A stretch of 64,000 nt of DNA from Caenorhabditis remanei (taxonomy: Eukaryota > Nematoda > Chromadorea > Rhabditida > Rhabditidae), in assembly GCF_010183535.1 (NCBI RefSeq), contig NC_071329.1:9424001-9488000 (forward strand), in the 5' to 3' direction. The position numbers and the translations under genes were made by a program. Below are positions 1-64,000 of this stretch, one piece after another. Positions within the stretch are counted from its first letter, which is position 1. Every line of letters starts with the position of its first letter. Below the pieces are notes generated by a model, which was given only the letters and a program-made list of their open reading frames with translations, was not told where the DNA came from and ran no database searches.

Positions 1-4
1 TGTC

Positions 5-128
5 GAAAACCCCCGTCTATTCTGAAAACCCCCGTCTATTCTAAAAACCCCCGTCTATTCTTAAAACCCCCGTCTATTCTGAAAACCCCCGTCTATTCTT
101 AAAACCCCCGTCTATTTTTAAAACCCCC
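5..128. repeat. 18-bp minisatellite (AAAACCCCCGTCTATTCT unit)
   Basis: About seven head-to-tail copies of an 18-bp unit built around CCCCCGTCTATT, differing mainly in the T/A composition of the spacer. The array is probably cut by the window edge. No coding potential is seen. Confidence 0.93.
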
Positions 129-754
129 GTTAAATCATAAAGAGCCAAAATGGTTTATCATCATTTATTTTTCTCAGAAGAAAATGACTACAAAATAGTA
201 GAACGCTATGATTTTCAAGTGGTTCAATTACCAATTACAGCAGTTCTGGTGATAAGTTTTTCTGGAATTTTATACATTTTCGAGATAAGTTTAACTTCAG
301 AAGGAAAAACGAAGGTATTAAAAAATTTTGCGGCAACGCTTTTTGCAGCGAAACATTAACTTTTCCCTTCGGTTCATTGAAATTCAAGATTTCAAAATTT
401 CCTAAAACATTTCGAAGACTCACCTTTCGAATATCGTTGAGATTCATTCTTTTTGGAATAATAGTAATCTTTTGCGTAAAAACAGAGACTAATACAACCG
501 ATGGAGTAAAGGCGGGAGAATGTGCGACCTCCGGATAATCATCAGATTACGTTATCATGTCAAATCTCCAAATGCACCGAATCACGTGGGAGAGTACTAA
601 ATGACCTTCTAGAATATATTTTGCCATAGAAAAAAGTATACGAAGAAATTAGAGACATAGAATAACGTGATGGAACGGTCAGAAAAAGTAATAACATTTG
701 TAGAAAACGTCTCACAATAATTAGTTTTCAGTATTTGAATCGAAAGGGTTTATC
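129..754. other. Intergenic region upstream of the first gene
   Basis: AT-rich sequence with only short chance reading frames. It ends in a TTAGTTTTCAG acceptor at about 731, which probably receives a spliced leader or closes a 5'UTR intron of the next gene. Confidence 0.5.
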
Positions 755-2361
755 ATGGAAAAGGTAGGGGGAATTGGGCTCGAGATTCCGATTGGACTGT
801 TCTTTTTCAGGGAAACATAGATGATATTTGGACATTTCAAAAAGTCGGAACACCTTTCCCATCAAATGTAGCAAAAGCGCCAGGGGAAACAAATAAATAC
901 GTTGCATTGTGGTACAAACATGGGAAGCCAGTGATGGGAAGAGCATGGAACGATTCTGGAGTTGTCAAAGTGAAATTTAGTTTCAACAATTCCCTAAATT
1001 TATAATTTCAGTGTACATTCGTAACGGATAACAAGATCTACAGTGGTCCAGATGTTGGTGGAAGTATTCAGTTACTTGTTATTGATCCTGGAGAAAAACC
1101 CCGCCCATTTCATTACGATTGGGTTAATTATAAAAAAGCACAAAGTTTGACAATAGAAGGAAAATATGAAATGGTTCGATGCGAATACAGTGCATCCGTT
1201 TATTGGCCAGAGCACGGTCTTCTCGGATGTGTCAGTACTAATCGACTCGTCGCTTATTTTGTGGATAATGATTCTCAAATTGTGAGAAATTCAGGGAATT
1301 TTTTCAATGTTCTTACATTTGATTTTCAGATTAGTACGAAGAAAATGGATGATTTGCTTGTCTTGTGTAAAATAGCTGGAGCGAAAGAAGCACATGCACC
1401 TGAAAAGGATAAAGAGAAGAGTTCAGTTGGGTATAGTCTCCGATTGTCTACTCATATCAACGATTGGGAAGATTTCAATTGGGGCAGTCCTTGGCCAACT
1501 AATAAGTGAGTAGATGTGATCAGAGATTCACTGATCTGAATTCAAATGTCCAAGTTTTTATATTATCATTCATCTACTTGCATCTCTCGTCCACCATTTT
1601 GCCAAACAAAGTTTTATTCTTCTAAAACATCGCCTTCTCAGAAATGTTTACATTTGAAAGTATTCAATTTCAGAAATGTGATGTCCACGCCGAAAAACAT
1701 TTCTCCCGTTGGATTCGATCAGTTCGTTGCATTATGGTATCGTCATGGAAAACCAATAATGGGAAGAGCGTGGCCGAAAAATGGCAGAATAGAAGCGTCG
1801 TTTGTCGAGTTAGTTAATTCATCTAATTCATCTGAGTACCATGAAAACGAATTCCTATTTCAGTTCCAATCGGGAATTCACAGGAGCAACAGTGGGTTCA
1901 CTTCAACTTCTGATCAGCCTTCCTCCTACTACAGTAGGTTATGATTATGTTTGGATGGCTTATGGACAGGTAATTATGTTTTATCTTGAGTTCTTTTTAT
2001 ACTTTTTGATTTCTCAGGCAGTTGATTATCGTGACAAAGATTATGTCCCAGTACATCTCAGCTACATATGCCCAGCAGTTGTCCCAGTTAATGGAAAACT
2101 TATTTTAGGTAATAATACAGTAATCATTATTTTTTCTTTTCTCTATGTGAGTGTATTTTCCTAAAACCAAATTCTCAATTGCATAAAACAACTGTGTCCT
2201 TCAAAACCGTACCCCATTGAAATATTGCAGGACAGGTGAACATGAAGACCGAGTGTGCCACGGTGGCATTGGACGGAACGGTGACTCAGTTGGATGGTGG
2301 ACCCGTCAAGTCGATATTTGTGCTCTGCAGGCGTGAAATGGCTGAGACGATGCTCATTTGA
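755..2361 (+). CDS. Two-module protein with repeated ALWY(K/R)HGKP(V/I)MGRAW motif
   Basis: Eight exons (755-763, 811-969, 1012-1281, 1330-1505, 1674-1808, 1864-1969, 2018-2108, 2231-2361) join in phase to 358 codons. I do not know its function. The protein is an internal duplication: each half holds the motif ALWYxHGKPxMGRAW (exons 2 and 5), followed by a beta-rich stretch with GS(I/L)QLL and a conserved Cys (VRCEYSAS; YICPAVVPVNGKL). No signal peptide or membrane segment is seen. The start is the first ATG after a strong acceptor (TTTTCAG, about 731), giving a tiny first exon of three codons, so a different upstream start is possible. The motif looks like a nematode-restricted module of uncharacterised proteins, but I cannot name a family with confidence. 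Confidence 0.8.
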
Positions 2362-3531
2362 TGTGGTGATGCGAAAACAAAAGAAAGAAAAAGGGATATT
2401 CTCTCCATCTGTTTCAAAATGTGTCTCTCAATTTTTCCTGGAATTTCTCAAATGTTTGTATTGCAATTCATTCCAATAAAAAGAAATGTTTCAAAAATTG
2501 TGAATTGTAGTTTCTAGAGGTTTTTTAGTTGCGTAGTCTACCATCTCTTCTTTTTGTTCTTCAATTTTTCATTTACTTCTTGAAAAGGTGTGCAGGGGGA
2601 TTGATCGGGTGACGACCGCGCCGCCGCCTCCTCCGAAAGCGGCGGGCAGTTGGGGTGAGACACGAGAGAATTACATAAAACAGTGCAAATGATGACATAC
2701 GCAGACAACTACAGATACACACGGGGGCCTCTTTTCCGTCTCCCTCTTCGCCTTTTTCTTCTTCACTGACTGGGTGTTCGAGAGACTGAGACTACGGATA
2801 GACGCGGGCTGTCGAAGGAAGTCCTGAGCGACGAAAAATGACTATCATCCGTTCGATGTGTGCAAGCTTTTTTATCTTTTAGCATGTCTGTTTTCAAACT
2901 TATTTTTCCGTTCTAATTGAGAACAAAGACTAGGTTAAATCAATGAATCCTAGCATGTTTGGTTTTCTTCTTTCCCATCATTTTAGTTCTTTTTTCTTAA
3001 AAAAACACTATGTTGTTAACATTAAAGAGTGCAAGTTTTGATATTTTGAGAAAAAAGAGAAATTTTGAAAAAGAGTGTAGGTAATCTGTCAAATGTGAGG
3101 TGAGTGTATCTTTCGTTATTTGAGAGATAACAATTCGTTGTCAACGACTTGCCTCTTCGCGTTATCTCTTTTTCAATGATAGGTTTTCAGTCTATACGCA
3201 TTAAAAAATCTCTATCGATTTAAACATAAATTGTTTTATTTAACCATAAAAATTAAGTTGTGATTTCCAAATTTGTTTTTAAATGATGCGCGTTTGAAGT
3301 TTTGTACTGTATGCATTTGTGTGCAAACACAGCGAGTTAAACTTGATTTTATTGTGAACCGTACTCAAATAAACTATTTCTTTTTTCTAGTAGAAATTTA
3401 GAAAATTATTAGCATTAAACATTAATTAATTATTATTACACTGAAATTGCATTCTTATTCTCTTCTCCCCACATTTAAACCGTTTAGTCTTCCCATCTCT
3501 CCCTTTTTTATTAAACAAAATTTTTTAACAG
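2362..3531. other. Intergenic region, 3'UTR then let-19 upstream region
   Basis: An AATAAA at about 2475 probably ends the preceding gene. At about 2621-2647 there is a GC-rich perfect stem (CCGCCGC / GCGGCGG) in otherwise AT-rich DNA. The rest is AT-rich, with no convincing coding exon, although the missing first exon of let-19 may lie here. Confidence 0.5.
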
Positions 3532-6500
3532 AAGTTTTTCTAAAGTGTCGTCGCAACAGAATCAACCATTGTACAGCGAAGCTTCCAGGATACCGGCTGG
3601 AAGTGGACCAGCCCGTGATTCCTCAGAGGACATGCTGTCCTCTAAGGTGAGTATTTATTTTAAAGAAATAATCGAAACAATTAATTTTCTACTTCTTCGT
3701 AAACCAATTAAAAATAAATATGATAACAAAATATAAAATCACTGTTAAAAATTGTTGGGTGAATGTTAATTTCTCAGGAAGGCGACAAGGATGCTTTGAA
3801 AAACAAATTGAAGAACGCAAAGCGTCCGGAATTTATCAATGGTGGTAGTTTGGAGGACTGTCTTTCGAATGTCTACTCGTTGTTAGAGTTGCCTGGAATC
3901 AAATGGAAATGTTTTCGAACAAAACCGAATGCTCCACGTGGTGTCCCACTTACTTCCGATCTCGTCCTCAAAGCGTATAGTAGATGTGTTCTCGTAAGTT
4001 GTTATTTTTGTTTCACTTTTCTAAAGTTTGACAGCATTTTTCAGGACGGTATACTTTGTACATGGAGACGAAAACCATCAGCTCCAACGGACAATGATGA
4101 ATTATTACCAGCTACCCATTTCTTCTCAAATGATTCTCCAAAAGAACTTTGGGTTTTTTGGTACGATGATGAGCCAATAGATTTGCCCAAACTTTGTGAA
4201 GGACTTGGTGAGATTTCAAATAGTTTCTCTTTTTGAATTTAATTTATTTCAGAAAGTGATGAAGAGCTATCATCTGCAAATCAAATGAATATAGTTAGTT
4301 ATGAAGTACGAACACTCATTTTCAAAGCATTGCACGTAGTTTTGGAACGAGATTTAACCAGAGATGGATTTGTTCGATTTGGAAGATGGTTCACTGTCCC
4401 TTTGCTAGCTCGTGATAATTATCTCCACTTCATGTATCCAACACATTCTCCTGCAATTCGATTCAACTTTTTCGTTCATGGCACGCATACCGTTTGTGCT
4501 TCGGTACAAGCACAAAGACAGCCGACATTAATATCTCTTGCAAAACGGTAAGTTTTTTCAAACCTAATATATTTTTTAGTTCAAACTTTTCAGGCATTTC
4601 GATTGCAAAACGGCGAAACGGTTCCCAGTTGTAGTCGGGCCATGGTCAATGCGCGGATATTTAATTCAAGATCAGATGACACTTCTCGCCGATCCGAAAA
4701 TTCAAGAAGCGGCGGAAAAAGAGTGGAATCAATGGAAAGAATATCTACAATTAGAAGAGAAAGAGCCCGAAAGTGTTGTAGACGAAAGACAAAAATCGCC
4801 AGACTCTGAACCAACAACAGCACCTCCACCAGCTCCTCGAGTTCTTTTGGCGTCTTCATCTGACGAAGAGCAACCAAAAAGTGATGGGAATGATGATGTG
4901 GCAAATGATAGTATTCCGCAGAAATTTCGATGGATGTATGAACCAGACTATCGTCAAGAAAAGCCAAAAGAAGAAACGCCAGAAGAGAAAGAAAAAAGGA
5001 TGCAAGCGAGAGAAGTTAGAAGAATAAGAAGGAAAAATCGAGAAGAAAGATTGAAAGAACTCGAAAGACAAAGAGCAGAAACTACGAATCCTGAAGATTA
5101 TGATTCTGATGTAGTAACAGATGTAGAAGTTGAAGTAAAGGAAGAATCCGTTAGTAGCGAAGTTCCCAGAATGATTCTTATTGAAATTGACAACGTTCGC
5201 TTGTTATATCCTTCGAAATTCATATGTATAACTGTGGAAGAAGATCGACAGGTGCTCGAGTCAATGGGTCTGAAAACACATCCACCACCACAAGAACTAC
5301 AAGGTAATCAATAAAAAACATTATTTTTACAGTCTTATTTGTATTTGATAAAAATGATACATTTTGTAACTTTAATACACAATAACTAAATATTTACAGT
5401 ACAAGGTCGTCGTCCTCGAAACAAAAACGTCGTAAGCGCTTCAAATCCGATTCTCTCAACAATGGCAGTCTATCAATATTGTGAACGTCAGCGAATAATT
5501 GACCGAGAAAGATTAAACAAGGAGAATGCACATGAGGATCAGTATCATGACCGTCATCTCAGAGCTGTGTTTGCAGAAAGGAAAGCAATAATTGACAAGA
5601 AGGAAAAAGTCCCAAATTTCCCTCCATTGCCTTCACCGCCACCGTTTGAGCTTTACAAGCACAAAGAGACGTATTTAAGTTGGAAGTCAGCTCGACCAGC
5701 GTCTCTTATGAGTTATAGGCCCCGTGTACGGTCGCACAGTATGTTTATTCCTAGTTTTAATAAGTGATGAGTGTTACTTTTCAGTGCCGACGTATGATCC
5801 AAATAATGACGAGGAAACGTTCAATAAGGAATGGGAATGTTATCAAGCTCTCGCAACGGCCAGAATGAAATGCCGACTTGGAACGAAATTCGACTTTCAT
5901 TCTTATCATAAAAAACGCTTGTTAAAGACTCCAAAAGAACGGAGGAAAACGAAGAAAATGAAGATTCGTGAGTCTATCAGTTTGAATTTTCCTCACTTGA
6001 AGTTTATGTTTTTCAGCTAAAATATCCCGGAAAAAGTTTGAATCTGAGATGGCTTACAACAATTTTTTGAAGAAGAAGAAAACAAGATTAAAGCAAATTG
6101 GGGAGAAAAGGAGAAGTAAACGATCACGACCATCTGGATCTATACGAGCTGAAAGTGAAGATGAAGCATATCAAATGGATAAACTTTCTCAACAAGATTG
6201 GGCAAATTTAGAAGATGATCATCCAAAAGTTATTCCGGAAATCGAAGTTGAAAAAGAAGAGTGCGTTAAAAAAAACTTTATTTCGTCTAATTAGAATAAT
6301 GCAAATAATATCAAAATGTTTAGACTCTTCAATGATATCAAGTTATCGAAAGCTACAAACGATGACACATACAAACCGAAACCATTTTTCCCCGTCTCTT
6401 TGCTCACTACGGTTTCGAGTAGAAGTGAACTGATACCATTAGCTGGTGACGATGAAATGAGTGAAGAACGGTTCAGCGCAGTTTTCAAAGATCCGTATGT

Positions 6501-9500
6501 TTTTATCCAATAGTTTTTGGTCAATTGTTGAGTGATTTTAGAAATAACCGGTGGAAACCAGGAATGTCAAAAGGAGAAAAAATCGACAATGCAACTTACG
6601 TTTTCGATCCATCCAATCGAATGCCGGTCTCTCCTCGGAATTATCATTTGGGTGACTATTTGAAGAAGCCTCCATACGATCGAAACATTGATGCACCCAG
6701 AAACAACAAATATTTCAAAGGAGATATATGCAGGAAGGGTTTACGAGGTTTCGAGGCAATATGCGCCGAGAAAGAGGAAATAGAATCTGTAAATAAAGAA
6801 AAATGGTTGAAGAAACACCGAAGGAAAGAAAGCAAACGTCAAATAAAAACTGCTCGTGATTGTCACCTGGAAATGGAGAAACAGTTAGTCAAACGGTCAC
6901 TGAAACGATCCCTCAAGAAGTTAAGGATATCTGTAAGTTCTAAAATTCTTTTCAGCTCATGGAATTCCCAATTCTGATTTTTACAGGCGAAAAAAGATTC
7001 GTTATCTGACCCCATCATCCAGGAGGAAGAGGTGGATCCATTACTGCTAAATAGAGTAGATGTAAAGGCACTCGATAAATCGGTGAAATTAATGGAAAAT
7101 GAACTCGACCAATTGAATATGAACACATTCTGCATAAATAGGGAGAAAGCAGGACCTCATGGGGTAATTTATAATTATTTCTTTTCAAATTTTACTATTC
7201 ATTGAAAGTTTAAGGTGCCATCTTCGTCTGGTTACATTCCTGCAGACTACACTCTCTCACCTCATTGTTCGTTTGAAGAAGAATCTGAATCAGAAATCGA
7301 TGAACAACGAACTGGACTTGGTGAAGGAACATCTGATCAGTATGAAGAGGGAGAGTCAGTTGATATGGTAGAATCGGATCGAGAACAAATCACTGATCAT
7401 TCTTTGGATTTCGCGAACATCGGTCACATCAGAACTGTGGGAGAACATATTGGTCCGGATGGGTTACTTTCACCCCCAGCCAGCAACGAAATGCCGAAAG
7501 GAGGACCTCTATCGGTGGGTCCACCGTCCATCGAGTCACAAGGGCTCAATCAAATCTACCCGACGCCGCCATCCGTACAGATGCTTCAGGAAAACGCTGC
7601 ACAGGGTCACTCGCCGGTGATGATGCATGGGAAACTGAGATATACGGCAAATGCAGGAGATGACGACATTGAACGAGTGGATGTACCTGGTGGTTGTGGA
7701 AAGATTGTGGAAATCCCGGATGATGATAGTGAGACGAAGCATATGAAGAAATTGAATAAACTTGTCAATCAACCCAAATTGGTGCGTTAGAGAAAATCGA
7801 GCGTACCATAATTCTAGTATTGTTTTCAGACAAATTTCCTTGTTTCATCTTGCCACAATCCGATTTTGAAAGGAAGAAAAATAAGATACGACACTCCAAT
7901 CACGGATAAATTCAAGTTGCAGAGCGTAAGTACATCAAAATTCAGTCGGTTAAAAATGTATTATTTTTTAGGAAACAGAAAAAGTCACTGCGGAATTAGT
8001 TTATGAGCCAATGGTAAAACGAAACTTCGAATGCCCTCCACCTCGCACTTTTGGTGTGTTGGCACAAAAGAAGCGAAGTGGTAAACGAGCCCCTCTACCT
8101 TCTTCCCTGCCTTCAACATTTTCCGCTCTCAACCCTGGTTTCGCAAATCCGATGGGCCCTCCAATTTTCCAATCACCAACACTGCCTCCACATCATATCC
8201 AATCCCCTTTTTCTATGGGTCCAATGGGGCATCATCCCATGGGTCCTCCGAACTATCCTGCAACACCTGGTCCGTTCCCTCCTACAACACCAACATATCC
8301 TGGCATGACGCCTCGACCTGGATCCAACTTTGGACCCGGTTTTGGCTATCCGAATCAACAAATGATGCCACCAGCATATTCAAATCAAATAGGATCGATG
8401 GGCCAAATCGGTCAGATGGGACAAATGGGGCAGATGGGTCAAATGGGACCGATGGGACCGATGGGAACAATGGGTGTACAGAGACAGTTCTCAAATCCTC
8501 AAATGTATCAACATCAAATGCAGATGAGAATGCAACAAATGAGACAAATGAGCGGACAGGGAGGCCCTCCGGGATATGGAGGTCCAGGTGTTCCACCATT
8601 CCAATCGCCAGTTACTCCTGGACCTGGTGGATTTGGAATGTCTACTGGACCATCTTCTGTGCAAAGATTGAACAATTTTGTTAATCAATCACAGTTTGGA
8701 CCGAGTAGTGGACAATCATACGGTTCTATACCTCCAATGATTCCACAATCTCCAAATTTCAATCAGCCCTTCCCAGGAATGGGGAATGCTATGATGAGTC
8801 CAATGCAGCAACATCAGTTCCACCACCAACAGATGATGCAGCAACATCAGCAACAACACCAACACCAACATCAGCTACAAATGCAACGGAATCAGGCCCA
8901 AAATCAAAATCCACAGACCAACAACCAACAGGCTGTTCAACCTTTCCAACCAAGTGCACAATTCCTTCAACAGCAACAATATGAACAAGTGAACGCTGCC
9001 TTTAATCAAGTGAGTTTTCTTAAATAGTTAGCGTCTTCAATCTATTCACAATTTCAGCTTTCTGATCGAGAGAAACAGAAGTTCAATCGCCGCCAAATAC
9101 AACTGTTACATGGAATTATGCCGACTTCATTGCAGCCTGCATCCATAAAGGCACTCCGTAATCCTCCAGATGCTAATATTCCTTTCAAGAAACCAGACCC
9201 TATCTATCGACATCCCGACCTCAATATTCCACGTGGAGACAGTTTGACAATTGCTATTGTTCTTTCTGATACCCTTCTCGATTTACATTTCGATTCGGTA
9301 TTCGATGCATGTCCAATTTGCTCGTGTTCCGTTTCCATACGTTCACGAGATCTTGGTATGTACATTACCCCACATATGGTGTTGAGTTCGAGAGAGCGAG
9401 GGCAAACTAATATGCGGGAATATACAGTTGGAACTTGGAGTGGTTTCCATGTGAATTCGGCCACTAATTGCACATGCGGATTCAGTGCTATCCGACATCG

Positions 9501-12500
9501 TTATCTTTCGTGTTGTTCTGGCTTATTTGAGGAAGATGCAGATGAGGCGACTACTTCAGAACATGCAATGGCCCCCGTTATTCCACCATTGAATTATCCT
9601 AAGAGTGAGTTTTTATTTTATTTTAGACTATTCTTAGCATAAACTAGTTTTCAGGAACAGGACGAGATATGACTTGGTTCGATTCAAAATCTGTTCATGA
9701 CATGGCTCTTCTCAATCAAATTCGACAAATGGCGTTTTCTAACAGTATCGGAAAAGCTGTTTCTCAAATGGCTAGCGGTGCAGAGCATGCAAGAAATGTT
9801 GCAATCGCTATGGATGTCGGTACAGATGTGACTGTTCCTTCAGAATACATTCTTTCACATGTGGACACACTTGAACTTCTTATGCTCGGAATGTCAGCTT
9901 TAGGTCCAATGCAAAGTAAGTTTCTCCTTAAGAATGACATATATTAATTACTTTAAAGCTTTAGAATCTGGTATTGGAAACCAAATCGCATCCCAAAACA
10001 AATTCCTCAGCTATTTCCATCCATGGGGATTCCAAACTGCCAATGAAATAACTGAACTGGAAGCATCGGAATGGGTTGATTTGCTTGGAATTGTCACACC
10101 AACGCTCGAAGTTTCTATGAAACATGCCAGACATTTACCTGCAGAAGCCCCATCGACAGTCGAAGGACCAATGACTTGGAAGCAAATTGTGACGAAAGCC
10201 ATTCGAGGAAAACCATTATCGGATGATGATGAGGACTATTCATTAACAGAACCAGTACCTGCAGTGATGAGGGCACTGACCAAGGAAGCTATCAGAGCTG
10301 CACCGAATATTGAACAATATTCCGATCAGGCCTCGTTGGGTCCCATAGATCAGCCAAAGGATGTGATGTACATCACAATCATTCCAGATGATCCAACCAT
10401 CTATGAAAAAGCTGTTGAGTTTATGGACAATGTGACGGCCACTTATGAACGAATGAGATTGGGTCGCCATATACCATTCCCTGTTTCGACTGGAACTGCA
10501 ACTAAATTCCGTAAAGTACATGAAGAACAGCAGAATCAGTTTACGTTTTCTGAAAAAACACCGCAGCCTGAAAATGAAGAGAAAAAGGAAAAGGATCGTA
10601 AGGACTATGATGACTACTTTGGACGAGAACCAGTGGAAACTGATCTTGATTTTTGGATTAGAAGAGCAAAAAGAAAGTTCGAATCGTATGAAGATTTGAG
10701 AAAAACAGAAGATACAGCTATTCCTCCACCAGATCCATTTGATAAAGAGATGTCCAAAAATATCGTTTATCGGCACAGGATGAGCGGTTTTCCGTTCCGC
10801 GAGGATAGTTATTATGAACGTGAAGGAATTCTGAGAGTTGGAACACCATTAGAACGATCTAGACTTCAACATACTGTCACGAACACCCCAGAGTTTGAAA
10901 ACATGACTAGACATTTGAATGATAAGAATGGATTCGTCACCAAATTGCGATTATACTTACAACAAATGGAGGATTTGGTGCATCACGCTCTAATTGAAAA
11001 TGCTGAAGCTTTCGAGCGAACTGGCTATCGTTATCAGTTGGCTGTTGAAGGTCGTTTGAAGAGGAGACAACACAGGAAAGATATAAACGAAGAGTGGCTT
11101 AGATACGAGTCAGCGAAACTACTTGAAGACGAGGTAACAATACCTGTGCAACCTGAGGAGGCTGATCTCTGTACTGGGGTTGAGGTTGGAAATGAAGGGA
11201 GTGTTCCATGGGTGAATGACGAATTGCAAGAGAAGAAAGAATTGAAACAAAAGGAGAATGAACAGTATCCACCCGAAGGGCATCAAGCACCGTCCCCCGT
11301 TCCGGCTGGAATGATTCATATTCCTGAAACACGTGAGTTTCAAAAGATATTGTCTATTCTAAACAACTGTATTCAGTGTCGAAACAAGAAAGAATGGTCC
11401 AGCCATCACTCAATGATATCTTCGCGGACCCATCAACTGTTGCTCCAATGAATGCTCAGAACATATCATGGAAGAAAAGAGATACTCATGTCCCGAACCC
11501 GTTCCCATCGTCAAATCAACCTCCAGTCGCTTTCGAAGCTACTGGTTCACTTGATACAGATGCGATCTCAACACTTCCACATGTTATCGTTCTTTACGTT
11601 GTTAATCCGTTCTCGTACGGACCAGAGGGGCATTCAGCGATTCATATGAGAATTGCAATTCTAGCATTTATTCGTGCGTTCAATTCTATTATTGGTCGAC
11701 TGCCATTCCAAAAACGTCCTCAACTTCAATTAGAAATCATTGGCCTCGAGAGTTTGGATGACGTGGCAAAATCAATTCCTGATTATTTCAACGATCCAAA
11801 AGTTCCATTTGACATTCTTCATGATAATCAGATCAAGTTTGAACGAACTGCAGAAGCTGAACAGGCTGAGATTGTCCGATCATTATCAGTTGCCGTGTAT
11901 ACACATCCTCGTGTCTTCACACCCGATGTTTATAAATCAGTGTCAGCAAGATGCATGACTGCGTAAGTAAAACAAGTTTTTTAAAACATTTTCTTCTAAA
12001 ATTAAGACAGTTTGTAATGCTGAATTTTTCCATTTCCAGATTCGGTCCCGGAAGTCAAATCATCAATACCATCAACAACATTGAAAAGATAAATCAAGAT
12101 TCCTTCTTCCGAATGTCAAAACGATCGAAAATGGCGTTAGAAACTATCGATGGATTCAGGCATCCTGGAATGATGGCACCACAACAAATTGAGAAAAAGA
12201 ACTATATTGCATATCGAGTTCCTTCGAATATCCTTTGTCTGGCACCCCCTCCACCTGTTTACCAAATGGATGAAGACGGAAAACCAGTGTTAAATCAGTT
12301 GGATGAGCAAACACTTTTCATTTCATATTGTCTCGTTGGAGCGGATTTCCTTGTGGCTACAGCGACTGATGCTCAGGGAAAATTGATTGATAACTGTGTT
12401 GCAAATATCAAACCGAGAAGACAAAGAAATCAAGTGTATCGATATAGAAATAAAACTCAAATTCTAGATGGAATGGGCAAATTGTGGTCATTCATTTTGG

Positions 12501-13537
12501 GTGTAATGTCATCGGACATTAAGAATTGGAGACTCGTTGTTGGAAGACTTGGACGTATTGGACATGGAGAGTTCAGAGCGTGGACTCATCTCCTCAATAA
12601 AACTTCATTGCTTCGATATTCTGGAAGTCTGAAAGACATTTGTAGTGCTTGCCGAAGTATGCCAACAGCTGTCGGAACTCCAGCAATTCTGTCTGCATGT
12701 CTCATTACTCTTGAACCCGAACCAAGTATTCGTATTATGCCTGACTTCCAAGATCAATCGGCAACGACGAAGAAAAGTTATATATTCCAAACTCCAGGAG
12801 ACTTATCATGCACGCACATATTGACATTCCCAGTTGGAACTGAGATTAATGTGAGTTTTAAAACTTTTCCAGTAAAACTATTTCTACTTTTTTCAGCTCG
12901 AAGTACAAGATCAAACCGCCGATACGAAAGCCGATGAGAACTGGGATTTCAATGATTTAGATATTATGGAGGGTCTTGATGATGGAGATACCGAAATTAT
13001 GAAAGATCTTGGACTTGAAACTCCAAGTAGCGCAGCGATTCGTCAAAGTGGTGGAACTTCGATGTTCTTCAGTGAAGACTCTTCTTCGATTGAAATTCAA
13101 AATCAACCGCTTGCCTCTGGATACTATATCTCAACTGCACCAGCACCTGAACTCCCCAGTTGGTTCTGGGCGACGTGTCCATCTGCCAAAAGACATTCCC
13201 CGGTGCATCTTAAATCTTCGTTACATATCAATATCAGTGAAGTAAAGGTATCATCAAAAATCAAAATGACGGAGTTTAATATGTATCCTTCCAGAATGAC
13301 GATATTGCGATGGAATCAGCGAAAGAAAAAGACAAAGATAAGGAAAAAGAAGAGAAAGATGTCCATCCACTCGAATCACGTCAAACTGAAGAAGTTCTTC
13401 GACATGTACTCGAGTCATATAATGCTCTCTCGTGGCTTAATCTGAATCGCCAAACCGGAGAGCGTTACAGTTGTCTTCCGATTCATATCCAACATCTTTT
13501 GAGACTTTACCACAGCGTAGCTCGTCTTCTTGTCTAG
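3532..13537 (+). CDS. let-19: Mediator complex subunit 13 (LET-19/MDT-13)
   Basis: About twenty exons encode roughly 2,900 residues. MED13 links the CDK8 kinase module (MED12, CDK8, cyclin C) to core Mediator in the nucleus and mostly restrains transcription. The N-terminal MED13 domain is visible from exon 2 ([24 protein letters not shown], then VRFGRWF). A basic/acidic middle follows, then a Met/Gly/Gln-rich linker (about 8040-9010; runs of GQMGQMG and [10 protein letters not shown]). A Cys-rich block ([11 protein letters not shown]...CTCGFSAI, about 9290-9490) precedes the MID region and the C-terminal domain ([45 protein letters not shown]). It ends at TAG 13535-13537. The 5' end is unresolved: the frame is open back to an acceptor at 3531, but the first in-frame ATG is at 3632, so an upstream exon probably supplies the start. 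Length and domains match the C. elegans protein rather than the shorter human one. Confidence 0.96.
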
Positions 13538-14059
13538 GCGGTTCGTGAACTAAATCACATTATTCCCCGGTTTCTTAACTCATGAATCTCATATTTTATA
13601 GTACGTACTCACAGCAGAACTGTTTCTCAGAATGATCTACATTTATTAGTCCAAATGATATCTTTTTTCATATCTCATTTGCATTTATTTGTTTCACTTT
13701 TCTTTCGCTTGACGCATGTATACTTATATTCCTGTTGATATATATGTACTCATTTTATTCGATTCTTCCTAGAACGCTAACTATTCAAGAATTCGTTTCT
13801 GATTGTTCCTTTTCTAGAATTACTGAATAGACGTGTGTTTGTGGGTTTCAACCTTTTCCCTGTCCTCTCCTAATTCTCGGGTTTTTCAAATATTACTTTG
13901 TTCGGTTCACAGACCGTCTATCCTACAGCCAACTTCCGCTATTCAACCTTTGTTGCAATTTTTATTATTATGTATTTACAAATTTTTAAACTTTTTGTTT
14001 ATGAACGATTTCCCATTTACGTATTCTCACTGATAATTTATTGGAAAAATTACAGAAAT
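13538..14059. other. Convergent 3'UTR space between let-19 and sgn-1
   Basis: AT-rich sequence shared by the 3' ends of two convergent genes. No reading frame or structured element was recognised. Confidence 0.6.
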
Positions 14060-15303
14060 TTAATTTGAGCAAATATCACGGTCAGCGCGGCAGTCAGCAT
14101 TCGGTGCAGCAAGGAACAATCTACCATTATGACAGACACATACTTGAGTCTGTGGACTGCCTCGTCCATCCGAACGAGCCAATTTCTCCATATAAATTGA
14201 TGAAGATTCAAGACGAATTTCTCCCTGAAAATAAGAAATACGGATTGCTTTACAATTTCGATTTGACCTGTTTTGATGAAATAGAAATATCCAACAATGA
14301 ATTGACAGAAACTTCTCCAGCAGCAGCGAGAATTTCAATATCTTGTGCAGCATCAACAGAAACACTTCTAGTTGGAGACTCTAAACGAAGTGGAGAATCT
14401 GGTTGTGGACGAACTGAAGATGTTTGAATTGCCCCTTCGAATACACTTCCTCCATCATCTGAGAAATAAAAATTACAAAATGTTCCATTCCAGTTTCAGA
14501 ATTACCTAAAATCCTCAGGTTCTCAAGTTTCAATCCGATCTCATCTGAATCCGCGAAAAAGAGCAATTTTTGATCTTCATCGAAAACTTCGAACCGTTCA
14601 CAAGTCACTTGGGCCTTCCCTTCTGGCATCAATGAGAATTTGGATGCCACGTCACCATTTGGTTTTCTTGCTTGGAGATTAACACCTCGGAATGAATCAA
14701 TTGTCAGAGTTTCTTCCTGAGAAATAGAATATTCAGGAATGACAGAAAATTTCGAAAAATAATGAATGAGTTCTACAAATAAGACATCAACTATGTTCTA
14801 TTTTGGAAAAGACTTACATCGAGAGTGCTCAGTTTCGAAAAATGAACAGGTCGATCGAATTGTGCTCTTCCTTCGACTCGAATTCCATCTTCTTCAATTT
14901 TCAGAGTTCCAATTCCATTCGGAGAGAAATCCAAAACTGAAATAATCCAAAATGTGAGGGAAAGATTCAATACAATTCCAATGGCAAGAATCAGAATGAA
15001 GAAGTAGAGAAATCGTTTTCTCCATCCGTAAATTCCAACTCTGGAATGAATTTATTTTCATAGAAATCTATCAATTTTCGTCAATTACCTATAAATATCA
15101 GCATCTGCGACTGGCTTAGTTGTCGAATGAATAACAGTTGTTTGTGATGGATATGCTTGAGAATGAGAATAAGAAGTTGGATATGTACTACTGACTGGTT
15201 GAACCATTGTCTGATGAGATACTCCTCGCGATAGACTTTGCTCATTTCGAGACCATACAGGTTCATCGGGTGGACCCATCGCATAAACAGGATAGCCTCG
15301 CAT
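14060..15303 (-). CDS. sgn-1: Delta/gamma-sarcoglycan
   Basis: Five exons (15303-15089, 15040-14818, 14716-14506, 14458-14268, 14224-14060) join in phase to 334 residues. Sarcoglycans are type II membrane glycoproteins of the dystrophin-associated complex in muscle. The signature GIYGWRKR lies just before one hydrophobic segment (FLYFFILILAIGIVLNLSL), followed by the beta-strand ectodomain (DFSPNGIG, EEDGIRVEG, RLESPTRSVSVDA). The terminal cysteine cluster CVCHNGRLFLA...C...DIC is typical of the delta/gamma branch. The Pro/Ser/Tyr-rich cytoplasmic tail starts MRGYPVYAMGPP. I chose ATG 15303 because length already exceeds the vertebrate proteins. An in-frame ATG at 15576 would add 91 low-complexity residues and is probably 5'UTR. 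Confidence 0.95.
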
Positions 15304-16684
15304 TTCGACAAGCCAATCGATGGAAGTATGGAATCGAGAGAGAGTCGTTGGCAAATGGAACAACGAGTGTAATAGGAGAGAAAGAGATGGGGAAAAGATT
15401 CGTTTGACTGAAAAGATGAAGAAACGGCCCGCCGTGGTGATGGCTCTTTCTCTTGTTGTAATAGATGGGTTCGTCAAAATAGATGACAAAGTATTTGACG
15501 TGTCAATGAAATTTGATAATGTTTGATGGGTGGTTTTCTTGTTTTGATTGATGTTTTTTGTTTCTGCATCCGGCATTTCGAAGATTTTGGAGTGGAAGTG
15601 GATCGGTGGATATTACATCTGGATTTAATTTGGAATCTATTATGGATTTAATTTGGATTTAATTTTGGAGTAAGAAATTTGTGATTTCATCTTCTAGAGG
15701 GGTTCAATGCAGGAAAACTAAAAAATAACTAAAAATAAATTAAATAAAATGAGGGTTGAAAATGAAATCTGAACATACAGCTCGGCAAAAACAGATGTTC
15801 TTTCAGTCAGTTCCAGGTAGTTTCTCGTGGTTAAGGGTTTATTTTATTTTATTTTGAAATACAATTAAAGAATCGTGAAAATGAGAATTAAATCAAATAC
15901 AACCAGTATAGTTCAGAATAATTAAAGTGGATGTGGTACCATTCAGCACAAAAATTGAAAGTTTTGAATTTTTTGCAAAAAATGTCGAATTTTCGATTAT
16001 GTTTTTAAATTTCGATCAAAAGACGAATGTATGTATATAGGATTCCTGACTATTTTTTATGAGAATTTCGTCAAAAAAGTGTGAAAAATATAATTCTACT
16101 GAAACACGTGTTTGATTGACAGTATTCATGTAATGGTTTCGAGAAATCTATTTTCCATTTTGAAGATCTTCATGGACTTAGGCTGATTGAGTGTATCTGT
16201 TCCAGAGTTCGTTGAATTTTCTATACTATGTTCCTGTTGTTCGAATACCTTTTCGTTTTAATAAATGAAACCAGAATAGCATATTTTTTTTGAAATTGCG
16301 TCATACCCTTCATGTTTTTGTAGTTCTTTGCAGATTTCAGCTAATTCACTTTTTCAGATGCGTCAATACCGTAGTTCTTCCTCTCTTCTTTGCCCCAATT
16401 TTCCAATTTAAGCTATTGTTTTCCTCATAAAATAATGGCAACCAATTGGTTTTTTTCTCACATGAATTGTTTCTCAATTCGAATACGAATCTCCATTGAC
16501 ACGAGACACATACATATTGCATTGATCAATAGAATTACATATGCTGTCTTCTTCTTTTTCTTTCTTTTTCTCTCTCGTTTCGGAAAATTATTCGGCGTTT
16601 CCATGTCACCACACTCTATCTCTTCATTCCGAAGCGTCTCTTTTTTTCTTTTTTGTTCCCAAACTCTTTCTCTCTAGCTCTTTT
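15304..16684. other. Intergenic region between sgn-1 and the ncRNA cluster
   Basis: Contains the probable sgn-1 5'UTR and promoter (to about 15.6 kb), then AT-rich DNA. From 16.53 to 16.68 kb there is a pyrimidine-rich plus-strand tract (many TTTCT and CTCTCT runs) of the kind found upstream of Caenorhabditis genes. No supported gene was found. Confidence 0.5.
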
Positions 16685-17136
16685 CCGTCGAGATGTCTGA
16701 CACTCTCTGTCTCTATCAACCCCGACCGCAAAAATCGACGAAGGCTTCAGTCGTGGCCTCTCGGGGCCCGGGGAAGGAGCCACGGCTGGCAGAGACCCTA
16801 AAATGGCCTCGTCTTCCTACTATTGTGAGTTTGCTCTTTTTTCTAACTCTAGTAATCAACTCATTTGTTTTCCAGAAGGAAGACCATTCCGTCTGCCCAA
16901 AGGTAGACAAAAGCATTTACGAATCCATTGGATCAATGGCGAATTGCTTTCAAAACACGTCATCTTGTTGTACGTGGCTTTCTGTACTATCGAGACCGTA
17001 ATCGAGCCGAGTGATGCAGTGATCACCTAACGGTAAGACTCATCTATTTCTGTTTTCCATAAAAAAAATAACTTCAGATCGGAACAGTTGGGAAATGAAC
17101 CAAAAAACTATCCGTATCGCGTGGATCCATTGGAAT

Positions 17137-17151
17137 GTCTGAGATTCAGAC
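17137..17151 (+). ncRNA. Hairpin A1 (AGATT loop)
   Basis: Perfect stem GTCTG/CAGAC with 5-nt loop AGATT, 40 nt upstream of hairpin B1 in the same inferred exon. Confidence 0.65.
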
Positions 17152-17191
17152 CCACGACCACGACTTTGATTCGCTTTTTTTCGCTTTTTAT

Positions 17192-17224
17192 CTTCGGGAG
17201 TTCAACGAATGGTCATCCTAGAAG
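17192..17224 (+). ncRNA. Hairpin B1 (AACGAATGGTCA loop)
   Basis: Stem CTTCGGGA / TCCT-A-GAAG (8 bp, one bulged A) closes a 16-nt loop GTTCAACGAATGGTCA. The loop is shared with four other sites in the cluster while the stem sequence is not. Confidence 0.75.
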
Positions 17225-17420
17225 AGCCTGTTAACCAGCAGCTGAAAAAGTAAGTTTATTCGAATTTCGAGTGTCTGCAACCCCATATCCGCTTCGTTTC
17301 AGCGCTTCAGCCGCCGCCACCCATTGCAATGTCTGAAACAAAGGACGGCAATGTTCATACCTACTAATTGGTTGAAGAAAACTGGACCCTATTAATTTTT
17401 TATTTTATTCTGCTATGAAA

Positions 17421-18896
17421 AGCATGCATAAATCTGTCCAGGGGGAAATCTGTTTTCTTTTTCTTTTTCACATCTTCTTAAGATTAGAATGATTCAGAGA
17501 AAAACAGAACAGTGAAAGTGTTCTTATCAACAAAAAATAATGATACCCACTCAGAGAATCGGCATTCCTTTTAGTACAACCCACTATTCACTTTGAACTG
17601 AAAAATATTACATCTGTCATAAAACGTCAACGATTCGTTTCCTGTGGTCGGATGCGTCTTTTTGTTCGCGTTTCGGAAAGAAAACGGCAAATGAAAAAGA
17701 AAAAAAAAGATTAATGGGAAAAAAGCCCCTTCGTTTCTATGGATTGTCAAGGAGATTCAATGGGAAAACGTATAGTGAAATGATGTTTTTCTTTTCGGAT
17801 GAAAGAAGGCTAGATTGGCGAATTTTCAAGAGAAAATAGAAAAGGGAATGAGCTGATTTCATCATTTTCTTACATGAGACGAATACTGAAACTTGAATTT
17901 TCAAATGAATAATCAAATCAATTTGAACTAGAATAAAAAACTATTGAGTCAGAACTTCGAAGATCACTACCGATTAGTTCAGAAAGATTTTTGACAGAGG
18001 AGGCTTGAATGATGGAAACAACTTAACTAAATTGTTAGGCTCCTGAAAAGACTGTCTGATAGCAGTTTCCTATGCAAAAGTTTCATACAAGTTGAAAATT
18101 CTCCATACTAGTGAGCGTGAAAACTCGAAAAGGTTTGCTTGGTTTTTCTGCAGAAGTTAAGTATTTCTCTTACAAGTCAAGTTCTCAATACCGTCAGTGT
18201 TTTCTGAGCACGAATAGAAAATGGAAAAACAGTTTTTTACTCAATTTCAAGCCTTCACAAAGTTATTTCCCCACGACAGCTTTCAAATACTTTCATCTTT
18301 TCTCATGTATCCGTTATTCATTATTTTGGATTTCCGGAGTTCTTTTTTCCTTTCCTTTGCAAGGGATTTATAGCTTCTACTGAGTAAAATGTATTCTTTT
18401 TTTTCCAATTAATATCCCAATTCTCTGTTTTCTTTCGCCTAAAATTTCTTTTCCAATCCAATAAATCTTCATGATTTAGCTTTTCCTGCCATTCTTCTTC
18501 TTCTTCAATTTCCTTCTTTCCAACTTCATCTCCCATAGAAATATCGAAAAATAGCCATCCTTTCCAGCCATGCTCTCTTTTTCTTTTCCTGCTTTTCACT
18601 ATTTCTCCTTCTTAGAAACACATCCCCATTCTCTTCTGTCTCTTCTTTCCAAACGTACACTTCTCCGCCCCTCACGACTTCAGCTCTCCCTTCTCGAAAC
18701 TCCGCCCACTTTTATCTAAAATCGATGCAGAAGCAGAGACCTGCTGCATATACGTCTCAGTTCTCTCTTCTCTCTCTTTCTTTTCCTCACTTGGCCTCCC
18801 AGCAGTCACTTTTTCGCTTTTGGCCAATTCATTTTTTCTCCCTTGCGCCTTCTTTTCTTACAAAATTATTTTCCAATCAATTATACATTTTCAGGT
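17421..18896. other. Spacer between ncRNA units 1 and 2
   Basis: AT-rich DNA without supported genes. The last 500 bases (18.4-18.85 kb) are pyrimidine-rich on the plus strand, like the region preceding unit 1, and include CTCCGCCC-type GC patches. This is a plausible promoter/5' region for unit 2. Confidence 0.45.
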
Positions 18897-19640
18897 AATT
18901 TCTCCTACCAATACGCTGAAACGGTAACATGCTGATTCGACGTAATTGGTTTCCAAATGTGTGATTATATCATCTGAATCCACATCCAACAAGGTTGTAA
19001 CCCTTGTCCCTCTCCTACTCTCCTCCTGCATCTTCAGCATGTGCTGACTTCGTGTCGTACTAATAAGTGAGTTTATTTTTTCAGTTTGGATTCTTTTTGC
19101 TCTCTAAGTTTTTCTTCTTTTCAATAAATTATCTATTTCAGGCACCCGGTTCACCCAAAAGAATAGTCAAGGCAGGGTTGCTGCTCACCCAAGTGGGACG
19201 TAGTGTAAAGCCAGAGAAATGGCACAAACGATCCCCCCCAACCTTCTAGTGTGTTCGAGAATTGTCGTAACACTATATCCAAATCCGAGCTTTATGGCTG
19301 AAACGGCAACGTATTGCTCAAAAAACCTCTCTAACTCATAACCTCGCTGAGTTTTGAGAAACCTCTTGCTCCGATTGACTTGCTCTGGTTAACTTCTAAT
19401 TGGCCATCTCATATCGGACACTTGAGTTTTTTTTTCTCCTGGAATTGTCAGTTTATTGCCTCCAACGTCCTCTTCATTATCAGGACGTGGAGAATGGCCA
19501 ACGGATTTCGCCCTCCACGATCCTCGATTTGTCACCGGAGTTTAACGAATGGTCATCCGGATGATGTATTTCCCGTTGCTACATTTTTTTTGGTCCCTAT
19601 GTTATTTTATGTTTCCAATAAATGTTCAACGCAAAAATTG
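18897..19640 (+). ncRNA. Structured spliced non-coding RNA, unit 2
   Basis: Two exons are inferred: 18897-19066 (after TTTTCAG; donor GTGAGT) and 19142 (after ATTTCAG) to about 19640. An AATAAA at 19617-19622 lies 57 nt past hairpin B2. The second exon holds a degenerate A-like hairpin (19251-19273, GTGTT...AACAC), and a long stem AGGACGTGGAG / CTCCACG-A-TCCT just before hairpin B2. No reading frame is convincing. Transcript ends are approximate. Confidence 0.6.
19535..19560 (+). ncRNA. Hairpin B2 (AACGAATGGTCA loop)
   Basis: Stem CCGGA/TCCGG closes the 16-nt loop GTTTAACGAATGGTCA, 57 nt upstream of an AATAAA signal. Confidence 0.75.
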
Positions 19641-20274
19641 TTATTCTAATTCAAACGAATTTCGCTGTGCACTTGGCTGAGTATCAAATGCATGCATAAT
19701 CGAAAGTAATGCTATTGATCGAGAGGGTCTCGTGGTCACCAGAAGACACGAGGCATTCGAATGTCTGGAACCTCTCATTCCGACACAGTCTCTTCTTGTT
19801 GGTAACAACATTCGTCTGAGTCTCTTTTCTATTGATTCGTTTGACTAGCTGAGCGAAGTGAAGGTTCTCTCATTGCATTGCTGTACGATTGGCCTTTTTC
19901 GTCATATCAGCTTTTTCACAAATTTTTCAAATAGTACTCATTTGCCGAAATGCTAAATTCCTCTTCTTAATGAGATTCAGAATTTAGAAAAACAGGGGGA
20001 GAACCTGCGATTCTGATTGAATCATCTTCTTTTCAATACTCCGTCTCTTTAGCAAAGAATCCGCGTAATCAATTCTCTTATTTTCAGACAAACGGTCTCT
20101 GCTTTAGGTATGAACCTATCGAGCTTTTCACTCGATGGTAAGTTAATCTCGCTCAATATCATTCTAGAATCAATGAATTCTGTTTTCAGAGCGTTTGCAA
20201 TGACTTTGAGTCATAATGAATGTTTCAACAACAATGTTGATCATTCAGCATCATCTTCACCGGTAAACCTCAAA

Positions 20275-20289
20275 GTTCGATAATCGAAC
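20275..20289 (+). ncRNA. Hairpin A3 (ATAAT loop)
   Basis: Perfect stem GTTCG/CGAAC with loop ATAAT, in the second exon of unit 3. Confidence 0.6.
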
Positions 20290-20393
20290 GTGGTTGAAAA
20301 TGCGGATGTCGTCGCTCACCATGTCCTTGTCTGATCGCTTTTTGATGGAGGTTTGAAGCGATCGGAGGACTCAGTCGAAGGACGGATTTCAAA

Positions 20394-20409
20394 GTTCGGG
20401 ATAACGAAC
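20394..20409 (+). ncRNA. Hairpin A4 (GGATAA loop)
   Basis: Perfect stem GTTCG/CGAAC with a 6-nt loop. It lies 47 nt upstream of the base of hairpin B3. Confidence 0.6.
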
Positions 20410-20456
20410 GGGAACGTGCCTTCAACCACCAAAATTCAACATCGAAGGTGGCTCAA

Positions 20457-20494
20457 CTCGGTTTGAAGAACAACGAATGGTCATTCAAACTGAG
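20457..20494 (+). ncRNA. Hairpin B3 (AACGAATGGTCA loop, 11-bp stem)
   Basis: The longest member of the set: CTCGGTTTGAA / TTCAAACTGAG (one G-T pair) closes the loop GAACAACGAATGGTCA. Confidence 0.8.
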
Positions 20495-20647
20495 GAAAAA
20501 TTCTCAAGTCTGGCTACGGAATGCCTTGGACTCCAAAATTTGAAATTAGAAAGTGAACATTTCAAGGACTTAATGATTATTTTGGACAAGGCGAGAGCCA
20601 ACTGGCAAGCCATCAAGCTCCTATCCTTCAATGGTACTTGATGATGG

Positions 20648-20771
20648 CGTGGTAACTACCACGATGGCATTTTTGAATGCCTCCTACTGGAACTCAACAA
20701 GAGTTCTCAGGATTTCCACAACTGATACAACAGTTGTATGCCTCAATATAGGCAATTGTTACGAGTAACAA
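20648..20771 (+). ncRNA. String of consecutive perfect hairpins
   Basis: In 124 nt: CGTGGT-AACT-ACCACG, GGCAT-TTTTGA-ATGCC, GAACTC-AACAA-GAGTTC, ACAACTG-ATACAA-CAGTTGT, TGCCT-CAATAT-AGGCA and TTGTTA-CGAG-TAACAA follow one another almost without gaps. This density is far above what unstructured AT-rich DNA gives. Confidence 0.75.
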
Positions 20772-21243
20772 ACTCGAACAAGGAGACGCCCAGATGGATA
20801 AGTAAGTGAAATTGTTGTCCTGAACCATCGTCTTATTGTCTTTCATTTTCAGACAATTTCATCCGGGAATTGAAGAAGATGGATTAAACGAAAGATCCAT
20901 GAGTTAGTGGATAGAAAGTCCCCATACTCACCAACACACAAACCCCCATCACCCTGTTTTCTATGAGATATGTAATATTATCTCATCGAAGACTATCCCA
21001 GCCACCGCCCTAGCAAAGGGACATGGCATCGGAAGAAGAGATACGAAGCAATAAGGTTTTGAATCCTGATTCAAGTAAGCGGTTTAAGAAAATAATAGCT
21101 TCTAGTATATCGTGTTTTCAGAAATGGAACGCTCCAACCCGATGGAGAAAGAACGCGGACGTCTTGGACGCCGATGCCAGCCTGTGATGTATCACGAATT
21201 GTCAGTTTTGACCTCTCACAGGACTGTAAAAGACATGGGGAAT

Positions 21244-21258
21244 GTTCGAGAATCGAAC
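21244..21258 (+). ncRNA. Hairpin A5 (AGAAT loop)
   Basis: Perfect stem GTTCG/CGAAC with loop AGAAT, in the fourth exon of unit 3. Confidence 0.65.
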
Positions 21259-21409
21259 CCAAATGTCTCAATTAATCAATTAATTCAATTGAATCGAAAT
21301 CGAAATCGAGAAGCGAGGAGGAACCGATAGTGGAAAGATGAATAAGCTCACTGTTCGGAAAATCCGCCAAAAAGGAGAAGGATTTCTTCCGGAATGGGAC
21401 CGACTGAAT

Positions 21410-21424
21410 ATCTGAGAATCAGAT
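21410..21424 (+). ncRNA. Hairpin A6 (AGAAT loop)
   Basis: Perfect stem ATCTG/CAGAT with loop AGAAT, 72 nt upstream of hairpin B4. Both halves differ from A5 in a compensated way. Confidence 0.65.
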
Positions 21425-21496
21425 CTGTCGGCTGATCCCCAAATGAGTCCGTAAATCTTAGTGGCTGCGACAGGCATCACTTGAGTTGGACAAGAC

Positions 21497-21524
21497 GAAG
21501 GAGAACAACGAATGGTCATCCTTC
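21497..21524 (+). ncRNA. Hairpin B4 (AACGAATGGTCA loop)
   Basis: Stem GAAGGA/TCCTTC closes the loop GAACAACGAATGGTCA, identical in loop to B3 but with an unrelated stem. Confidence 0.78.
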
Positions 21525-21950
21525 TACAACATACATTCGAATGGATTGAAGAAACTCATGCAAATCGTCAACGAGATTATTAAACTTATTGTCGATGACG
21601 ACTCACACTCTCCAAGCCATTGAATGTGCCACCACCCCAAATAGTTGAATGAACATTCGACTACACGCTGACAACAATGCCAGAAGTTTGGCTATGGTAA
21701 TTTTCAGAGTGTCCATGAAGCATTATCAATGCATATTTTCAGATTGAATCCACAAGGACTCAACTCAGTTGAACCCGGCCGCCAATCAACGCAAATGCCG
21801 TTTGCACACAATTCCGCGAGAAGCAGATATCTCAACAGGACCATTTGAAAATGAATTCAACTTGACATGTTTTAATTGAAAGTCTTTACTTTTGATGACT
21901 CCAATGTTTATAGTTTTCCTGTTCGAAATAAACGCTTTTCGAAGCACACA

Positions 21951-22644
21951 CACACCAACAAATTATTGTCTGTTGAGCACACTTTAAAACAGAAAATGTC
22001 GAAGAGATGATAGAGTACAAAGCTGTGACACAAGTTTAAGAATCTGGCTCCATTCCGAACGTGAAGCATTTACTTTCAGATTCTCCCAAGAACTAAACGG
22101 CCTCTCATCAAAAACCGTTTGAATCTTACAATCTTGTCATCGAACCTTCAATTCTGATATTTGCGTCCGACAATCCGATGTGTTAATTTGAAATGTTTCA
22201 AATGATCTATGATTTCCCCTCGAGTCCGCATTTGCGTCTGTAAAATGTTTCTTCAGGCAAATGCCCTTGAAGCTTCCATTTCCTGGCATATACTATGAAT
22301 AATCAAATTTGCATGAGCGTAATTGTGCCGCCTATCGTACTAGAATGACCACTCGGGTCTCCATAATCTTCCGATTGTGTTTGCTGAGGGCAGATTGATG
22401 TAAATAGGAACTATGATTGTCTGAGTCTCCTGGGCCACTACACTATATCATTAGACACCTGACAACTGTCCACAAGATAGTCCAGTTGACCTCTTCTTCT
22501 TCCCTCTTTCTCCCTTCTTTTCTCCCCGTTTCCCTTCCATTCTACTCATTATTCTTTTCTGTTAACCTCCGATAGAGCTAGCTTATTTTCGTATTTTCTT
22601 CACTTTTCATTGCGAAAACTAATTCTATTTTTATGAAATTTCAG
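21951..22644. other. Spacer between ncRNA units 3 and 4
   Basis: AT-rich, no supported gene. A pyrimidine-rich plus-strand tract at about 22.49-22.56 kb resembles those before units 1 and 2. Confidence 0.4.
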
Positions 22645-22977
22645 ACTTCAAACTTGGGTGATGTCTTCCTAAGACAATCCTCAAACGTCTTGAAAGACTC
22701 AAACGAAAGGATAAATCCAAAATATTCGAGTCTAATAAGACAGTTCTGAACTTGTTGGCATGCGTTTTCTCCCTGCTGCCTTCGATCTTCTTTGCTCCAC
22801 AATTTGCCTCGTTCTTGCAGCATCAAAGAAAAGTTTTCTTGCAGCATCGAAGAAAAGTTCAGGTTGGTTTTGATACGAATTTCGAACAAAATCCATCTCC
22901 AAGACATTCGAGTAATTTCCTATTTTTTTTCAGAACCATATTGACCCAGCGTCAATCATCAAAATATCGAATTCAAA

Positions 22978-22992
22978 GTTTGAGAATCAAAC
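22978..22992 (+). ncRNA. Hairpin A7 (AGAAT loop)
   Basis: Perfect stem GTTTG/CAAAC with loop AGAAT. Confidence 0.62.
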
Positions 22993-23345
22993 GGATCGAT
23001 TATCTGCGGAGTTGAGTTCGGCCGCACGAATACATTGTAATCTGAGAAGTTACAAACCAGTATAGACTCAATTTAAGAATATGTCATGTTTGGTGTAAAA
23101 TCTAATCTTCCTGCCATTCTGAAGTATATTTGAAACATTTTAACCGTATGCGTGTGTCTCCTTCTTCATCTTACAAGAAAATTCTAGGATATTGCCTTCC
23201 AGTTCCTTTTCTAATGGCTCAGTATAGTAGTTTTTTGTCTAGGTATACAGTATAATTTCAAGTACAGTATGTCTTTTTGTTTCCAGATAAGCTATCACTT
23301 CATTTAAGTAGATTAGTAGAATATTTCTTTCGGGTCATTTGTAAA

Positions 23346-23360
23346 GTCTGAGAATCAGTC
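23346..23360 (+). ncRNA. Hairpin A8 (AGAAT loop, one mismatch)
   Basis: Stem GTCTG/CAGTC pairs at four of five positions around loop AGAAT, 24 nt upstream of hairpin B5. Confidence 0.5.
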
Positions 23361-23384
23361 ACAAGTGAATCCAATCAGTATAGT

Positions 23385-23414
23385 AGCCGGAGGTCAACGA
23401 ATGGTCATTCGGCT
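23385..23414 (+). ncRNA. Hairpin B5 (AACGAATGGTCA loop)
   Basis: Stem AGCCGGA/TTCGGCT (7 bp, one G-T) closes the loop GGTCAACGAATGGTCA, about 108 nt upstream of AATAAA. Confidence 0.77.
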
Positions 23415-23550
23415 TCCCCTTCCCCCAATTTCTCATTGTCAAATTGATTCCTTTCCCCGCTCTGTCCCTCATGATCACTTTATTTCTTTTGTTCCATCTC
23501 GACTTTTTTTTTCAAAATGCGAATAAACGTTCCAATTGCGATATCATGTT

Positions 23551-24403
23551 TCGTTAGTCAAAGTTTCAGAATCGAACCAATATTCTCGATAGTATTCAAA
23601 GAAAGTTAGCTAAGGATCGGTTTCCAGGAAATATGGATTTGAATTGAACGACAGAAACAGATAATGTGTAGATACGTAAACAGTTTAAAACTTTCGTTGC
23701 TTCACCAAATAAGAACTGCCAGTACCATCAGGATTAGAATGCACTTACGCTCTTGTTTCTGTTTTGTTCTGATTATCTGCCAAGGAACTCAGATGATGTG
23801 TATTCTGTGGGTCAGATAGTATGAGACGGTACTGCTGAGTTCTAATTCCTACTTGTTTTGGCATGGGAAAGCTCTGTTGTGGTAGCGAACCATCGTGTTT
23901 TGAAATTATATAATTCGAGGTTCAATGAGATCTTTTTTGGAATCGTGAAATCTAGCTTTTCTGACAGCATTATTCATCTTACTAGTCTGTTTCAGGTAAT
24001 ATCAAGCTCTTTCCCACAAGAGAGTTCAATGAAACTTCCTCTCACAAAACCTCGAGATCTATGTGAGAAATGCAATCTCTCTGAACTCTCATCTGAAAAC
24101 CTAAAAGAGATCTTTGTCCCAGAAGCTCCCCCTCTACCAAAAAGTGGTTCATACATCGAGAACCACCCGCGTTGTTCATTCATCGGTTTTTGTGCTCTTT
24201 ACCATCCAGTTCACTTTTTTCTCGCCTTCTCGTAGTCACTTTTCAATTATTCATGGGCACTTCACTTCCTCTCACCAAGTCTATTACTTCCTCTTGATAG
24301 TTTTCTCATGGGAAATATAGATTTGCAAAGCGAAAAGTCATTCTCAAAGTTTATGTACAAAAAAAGAAAGAGAGGAGTCGATGCATAGGAAAATGAAATT
24401 GAA
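23551..24403. other. Spacer after the ncRNA cluster
   Basis: Holds a 125-codon frame (23858-24235) and a TCTCACA/TGTGAGA stem near 24.04-24.07 kb. It may be a further exon of the ncRNA cluster or nothing; I could not decide. Confidence 0.3.
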
Positions 24404-24819
24404 TTATTTTTTCTTCTTTCCAAAACATCCACCCATCATTGAGTAACCACATCCACCTGAAAGAAGTTATAGATTAAAAAACAAGAGAACAGGTTTTGAA
24501 ATACGGAAAACTCACCGTATCCTCCGCCAAACATTCCATATCCACCGTATCCGAGACCGTATCCACCCATTCCATATCCTCCAAAACCACCGTATCCACC
24601 GTAACCTAAACCATAACTTCCTCCAAAAAAGCCTCCTCCGTATCCTCCGCCACAGCCCATGCCTAAATGAAGTGGGCAACTGACAAAGAAGCTAACAAAA
24701 AATGAAAAATTCAAAAAGTTACCTAATCCACCGCCATATCCACCAAATCCGAAACCACAAGATTGAATAATTGTGGGTAGAAAGAAGAGAATAGAAAGAA
24801 GAAGAAATGAAGAGTTCAT
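24404..24819 (-). CDS. Gly/Tyr-rich secreted peptide
   Basis: Three exons (24819-24723, 24662-24516, 24456-24404) join in phase to 98 residues. A signal peptide (MNSSFLLLSILFFLPTIIQS) is followed by GGYGG-type repeats (GYGLGYGGYG, GYGMGGYG) with a few cysteines and a short Lys-rich tail (GKKK). It resembles the glycine-rich secreted proteins and the YGGYG antimicrobial-like peptides of Caenorhabditis, which are typically epidermal or pharyngeal and often stress-induced. The cysteines distinguish it from the nlp/cnc antimicrobial group. It lies just downstream of the ncRNA cluster on the opposite strand. Confidence 0.87.
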
Positions 24820-25216
24820 GTTTCTGGTTGCTCAGAATGTTTATTGAGAAGCCATTGCCTTTTATGGTAACATTGGGGGAAGAACTAGATTCCAAAAGAG
24901 CTCTTCAAGGGGCACGACTTCTTTCTATTCTAGAAAGCAATTGCAAATATTTGTGCGACAGTTTTCGGAAGAAAGAAGTCAAAATAACAAGTCGACAGTG
25001 TATTCAATATTTATATTTATTTTTGTCATTTTTGACCCGTCATTCAAACAAATGAGACAAAAAGAGTGAAGAGGAAGCACAGGCAAGCTGAATATTAAGG
25101 AACAAATGAGAAGTGGAGAGACCCAATTGGAATGAGAGAGAGCGAGTGGATGACCCGAAAATTATGGAAAAATTAAGATGAAAGAGGTAGAAGGATAAAT
25201 ATTACAGAGAAAATGA
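24820..25216. other. Spacer between two minus-strand genes
   Basis: Promoter space of the Gly-rich peptide gene and 3'UTR of the next minus-strand gene. No other feature is seen. Confidence 0.5.
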
Positions 25217-26445
25217 TCAATTTGGAAGATGCTCAAATGATAGAAGATGCGATTCACAGATTGGTTTAGCTGTGTAGAGAGGTCCTTGTGAATGAGTGGC
25301 TGTTGATTCTTCGAGTTGACACACTTTCTGATGATACATTCGACGTTGGAAGGCACATGTCCACATGATGTAGAAACTCTAAAAAATCACGATATAGAGA
25401 ATCTTCACTCTAAGATTTCCTAGGATTTCCTAGGATACTGAAATTGCATAGAAATGATCTTCGATGTAGATGTAAACTTGTCACGGGCCGGGCCGGGCCG
25501 GGTCGAAATCTAACAAAATCTCGGCCCGGCCCGTTTTGAAACATTTTTGAAATTTTTTTTGAAATTTTTTGAACTTTTTTGGAAAAAGTATAGTTTTTGA
25601 CCAAAAATTTAAAATAGAATCAAGATGTGAATATTTATGATAATTTTAGCATTTTCACTCTATTTTTTTCGAAAAAAAAAAGAAGTAAAAGATGGGTACC
25701 CACTTTTGAATCCGGCCCTGCCTCAAGAAATTTCGGCCAGGGCGGGCCGGCCCGATTTTCGACAAGTCTGGTAAAATGTAAATCCACTTTTACAGTTCTC
25801 TTACCAGTGATATAATTCAACCAGTTACCAACTACAAAATGTTTTCTGTCAAACACGCACTTTCCCTATCCTGTTGACAACATACCTGTGCTGCTAATAG
25901 AATCAGAAGAACTGCGATTACACTGAAAAGTGCTGGAGTTTGTGAGAGACAATCGTTTGAGTGAACTGGCCGATGGGTGTTCTGAAACTATTTTAATTCA
26001 ATTTGAGCATTTTAAACGAATCTCTCACCTTCTTTGATGAGCTCAATGTTTGTTGTGCATCACAATCTCCTTTCTCTTTCTGTAATTATAGTTTGCTTTG
26101 AATGAGTTTTGAAGGCTTGAAAACTTACCAAAACAACACTGTAACAGCACACAATATCATCTGTTGCATTGGCAACTGGACGTTGTTTTTCGAGCTCAAC
26201 ATCTGCCCACGAACAGGAAATAACTTAAAAATAATAAATCAGTAAAGTTCTTAATTCTGGGAAAACCTACCAGTTCCGCACTGATTCAATTTCAGATGTC
26301 TTTCTTCACACTTTGGAATATTTGCTTCTGGAACTTTCAAGTAGTCGTTACATTTGTTGGCACAATAGACAGTTCGCATCAAATCTGCATGAGAAATGGT
26401 GACTTGTACGAACAAAAGAAGAACTGGAAGGAGGTGGTGAACCAT
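25217..26445 (-). CDS. Single-pass secretory-pathway membrane protein, unknown family
   Basis: Five exons (26445-26271, 26223-26129, 26079-26029, 25981-25886, 25378-25217) join in phase to 192 residues. A signal peptide (MVHHLLPVLLLFVQVTISHA) precedes a Cys-containing ectodomain (VYCANKCNDYLKVPEA; CEERHLKLNQCG; IVCCYSVV; KGDCDAQQ) and one membrane helix (ALFSVIAVLLILLAAQSFYIMW), with a short cytoplasmic tail. The start ATG follows a TTTTCAG acceptor by nine bases, suggesting trans-splicing or a 5'UTR intron. The large fourth intron contains the GGGCCGG-rich repeat. I do not recognise the family; cysteine spacing suggests a small disulphide-bonded receptor-like ectodomain. Confidence 0.75.
25470..25790. 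repeat. GGGCCGG-rich repeat element inside an intron
   Basis: Two GC-rich ends (CGGGCCGGGCCGGG and GGGCGGGCCGGCCCG), each followed or preceded by ACTTGTC/GACAAGT, enclose an A/T-homopolymer-rich core. It looks like a short non-autonomous inverted-repeat element inserted in intron 4. Confidence 0.6.
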
Positions 26446-28121
26446 GTCTATCGTCTGAAAATAATAGAGAATAAAAGGAAGTAACCAGAAATTGATGGAT
26501 AACAAAAAGGGCAGAGGAAGGAATTTTCGAAAACAAGAAGGGCTTGTATGAGGAACAAGGAACAGAGATGAAACCATAGAAAGTAGAGGAAAAGGGCAAT
26601 TCATTTGGATAAGACATCACTAGAGAAATTAGGGAATCAGGATTGTGCTTTGATGATTAAAATAAAGAATAATATTTCGAGTGGAAGTGCTTCGGACATT
26701 CAAATAAGAACGAGTGATGTAAGTTGTTATAATTGAATCTTGCAAAACAGACGGCTTCTTCGGAAGACGTAAAAGGATTTAAGAGGAGTCAAAACCAAAA
26801 CAAATGGGTCAAAGATAAAAATTTTAAAATGAAAACAAGCTATTGTTCTCAAGAAACTGCAAATTGAAAGACTAGTTATTCTAAGATTCGAAAAATCAAA
26901 ATGCAGCAAATCTCTAGCTTATCGCCCAAGTGTTGAATCTGTAACAAACCCTAATCAAAAATAAGTGAGAATACCTTTTGATGACAAGCCATACACGATA
27001 TTTCATCTTCATCCTACTCCTTTTTTCCTTTTCTTCTCAAAGTGTTGATGTGGAAAAAGAGAAACTAAGACAAATCTGATTATCTTCTTTCACGGAAAAG
27101 CTCTTCTCTCTTCGCCGTTTGAACCTATTTTTAGAAGTATAATAAGAGAAAATGAGCTTGTTATAGGGGAAGTTAAAGGGGAAGGAGTAAGAGACATTGA
27201 GAAGAATTGGAAAAAGTTAGACAGGCACTTACAATTAGACATTTCAAAAGAAAAATGGGTCATTAGGATAATGAAAGATGAGTATTGATAGCTCACAAAG
27301 TATTCATAAGATATAATGGAACACTCATGTACAATACAATAGAATATCTAGAATTGGTAACGATCTGATTTGGTGTACAATAGTGAATGTCGGAAGCTCA
27401 TCGCTTAATTACTGAAAGATCTCGAAAGATTGGAGCTCAAATTCCAGGAACTCATAAAAATGATTGATGATTCCTATGGTTCATTTTAGAACTTCCTCTT
27501 CCAAGTATTGAAAAATCCTTCCAACAAAACACGAGATAAGACGATAAACCCCAAATTCTTCTAGGAATAAGATAATCCCAAAAAAGCAGAATACATATGT
27601 AAGTGTCTCAAAAGAGCCACAATTCAGACTACATTATGTTAGACTACAAATAGTTGGAAAAAGAAGAATCAGAATAGATGAAATACGACACAATGAATAA
27701 GAATGTCTGGTGTATTGAGAAGAAAAGGGGAACACGAAGCCAGACAGAACGGAAAAATAGTTCATTTTCTGGTTGTCTACGAAAAATTAGAATAATATTT
27801 ATAGTCTAGATAGATAATTGCTCTATGATCGTAGGTTATGAACCAGGAACTCCTCACGGTTTTCATTATCATGTTATTATAGGGAAATACAGAAAATATC
27901 TAGAAAGACAGAAACGAGAGTTCTCTTAATGAAAACAAGTGATTGGGATACAGTACTTTTGTGAATCTCAGAAAATGAATCTAGGTTGTTTAGAATCTAT
28001 TTTTTCTACTGTCTACTGGCATAGGAGAATTTTCACAAAAGGGACTACAGCATGAACTAGTGAAAGAGAGAGAGAGAGAGGTGGCGAACTCTGATATTCT
28101 TCTTTCTGGGAAAACAGGCAG
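26446..28121. other. Gene-poor region
   Basis: AT-rich, with short chance frames only. A purine bias on the plus strand from about 26.5 kb suggests upstream/5'UTR sequence of the minus-strand gene ending at 26445. Confidence 0.4.
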
Positions 28122-28193
28122 CACGGCCTCCAGCGGAGGCCCTCTCAATGCACTGCGCACAGTACTTTGAGAGGGCCTCTGTGGGAGGCCGTG
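28122..28193. repeat. 72-bp imperfect palindrome (pre-miRNA-sized hairpin or short MITE)
   Basis: Arms CACGGCCTCC-AGCG-GAGGCCCTCTCAA and TTGAGAGGGCCTC-TGTG-GGAGGCCGTG pair as 10 bp, a 4x4 internal loop and 13 bp around an 18-nt loop. AGGCAGC flanks the hairpin on both sides, which favours a mobile element. Confidence 0.7.
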
Positions 28194-29960
28194 AGGCAGC
28201 CAAAGTGCAACAAAATTTAAAAGGGTACTGTATATGATTGATAACAAAGAACATGTCTACTATATGATACCAATAACATAATAATTACGATAGAAACAAT
28301 AGAAAAAAGCGAACAGGGAAGTAGACATAACGAACAAAAATAGTAGAGAGAAGAGGGTGAACAACTGAAAGAAAACGAACGAGTCGGGCAGTGTGAGTGT
28401 TTTTTAACGGCCTCTGGACTGAAAACGAAGGCAGTGAATTAGGTCCGAGGAGTGAGAGAGAGAAGAGACATTATTAGAAAATGAGAGGGATTGGAATGAG
28501 AAAAAAAGAAAGGCGGACCGGAACCCGGAACTGCTCTCTCAGCCTCTTTGAAGCAGGAACTTTGGTGTGCTAGTCGTAGCGGGGAGAAGAAGGAAAACGA
28601 AGGACGAGGAAGTGGCTGAGCAGAAGAAAATGGGTGTGGGGAGACAGAAGCAGTTGAAGAAGAGAGAAAGATAGAGAGATAGAGATATTTTTGGAGCCAG
28701 TTTACGTAAATAATGAATTCGAATCGAAACAGAAAACGAATTGGCTGGAAATTGGAGAAAGAGAGGTCGTAAAAATGTTGGTGTCAGTTTTCTTGATCCT
28801 GAGAACTCGGTATCATTTTCCACCAGGAAGTGCTCTATATTAAGAAAAGTTGCAGACGAAAATGAAGTATTTTATATACGAAGACGTCTGAAAGGACAAA
28901 ATTATGTTATGCGAGGAATTGAAGAATACGTGAAAATGAGATGTTGTCTGGAAATAAATGAGACTTTTAAAAGTGATGCCATACATTCTCAATAATGGTA
29001 ATTCTTTTGAGCTTATATGTTGCAGATTGCAAACAAAACCACGTCTATTTCCATAAATTCTGTGATGAAATATTCACAATTCCGTAGAAAACCAGTTGAA
29101 CATTTTCAGGAGCAATTCATTCTCAGAACTCTGATAACTACTTATTCATGTTTCGAATTAGTCTTTTTGCTACATACTATTTTGCTGTTACATGTTAAAT
29201 AAAATGAATGTGTTATGACGACATACATTAGAAATTCTATTATTTTTGTAGCAGTAAAATACTACGAGTGTCTGGACAGTGGCTGGAATTGTGAAAAATT
29301 GAGAACACTTGAACACAAAATGAGTAAATGGATTGAATGTTTCGGGAAATAATTTTATTAGAGGACAGAATTGCGGTAGATGGACCAAAACATAGAATTG
29401 CAAAATAGCAAATATTCCTTTTTCTGACTCGTGTGAGTTACTGGCATTATCTTTTCCTCTATTATCTCTTTCTGCAGAAGTATGATTATAACCAAGTCGA
29501 CACATCTCTCCTAAGAACCGTGCCTGATTTTCGGTTTCTATAACTCTTTTGGAAAAGTCAACTCAATTATCCAAGCGGAAACCTCCGATTGAAAAGAAAA
29601 TTAGAATGATTCATAATATCTTCCTGTTATTTTTCTTTTTTGCAATAATAAGATGACGAACAACACCCGAAATGATGTTTTTTTAACTTCCTTTTTCAGC
29701 AAGCTTCTGCCGTTTTGACGACGGAATAATTGCATCCGAGCGTGAGTTTTTTGGATGATGTGACCGAAAACAGGAACCCTTTTTTTGTGAAAAGGAGCCG
29801 GAAGTTATTGAACATTTTTAAGACAACGATCATCCATCATCTCATCTCTTTTTATGGGTAAAAGGGAACGGAGTGATGATCTCTTGGGAATTATTTTTCA
29901 CTCTATTTACTCTGTCGAAAAGATCAAATACCGAAAAATAGGATAAGATTATTCTGCGAA
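28194..29960. other. Gene-poor region
   Basis: Purine-rich (GAGAGA) plus-strand sequence to about 28.7 kb, then AT-rich DNA. No supported gene. Confidence 0.4.
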
Positions 29961-29968
29961 GTTGTTTC

Positions 29969-30575
29969 GGCTCTATTCCAGTTTAGATGTCCTTTAAAAA
30001 CTAGCACGTCCCAAAAAACACTTAAGCGTCCCTTAAAACACTTAGACGTCCTTTGAAACACTTAAACGTCCTTTCAAACTCTAAATTTTTTTAAACGTCT
30101 TTTCAAAAGTTTAGACGTTACAAAAAACGTTTAAACGTCCCATAAAATGTTTAGACGTCCCTTGAAATCCCAAAACATTGTTCTGAAGATTTAGACGTCC
30201 CAAAAAACATTTGAACGTCCCAAAAAATATTTAGACGTCCCTTAAACACTTTAAGTGATTTTTAGTGTTGAAGGGACGTCTAAACTTTTTTTGGGACGTT
30301 CAAATGTTTTTTGGGACGTCTAATTATTTAAAACTAAGTTTTAGGACTTCAAGGGACGTCTCAAAATTTTATGGGACGCCTAAACGTATTTTGGGACGTC
30401 TAAATGTTTTTCGGGACGTTTAAACATTTTTGAACATAATTCGGAACCGAAAGGACGTTTAAATGTTTCAAAGGACGTCTAAGTGTTTCAAGGGACGTCT
30501 AAGTGTTTTAAGGGACGTCTAAGTGTTTATTGGGACGTTCAAGTTTTCAAAGGACATCTAAACTGGAATAGAGCC
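29969..30575. mobile_element. 607-bp terminal-inverted-repeat element (hAT-like, non-autonomous)
   Basis: Perfect 24-bp terminal inverted repeats (starting GGCTCTATTCCAG, ending CTGGAATAGAGCC) are flanked by an exact 8-bp target duplication GTTGTTTC (29961-29968 and 30576-30583). The inside is an array of about ten copies of an (A/T)AGACGTCCC-type unit followed by similar copies in inverted orientation, so the element folds back on itself. There is no coding capacity. An 8-bp duplication fits the hAT superfamily. Confidence 0.88.
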
Positions 30576-30583
30576 GTTGTTTC

Positions 30584-33500
30584 AATTGTCAGTTATGAAA
30601 TGAATGATCAGAAATCTTTGTACTCAAACAGGAAGTTAATACAAATACATATTTTGGGAGTTTGTGACCAGGAAGAAATAGGAGAAGCTGATTCAGAACT
30701 TTGATCATTGACAACAAGGCTTACTCGAGGGGAATCGAGTCAGATTTCATCTGAAAAGAGAGAAAATACACCTCATCTCAGACGGCTTCTAGAAACTTTG
30801 AAAATAGATGTTAGAATAATCACAAAACAAAGAGAACGGAGGAATATGGGAAGTTAGTTATCATGGAATTCTGAAAATAAAAATTTATTCGATATGAGTT
30901 CAGAACTCAGATAAAGCTGTTTAACTCAATTTTCCATTCAAGTGGTAAATATCTTCTCAGCTTCCATTTCTCAGATATTTAATATGAACCATGGTTCTGA
31001 AAGTGCATAGATATTTGATGCAAGCGTCAATACCCTTATCTAGATTTCTTTTTGGGAAGAAAGAATAGTGAGAACTCTGATCATTTGAAAATATCAAAAA
31101 AGAAGAAAGAAGCTCTCATTGGAAGATATAATCAGTGTCTATGAATCATTCTGACATTCCTTCCTTTTTCTCTGTTTGTCTTTTCCCATCCCCTTCATTT
31201 TTTGCTGTTTCGGTTTTAAAACTCAGTTATTTCTACCGGAAGAAATCAACGGAAGATCAAATCGAAGAACGGTGGGCGCCTCCCGTGGTGCTTATTCACA
31301 CATTTCCTCTGTCACTATTGTTCATTTGCACAAATAACAAAAGGATGGTCAAAATGCGGAGAAAAAATGCGGCAAAGTTTCGTGTTACGTGTACCTCCAA
31401 AAGACAAGTCAACAAAACGTGGAATCAAAACAAAAAAGAAGAAAAAGAGCTGAAAAAGAAATCAAAAAAGCAACCGGAAATCGCGTGGCGGGTTATGGTC
31501 AAACCTTGTAAAATAGAAACACATTTACAGATGGTATCGGGTTACGGTATCATGTTACATTAGACATTTCTTTGACAGTCTAGAAGGATCAGACACTTTT
31601 AATATGTATTCGAATGGAGCAGAACACACAGAAGAAGGCTCAAAAAGAGACAACAACGGTCAATCCGGATGAAATGATCCGGATGAATAAGAAGGAATTG
31701 AAAAAAGGACAGACTAAACTACGGATGGAATCTTCCTCTTTTTTCAAGTATTTACATTGCTAAATGAACTATTGGAATGGCACAAGGAACTTCTTTTGCA
31801 GAAAACATTCTGGGAATTATGAGCGAAATTGTGAGAAAACTTGGATTGTCTAGATATTGAACTAGTGTCATTTAAGGAACTCAATGCCTGAATTGATCAC
31901 AATCTTCAAGAACAAAAACGACAGATTTCTGTAAATTGTCCTTCCAATTCCTCAAGTGCCTAATTTTAGTCAATGTTCGTCATTTCCGGATTCAAAAATA
32001 AAATTATTTACGAAATAAGAAACAGGTGATGTGAAACATGTTCTGGAATTTCCGAGTTCGATCATATTTTTAGACATATTTTATGACATTATTCAAGGTT
32101 CCAGGATTCTCTTAAAAACATTCCACTAAAATTCTTTCTCTTCTCTCAAAACTAACCTAAAAATTGACAAACGAATAGAAACAAGTTTTCGAAAGGAACG
32201 CAATAGTTGGCAGAACAGATTTACATGAATGGCAAACACTTTTTCTCTCACTTTTCGACGTTTCGTGTGGCTTTTCACATGTCCTTTGTTGTCCGTCATT
32301 CTGCAAAAAGTTCAATTCTTCTCTTTTCCAAGTATCGAAAGTTTCACTGGACTCATTTCCCTGTTTCTCCTATAAACTGACGGAAGTGAAATGGTGTTTT
32401 TCAGCTGTTTTTGAATAACGTCATTTTGGAGTTTAACTGGTTTAAATATGGGTGTTTTTGAGTTGGCGATTCAAAGTGACAACATACAAAATAAGTAATA
32501 ATAATAGGTTAGAAGGCATATCTGGAAAATCTAAAAGTAATGAAAAACTTTCGAAAGAGTGCAGGGGTTCGTTGATATCGAATTGCTCTCCAGAAACAAA
32601 CGACTCAGTTCTTAAACTCAGGTAAATCATAAGCATTTCCCTGTAAACGGTGTGTTCCGATCCATTAGAAAAATACGGCGAAGCGGCTTATTGTTAATCA
32701 ATCAGAGTATGGAAGTCTAAAACGGGATAGAAATAAGTTCTACAGTATATTTGGAACTCGAGATCCATTGATCTTTAAAAAACATGTGGGAGTACGAGTA
32801 GTCCGTGCTATAAATCTTCCATGCCAGGAAGCTAAAAACGGCAACGTACGTCTATCATGTATTTATGTCAATCACTACGACCATCGGTCAAAAAGTGTCC
32901 AACTTCTCCTTCCTCTTCTTCTTCTTCTTCCTCCTCCGCTGTCTCGATTACAAAGAAGGATGGCAATACGAAAAAGGGCTGCGAGACGAGCGAGAGAGGG
33001 TTCTCCTGTCTCGACCCGTTTTGTTTCACATTTAATCCCCGCAACAGTCAAAAATCAGATGTGAAAGAGAGGATAATGTTTGTGTGTTTACGGTTTTGCA
33101 ACGTACACAGTCACTTCTCGGACATTGGGCGGAAACAGTGAATAACTACACAAGAAACATATTGTGGAGGCGAGAAAATGAGGAACATGCTTGCGCATAG
33201 TTGAGCATCAAATGATCACTTTTTCCTCCCGACTACTCTCGTATTTTTGTTTGACAAGTGCCAATGAAAACAATGGAAATTAGTTTTTTCCTCATCTTTC
33301 AGAAATGAAAAAAAGAAAAATCAAATGAGCAACTACAAGGATTTTCTAATTTCGTCTACGAGAGGATTCTTCGAGGGAACTGTGGAACGGATAAATGTCA
33401 TCGGAGCGTGGGAATTCTCTCTTTCTAAAGATCCAAAATCTTTAGTTTGAGTGAAATGAAAACACAAGATTCTCTAGTGTACACATGGAGAATCCTTTAG

Positions 33501-33737
33501 ACACTTTTTTATGAGCTCCATGTCAAGAATCCAGGAGAGACCTGAAAGAGCACCGTCATCTTTCGCGCAATTCGTTCAAAAAGTTGATCCGTTTTTTGCT
33601 GGCATTCACTTTTTCTCTTTTTCCTGTAAATTCCCTTCCTGGTGCACCTCCTCCAACTGCTTCCGAAGACGGAAGGAGGAGCATCCCTTTGGCAATTTTT
33701 TGCCGCCTGATGGCTACCGCGCGGAACAAGGCGATCG
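30584..33737. other. Gene-poor region upstream of the Cys-repeat gene
   Basis: Contains an unsupported 140-codon frame at about 31141-31563, a CTT/CTC microsatellite at about 32909-32940 and otherwise AT-rich DNA. No gene could be supported. Confidence 0.4.
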
Positions 33738-33744
33738 TATAAAA
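33738..33744 (+). promoter_or_regulatory. TATA box of the Cys-repeat gene
   Basis: TATAAAA in the context CGTATAAAAGAC, 92 bases upstream of the start codon of a gene encoding an abundant-type secreted protein. Confidence 0.55.
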
Positions 33745-33835
33745 GACAGTGGCGAAGGCGGCGAAAAACGAAAGGAGCACCTCCCGATAGGCCAGCAGTA
33801 CCGCCCGGAGGAGAAAACGAAATTAACGATATATT

Positions 33836-36800
33836 ATGAAGACGAACTATATTTTATTCCTTTTTGTACTTGGAGTCTATCTTGTGGAATCTCAACAGGT
33901 AACTTACTTTTCTTTCTAGATTTTTAGGAGTTTCTGCTAGAATTTCATTTTTCACGATGGCCCTCTACTCTTCGTTTCATTCACAAACATAGTTCTAGCT
34001 CTGATTGGTAACAAAAACAGCTTGCAAGTATTCCACAACGGATACCAGATTTACATCCTACATTTAACCAAGACCAGTGTTTGACACACTCCATCTATTT
34101 CACTCCAGTCTGCCATAAATTTAATAGGTTTTCAAAAGTTTATATATCCTGTAAACGTTGGAGAATGTTCACTTGATACCAGTTAGTCTAGAAAAAAGAT
34201 CAATCGCAACTTTCCAGTTCCCATTTCCTAGTTTCCCATTTCCTAACTAGTAAGCCGAAGTTTTTATTCAATGTTCTGTTCTCTCTTCCAAAAATTAAAA
34301 TCTGAACATTCCCCATGTACTTAGACCGTATCCTCCCAGTCTGACCCTTTGCCAAATGTGTTCCTTTCCGAAAGTCTCGCCATCATTTTCAAGTACATCA
34401 GATCTCATTTCGTCCAGTCGTCTCATTTCTGGGTTCCGCCATCATTGACACTTTCTCCCTCGTTCTTCACACAAACACAAAAACAAACAAACCAGATGTC
34501 ATTAGATCAAACACTAAATATTTGTTGAATTATCACGTATAATATATATTATTTCTTGTTCCAGAGCTTGATAACGCGAGCGAAAAGGCAATGTCCGTGT
34601 GCACAACTGTCCCAGAAGTCGAAATGTAACTGTTATCCGATTGGAGGGGGAATGCAAAGATGTAAATGTTCGAATGAACCACAATCCAGTTCATGCTCAT
34701 GTGCCAATAAAGTAGAGATTCTGAATTGACGACAGCTAAGACAATTCAACATTTTCAGGCTCAAACATCAGTTTGTCAGCCACAATGTCAGAAGTCTTGT
34801 GTAGATTCCTGCACGAGAAACTCCCATCAACCACAGATTTTGTGTGATAAAACGTGTCAGTTCACATGCAACAAAGCCTGTACTCCATCATCCAGCAGCT
34901 CATCTTCATCTAGTTTCCCTCCAATCAAGGTGATTCAGATTGATTAGGATTCTTCAACTTGAAGTATTTTTCATTAAGGTTGTGGTCAATCAACAAACAA
35001 AAGCCTCTCAATGTCCGCAAGCTTGCGCTCAATCCTGTAGCAACAGTTGTACAACTCAACCGAACAAGTCGACTTGCATCAATATGTGCTTGAAATCCTG
35101 TGAACCAACTTGTATTCAAGCGGCTGTCTCTATTAATGTCAAGGAATTTATGCGTACTTCGGTAGAAATTTGGAATAGAATAGAGATTGAAAGTAATTGT
35201 TGAATTTCAGACTACGACCGCTGCTCCAGTCAATGCATGTGTTCCTGCTTGTCAACCAACTTGTGATGCCCAATGCATTGATGTAATGAAACGATACGAA
35301 GTGATTATTCAGAAGTTGCCCGTCGTTCAACAATGTCCTTCTCAATGTCAACCAACCTGCTCTCCACAATGTATTCAATCAGTGGCAGTTTCCATTCAAA
35401 CGACAGTTCAACCAACAACTGCTTCCTGTATTCCTGCTTGTCAACCTTCGTGTACTCCACAATGTGTTCAAGCAGTTACAACTACCACTGAAACTTGTAT
35501 TCCAGCTTGTCAACCAGCTTGTCAACCACAATGTGTTGAGAGACAGCTTCAAATCCAGATCGTTACTGCAGGAACAACAAGAGCACCAGAGACTTGTATT
35601 CCTGCTTGTCAACCAGCATGTCAGCCACAATGCGTCTATCAATACCTATCGTCTGGAATCTCAACTGTTCCACCAGTCACTAAAATCTGTATTTCCGTTT
35701 GTCAACCTGCGTGTGATCCAGGATGTGTTGCCATCTACACAACATCTCCAACAACTCCAGCTCCACTTCAATGTGTCTCTCAATGTCAGCCAGCATGTCT
35801 TCCATCTTGTACTGACACCTTCACAACGACCATCTCAATACCAAAACAATGTGTTCCTGAATGCCAGCCAGCATGTGAAACCAAGTGCATTGTGGCACAA
35901 ATTGTTCTGAAAATCAAGAGTAGTTATCAACAACAAACTCAACAATACTCTCCACCGGCAGCCTCGTGTGTCCCACAATGTCAACCATCTTGCACTCAAG
36001 AATGTGTTTCTGCTCAACCAAATTTCGCAGTTCAAATCAAAATGATTGATGATTCGACGACTACAACTCCATCACCACAATGTATTCCACAATGTCAGCC
36101 GTCTTGTGAACAACAATGCATTCAGACTTACAAAATTCAAATTCAACAAATGAATGCTCAACAGAATCAACAACGTCAATACAATTGTGTTCCAGCATGT
36201 CAGCCAGCTTGTGAGCAATCGTGTATTCAATCTCAATACCAAGTAACTATTCAACAATCTTATTCGAAAGTGAATCAAGGAAACAGCTGTCCATCGGCAT
36301 GTCAACCGGCCTGCGAACCTCTTTGTGTACAACAAATCACTGTTCAAACAACCATTCCGATCACAAAGAGCTGTGTTCCTCAATGCCAACCGGCATGCTC
36401 TCAAGAATGTGTTCAACAGGTAATCATTAGAAAGATCTAGAGATGACATAATGCCAAAACTTCTACAGGCTACCTTCTCAATCTCAATTCCAATGACCAC
36501 TGCAGCTCCATCATGTTCTCCACAATGTCAACCAGCTTGTGATCCACAATGTATCAGTTTCACTCTGAAACTTCCAGCAGTCACTACTCCAACTCCATCT
36601 TCTTGCCAACCGCAATGTCAACCAGCTTGTCAGCCATCTTGTGTTGAAACCTACACTTTCACTCTTCCAATGAGTGACCAAAGTTCTAAACAATGTGCTC
36701 CAGCTTGTCAACCATCTTGTGACTCCAAATGTATTCAGAATTATCAATTCGAGATTGTGATTCCACAGGTATAATGCTCCTATAATTGTTGAGTATTCAA

Positions 36801-37276
36801 TTCTCAAATGTTTCAGGCAGACAATAATTGTATGCCAGCTTGCACCCAATCTTGTCAGACATCGTGTGTTCAACAAAACAGCCAAAGTGTTCCCCAATGC
36901 AGTACAGCATGTACTGATAGTTGCAGATCTTCCTGTGTTGAAGTACTCATATCTCATACTTTTAAAACTCGATATCAATTTTTTTCAGATCGTGAAAGAA
37001 TCTGCTGAACCAACATTCAAACTGGAGATTGTCCTTCAAAAACCGATGGAAGAGACCGTAACCTGTGCTCCACAATGTGCCAGTCAATGTGTTGACCAGT
37101 GCAAAACACAACTTTTGACTCAAGTTGAATTCTGTCTTCCAGCCTGTCAGAATGCTTGTCAACAGAATTGCCCATTGCAAGTTGAGCCATGTGCAATGAG
37201 TGGATCCCAATGTAATTGTTCTACCGGTTTCTCAGTTTGTGGAAACAATCAATGCTGTAGAAAGAGAAGACGTTAG
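33836..37276 (+). CDS. Secreted Cys/Gln/Pro-rich protein with 24 CX3CX3CX3C modules
   Basis: Eight exons (33836-33898, 34565-34711, 34759-34929, 34979-35137, 35211-36419, 36469-36768, 36817-36942, 36989-37276), every one a whole number of codons, give 820 residues. A signal peptide (MKTNYILFLFVLGVYLVES) is followed by an arginine-containing CPCAQL segment. About 24 copies of a CX3CX3CX3C module follow, most often C(V/I)P(A/Q)CQP(A/S)CxxxC, separated by Thr/Gln-rich linkers with alternating hydrophobic residues (VTIQQ, IQIV). A final CNC...GNNQCC block and basic tail (RKRRR) end the protein. The style recalls the Cys/Gln-rich abu/pqn proteins of C. elegans (pharyngeal cuticle or ER-stress linked), but the module spacing differs and I would not assign it. 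Exon 5 alone holds 13 modules, suggesting expansion by tandem duplication. Confidence 0.9.
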
Positions 37277-37406
37277 GTGCTTCTTGAGCTTAATTTTTGA
37301 AAAAAAAACAACCGCCTACGCACGTAATTGCCATAATATATCATTCTAAATGTATTTATATCATAAATCAATAAATATTTATATTCTACAGGAATTCAAT
37401 CATATC

Positions 37407-39068
37407 CTACATGAACAAGTAATTTAAAGTAGTCGCAACGAACATTAAAAATGAGATCGAAACTGAATAAGAGCTAGATGACTCTGTGATGAGACACCAT
37501 TTATCAATTGGTTGATCTGGTTTTAGTTTTCTCGCTATTTGTTCCAGTACGTCCATTGAACAATAATCTCCACTACATCCCTCGATTTCGCTAGTCATAA
37601 CTTCGAAGCCGTCGCCTGACTGTTTATGGTAAACTAGCTGAAACATCACAATGATAAAATGCTGAAACGTAATCGAAAGAGCTTGCCTTGAAATAATTAT
37701 TGTTGTCCGTAGTGTTTCTCCAGTATTCAACAGAAACGGCTGCAGAATAAAGAGGATATCCATGTGGAATTATTGCGAATCTTTCGATTCCCAGAGCAAC
37801 GAGAACAGCATACACAGTTTCATCGTGCTGCAAAGAAACCACTGACAATTGGATTAAAAATGAAAAAATATTACTTACAGCTGAATAAACGAAGTACTTG
37901 AGTCCATTGATCCAATCGCATCCAGTTGCAATTTTAGAATAAGTACAATCACTTTTCGTGTTAATTCTGTCGATCATATCATTCATCAGAGGGCCTGATC
38001 TTACTTTCAGCAACTCAAGACCAATATTCATATTTTGCATTGTCACTGTGTTATCTATAAACGAGATATTTCGTCCTTTATATAATAAAAGATAAAAACG
38101 TACTGAAAATGCCATATTGAAACATGTATATTTGATCATTGACAGCTACAATTCGGTTGTAGAAGTCGTCACTGAACCACGTATTGTTAGCTCGAAGAGA
38201 TGCATTGTAATATATTTGTTCGATGAATAATGCGTCCGGAACTATCCAAAAGTCTTCAAGACTCCACGTTTCGTTCACATATGAAGTTAACTCGTCAATA
38301 GTTGATGAAACCGCTGCAGAATTTCTCCAATTTTTCACTTCCTCTGATTGCTGAGCTAAATTCCAGAGCCACTCCCGTCGAGGGCAATCACTATCCATAT
38401 TTCCTATCTGAATTGATTTTCTTATTCAAAATATTTGAAGAAAAAAAACTCACATGATCACTATCATAGTCAACGGTATGAATAGGAATTGGAACAAATC
38501 CACGTGGCCAGCCTTGAGCGTCTGGGAAATCGGTTCCAGCAGCACTTCCGTAACCATCTTGTCCATACATTCCGAGCATATTCGAAGTAGCAGAAATCAG
38601 AGTTCTGTTGATACCAGTCGAACGAACATACATTGTCTTTTGATCGTAAACACTTGGTAAGAAGTTGTAGGTCGAGTTGACGTCGTTCACGTATCGGTTG
38701 CGAAGTTTCTTTCCCAGAGTTAAATGTTGAAACATTCCCATCTGAAAAATCCTTCCACTTATGGAGCTTCCTAGAAGATAATATTATTAAATTGAATAGA
38801 GTACTCACCGGCGACAATTGTCCCCACCCGCCACCTCCAAACGTCCATGCATCCTCTTGGAACAGGTCAGCCTTGAACGTTTTTGTTGGCGATCGATCTC
38901 CATGCCTCCAGACCTTCAAAGTTGAAAAATGCTATAGATTTGCTTTCAAAATGTTCATAAACTCACAATATGTACCATTTTAAGTTCCATTACTCCATCC
39001 TTTACTGGTGGAATGTCTGCTCGCTGAGCTGAACTCCACGCCACAGCGAAGATTAGAAAGTATAACAT
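37407..39068 (-). CDS. Histidine acid phosphatase, membrane- or GPI-anchored
   Basis: Seven exons (39068-38967, 38913-38809, 38741-38454, 38407-38104, 38054-37879, 37827-37687, 37637-37407) join in phase to 448 residues. A signal peptide (MLYFLIFAVAWSSA) is followed by the phosphohistidine motif RHGDRSP opening exon 2, and the distal proton-donor motif HDET opening exon 6. A C-terminal hydrophobic segment (SVSISFLMFVATTLNYLFM) indicates a membrane or GPI anchor. The family hydrolyses phosphate monoesters at acid pH, and nematode members are often intestinal. Between exons 6 and 7 the donor reads AAG|GCAAGC, a GC-AG intron. The gene is convergent with the Cys-repeat gene (130 bp apart). Confidence 0.93.
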
Positions 39069-39477
39069 CCTGAAATCTGAACGTGATATGTACAACAAAA
39101 ACACACACACACAAAAGAAGAAAGCGTTTGAAGGAATAAATTATACTTCAAAAATTCTACATGACATTCGTTGAAGCGTAGATCAAAAATTAACAATGTG
39201 GTCAATTTTTTGAATGTATCAATAATGTTTCTTATCATGACTGCTTGTTTAATGGCAATGAACTAGAGAAGTGTAGAGATTATATTAATTTCATTAAAGC
39301 GATTTTGAGTACAACGTCGAGAATTAAAAAAAAGAACAATTTTCGAAAAACGCAGGGAAACCAGTAGAGCATTGACATTGAAAATTATAAAAACGAGCAT
39401 GAGAATTTTCTTGTGATAAAACGTCATGTAAGAATGTTGAATTTTGAGAATCAGTTGGTAAAAATCGTTATTAGTTA
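39069..39477. other. Spacer between phosphatase and DXO-like gene
   Basis: AT-rich, promoter of the phosphatase and 3'UTR of the upstream minus-strand gene. No further feature is seen. Confidence 0.5.
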
Positions 39478-40757
39478 TCACCAAAATGGGCTTCGGCGGA
39501 TGCTTTCGCTGGTTGTCAAAGTGACTTTCATTGGTTCAAATTTTTCCAAGTTGATCTGCAATTGAGAATATCAAGTCTTGAAATTGAAAGAAACTCAATA
39601 CCAGGCACATGGATTCTTCATCAATTATGGTTCGGTCAATTTTTTCAAAAATCTTGAAAACTTCTGAAAAAAGGTCTGCTTCAGAGAAGCGGAAATGTCC
39701 CTTGGTGAACTCATCAATGGACGCCTCCAGAATCTGAAAATAAAAAATAAAGTTATCATTGCTTCTATCACAAGTGTTCACTCAAAACTAATAATGTTAC
39801 CTCGTTAACGATCAAGTTATCCATACGGAGGCCATAAACAATGCGATTGGCACCACTCAAAAGGGCTCGCAGCCACCACATTCGGGCCTTTGTTCTTGAT
39901 AAATTTTGAACTTTTCCCATACTGTTTGAGCTAACAGTTTTCAATTCAACGACGTTTCCACTGGAATCAAAAGCCCGAGCCACACTCGAAATGAAAACAT
40001 TCATTTTTCTGTGAAATCGATGGTTTTCAATGCACCAATGCTTCACTACACTGTGGTGCTTGCGGAAAGTCGATGGGAAGATTTCCTTTGTTACTTTCTT
40101 CGCGAAGTTCAAACCCCCGAAGGCAGCAGCATTGTTTTCTTCGGTGTCGTTTCTTCTGGAAATATGGAATACGATATTAGAAAGCTGTAAGAAAACTAAC
40201 CCATCCATATTCTTGTTTGAGCCAATGTAGATATCACCGTTCTTGCGGATAGCTAGTAACTCGATAGACTTGCGTCTCCCCATCCAATCATCAATATCAC
40301 AGATGACATAACGACAACAGAGGAATCGGGTTTGCTGTATAATCGAAATTATAATTTTACATGACTTATATCTTTAGCTTCTTCTTACGATTTCATAAAA
40401 TCCGAAGAGTGACGGGATAAGCGAATCAAGAAACATGGTTTGAGCTTCGTATTCATACAGATGGTAGATTGAATGGTGGTTCTGAAAAACTAGCTCAATA
40501 CTACAGCAATTGTCATATTAACTTACAAGAGTGGAGTTGACGTTCTTATCGTACCCGTCCATGACATCTATTGAAACATTCTTTTGATGAATCATGCGTT
40601 CTATTAGCATAGGACGTCCACCTCCTCCTGGCGTTACTTCGTCATTGTGAGATGTGTATTCAAAATTGCCGCTTTGGACGATTCTGGCTTCAACATCCAC
40701 GCTTCTTCTGTTTCTTGCCCCTGCTCTTGAACCCATGTTTCGAGGAGCGTGAGCCAT
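39478..40757 (-). CDS. DXO/RAI1-family (EOL-1-like) decapping-nuclease homologue, probably catalytically altered
   Basis: Six exons (40757-40527, 40481-40389, 40334-40201, 40155-39801, 39733-39602, 39555-39478) join in phase to 340 residues. Recognisable family features are YEYEAQ near residue 86, the core GSNKNMDG, the VELKT motif after AFDSSGN, and a WW-containing helix (ARMWWLRALLSGANRIVYGLR). Active DXO enzymes remove incomplete 5' caps and degrade the RNA, using acidic residues in motifs of the form G-x-x-x-E, E-x-D and E-x-K. Here E-x-K survives (ELK), but the first reads GLNFA and the second lies in SSVARAFD, without the expected acids. The start ATG directly follows an AATTTAG acceptor, 170 bp below the stop of the TBL2-like gene, suggesting a downstream operon gene. 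Confidence 0.87.
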
Positions 40758-40927
40758 CTAAATTTTAAAATGTTTCTTTAAAAAATCTGAAAAGAGCACA
40801 AGATACGCTGATCACAGGAAAAATTACAGAAACAACGTAAAATAAATATAGAATTGTACTTATACACGTATTTATGGAACTGTGAAAAACAAGAAAACAC
40901 CGTATCATACATGAAGAAAATAAATTA

Positions 40928-42727
40928 TTATTCAAACTGCTTCAATAGTTTCTGAGCTTCCTCGATCTGCTCCTTGATGCGACGCCGAGCTCCTTCTTGT
41001 GTGCATTCTGGCAGCTCACGACTGAGCTTCACAACACGACTGTGCCATTCGGGGACATTTCGAATAACGCGAACATATTTGTCACCACACGTCGCAATGT
41101 ATTTTCCATCAGAAGAATAGGCAATTGAACTGATCGTAGTTGAACAGATATCTTTCACTGAAAATTGGCACTTATCGTATTCCCAATAGTTTGTTTTTAT
41201 TACACTCTGGATAGTCCTTTGTTTCATCCTCTGAACAGAATACTTTCAAATCTGTCATGAAAGAGATAGCGAATGAGTCACCACTTGGACTCATTTCTAA
41301 TCGCACCTTCTCACTGGTCGCACCTCGAAGCGGCTCCCAGCTTCCTCTGAAAATAATACGTATTTTATGTTCTATTCATTTGCTTTCGTATACAAAATGA
41401 ATCCAGTGTTATCACCAACTCTACTCTCTCGTTCGCTCACCCGTTTCCGTTGCCTAGCAATCATTCATGCTTACTCTTTCTGGCATACTTTCATCCCCTT
41501 TGACTCACTCTCTAATAATTTTCGAGTCCTGACCCGCTTCATATCGAATCTCTGTGTCAAATATTCTCCACTTGCCGTCTCTTGAGACGGTGACTGCACG
41601 AGTAGAAGAAGTGTTGAATGCAGCTGCGAGAACTCCTGATTGGTGACCCTAAACCGAGATGAATAACTTAGAAATGAGCTCGATCGACGTACGCTGAGAC
41701 TGAAAACTTTTTTTGCATTCTGGAAAACTCCATCTCTTGTGAAAACTGGTTCGAAAACAAAAACGTCGGGTGTGAATCCAGAAACAATAATGAAACGACC
41801 ATCTGGAGAGAGACGACAGTCATATAGACTGCTTACTTTTGCATCGATTGATTTCAAAAGTTGACCGCGAAGATCGTATAAGCAAATCTTGTTGTCAAGC
41901 GCAGCACTCATCAAGTACTTAGCTAAAAAAGTTTATTAATAGAACATAGCATAGCTCGGCCAGCAACTCTCACCGTTGCCTGCAATTCCGATGTTTTGAA
42001 TATCGACCTGATGAACTCTTTCGAATTCTAAGTTGTCGATATGCACGAAGTGATGAGATCCTGATCCTTCTGTTTTCTTGGCGAGCTTGTATACGCACAA
42101 CTGAAAGTATGACGTTGTATTGGTGTATTTTCTTCGCAATACCTTATTTTCGCGTTTAACACTGAATACAACGCTTTTGCAATCCGGAGCGAAAACAACA
42201 CGAGTCGGAGTATCGTACTCTACAATTTGTCGGATAGACTTGTGCTCCTTGTTTTCAAAGTCTCTCACGTCCCAAAGAATCACTGTACGATCCCCAGAAA
42301 TCGATACGAATTTTTTTCCATCTGATGCGAAGGCAATATCAGTAACGTCTTTCGTATGCCCTTTTAACATTGCAACGTTCCAGTCGTGTGAAAAAGACGG
42401 TTCTTTGGTCTGAAACTTCGTTGTTTATTTAAATAATTCAGAATAATTTATGTGTACCTTCCATTGATCATTCTTTCTTTGATGCTTGTTCTTTTTAGCT
42501 GGTTCCTCGCTCGTTACGGTTTCTGTTACTTCGTCCATCACGACATCTCTGGAATAGTTATATATATATATATATATATAAATAATAATTCTGAAAACAT
42601 ACACTTCTTCTTGTTCTCCTTTCTTCTCTTGTTTCGCTACATATATTATGGCGGCTCCCATCACAGTTACGAAACCAATAAATCCTCCAATAAGCATAGG
42701 CAGGCTTACATTGTCGATGTCAATCAT
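40928..42727 (-). CDS. TBL2-like WD40 protein with N-terminal membrane anchor
   Basis: Eight exons (42727-42603, 42548-42458, 42409-42143, 42100-41974, 41922-41693, 41648-41509, 41346-41204, 41157-40928) join in phase to 450 residues, very close to human TBL2 (about 447). An N-terminal anchor (MLIGGFIGFVTVMGAAIIYVA, residues about 11-31) is followed by a charged linker and WD repeats: MLKGHTKDVTDIAF, VSISGDRTVILWDV, MSAALDNKICLYDL, LSPDGRFIIVSG, GHQSGVLAAAFN, SRDGKWRIFD, SSDGKYIATCGDKYVRV. A coiled C-terminus (RRRIKEQIEEAQKLLKQFE) follows. TBL2 is an ER membrane protein linked to PERK signalling in mammals. It is divergent from rer-1, another ER/Golgi protein, with 692 bp between the starts. 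Confidence 0.92.
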
Positions 42728-43419
42728 GGTTCAACCTGTAGAATCAAACTAAAAACTTTATTTCCACGAGGAAAATGACAATTTTCGATATTTGAAGCAA
42801 GTGTAAGAAGATATCACAAAATAACGAATTCAAAAAAAAACATTATCGAAAACTGAGCAATGATTCTTTGGAGGATTACTGTATTCCTCGTGAGACCTTT
42901 AAACAAATTCCGTTATGTTTCTTACTACTATTGTAACCAAAGCCAGGCAATGTCTATGAAAGATCCTATAACTTAATTTTCTAATTTTACAAGTCATTTC
43001 AGTAGATTATCAGAACATTCTGGCCGAATCAACTAATTCATTGTTGTAAATAAGATATAATTATTCGCACTAAAACAGTATCTGTTATTTTTTCTCGTGC
43101 ATAGATACTGTATACAATTAGTTCACAATTTGATGACATTAAAATAATTGAAAATTCTTAGTAAATCTGAATATGTGCAATAATCTCGATCCTACACATG
43201 TATAAGCCTACACCTCCTTTCACTTTTGGGAAAAAGTTGTGCGCTTTGCCGTGCCTGTGTTTGCGTATTCCCTGACGTGTTCTTGCAAGTTTTGGAATCA
43301 ATATTTTATCAATTTTCACGTAATTTTAACACCTTCCTGTTACTTTCACGTGGATTTTATATTTCGTTTCGGTTTTCGAAAAAAAAAATTAAACTTTATT
43401 ATCGATTTTCCCAGGTAAT
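42728..43419. other. Shared upstream region of the TBL2-like gene and rer-1
   Basis: AT-rich divergent promoter region. An ATTTTCCCAG acceptor at about 43405-43414 precedes the rer-1 start by a few bases. A TA dinucleotide run also occurs at about 42559-42580, inside an intron of the TBL2-like gene. Confidence 0.5.
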
Positions 43420-44471
43420 ATGGACGACGGACTCAGGGACAGGCCAGGTGTAACTTCTAGATTCTTTCACAGTTTGGAAGTGGTGAGTTTTGTTTTGAAA
43501 TAGTTCAGCCGGTATGCTTGAGTTTTTCAGAAATATCAATACTATCTCGATCGTCTGACGCCACATACAGCTTTTCGTTGGGTTATCGCTCTGATCTCTC
43601 TCGTCTTCTTCGCATCCAGAATCGTATTGTTGCAGGTAATTCTTATAAAAGAAAATGCAGAAATAGTATCTAAACATGGTTTAAACCATGTTTTTACCAG
43701 ACTGATTATAAATTGCTCCGTCCCAAATAACGGACCGAATCGAATTTACTTTATGATAAAACTAAGATTTTACTTATTTTTTGAGCGTGTATTGTAATCA
43801 TTTCGAATTATTAAGAAAGTTTTTTTCTAGGAAGTAATAGCGAGATACTGACCGGTACTCGTCCTGTTTCTAATTTGAGAGATTCCAAAAAAACGAGTAA
43901 ATTTCTGAAATATCCTACTACTTTTACGAGAACAACCCACAAGTGGAGTTTTCAGGGATTCTACATTGTCGCCTATGCTGTTGGAATCTACTACTTGAAT
44001 CTGTTCCTCCTCTTCTTAACTCCATCAATTGACCCGGCTCTTGAGTTTGATGTAATCACATCTCTTTTCATGTTTTTTTTCATAAGTTTTCATTTTAGGA
44101 TGAAGACGATGGACCAGTACTTCCATCAAAAACTAATGACGAGTTTCGTCCATTCATGCGAAGATTGCCCGAGTTCAAATTCTGGTAAGCGCTCTTATTG
44201 TCGTTTTTAGTTTCGAAAGCACTTTTGACACTAATTTTTCTACAGGCATTCGTTCATGAAGGCTACACTCATAGCTATCACCTGCACATTCTTCGAGTTC
44301 TTCGACGTTCCCGTGTTCTGGCCAATTCTTGTCATGTATTTCTTCATTCTCACTTTCCTTACGCTCAAGAGACAAATCATGCATATGATCAAGTACCGTT
44401 ACATTCCATTTACCGTTGGAAAGCCAAGAATGGCAGGCAAAGAAGACACCGGAAAAGTGGTTGTTGGCTAA
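43420..44471 (+). CDS. rer-1: RER1, Golgi-to-ER retrieval receptor
   Basis: Five exons (43420-43482, 43531-43635, 43956-44051, 44099-44184, 44246-44471) join in phase to 191 residues, against about 196 in human RER1. RER1 sits in the cis-Golgi membrane and retrieves ER membrane proteins and unassembled subunits by binding polar residues in their membrane helices. Diagnostic blocks are TPHTAFRWV, the hydrophobic pairs (VIALISLVFFASRIVLLQ; GFYIVAYAVGIYYLNLFLLF), NDEFRPFMRRLPEFKFW, DVPVFWPILVMYF and KRQIMHMIKYRYIPFTVGK. The start follows a TTTTCCCAG acceptor by five bases, consistent with trans-splicing. Confidence 0.97.
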
Positions 44472-45212
44472 GAAGTTTCTTCTCCTAAAATCTGTCTTGT
44501 TGTCCTTAGTCTTTGTTATTAAATATTTAAAGAGTTTCCGATTTTTATGGTTATATTTCTGGAGAAGCTCTTAATATATTTATTTTAAAGCCAACGTTTT
44601 GAAACATCTCAGAGTAACGAGTTCCGTATTAAATTATTTGCGCTCCTTTTCCAATTCCTTCCCCAGTTCATAAATATTTTCATCCCATTCTTCTCGTCCT
44701 ATAGCAGCTTTCTCCTTACTTGTATTCGATCATCCTTGATCTTATGCTATAGTAAAAACGACCCGCTTCTTATGTCCGCGTTTTCTTACCAAATGTGATT
44801 CTATTCGTGTTTTATGTTTGATGAAATGAAATCTAAAACAATGCACTCATGGCTTCATTGCACAATGAACCCTGTAATAACATTCATGATCTGGATGAAA
44901 TTAGAAATTTGATAACAGCTGACATTCGTTATCTGTCACGATAACAGCTGATGCTCCAGAGTTTCAAAGATGTCTTCTCCCCCGAATCTCAGCATTTAAA
45001 CTTATTTTTGAAATCTCTCTCAGTCATTTTTGACTCGAAACAGTTTTTGAGAAAGAAAAATGATGAGATTTATAAATCTTGAGTTCTCAGATGAGACTAC
45101 TTTCTCATTATTCAAGTTATATCTGTTTGTAAAACGAACGAAAAATGCATTGGATTCGATTGAAAAGTGAGTTTTTCTAACAGTGAACAATCCATGATAC
45201 AAGTTTATTCAG
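44472..45212. other. Spacer downstream of rer-1
   Basis: AT-rich. A GATAACAGCTGA sequence occurs twice around 44.91-44.95 kb with an inverted GTTATC between. A possible first exon of the next gene (donor GTGAGT at about 45167) lies at the end, but its phase does not fit. Confidence 0.4.
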
Positions 45213-46633
45213 CAGGAAAACGAGGTTTCCACTTGCAAAACTTCCGTTTGTTCCGATGAAAGAAGTGATTCGATCAATGACTGTTCAAGAAAGGTTTATA
45301 TTTATTATGGGAGTCAGGGATCGGGAATTTAAGGGATAATCATAAAATGAATCCCTGCTTTAGAGTTTCATCGTGTATCCGTTCATTTAGAATGCTTCCT
45401 CCTTACTAAGTGATTTCTTGAAGAATCAAATTGGCATTGTCCTCGTATCAAATGGAATATTTTGTCTATTTGGCTAGAATAAAAGCATCCAGTTACTTCA
45501 TTTCATTCAAAGATCAAAAATCCTATATTCAATTGGAAGTTGCTGGAGAGATGGACTGTTTTGTATACTTGAATGGAGGAAGAGATGATGGAAATATTCG
45601 TGGAAAAGAAATCTCTAAGTGGTGAGATCATAGTCGGAGTCATTTATTTACTGTTATTAAATTCAGGTGTTGTGGGAAAAGTATGAGTGAGAATATCGCT
45701 AGAGCTCTTGAGAGAATTCAAAACTTGTTCCCTTCTCCTAATGTAATACTGGCATTTCATACGAATAAGATGACGGAAACAAGCATCAAAGAGCTTCTAT
45801 CTTCTCTCGATTGGAAAATTTTATTGATTGAAGGAGATAAAATAGAAGCAACCGACCTGGATATTATTATGAATATGGCAAATTTGGAGAGGAAAATAAT
45901 GATAACTTTGAACAGTTTTCCAGAAAAATTTACTCACGAAAAAGTAGATTCTTTTATTTTTTATAAACTGCGAACTATTATATTTCAGGCATTTCAGTTC
46001 TTGGACATGGAATACCATGAAGCACATTGGGTCCGTATCGAAGATTTGTTTTCATTACGAAACAGTATTAGTGTCACTTTGATGCTCAATCGTTTCAATT
46101 GTCCCCATTTGAACCAATTGGTTTGTTTTTGGATGAAATGCACTCACAGTATGTTCAGACAATTGACGATTCACATGGATAACACAGCTCCTTTTCTTCC
46201 TAATCTCATTTTCAAGGATGTGACTTATTTGACCACTTCAGGTCGTGGCTTCCAAGAGTTTGTAATGTTAGTTTCTTTTTGTGTCAAATACGATAACGAT
46301 ATGATTTTCAGACATTCCAAGTCAGCTACATGTTTGGAGTTCCCAATAGCTGTTATTTCTTGGATTGACAGCATTTTTAAAATGATAACAACTCGATTGG
46401 ATGGAGAATATTCTAAAGAATACTCAATTCTTAAACTACTATCCCGGAAGAATGAGCTCGAGGAGGAAATAGCAAAAACTGACAGTCGGATACCAGTGGG
46501 AGATAGAAAATATGATTTGAGCAATCAACCAATGATCTCTCGAAAGTCAGATCTTCTGAAGAAGATTCGAGATTTAAACAACCAGCTAAAGGATCTGCAA
46601 GTGGAATTTGTTGATGGGAACGTTGTTTTATAA
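45213..46633 (+). CDS. F-box / FBA_2-type protein, 5' end unresolved (possible pseudogene)
   Basis: The segment after an ATTCAG acceptor at 45212 encodes an F-box start (FPLAKLPFVPMKEVIRSM), as in nematode fbxb proteins, which recruit substrates to SCF ubiquitin ligases. An FBA_2-like region follows after a gap: about 45419-45623, then 45673-46268 and 46314-46633. Supported introns are 45624-45672 (GTGAGA/ATTCAG) and a 45-nt intron at about 46269-46313 (GTTAGT/TTTCAG), needed to restore the frame into HSKSATCLEF. The end carries a coiled coil (RKNELEEEIAKT...KSDLLKKIRDLNNQLKDLQ). No ATG joins to the F-box exon in phase, and the frame closes soon after the F-box, so the gene may be decayed or have an exon I missed. 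Confidence 0.6.
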
Positions 46634-47055
46634 GTAACTGAAATTTTTGAATATTTTCTTTTGAATATCAGTGTAAATTAAAGTTTTTGATATCATTGAT
46701 TGTCAGCGATTGATTCGAAGTAAAACATATCTTTCCCAGGGGCCCTCCATCATAGATGGGGGCAAAGAAGATCCAGGCTCATCCGAATCTTGACAGGTGA
46801 ACTAGGTGCTCTCCCTTCGTTTCTAAAATGATTCCTAGAACAAACTTGGTACTGGAAACCAGGTGATTAATAACATTGTTTGTGGTGAATCTTCATTGAA
46901 CCGTCTGAAAAAAAACGGTCAAGCTCTATCGTATGATGGTGATCTTTTCTCTGTATCCGTAGTACGAAGATAGATATTGTTTATTATTTTAAAATTTATA
47001 ATGGAAAAACATTGAAGATGAGTTTCCCTTTGTTCCAGAATTCGATTTTTATACT
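46634..47055. other. Spacer
   Basis: AT-rich with one GC patch (GGGGCCCTCC at about 46740). On the minus strand an AATAAA at about 46980-46985 can serve the small gene that follows. Confidence 0.4.
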
Positions 47056-47430
47056 TTACAAGTCAGTGAGATGTATAGATTTATCAATTTGCGATCCCGA
47101 AGATTCATTTGGAGAAAGATCTACAGAAACTGTCAGTCGGGTTTTCTGTTGATCTTCAGTGATAAATGGAAAAGACGAATCGATAATCGATAAAAGATAT
47201 TTTAAAATACATATTAGCCTGAGTCATAAGTTTCTTTCTCTTTTGAGATGATTTTTGACACGCAATTTCTCGAAGGCTAATAACTCATATAATGAAAAAT
47301 ATAATTGGTTAATACTTATAACTCATTGTGATTCTACCTGTGACTTGACGTCCGCCATCTGCTTAATCTCAGCCGTAGGCAAGTCAAAACACTTGAGGAA
47401 CCCTTTTTTGGTACGATTCTTCGACTCCAT
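47056..47430 (-). CDS. Two-exon small protein, 60 residues
   Basis: Exon 47430-47338 starts MESKNRTKKGFLKC and ends at a CAG|GTAGAA donor. Exon 47145-47056 begins after TCAACAG, continues in phase (KTRLTVSVDLSPNES) and stops at TAA 47058-47056. An AATAAA lies about 70 bases downstream on the minus strand. The predicted protein is basic, then Ser-rich, without signal peptide or membrane segment, so it is presumably cytosolic or nuclear. I do not recognise it. Support is the ATG, phase-matched splice sites and polyadenylation signal, not homology. Confidence 0.5.
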
Positions 47431-48504
47431 TTTTTTCCTAGAAAATGTTGACGAGAATGTGTGAGCAATTGAGAATTAAAACAAGCAAAAACAATTATGT
47501 ATAAAAAAAACAATAAAGATATTTGAACTAAACAACGATGGTTTAATGCGGGTCTTTGAAGAACGGTGAGCATTAGCAATTTAGAGATGTGCGAGTATTT
47601 TCGATTTTTCTTTAACGCTAGAGAAGGAAATCAGTGGAAATGCTTATTATTAAATAGAGTAGACATTGATGTTTCTAAATTTACTTTGTTTCGGATATTC
47701 ACACCATTTGTCTTTTTTCGCAAGAAGCCCGAAGTCAACTTCATCAAATTCACGTGATTTTTGAGTTTGATGAAGCCTACTGCTCGTACTTTTGAATCAA
47801 TGTACTAGATATTTTGCACAATTTTAGAACAATGTATCTACTGTTGATTACTAGTAACAAAATAATTCAGATTTGTTTGGGTGCGTTGAAAAAAGACCTA
47901 GACTCCACTCAGGTCTACTTTACTAATATTCTCAAAAGTGTGAAAATCTTAACAATCACATCAGCCAAGTTTTATCACTTATTCGAATGACTTTGGTATA
48001 TAGTTTTTTGTTGCATGACTTGCTTATGCTACTGTCTAACTTTTGCAAATAGTTTGATATAAATGCTCTCTCCAATATTTTAGTAATCGACTTAAACCCA
48101 GGAGAACATTGTTTTCTCATACCTGTCGGTCGTCTGATCACAACTTCTTTGTCTTGGAGAGTTTCATCCAAAACTAAATTATTATAACAAGACAAAGTCT
48201 TTCTTTATAAATACCACTTGTTTTCTCATAAAAATCTCAGAATTTTAATATAAATTCGACTAGAATCAAAAACCTTTTCAAAATAGAAATTTGATTGGAG
48301 ACAGAAAAAACTGTCGTTTTCATGACTGGACTGTCTGTTCACTAACTTAAAACATTGTTTGTTAGCCACTGAAAAGTTCATCATAATGCAAAAAAGTTTG
48401 GGTCGATAAACAATCACAGTACCTAGAAACCGTAAGTCAAAGTCCAACCCCAAAAAAAGAAAGAAACTTATGACTCAACCTAATATTTTCTACATCTGGG
48501 TTTC
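47431..48504. other. Gene-poor region
   Basis: AT-rich, with only short chance frames. No feature supported. Confidence 0.4.
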
Positions 48505-48730
48505 AATTTTCTGGGCTCATCCTGGACTTCTCCTCAAGTTTTCGGCTCATCCTGGACTTCTCCTCAAGTTCTGGGCTCCTCGAGTCCTCCTTATCCTGGA
48601 CTCCCTCTCACGTTCTGGACTCCCGGTTGTGAGCTCCACGTGGACTCCTCCTGCGGTTCTGGGCCGATCCTGAACTCCTCTTCCGGTACTGGGCCGATCC
48701 TAGACTCCTCCTGATGTCCTGGATCCTGGA
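48505..48730. repeat. Minisatellite CTGGACTCCTCCT-type, left arm
   Basis: Degenerate tandem copies of a unit like CTGGACTTCTCCTCAAGTT with TTCTGGGCTCATC variants. The right-hand array at 49718-49975 is the same unit in inverted orientation, including a shared CTCCACGTGGACTCCTCCT block. Confidence 0.75.
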
Positions 48731-48750
48731 ATTTTATGAAAATTCTGACT

Positions 48751-48860
48751 CGATGTACCCTATGATGACCCCATGGATGTACCCCATGATCACATCTCCT
48801 CGATGTACCCTTCGATTCAATCTAAAATCAATTTTTTCATAGATGTACCCTTTTTCGATG
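48751..48860. repeat. Short array of GATGTACCC
   Basis: Five degenerate copies of (C/G)GATGTACCC(T/C) spaced by 10-30 bases. Confidence 0.65.
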
Positions 48861-48949
48861 TATTGGATTATGGGCCTGAAAAAAACAAGCATTTTGTTTG
48901 AAATTCTCTCAAGAAATTTGTAAGTTGTGAAAATATTCTATTTCAGGTC

Positions 48950-49110
48950 TGGACATCTACAAATCCGCTGAAAGCTTCAGCGAATCAGGCGACTGGATTG
49001 GAAGAGTGTTGAGCCGGGAATGAGGAGTACCTGTAAACAACCTGGAGGACTCCTCCTTTTTTGCAATTTTTCTTTGACAGTTTCCCCTTGATTCATTAAT
49101 AAACAGCTAT
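48950..49110 (+). other. Possible non-coding 3' exon with hairpin and polyadenylation signal
   Basis: Follows a CTATTTCAG acceptor, contains a perfect stem CGCTGAA-AGC-TTCAGCG (48966-48982) and an AATAAA near 49100. No reading frame. It sits between the two inverted minisatellite arms, so it may belong to a composite repeat. Confidence 0.3.
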
Positions 49111-49514
49111 CAAAGCTATTGAATCCTTCACATTTCGAGAAAAAAACATCTGAATTATAGACTATGTATCTGACGTTTCAGTTACAAACAACATCTCGAC
49201 TGAAGCGAAAAGCTAATTTTGAACATAACTTTACAGAAGTTACAGAAAAAAAACACTGTTACGGCTTCAATCTTAGATTCAACAAGTCCACCATAGACCA
49301 CACAGAGCTTTTTTGTTTTTTCGCAATTGAAAAAGTGAGAAATTGGAGTCTACAGTATTTTCCTATAAGCCTATATACATATATACCTATATTCCTATAA
49401 GCCCCGCCCATTTCCCATGGTAAATATGGCGACTGGCGGAGTCCGTGAGATGTCGGACACATCGGTAGAGGTGGGCATCTATGTAACTTGTCGATTCATA
49501 TATAAATGTGTGGG

Positions 49515-49680
49515 AGTACACAAGACAGGATGTTCAGCGATGAGCGTTCGGTGACTGGATGATCAAAAATGGTAATTCGGTGACTGAATGTTCAGCGATG
49601 AGTATCCGGTTATAACATGTTCAGTACTGCGCATCCGGCAAATGAATGATCAGAAATGGTTATTCATTCGGCAGATACTC
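49515..49680. repeat. Degenerate tandem repeat (TGTTCAGCGATGAG / ATGATCAAAAATGGT)
   Basis: Three to four diverged copies of a roughly 40-60 bp unit containing TTCAGCGATGAG, TTCGGTGACTG and GATCAAAAATGGT. Confidence 0.6.
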
Positions 49681-49717
49681 ATAGTGAGTAGTGAACTTCA
49701 GCAGCACCAGAACTTGA

Positions 49718-49975
49718 GGAGGAGTCCTAACAGCCCAGAACCAGGATGAGCCCAGTCCAGGATGAGCCCAAAACATGAGAAGGAGTCCAGGATCCAGGAC
49801 ATCAGGAGGAGGAGGAGTCCAGGAGGAGTCCAGGATCCAGAACTTGAGGAGGAGTCCAGAACATGAGAGGGAGACCAGGATAGGGATGAGCCCAGAACGG
49901 AGTCGTCCAGGAGTGCGGGATGAGAACGAGTCCAGGAGGATCCCACAAACCGGAGGAGGAGTCCACGTGGAGCCC
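49718..49975. repeat. Minisatellite AGGAGGAGTCCAG-type, right arm
   Basis: Tandem AGGAGTCCAGGA and AACTTGAGGAGGAGTCC units, the reverse complement of the left array 1.2 kb upstream. Long open frames here are repeat artefacts. Confidence 0.75.
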
Positions 49976-50692
49976 GATACCGCGCACTCTAGGAACAACT
50001 GAATAATGTTAACTAGATGATTAATTTTAATATTGATCAAAACGCAGTTTAACACTAGTTAAAAACGAATTTCTAATAAAATGGGTAAAGCAAGTTGTTT
50101 CGCAAGGATTACAGTTTTGAATGTAAATTTTGAATGCTTTGAATGTCTCTGAAGGTTTCTGGAATTTCTGGAACAAACCAAAGAACTGTTGAAACTCGTT
50201 CGAGCTCAGGAACTGTTTTTTTTCTGAACTATCGAATAAAACCGGAACTTTTCCTATTTCTCTAATTTATATAAGAGTACGGTATCTAATTCGTCACCTA
50301 AATAATCGTTCTCTGAATCCATCTCCGCCCATTTTCGGACAATCATAAGACTGTGGCTTCTTTGCCGTTTAGTCGTGCTAAACCGTTCAATGGAACTTGA
50401 TGAATGAAGAATCGAGAGGTTCAGTCAGTTCACACCGTCTTGTGATTTCTTGTGATTAATTGTTGCTGATCGTATTTTGGCGGAAAATCGGGTGTCTTGT
50501 GGTAGTTGTAAATCACTCTATTCTGTGTGTTCTTTGTTTGAAAACTCTATATAAAAGAGTAGAAGTGGAATGAACATTTGCCAGTTATCATCGTTTGCTG
50601 AAATAGCATTAAACAGTACACAAACAATCATAAGAAAGAGAACGTAGGATTCATTGAAACTTCAAAAATACCGAATTCAATAAACTAATATA
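49976..50692. other. Gene-poor region
   Basis: AT-rich, no feature supported. Confidence 0.4.
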
Positions 50693-51073
50693 CAGTGTTA
50701 GCCAAAAGTTTATACATTTTTGCTGTTGTCAGTGGAAAATTACCAACTTGGAGAGAAGGTTTCGGATTTCATGCAGATGAAAAGTAGAACTTCATTTTTG
50801 TAGTTGGCCATTTTTTGTAAGAGCACTCTCAAGTTACAGTCAATTTGCACTGAAATATGTTAATTCAAAAAAGAAATATATTCGCCGGTCTGTAACTTGT
50901 TAGAGAGCGCTCGTACAAAAAAATGGCCAACTAAAAAAATATTCTACTTTTGATCTGCATAGTCCATACAAAATGTTTTTTGTGGTTCAATCAGGAATAC
51001 CGATACATCCTTTCAAAGATGGTAATTTTCAACTGAAAACAGCTAAAATTTATAAACTTTTGACCGGCACTAC
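50693..51073. mobile_element. Tc/mariner-type MITE
   Basis: Imperfect terminal inverted repeats (CAGTGTTAGCCAAAAGTTTATA and the complement of AACTTTTGACCGGCACT) at TA dinucleotides enclose a palindromic interior: GTTGGCCATTTTTTGTA pairs with TACAAAAAAATGGCCAAC, and TAAGAGCACTCTCAAGTTACAG with its near complement. No coding capacity. Confidence 0.8.
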
Positions 51074-52642
51074 AACACAGAATTTTATGAAGTGGAATAG
51101 AACAGTAATAGAAGTCGAAACTGATCGTCTACCTATTGTCGGGTAACTTCAATAGAAATGTATTGGAACATTCCATCACAATGCTAACAGTAAAACAGTT
51201 TAATCAATCCCAACTTCGTTTCTCATCACCTAATCAAATCTCTCTTAAAACATAATTCACATCAGCAGGTACAGTGAGCATTCTATTCTATCTAGTTTCC
51301 ATAGGTTTCATAAACCTTTTCCACTCTAATTGCATCATCATGCTCCAGATGTATGTAATAAAGCATAGTGTTTTTTTCTGGAACGCTATTCAACACCCCA
51401 AGTAAAATCTCTGAAACATTCTTTCTAGAAATTTCTGAGAATTTCAACCATGATCATGTGAGATGTAGACATATTATTCCCAATCTATTTGCGATATGAA
51501 GAGTTGAAAGAAATTCTGAAAAATGGTAGTTCACAAATAATTTCCGTATTTTTCAGACAGTTTTAAGGGATTCGAACAATTATAATCAATGAATTTTGTC
51601 GGCGGTTCCATCACGTGAACAATTGATACCATTGAGACAACCAAATACATTATTTTCGAGAATTTACTGGAAACGTAATGAAAAAAAAAACAAACTTCCA
51701 GGACGGTAGTTTATTTTTTGATGAATCATATTCCTAGAGTTACTACGTCACACGGAATAGTTTGTAGTTATCAAAGCTGATTTAGGCATTCAATTCATCG
51801 AATTACATTCAGTATCATTGAACATTTCATCACAGTTTTCTTCAGTTCACATGTTCTCTAGAATCAATTCACATGCCATACTTCCTCATCACACACGAGA
51901 AATTTCTATACGACTGATCATAGTCCGTTTCTGTCATCTCTTCAGAAGAAGAAGGCGTCCACCACAAGAACCCTGAATGCACCCAGTGCAAATGTAATTA
52001 CAGAACTTTCTCGTCTTTTGAGATGTAAAATTTGCAATATTTCAAAAACAAGAGATATCAGTTGTTTATAAAAACATTAAAATCTGAAACGTAAGAGAAT
52101 ATTATGATCTGAAATGTGATCAATGTGATCGGTGATTGGTACAAATTGATGGAGAAAAACACAGATCCGTTGGGTGAAGAAATTTCTGGACTTTGTCCTG
52201 GAACACAATGAAATCAAGATAAAAATAAAAAGTTAGATAAGATTAGAACGCTTGAAATGAGTCTGAAAACAAAAGTTGTTTTAATTGGAAAACACAAAAA
52301 GTTTGTTGCACTTCTGGTAGTCGTTAAACGACCGACAGAGAAATCCAAATAGGAGAGAACATTGTGTGATACAGCGATCTTTTCTCGTTTTATTTCCCTT
52401 TTTGCGTTTAAATGGTCAACTTCTTTTCTATTTCTGTTTCGTTTTTATCGTTTTCTATCAACCAAAAAAAAAGAGATACGAAGAATTCTTCATTTCGTCA
52501 GAAAAAAATCAATCAATAGTCAGTATAGACATCGTCAGATCATGTTTTAATTCTTTTTGTTTTTTGGATTTGGACCCGTCCAATAGTTGAGAAATTCAAT
52601 TGAAGGTAGATAACAGATAACAATTATTCATAGATAACAGAT
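51074..52642. other. Gene-poor region
   Basis: AT-rich, no feature supported. The 3' end of the next minus-strand gene is expected near 52.6 kb. Confidence 0.4.
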
Positions 52643-53115
52643 TTACAATCGGAGTCCTGCTCGAGATTTCATTTGGGATCCGAGTAACTGAAAAAAGGAA
52701 AAATGTGAATATGGTATATATGGTAATAACCAAATTTAAAAAAAACTTACATCAGAGATTCTGATTCTTCTGAATTGACGGAACACGATATGTCCAGCTC
52801 CGTCACTCAAAAAGTTCACAGATTTGTCAGATTTGAATGTTTCATATTCAGCAATTGAAGGGATTGGAGCATCAACTCCAGATGGAGCACCTCTACTGAT
52901 GAAGTCAATCAGACGAGCATTCTTTACTGTTTCTTGTTTTTTCATCAGTTTTTTGTACAAGACATCCAATCCAGATGCTTGATCTGCCGAATCTATTTCG
53001 GGAGCAGCGAGGATGACTGAAAATATTCGAATAAGTAGGAAATTCGGAAGGAAATATAAGAGCGAAACTTACATGGGAAAGCAATAAGAGCGAGAAGAAC
53101 AACGAATCGCATCAT
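52643..53115 (-). CDS. Small secreted protein A, paralogue of the 54.4-55.2 kb gene
   Basis: Three exons: 53115-53073, 53016 to about 52752, and a short last exon ending at 52643. A signal peptide (MMRFVVLLALIAFPFILAA) precedes a helical segment (LDVLYKKLMKKQETVKNARL), ISRGAPSGVDAP, the block EYETFKSDKSVNFLSDGAGH, IVFRQFRR and a short basic tail ending SRAGLRL. No cysteines. The nearby paralogue keeps FISR.xPxGVDAP, EYETFKSDKS.NFL.DGAGH and VFRQ(F/Y)RR, so these are probably the functional parts. Dibasic RR after VFRQF would suit a processed peptide, so a neuropeptide-like precursor is possible, but this is inference. The second of two adjacent ATGs is also usable. Confidence 0.83.
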
Positions 53116-53613
53116 TGTTTTGTTTCAGAACGAATGGAAAATAGGAATGCAGAAGATGGTGTGAAACTTAGCGAAGTCATGACTTCGATGGCCGCTATTT
53201 ATTTGATTCAGACGTCGAAACGATGGACGATGTGAACACGAGACACGCCGACACAGATGATGGTAAGAGAGCATTGTGATAAGAGAGAATTCGACAAACT
53301 GTGATCTTCTATCAACCAATGACGCGAACAGTTCAATATAATGCAAAATCAGGAGACACAGACTTTATCAACTTTCATCAATGCACCGGAAGTTTGATAT
53401 GTTGAAGAAGAATAGGAGAACGAAGAAGTTATTTTAGACACTCGAAGACTTCAGAAGGTGGGGTCCACTCTCAAAAACACAGAAGAGGACAAGTGCGTAC
53501 ATCACTGATCGCCAGTTTCAAGTTGAAAAGATGGTAGACGTGCTATTTCACATTAATTCGTTCTCTGAAGGCCACGCCTTCTCTGATTGAGCGTACTCTG
53601 CTGCCAGACGTCG
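53116..53613. other. Upstream region of secreted protein A
   Basis: Promoter/5'UTR of the minus-strand gene and, at its right edge, the promoter of the candidate plus-strand transcript below. Confidence 0.4.
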
Positions 53614-53620
53614 TATAAAA
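53614..53620 (+). promoter_or_regulatory. TATA box on the plus strand
   Basis: TATAAAA in GTCGTATAAAAGGACGG. No protein gene lies downstream on this strand; see the candidate transcript. Confidence 0.45.
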
Positions 53621-53639
53621 GGACGGCGGATTGGTAGAC

Positions 53640-53875
53640 GACCACCACGGCTTCAGACGCTCATTCTCTGTGTTATTCTAATTTGTTACTACTACTATCC
53701 TTATTTTTCATGTTCTCTTTTTTCAATCCACAAGCAGATTCTTTCTGAGTCAAGCGAATTCCTGAAGTTTTTTAATGATTGATCTTGTTTTCAGTATTAT
53801 TTTGAAACTGATCTTTGAAAGTAATCTCATGACTTTTAAAGATCTTCACCAAATAAATCTATTTCCGTATGCCAT
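53640..53875 (+). ncRNA. Candidate short polyadenylated non-coding transcript
   Basis: Region between a good TATA box (53614) and an AATAAA (53852-53857). The longest ATG frame is about a dozen codons. Supported only by these two signals. Confidence 0.25.
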
Positions 53876-54427
53876 TTTTTATTAATAGAACAGCCTTATT
53901 CCTAAAAACTTCTTCTTCTTCTTCTCTTTTTCTTCATCTATTTTCTCTAAAAAGAAATAGAAGACTTCGAAGATAGCATTCCTTTTGTTATACTTGGTGG
54001 CGGCACAAAGCACAGTGACATCACTGAAACTGAAACAAAATAAAATCGATAAAGCAAAGTTTGAATGAAACTTATTTATTAAGGGGAACAAAATATACAA
54101 AGAAGTACACTGATACATTTCAAAAAAGAAGAAATTGTCTGATATGAACTGGAAAACCGATATTCCTTTGTTTCGTCAAGGCGAGACCCGTGTCATTGGT
54201 TGATGATATGTTCGTTGAACGATATGTCAGAAGATGAAGAAGAAGAAGAAGACGTCTGATATGTCGAGTTGATATGTCCGAGAGATGAGAGGGTGGGAGG
54301 GAAAGGATGTACAAGGGACTGTCAGAGAAGACAGGGAAAGTTTTTGGGGAGAGAAGAATGAAAAAGATAACAATGATAATAGATACAAGAAGAGAAAATA
54401 CAGATCAATGGGATCAGATAGTCGAGA
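53876..54427. other. 3' flank of secreted protein B
   Basis: Probable long 3'UTR; an AATAAA on the minus strand at about 54065. Contains AAGAAG microsatellites near 53.92 and 54.24 kb. Confidence 0.4.
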
Positions 54428-55183
54428 TTAGACTCCTCCAGCACGACGGTTGACATTGTGGAGAATCTGAAAAGATTGAAGAATGAGAATGAGTTGTTAT
54501 TGATCTCAGATTTTCTCTAATTTCAGATTTGCTCAAAATCTCAGTACATTCATCTCTACAACTATGCGGCTTCCTCTCTTCCTCTATATCATCGCTACGA
54601 ATCCTCAGTTCTGAAAAGTTCAGTGCGATCTAGGGCCAAAAACCATATACGAATGTGTGAATGATCTATAAGTTCTCACTATCCATATAGTAAAACGACA
54701 GTCCGACCAGTGAACAATTCAGAAATGATCTCTCAATATATCACATGCGCGTTCAACTTGCGGTCATTATCTATCTTCTTTTGTTTAGTCTCATTGAACT
54801 TACATCAGAGAGACGAGCACGTCTGTATTGACGGAAGACAACGTGTCCAGCTCCATCATTCAAGAAGTTTGCTGATTTGTCAGATTTGAAGGTTTCGTAT
54901 TCAGCCATCATTGCAACTGGAGCATCGACACCTCCTGGCATGGCTCGGCTGATGAAGTTGATGAGACGATGTTGTTTTGATTCGTTCTGCTTCTTGACAA
55001 TTTTTGCAAATAAGATTTCAAGATTCGTTGGCTTTTCGAGTTTTGGTTCTTCAATCATTGGAGCCGCAGAGCAGAAGGCAACTGAAATTATTTAGTCATT
55101 ATTTTCAGATATTCGTTTTAAGTCAAACTCTCACCGATGACAACCAAAAGAATGGAAGTGGTGAAGAAGGTTTGAGATTGCAT
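54428..55183 (-). CDS. Small secreted protein B, paralogue of the 52.6-53.1 kb gene
   Basis: Three exons (55183-55134, 55081-54804 and a last exon ending at 54428). The signal peptide (FFTTSILLVVIVAFCSAA) is followed by LEILFAKIVKKQNESKQHRL, INFISRAMPGGVDAP, EYETFKSDKSANFLNDGAGH, VVFRQYRRARLSD and a tail ending VNRRAGGV. It has the same three-exon layout as gene A on the same strand 1.3 kb away, with the last intron after the LSD/ISD codons in both, so the pair arose by tandem duplication. Function unknown; the conserved block and dibasic sites are the points of interest. Confidence 0.85.
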
Positions 55184-57308
55184 TGGATGATTTTAGAAGT
55201 TTAAGCTTTTGCTGTTGGAAATCCAGTAGTCGCCATGCTTCTTTTATAGTGACATCTTCTTGAAGGGGTGGGACAAAAAGGAGAACGAAAAGAGAAAGAA
55301 ATAGGATAGAAGACGAAGAGACGGAGGGTATCAATAGGAGTGGGTGGTATTGTTGAGTTCATTTTGAAGACGTATGGAAGATCAGTGGGATCAGGAGAAC
55401 GACGACTACAGTATTCTTTTGGGAAAAGAACAAAATGGGTGGAGCTTAGGAGAAAAGAGAGTGGGTTACTGTAGGAGATTATAGAGAAAAACTCAAAAGA
55501 CGAAAATAAATTGGGGGATTCAGAGAACGAGGAAGCTTCTGATCGCTCGGTTCAAGGTGACCGAACTCTGTGGTTCAGATTAAAAAGAAAACATATTTTT
55601 GCGGCGATCTTTTGAAATTTGAAGTTTTTCATTACGATCATCTCATTCTACACTTTTGGAAACATTGACTGAGGAATCTCACTTAACTACAGTAAGCTTG
55701 AAGATAATCCAAAATCAGAATTCTTTTGGAGTTGTTTTTTTCTCGGGAGCTGTAGTTCTTTCTGTGCAGGCAACAAGTGAAGCTTCAGTATCCAATCAAA
55801 ATGTGATAATCCTATATTCAGGGATCAATTGATATTGAACTTCTTTGATTCTATTATTACATTTCAAATGCGGTTTAATTTTTCTCAAATTCCAGAACTT
55901 TCTAGTTTGTAGCGTATCGAAGTGATGATATCAGGGCGTGGCATGTCTACCGTATGACCTGTTTCAGAAGAAGATGGTGGCGAACTAATACTGATCAGAC
56001 TGTCGACACGAATTCAATTAAAATTTATTGGGATTGTATGAATAAAGCATAGTTTTTTCTTGTTCGAACGGTAATGCGTGGTTCCGAATTCGGTTAAGAA
56101 TTAACGAACTCATCGACGGTTTTGCAACTGTGAGATGTTCTACAATTAAGCAGAAATACAAGAATCCAAATTCCAAAAATCACAACTCGGATAGTTCCTA
56201 AAATCAAACAATTCTTGTTTTCCAGTGATGTCAAGTTCGAGAATGACGACGCTTCTATGATGAACCACCCAACTTCTTCTTTTCATCCCACCGAATTTCC
56301 TCTGTTAATTATTCAACTGTAGTTCCTCTTGTACACATTCTTTTGTCTGATGGTCAATCTTCCAGGCACGACTCAAGTGCAGTCGTCTGAAAAGGAAACA
56401 TCTTGGATGACTATCCTCGTTTTTTCGGTACAAATTGTTCGTATCATCATAATCTGTACCGAGAGACGTCTGCCGTCGCCGTCGTTTCACTGCGTGAGAT
56501 ACCGTACTTTCCGTGATTAATACGACTTTTTCATGTCTTTCAAAGAGAAATATTGAATGTTTCAGCTTCACTTGGAGTTAAGATTAAATCTGAAAGGTTA
56601 TGATGGTAGTTCGTAGTAGAACAACAATAATCCTGAACATTTTTTCACAGGGTCCCTTCCAGAAAAAAATATATGATTCAGTTTTATCTCAGTTTAATTT
56701 CACTCATAATATTCAACCAGAAACTAAAGCAAACTGCTTAACTCGTTCTACTTCATACTATTTTGTTCTAGATCGTTTCCAGTAGTTGCTAGATGGGAAT
56801 TCTCCAAAAAGGTTTGTAGACAAATGATATCAACCGCGTGCTATCACATGATAGTTTGTTCCAATGGGTTCTCATCACCATCATAAACTGCAGAATAAAC
56901 GTACTCTGCAGTCTAAGAAAACGTGTTCCCCACATGGAGTTGATCGGCCTGAACCATCCGATCGGTCATCAATTAGACCAAAAGAATCAACGCACGCGAG
57001 AAGTTGATTGATCGAAATGGGTTCATGAGTAGAGAACAAATTGCACAAACACTTTTCAGACCTGAATAATCAGTAGAGTAAAAAATTTAAATGATTGTAT
57101 CTTACGTCTTATACAAAAAACTGAACGAATCTAACAGTAGTTGTCACATAATTGATGATTATCTACCTGACTTCCTCTGAAAATGCAAACATTTTTTATT
57201 TTGCATGTTCACGGATCTCAAGTTCGTTTATTTAATTTTATGTATCAAGAACTCCTGTCTAGATTTTAAAAAAGTCATCTGCAAAAATACTTTAAATATC
57301 ATTCTATA
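55184..57308. other. Gene-poor region
   Basis: AT-rich. A minus-strand frame at about 56308-56520 encodes a basic segment (VKRRRRQTSLG...) but lacks an ATG and has a competing internal acceptor, so no gene is called. Confidence 0.4.
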
Positions 57309-57518
57309 CTACAACATATTCTCTTCTATCACTATTTTTAATACCAAATAGTCATTGTTATTCTTATCTGATTTTAGAATATCTTCTTTTTCTCTGTCCT
57401 GATCAACGAATTCAACGGGTTCAAATCGTTTGACCACAATACCCCCAAATTTGTTTTCATCTTCAATCACATGTGTGAACTGGATGATCAGCAGGAAAAT
57501 TGCAATTTCAAAATTCAT
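57309..57518 (-). CDS. Small secreted peptide, 69 residues
   Basis: Single-exon frame beginning MNFEIAIFLLIIQFTHVIED, a plausible signal peptide, then an acidic Asp/Glu/Lys-rich chain (VEFVDQDREKEDIL) with no cysteine. The ATG is two bases after AGTCAG, a possible trans-splice acceptor, and an AATAAA lies about 80 bases past the stop. Family not recognised; hypothetical. Confidence 0.45.
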   Translation of the reverse strand: MNFEIAIFLLIIQFTHVIEDENKFGGIVVKRFEPVEFVDQDREKEDILKSDKNNNDYLVLKIVIEENML

Positions 57519-57850
57519 TTCTGACTACTCATCTCCAAAATGGAAGAGATCATTTGGTAGAAAAGAGCAGAAAACAAAATTGTGAAGGGAGAGTAAACAG
57601 GATAGTCAGCTACCAGTTAGTCGGCGGAGACTGCTCAATTGTAAATAATAAATATTTACTGTTTCAATAAATCATCTGAAAAAACTTTATTACTTTTTGA
57701 GACTGAAGACACCAATTGACAGGTCATATCAACATGGAGGTCTATAATGGAGCAACGAAATGGAGAGTTTTGAGAAATGGATCTCCTTGAAACTCTAAAC
57801 AAATTCAATTGATATAATTACATGTGTGAACGACTATAATTAATGTAGAC
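57519..57850. other. Spacer between two small minus-strand genes
   Basis: AT-rich, no feature seen. Confidence 0.4.
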
Positions 57851-58112
57851 CTATTTTTCAAACATTTCATGAATGTCCAGACTGATTTTTCGGAATTTAA
57901 CAAGATAATAAGGGAAACAAGCATGGAACAAATCTAAATTTATTTGCATATTGTGAAAAAAACGGGAAAAAAATCGGGAGAACATACGTCGGTTTCAAAA
58001 AATAATTCAAAGTTTTCATAATCACTGTTTGTTTTTTATCGGAGTCATCGTATCCAAGCTGAATAAACCAACCGTATACCCTTGTAACTAGATGAATCTT
58101 GCTCTGTGACAT
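57851..58112 (-). CDS. Two-exon small protein (about 51 residues or more)
   Basis: Exon 58112-57988 (in-frame ATG; MSQSKIHLVTRVYGWF) ends at an ACCGAC|GTATGT donor. Exon 57881-57851 follows AAATCAG and continues in phase to a stop (LDIHEMFEK). The frame is open upstream of this ATG (GFSNEFKVNLP) to an acceptor TTGTTCAG at about 58157, so the true start may lie in an unseen upstream exon. It faces away from the astacin gene 305 bp upstream. Not recognised. Confidence 0.4.
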
Positions 58113-58416
58113 TGGCAAATTCACTTTAAATTCATTAGAGAAACCATCTGAACAACTTGTTGAAAGCAGACAATCAAACAAGGAAACAAGTAATTTTACC
58201 AGAAATCCGAAAGTTATTCTATTCAAATAAAGAAGGAGAGGGAACCTCAAATAGAAATAGAGGAGGGAGGAAATTACAAAATCGAACTGTATTTGCTAAA
58301 AAGATCTGATGAAAGAGGAGGTGGAGCAGTTAGAAAAAAGTTTGCTCAAATACCAGTTGAGTTGGCACATTTTACGACGGCGGGAGGGCTCCGATTTTGG
58401 TTATTCTTGTCACATT

Positions 58417-60708
58417 ATGCGGCTCGATTTAGGTATCACAACTTGGGTGATTATATTTTTGGTAAGTTGTTTTTCAAGGAAATTCTCAAAATTTGAAGAC
58501 GAGTTTGTTCAAATTTTCAATCATTCAGATATCAATTGATATGATTTTCCTATTTATCAATGATTCCCTTTTAAAAATTCGTCACTTTTCAGACGGCGAT
58601 CGACTGTGCCATTCCCTATTATCGAACGCATTCGAACTTTGGATCATTGGGAAGGGTTCGTCATTTTGTAAATAAAGCCAATGATCTTATCCACAAATAA
58701 CACTTCTCCGTTTGTGTCAATTTTAAAATAACAAAATGTTGAAAAAAGGAAATGAGTCACTCAAAAACAGTTTACAGAGGGAAGTGAGACAAGTTCAAAG
58801 AGATCTCTCATATCGATGGCCAAACAATACTGTGCCGTATTTTGTTGGAAATGTGACAAGTGAGAAAATGGAGAGATGAATGAGGGTATTTGATGTTGAA
58901 TTTTCTTTTAGGTAACATCAAAAAGTCAGTGAGAATGGCGATTGAGGAGCTCCATGCCTGGACATGTATCCGATTCCAGAATGTAAATGAACGTTCTTCA
59001 AGTAAGATTTTATTTTCTAAACTAGACACAATTTCCTTTTGACTAATATTAAAAGAGATTGATTTAAGATGTTATTGTCCACATCTAACTGTTGAAAATC
59101 CAATTCATCGCCATCAGAACTAAATAAAAAATCATATTTTATCATATTTTATTTATTAAAGTTAATTTTTTGCTCCGATTTAGTTTCACAGTTTAGTCGT
59201 CATTGGAAAGTTGATAATCGGATAACTCAAACAAAAAAGATAACCCCGTTTTTGGAAATCTGTATTTTGATCTATAGCCTTGATCCTCCATAGTAGATAC
59301 ATCAGCAACTGAAGAAAGAAAACACAGAACTTTCAATTCCGACACTCGTTGATTTCCACAGTTTAATGACGCTTTGAGAATCAATTCGCTCAAAATGTCA
59401 CTTTCGAACATTCTTTGACGTCACGGAACTTTGTATTTTCTGGAGACTACACTCTTTGTTCTCATTATAGATGCTTCTATTTGAAAGGAAGACGTGATTT
59501 CTTACAGACGGCGACTCGGTACGAATTGTCGACCTCGGATCGTGTTCTTCACCTATTGGCCGTCAACAAATTGGAATTCAAGATGTATCTTTGACTAAGA
59601 ATTGTTGGGGAGTACGTGACGAAAATTATTGAATTAAAAAATCAAGTGCTAGTAATACATTCAGATGGGAACAGCAATTCACGAATTGATGCATGCTATT
59701 GGAATTGAACATACTCAATCGAGGAGTGATAGAAACAGATATCTTGATATTCTCGCTCAAAACATTGATGTGGGGATCAAAGTGAAACCATTTCTTCTTA
59801 AATCATAATTTACAGCAACGAGATCTCCCTAATTTCGAACTACTCTCACCTCGTCTTTGGGCGAATTTAGTACCGTACGATTATGGAAGTGTAATGCATT
59901 ATTCTGCTGACTCGTGAGTTGCTTTTCAAAAGTTTCTAATTTTTCTAGTTTCTTGTTTTCAGATTTTCGAATAAAGATGATGAACAAACAATGCTTCCAA
60001 AAGACAGAACTTTTATTGAGACAATGGGAAGCATGATTCCAAATTTCTATGATTTCGATCAGATTAATCAATATTATTCATGCTATGACTCTTGCCGTAA
60101 CTCGGGTGGTCAGGTTGCGAATTGCGCGAACGGAGGGATACCGAATCCAAATAATTGTCAAATTTGTAACTGCCCGATGGGATATGGTGGAGATCTTTGC
60201 GATCAGAGGGTCAGTTATTTCGAAAACATTCAAGCCTACACATATATTTTAATTTCAGCCAGAAGGATGTGGTTCAACACTTTTCGCAACTGATAGATGG
60301 CAAAAACAGAAACTAACTGTCAGATTTAGTAAAAACGATGATCAATACTTCACATTTTGCAACTCGTGGATTGTTGGTCCAACTGGTCGAACAATTCAAG
60401 TAATTTACGAGATAACGTCAGAATCAACTAGACGGGAAATCTGTTCATTCGGATGTTATGAAGGAGGAATTGAAGTGAAACATCTGGAAGATCCTAGGAT
60501 AACTAACGATCGGTTTGTTTTTCTAGCTCTTTGGGACGAAACACTTAATCTATGAATATCAGAATCTGAATCCTTCACTGAAAACATTTTCAGAGACTGC
60601 TGCCTGAACACACCACTCAATATCACGACAACAGTAAATCCTCTACCAGTGATTCTTTATACTTCCGGAGCAACTGTCACCTATGATTTCTCATATCGAT
60701 ACATGTAA
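58417..60708 (+). CDS. Astacin-family zinc metalloprotease (NAS type) with EGF and CUB domains
   Basis: Ten exons (58417-58461, 58593-58667, 58778-58859, 58912-59001, 59508-59611, 59665-59769, 59816-59913, 59963-60209, 60259-60512, 60594-60708) join in phase to 404 residues. A short signal sequence (MRLDLGITTWVIIFL) and propeptide precede the catalytic domain, which starts RWPNNTVPYFVG. The zinc motif is HELMHAIGIEHTQSR (HExxHxxGxxH) and the Met-turn is SVMHYS. An EGF-like module (CANGGIPNPNNCQICNCPMGYGGDLC) and a CUB-like region follow, ending at TAA 60706-60708 with AATAAA about 60 bases on. These are secreted proteases for matrix, cuticle or digestion. The fourth intron (506 bp) is oversized and holds an antisense ORF. 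The first three exons are least certain: an alternative reads through from ATG 58736. Confidence 0.92.
59193..59411 (-). CDS. Intron-nested antisense small ORF, 72 residues
   Basis: An ATG-started uninterrupted frame (MFESDILSELILKASLNC...) lies wholly in intron 4 of the astacin gene, on the opposite strand. A TGACGTCA palindrome (59416-59423) stands immediately upstream, and AATAAA occurs about 40 bases downstream on its strand. These are the marks of a small independent gene, but the frame could be chance. Not recognised. Confidence 0.35.
   Translation of the reverse strand: MFESDILSELILKASLNCGNQRVSELKVLCFLSSVADVSTMEDQGYRSKYRFPKTGLSFLFELSDYQLSNDD
59416..59423. promoter_or_regulatory. CRE-like palindrome TGACGTCA
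   Basis: Consensus CREB/ATF site five bases upstream of the nested antisense ORF, inside the astacin intron. Confidence 0.4.
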
Positions 60709-60837
60709 ACTTTTGATTTTATTTTCAAACCTTTGCTTTTTGTTTTCTTCATTTTGTGATCTCTTCGAATAAACGAGTATTTTCTTGTTTCTCAGAATTG
60801 AGCAATGTTTATTCGTTGCTCTAAAAGTAACCCATAA

Positions 60838-62106
60838 TCAATGACTCAGAAGAAAGAGAAGAATGATTGCGATGGAAGAAAAAAGTGATGAGAATGAAAA
60901 CGATGATGAAGATGCGAGGAATCGAAAATGATAACCGGACATTACTTCGAGATATCTGAAGAAAATTGATATATTCCGATGAAACATCGAGAAAAAAAAC
61001 CTCGGATCCATAGCTGCGATGATCGTATCAAAATTGACAATACCACGGAATAAACCTTCGGAATACGTAGCAAACGGAAGACGAGAATGAATTGAATTAC
61101 ACTTGTCTCTTCGATTACAGACACAAGTCGTTTGATTGAATGTGTCTTCGCAAAGAAGAACTGCTCCAACCCGTCTCATTCGTAGTTCTGACGTTCGGCG
61201 GTTCATCTGGAATAGTTTTTGTAATAACTAAAGGTGTTTATGCTCTTTAGTGATACCTCCAGATCTGCTAGCTGCCATGGAGTAAAGTTGACACATCCCG
61301 ACATGTATTGATATACTGGACAGTGCTTGCATTGCCCTGAAAATTCTGCTCAATATCAAATGAAAAGCGATGGAAACCAAAAGTTATCGGAAACCATTCA
61401 AACTTTCTTGATATAGCTTAGTTATTTTATTTTTTGATTTCAAATCTTAGTGTCGGTCATAAACTTTCAGACGATTCTGGTTCCATGCACAGAGCACAGC
61501 GAGTCAGATGAAAAATGAAGACGTGCACACGGAATAAGTTTTGGAAAAAGGATATTCAAGCAAAGTTTTAATAAAGTTGTAAAAATTGAAATTTGATTCA
61601 AATTTTCTACTGAAATATTTTCAGAACAAAATAAACTCACTCATAAAGCAGGCATTTCCTTTGCACGTAGACGCTCCACTCGTACAAACTTTCCCTTCTT
61701 TTGCTGATGCTGATCGCCATAATTGGACACATTGGACACATTCAACCTGAATTGTTTCAAACGAATTGAGAATTTTATGTGACTTGTAACTGACCAATGC
61801 TTCTGTGTTTTCCAACTCGAACTCTTCACATGTCACTTGAGCTATCACACTTATTATGAACACGGAGACGACGGAGAAGCCTGAAATTAAAATGATAAGA
61901 TAGATACAAAAACTAATCTAAATGTGAAACACTGCTTTTTTCAGTTGAATTCTTATCTAAATCTTGCTGCGAAAAGTTTTGAAAACAGGAACTCCCAAGA
62001 TGCAAGTCTAAAACTGTTGTTTCTGTTGTATTCCGTAATAAGAGAAGTTTGAAAACTTAACGAGGACCGTTATTTTCAGATGTAACTAACCATTCTTCCG
62101 GCTCAT
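60838..62106 (-). CDS. Cys-rich secreted protein with GPI-anchor-type tail (Ly6-like cysteine ending)
   Basis: Five exons (62106-62091, 61880-61795, 61746-61641, 61336-61257, 61206-60838) join in phase to 218 residues. A signal peptide (FSVVSVFIISVIAQVTC) leads into a Cys-rich ectodomain: VECVQCVQLW, VCTSGASTCKGNACF, QCKHCPVYQYMSGC, LLCEDTFNQTTCVCNRRDKCN. The CxCNxxxxCN ending is typical of Ly6/three-finger-like nematode surface proteins. The tail is Ser-rich then hydrophobic (SSLFSSIAIILLFLLSH) as for GPI attachment. It probably sits on the outer cell surface; partner unknown. Its 3' end converges with the astacin gene (129 bp apart). The exact family is uncertain. Confidence 0.82.
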
Positions 62107-62304
62107 GAGAGCACATTGAAATACGTTTCAGATTGAATGAAGAGGTGAAGATGAAGTCGAATTTCTAGAAAAAGTGTAAGAAGATGTGACAGAGGGAAAA
62201 CGAGAAACGGTGATGATGAGTATAGGTTGACGAAGGTAATTATGGGGACATAAAACGAAGATATTCTAAAAGGAATAGAGGGAAAAGAAACAAGGAAATA
62301 TAAT

Positions 62305-62600
62305 CTCAGGGAATTTTAGGCGAGGTTTCGGCGCCTTGCCGGCATTTTGCCTCTATTTTCGGCGAATTGCCCTCAATTTGGGCAGGTTGCCCACTTGGCG
62401 AGGGTTGGGCAAGAGTTGGGCAAGGGTGGGGTGGAAGAAGTGGGGGTGTGCGTGAGGATGGAGTAGGGCAAGTTGCCCATTTGTAGGGCAATTCGCCCAC
62501 TTTTTAAACATGCGCTCTACTGCACTCTGAAAATCATCAACTTTTTGCTGCGTCATTTATTATTTTAATTTATTCGTTTTAAATACACTATTCTATCAAA
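62305..62600. mobile_element. 296-bp repeat element, copy 1
   Basis: Runs from CTCAGGGAATTTTAGGCG to ATTCTATCAAA. Rich in GGGCAA and TTGCCC patches. The reverse complement, apparently identical over all 296 bases, occurs at 63361-63656. Its 60-70 codon frames are repeat artefacts. Confidence 0.85.
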
Positions 62601-62715
62601 CTCAGGGAATTTTGGGCAATTCGCCCACCGTTTTGGGCGATTTGCCCACCAATTAGGCAGGCTTGCCGCCACGATGGCGGCAAGACCGCCCAAATCGAGG
62701 GCGAATTGCCCATTT
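62601..62715. repeat. Palindromic GGGCAATTCGCCC element
   Basis: GGGCAATTCGCCC pairs with GGGCGAATTGCCC near the other end, and a perfect CTTGCCGCC-ACGAT-GGCGGCAAG hairpin sits at the centre. A short foldback element directly abutting copy 1. Confidence 0.75.
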
Positions 62716-62929
62716 TATGTTGTTTCTAGCGTGCGCTTCGCTTGCTCCCCTCGTCGCAATATATTCATTTAGTGAAAAACAGAAGAAAATTTATGGATTT
62801 AATCAGCATTTATTAATTTGTTCAAAATTACAAAATCAAAATCAAAAATATGAATGTGAGAAGAGTTGGTGAACGAAGAAAGGGTTAGAAGGAAACAAGT
62901 TATATATGAGTAGTGGAGAGAACGGTTGG

Positions 62930-62979
62930 CAGGAGGTGTTTCGACGTTTCATAATAACGAGAAGTCTTCGGCGAATGAC
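62930..62979 (-). other. Possible last exon of a minus-strand transcript
   Basis: Sequence after an ATTTCAG acceptor (62980-62985), with AATAAA on the minus strand near 62815. A donor (TTCAA|GTAAGT, about 63138) in the adjacent palindrome arm could splice to it. No coherent reading frame; probably a gene or ncRNA fragment caught in the inverted repeat. Confidence 0.3.
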
Positions 62980-63018
62980 CTGAAATGATATTTATAATAG
63001 TAGAATTCGTTAGTAGCA

Positions 63019-63360
63019 GCAGTGATCCTCGTCTTCGAAAAGATTTCGCTTTTCATCATAACACTTGTATTAAGAGACGGTTTAGCGAAGGGAGACGTCG
63101 AATCATGAGCTGTCGTGTCCACTATAAGATAACTTACTTGAATGAGTCAACTCCATGTGGCTAGCATCAGAAAGTCGAAGTGCTGGCAGTCAGATCAATA
63201 GCTGGCGGTTAGAAGTTCCGTAGAGAGACGGTTTTTATTTCCATCGAACAAGTGTTCTGAAGTCCCAAATTATTTTCTTCTGTATTAATAAGTTTTTTTC
63301 ACTTACGAAGATCTCCTTTACTTTCGAATAGCATCTTTTCCGGGATTTTAAAAACATGCA
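63019..63360. repeat. Left arm of a large palindrome (342 nt)
   Basis: Reverse complement of 63659-64000 with no difference that I can see. It contains donor-like sites (CTTC|GTAAGTG and TTCAA|GTAAGT), so the duplicated unit includes transcribed, spliced sequence. Confidence 0.9.
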
Positions 63361-63656
63361 TTTGATAGAATAGTGTATTTAAAACGAATAAATTAAAATA
63401 ATAAATGACGCAGCAAAAAGTTGATGATTTTCAGAGTGCAGTAGAGCGCATGTTTAAAAAGTGGGCGAATTGCCCTACAAATGGGCAACTTGCCCTACTC
63501 CATCCTCACGCACACCCCCACTTCTTCCACCCCACCCTTGCCCAACTCTTGCCCAACCCTCGCCAAGTGGGCAACCTGCCCAAATTGAGGGCAATTCGCC
63601 GAAAATAGAGGCAAAATGCCGGCAAGGCGCCGAAACCTCGCCTAAAATTCCCTGAG
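63361..63656. mobile_element. 296-bp repeat element, copy 2, at the palindrome centre
   Basis: Inverted copy of 62305-62600, located exactly between the two 342-nt arms as the spacer of the palindrome. Confidence 0.85.
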
Positions 63657-63658
63657 AA

Positions 63659-64000
63659 TGCATGTTTTTAAAATCCCGGAAAAGATGCTATTCGAAAGTA
63701 AAGGAGATCTTCGTAAGTGAAAAAAACTTATTAATACAGAAGAAAATAATTTGGGACTTCAGAACACTTGTTCGATGGAAATAAAAACCGTCTCTCTACG
63801 GAACTTCTAACCGCCAGCTATTGATCTGACTGCCAGCACTTCGACTTTCTGATGCTAGCCACATGGAGTTGACTCATTCAAGTAAGTTATCTTATAGTGG
63901 ACACGACAGCTCATGATTCGACGTCTCCCTTCGCTAAACCGTCTCTTAATACAAGTGTTATGATGAAAAGCGAAATCTTTTCGAAGACGAGGATCACTGC
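63659..64000. repeat. Right arm of the palindrome, cut by the window end
   Basis: Mirror of 63019-63360. Pairing reaches the last base of the window, so the duplication may continue beyond it. Confidence 0.9.

What the first reader, a model, noticed from the sequence alone, without database searches (positions are those of the whole stretch)
16685..23577. Clustered family of structured, spliced non-coding RNAs
Four adjacent plus-strand units with canonical introns, three of them with AATAAA, have no credible coding frame but share two hairpin types. The B hairpins keep a 12-nt loop core while their stems change completely and still pair, and the A hairpins do the same on a smaller scale. Compensatory change between copies is the hallmark of selection on RNA structure. 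The only known relatives I can think of (sbRNA, SmY, SL RNAs, snoRNAs) have different sizes and motifs, so this may be a new nematode lncRNA family acting through a protein or RNA that recognises AACGAATGGTCA.
Basis: partly seen in the sequence, partly recalled or inferred. Interest (0 to 1): 0.93.

Follow-up and report, generated by a model that had tools for sequence, protein, structure and literature searches.

The report
Nematode RNA genes with repeated hairpins
Four neighbouring, apparently spliced genes in a nematode seem to make non-coding RNAs that share two small folded shapes, kept by matching changes on both sides of their stems while most other sequence has diverged.

Summary
Five B hairpins share a 16-nt loop (GNNYAACGAAUGGUCA, 13 positions invariant). 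Their stems differ yet pair: own arms rank first of 120 permutations, and 5 of 7 stem pairs change on both sides. The A hairpins are not simple stem-loops. Each has a variable outer stem, a 3-nt 5' bulge (AAA/AAU), an inner stem and usually a triloop. Outer arms rank first of 5040 permutations. A model from unit 3's four copies recovers three copies in two other units. A stem-blind search adds an eighth with a different inner stem. An A-type hairpin, one of them tentative, lies 31-82 nt before each B core. The plus strand has nine intron-like splice pairs, the minus strand none. Spliced ORFs are no longer than chance, though a codon test was inconclusive for two units. Exact A and B patterns were found nowhere else in the 130-Mb genome; no Rfam family matches. 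Best reading: lncRNA genes whose repeated A-A-B module presents conserved bulge and loop bases to a protein or RNA partner. Transcription, partners and orthologues were not testable here.

The parts
16690..17430 (+). Unit 1; predicted exons 16690-16824, 16876-17032, 17078-17249, 17303-about 17430; no AATAAA, both ends uncertain
   Evidence: splice signals; intron 17033-17077 read by eye
18895..19640 (+). Unit 2; predicted exons 18895-19066, 19142-19640; AATAAA at 19617
20088..21945 (+). Unit 3; predicted exons 20088-20137, 20190-20801, 20853-21074, 21122-21696, 21743-21945; AATAAA at 21927; two modules
   Evidence: spliced fold z = -9.3
22645..23545 (+). Unit 4; predicted exons 22645-22862, 22934-23545; AATAAA at 23522
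   Evidence: spliced fold z = -0.04
17192..17224 (+). B1 hairpin
   Evidence: own short excerpt folds no better than shuffles (z +0.96, lower stem cut off), closing pairs 0.96-0.97 in the exon ensemble
19532..19564 (+). B2 hairpin
   Evidence: stem probability 0.46-0.47 in the exon ensemble
20457..20494 (+). B3 hairpin, 11-bp stem
   Evidence: z -4.94
21497..21524 (+). B4 hairpin
23385..23414 (+). B5 hairpin
   Evidence: stem probability 0.39-0.40 in the exon ensemble
16910..16950 (+). A10 hairpin: bulge AAU, inner stem CCAUUG/CAAUGG, triloop GAU
   Evidence: stem-blind search; fold; pair table
17120..17162 (+). A1 hairpin: bulge AAU, triloop GAU
20266..20295 (+). A2 hairpin: bulge AAA, triloop UAA
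   Evidence: outer pairs at most 0.06 in the exon ensemble
20378..20422 (+). A3 hairpin: bulge AAA, six-base loop GGAUAA
   Evidence: flush outer pairs at most 0.03 in the exon ensemble
21231..21268 (+). A4 hairpin: bulge AAU, triloop GAA
21397..21433 (+). A5 hairpin: bulge AAU, triloop GAA
22966..23000 (+). A6 hairpin: bulge AAA, triloop GAA
   Evidence: held-out recovery; flush outer pairs at most 0.02 in the exon ensemble
23332..23372 (+). A7 hairpin: bulge AAA, triloop GAA, one inner mismatch
   Evidence: held-out recovery
19486..19519 (+). Tentative A11 just before B2: 7-bp outer stem, bulge AAU, 3-bp inner stem, 11-nt loop
   Evidence: only place on either strand of the window with 7 or more Watson-Crick outer pairs by that descriptor; a rival fold exists; 10.7 and 13.1 bits
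17322..17353 (+). Tentative A-like hairpin (A9) in the last exon of unit 1
   Evidence: fold; not listed by the models

Best explanation
Four adjacent transcription units make spliced, mostly polyadenylated non-coding RNAs. Together they carry five B hairpins, each preceded 31-82 nt upstream by an A-type hairpin (the one before B2 tentative); four of the five modules have two A hairpins before B. The stems mainly hold the shape; selection keeps what they present: the AAA/AAU bulge and small loop of A, and the 16-nt loop of B. The likeliest mechanism is a multivalent RNP scaffold or decoy: one or two RNA-binding proteins dock on A and B elements, one or two modules per transcript, with fast-evolving spacer RNA between. 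Shown: sequences, comparative structures, two-sided change, splice signals, no exact copies found elsewhere in the genome. Inferred: transcription, protein partners, scaffold or decoy role.
For: Two-sided stem change in B and A; held-out recovery of copies between units; A10 found without stem sequence; fixed order A before B in 5 of 5 modules, one tentative; all A1-A7, A10 and B1-B5 inside predicted exons; 9 to 0 strand bias of intron-like pairs; ORFs within chance; unit 3 strongly structured, z = -9.3; exact motifs found only in this cluster.
Against: No expression or orthologue data. Unit 4 is no more structured overall than shuffles (z = -0.04), and unit 3's minus strand scores as well as its plus strand. 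In whole-exon ensembles the outer pairs of A2, A3, A6 and the stems of B2, B5 are not dominant. G-U against A-C pairs do not settle the strand. The count of further pair types in A is not above shuffles (186 of 500). The codon test is inconclusive for units 3 and 4. No partner is known; docking is inferred from the pattern of conservation alone.
Confidence: 0.58

Rival explanations
1. The B loop is an antisense guide: its 12 invariant bases pair with a target RNA and the stem merely displays them; A hairpins bind a helper protein.
For: A long, unvarying 12-base loop core in 5 of 5 copies is what a pairing site would look like.
Against: Longest Watson-Crick complement of the core in two SL1, two U2 and two U6 genes read in gene orientation is 5, 4 and 6 nt, no better than shuffles. 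The 12-mer itself is not clearly enriched genome-wide beyond this cluster (16 other places against 9 for the reversed control). rRNA could not be tested (no answer) and mRNAs were not tested.
Confidence: 0.2
2. The units are mRNAs for small proteins, or translation starts at the AUG inside the B loop, and the hairpins are cis elements.
For: Each B loop holds an AUG (codons M-V-I); the five ORFs average 34.4 aa against 18.7 for 76 other AUGs, reached by 770 of 20000 random draws. The codon test is raised for units 3 and 4.
Against: The five peptides share only M-V-I; 6, 6, 10, 35 and 7 AUGs lie upstream of the loop AUG; the longest spliced ORFs are within chance in 4 of 4 units; pairing, not codons, is kept in the stems.
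Confidence: 0.1
3. Hairpin precursors of small RNAs.
For: Many short hairpins in unit 3; a weak mir-3524-like match at 16709-16796 (23.5 bits on minus, 23.2 on plus; gathering score 99).
Against: A and B stems are short for Drosha or Dicer substrates (recalled rule); the conserved letters lie in loops and bulges rather than in a stem arm; no Rfam match at gathering score.
Confidence: 0.04
4. DNA-level elements: a mobile or repeated sequence whose hairpins act as single-stranded DNA.
For: A conserved loop with variable stems also occurs in single-strand DNA origins and mobile elements (recalled).
Against: No exact copy of either motif was found elsewhere in the genome; a unit 3 exon stretch finds only itself; all supported elements lie in predicted exons. 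G-U pairs do not decide.
Confidence: 0.03
5. Chance resemblance.
For: Copies are few (5 and 8) and paralogous; permutation ranks treat them as exchangeable.
Against: Ranks 1 of 120 and 1 of 5040, hold-out recovery, genome-wide uniqueness.
Confidence: 0.01

Closest known systems
lep-5 lncRNA of C. elegans (PMC6606027, passages read)
   Same: Nematode lncRNA whose stem-loops matter and which is proposed to act as an RNA scaffold for proteins (LEP-2, LIN-28).
   Different: [quoted passage not shown] here repeated A-A-B modules over four adjacent units. Sequences were not compared: none of lep-5 was at hand.
LIN-41 response element (PMC5908797, passages and abstract read)
   Same: Short stem with a loop of exactly three bases, several copies per RNA, read by shape.
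   Different: Key closing pair U-A is absent: A hairpins close with A-U (6) or G-C (1) and one has a six-base loop.
roX RNAs with roX boxes, Drosophila (recalled, no call)
   Same: Fast-evolving lncRNAs that keep short repeated structured boxes.
   Different: Different motifs, phylum and chromosome setting; function here unknown.
TAR-type bulged hairpins (recalled, no call)
   Same: Outer helix, 3-nt bulge on the 5' side, short upper helix, small loop.
   Different: Bulge here is AAA/AAU, the loop is mostly a triloop, and the element is repeated in apparent cellular RNA genes.

Membership tests
LIN-41 response element | loop of exactly three bases | tested here: met
   7 of 8 supported A hairpins have a triloop; A3 has six loop bases; feature from PMC5908797
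LIN-41 response element | U-A pair next to the loop (-1/+1) | tested here: not met
   A-U in 6, G-C in 1 of 7 triloop copies; U-A has by far the strongest effect in PMC5908797
LIN-41 response element | A or G at loop position III | tested here: inconclusive
   A in 5 of 7 triloops (GAA four times, UAA once), U in 2 (GAU)
lep-5 | terminal stem-loops and central zipper; sequence relationship | not testable with these tools
   no lep-5 sequence held; description only
   0 matches in the whole window; 4 weak matches at E up to 5 in 16400-23900, the best 23.5 bits against a threshold of 99
Caenorhabditis telomerase RNA | TAAGCC template | tested here: not met
   no TAAGCC and no GGCTTA on the plus strand of 16500-23700; feature from PMC12921731, passages read
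Caenorhabditis telomerase RNA | lies in an nmy-2 intron, H/ACA boxes | not tested
   features from PMC12921731; neighbours here are Med13-like and sarcoglycan-like
Multivalent RNP scaffold lncRNA (works like) | repeated structured docking sites kept by compensatory change | tested here: met
Multivalent RNP scaffold lncRNA (works like) | transcribed RNA bound by proteins | not testable with these tools

The most novel reading that the evidence does not exclude
Dedicated protein or RNA partners would dock on it, and it would evolve like roX boxes: stems free to change, presented letters fixed, the rest rewritten. The four adjacent genes would be old tandem duplicates that differ in module dose.
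Probability: 0.5. Interest if true: 0.85.

Novelty: new variant of a known kind. Interest (0 to 1): 0.74.

Why it matters
Few lncRNAs have structure backed by compensatory change, and neighbouring paralogues that keep a fold while losing most other sequence are rare. Here two motifs are defined almost to the base, with positions that may change (stems) and positions that hardly do (AAW bulge, small loop, B loop). That gives ready baits and controls for pull-down, clear mutants in a genus with good genetics, and a structure model to find orthologues that sequence search may miss.

Tried and rejected
Kissing loop between B loops: the self-duplex of the core (-1.6 kcal/mol) is beaten or matched by 1610 of 2000 shuffles.

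Internal target of the B core: longest complements 8, 5, 7 and 6 nt in units 1-4; the 8-mer of unit 1 is reached by 10 of 300 shuffles and is not shared.

Pairing of the B core with SL1, U2 and U6: read some of these loci on the wrong strand or off the gene; redid six genes in gene orientation and found at most 6 nt, no better than shuffles.

LIN-41 element: wrong closing pair.

Strand from G-U against A-C pairs: B 3 to 1, A outer stems 4 to 4, undecided. Orientation rests on splice signals.

The copy at 23558-23577 was dropped before the A counts (7 rows). With it included, one search gave 0 of 1882, 1 of 1766 and 0 of 1828 derangements at or above the observed sum under three flank limits; without it 0 of 1854 in each.

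MAFFT misaligned A10, so its pairs were tallied in a fixed frame by script.

Shared words outside A and B: 8 ten-mers shared by two modules against 0.66 in mononucleotide shuffles; 7 of the 8 link unit 2 and the second half of unit 3, four of them parts of one 13-mer. Weak sign of common descent, not pursued.

Other loci in this genome: in 62 loci fetched by motif, none had a match to both models at E up to 5; best 22.3 bits for each model.

Literature: ten searches listed no paper whose title or abstract start describes this family. The loop-word search listed three papers, judged unrelated from title and abstract start and not opened. Only open-licence papers are held, so this does not show that the family is unpublished, and C. 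elegans annotation could not be consulted.
Full report
SETTING. The window is bases 9424001-9488000 of contig C2 of a 130.5-Mb genome in 186 contigs. The contig sizes match what I recall of the Caenorhabditis remanei PX506 chromosomes (recall, no call). SL1-like genes, below that family's cut-off, fit a nematode; U2 and U6 genes are found above cut-off. Neighbours are a Med13-like gene on plus (Pfam MID_MedPIWI in the ORF at 9904-11448 and Med13_C in that at 11936-12934; Med13 chains), a sarcoglycan-like gene on minus (14384-15051) and a glycine-rich ORF on minus (24436-24831; no Pfam match).

B HAIRPINS. The core AACGAATGGTCA lies at 17204, 19544, 20472, 21507 and 23396. The aligned 40-mers keep 13 of 16 loop positions in all five, while the stem columns vary. 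At the fixed geometry 88.6% of 35 cells pair (shuffles 64.1%), 5 of 7 pairs have two-sided change, and sliding the partner by 1 to 3 columns lowers pairing to at most 62.9%. With bulges allowed the own arms score 96 against at most 57 in 44 derangements, and rank 1 of 120 permutations. The 12-mer has 21 places in the genome, 5 here, with 9 for the reversed control. With stem-closing letters the exact pattern has 5 places, all here, among 113 at up to 3 mismatches (control 25). The model built from the five gives them 45.6-47.9 bits and the next place in the window 11.6; the five match it by construction.

A HAIRPINS. Seven copies found by sequence (inner stems at 17137, 20275, 20394, 21244, 21410, 22978, 23346) align over 39 columns. 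RNAalifold, given that alignment without a structure, predicts outer stem, 3-nt 5' bulge and inner stem; 9 of 12 pairs show two-sided change. On the named structure 79.6% of 98 cells pair against 61.7% in shuffles and at most 50.0% when slid. Pairs with two-sided change are 10 of 14 against a mean of 7.3 (15 of 500 shuffles reach it), cells 24 against 10.2 (0 of 500); the count of further pair types is not above shuffles (186 of 500). Outer arms rank 1 of 5040 permutations. Exact AAWGTYYGAKAWTCRRAC has 4 places in the genome, all here, among 75 at up to one mismatch against 50 for the reversed control. A model built only from unit 3's copies (A2-A5) ranks A7 (E 3e-6), A6 (1.2e-5) and A1 (0.012) next, before anything else in 64 kb, where the next place has 0.58.

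STEM-BLIND SEARCH. Asking only for an AAW bulge, an inner stem of at least 6 pairs, an NAW triloop and one flush outer pair gives 10 places on plus and 4 on minus, two of those overlapping. Six of the ten lie at 16925-22978; five are known A copies. The sixth, A10 at 16925 in exon 2 of unit 1, has bulge AAU and triloop GAU like A1, and an inner stem that differs from all other copies at 5 of 6 pair positions. In a fixed frame all 6 inner pairs then vary among the eight copies; 41 of 42 cells pair in the seven copies with 6-bp stems, a value reached by 4 of 5040 permutations, the true one included. The models do not list A10 at E up to 10 and 5, so it rests on architecture. A second descriptor (AAW bulge, at least 7 Watson-Crick outer pairs, at least 3 inner pairs) has one place on both strands, 19496, just before B2. 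Its inner stem is short, G-U-tolerant versions of the descriptor have other places, and a rival fold exists, so it is tentative.

ORDER. From the end of the inner stem to the B core the distances are 52 (A1-B1), 31 (A11-B2, tentative), 62 (A3-B3), 82 (A5-B4) and 35 nt (A7-B5), from the coordinates above. Four of five modules have two A copies before B: A10-A1-B1, A2-A3-B3, A4-A5-B4 and A6-A7-B5. A10 and A1, and A6 and A7, are farther apart than the others. Between modules, blastn finds short matches mostly at the B and A elements.

GENES. The scan finds 9 intron-like pairs of 46-75 nt on plus and none on minus in 16.6-23.6 kb. Eight fit the units; 20652-20710 lies inside an exon of unit 3. The intron 17033-17077 was read by eye (boundaries printed). 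The first acceptors of units 2, 3 and 4 (18894, 20087, 22644) have no strong unused donor near upstream and could be trans-splice sites (inference). AATAAA ends units 2, 3 and 4. All eight supported A and five B elements lie in predicted exons; the rejected copy at 23558-23577 does not. Longest spliced ORFs are 53, 49, 68 and 41 aa against shuffle means of 44, 49, 58 and 47. The codon test gives 0.030, 0.080, 0.269 and 0.192 for the sense strands of units 1-4 and up to 0.284 antisense; five coding stretches give 0.24-0.43 on their better strand and five non-coding ones 0.01-0.16. It does not exclude stops and is inconclusive for units 3 and 4.

STRUCTURE OVERALL. Spliced units 1-4 fold at z = -2.7, -2.7, -9.3 and -0.04 on plus; on minus -1.9, -2.5, -9.1 and -1.0. 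Six intergenic stretches, both strands, range from +1.3 to -2.2, four stretches of coding genes from +2.4 to -0.3. Of 14 short excerpts 13 have negative z, B1 +0.96 with its lower stem cut off. In whole-exon ensembles the A inner stems and bulges are mostly firm, but the flush outer pairs of A2, A3 and A6 are at most 0.06 and the B2 and B5 stems are at 0.4-0.5. Single-sequence folding supports the elements unevenly; the comparative evidence is the stronger part.

MECHANISM. In both elements stems change and what they present does not: bulge AAA or AAU in 8 of 8 A copies, triloop GAA, UAA or GAU in 7 of 8, and 13 of 16 B-loop positions. That is the mark of a recognised shape with presented letters. 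Several sites per transcript and locus suggest multivalent docking (inference). lep-5 is a nematode lncRNA proposed to be a protein scaffold, with stem-loop mutants that lose function (PMC6606027, passages read). LIN-41 is a nematode protein that reads triloops by shape (PMC5908797, passages and abstract read), but its key U-A closing pair is absent here. The partner is unknown. The guide rival stays open because rRNA and mRNA targets were not tested; SL1, U2 and U6 gave nothing above shuffles.

NOVELTY. No Rfam family matches and ten literature searches listed no paper that describes the family (calls in Tried and rejected). Structured scaffold-type lncRNAs are a known kind; this module and cluster I could not file under any known family. 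Whether C. elegans annotation already holds an orthologue is unknown to me.

LIMITS. One genome, no expression data, no orthologues. Copies are paralogous and few, and permutation ranks treat them as exchangeable. E-values of home-made models are rough. Genome pattern counts are as the tool gives them, with its own warnings about lower bounds.

Noticed in passing
genome-wide, e.g. G000:C1:2052900-2052921 (L024) and G000:C1:3235873-3235894 (L028): A dispersed repeat family carrying GCACATTAACGAATAGTCATCC and close variants, seen as near-matches to the B pattern on several chromosomes. It gets low scores from the B model.
   Followed up: partly
62306-62556 and 63405-63655: Identical 65- and 67-aa ORFs on opposite strands about 0.9 kb apart, so an inverted repeat of some 250 bases, possibly the ends of a mobile element.
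   Followed up: no
35184-36440 (+): A long ORF of repeated CQPACQPQC-type cysteine motifs, Pfam C_tripleX.
   Followed up: partly
19442-19454 and 21196-21208: The 13-mer GAATTGTCAGTTT is shared by unit 2 and the second half of unit 3; at 21196 it follows CAC, giving a near-copy of the B core (2 mismatches) without a B stem that I could see.
   Followed up: partly
20190-20801 (+): This exon of unit 3 is densely structured (z = -6.9 plus, -6.1 minus) with many short near-perfect hairpins besides A2, A3 and B3; their conservation is unknown.
   Followed up: partly
G000:C3:5546286-5566702 and contigs C42, C46, C54, C98: Tandem SL1-like genes at about 0.79- and 0.93-kb spacing, all below the Rfam SL1 cut-off.
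   Followed up: no
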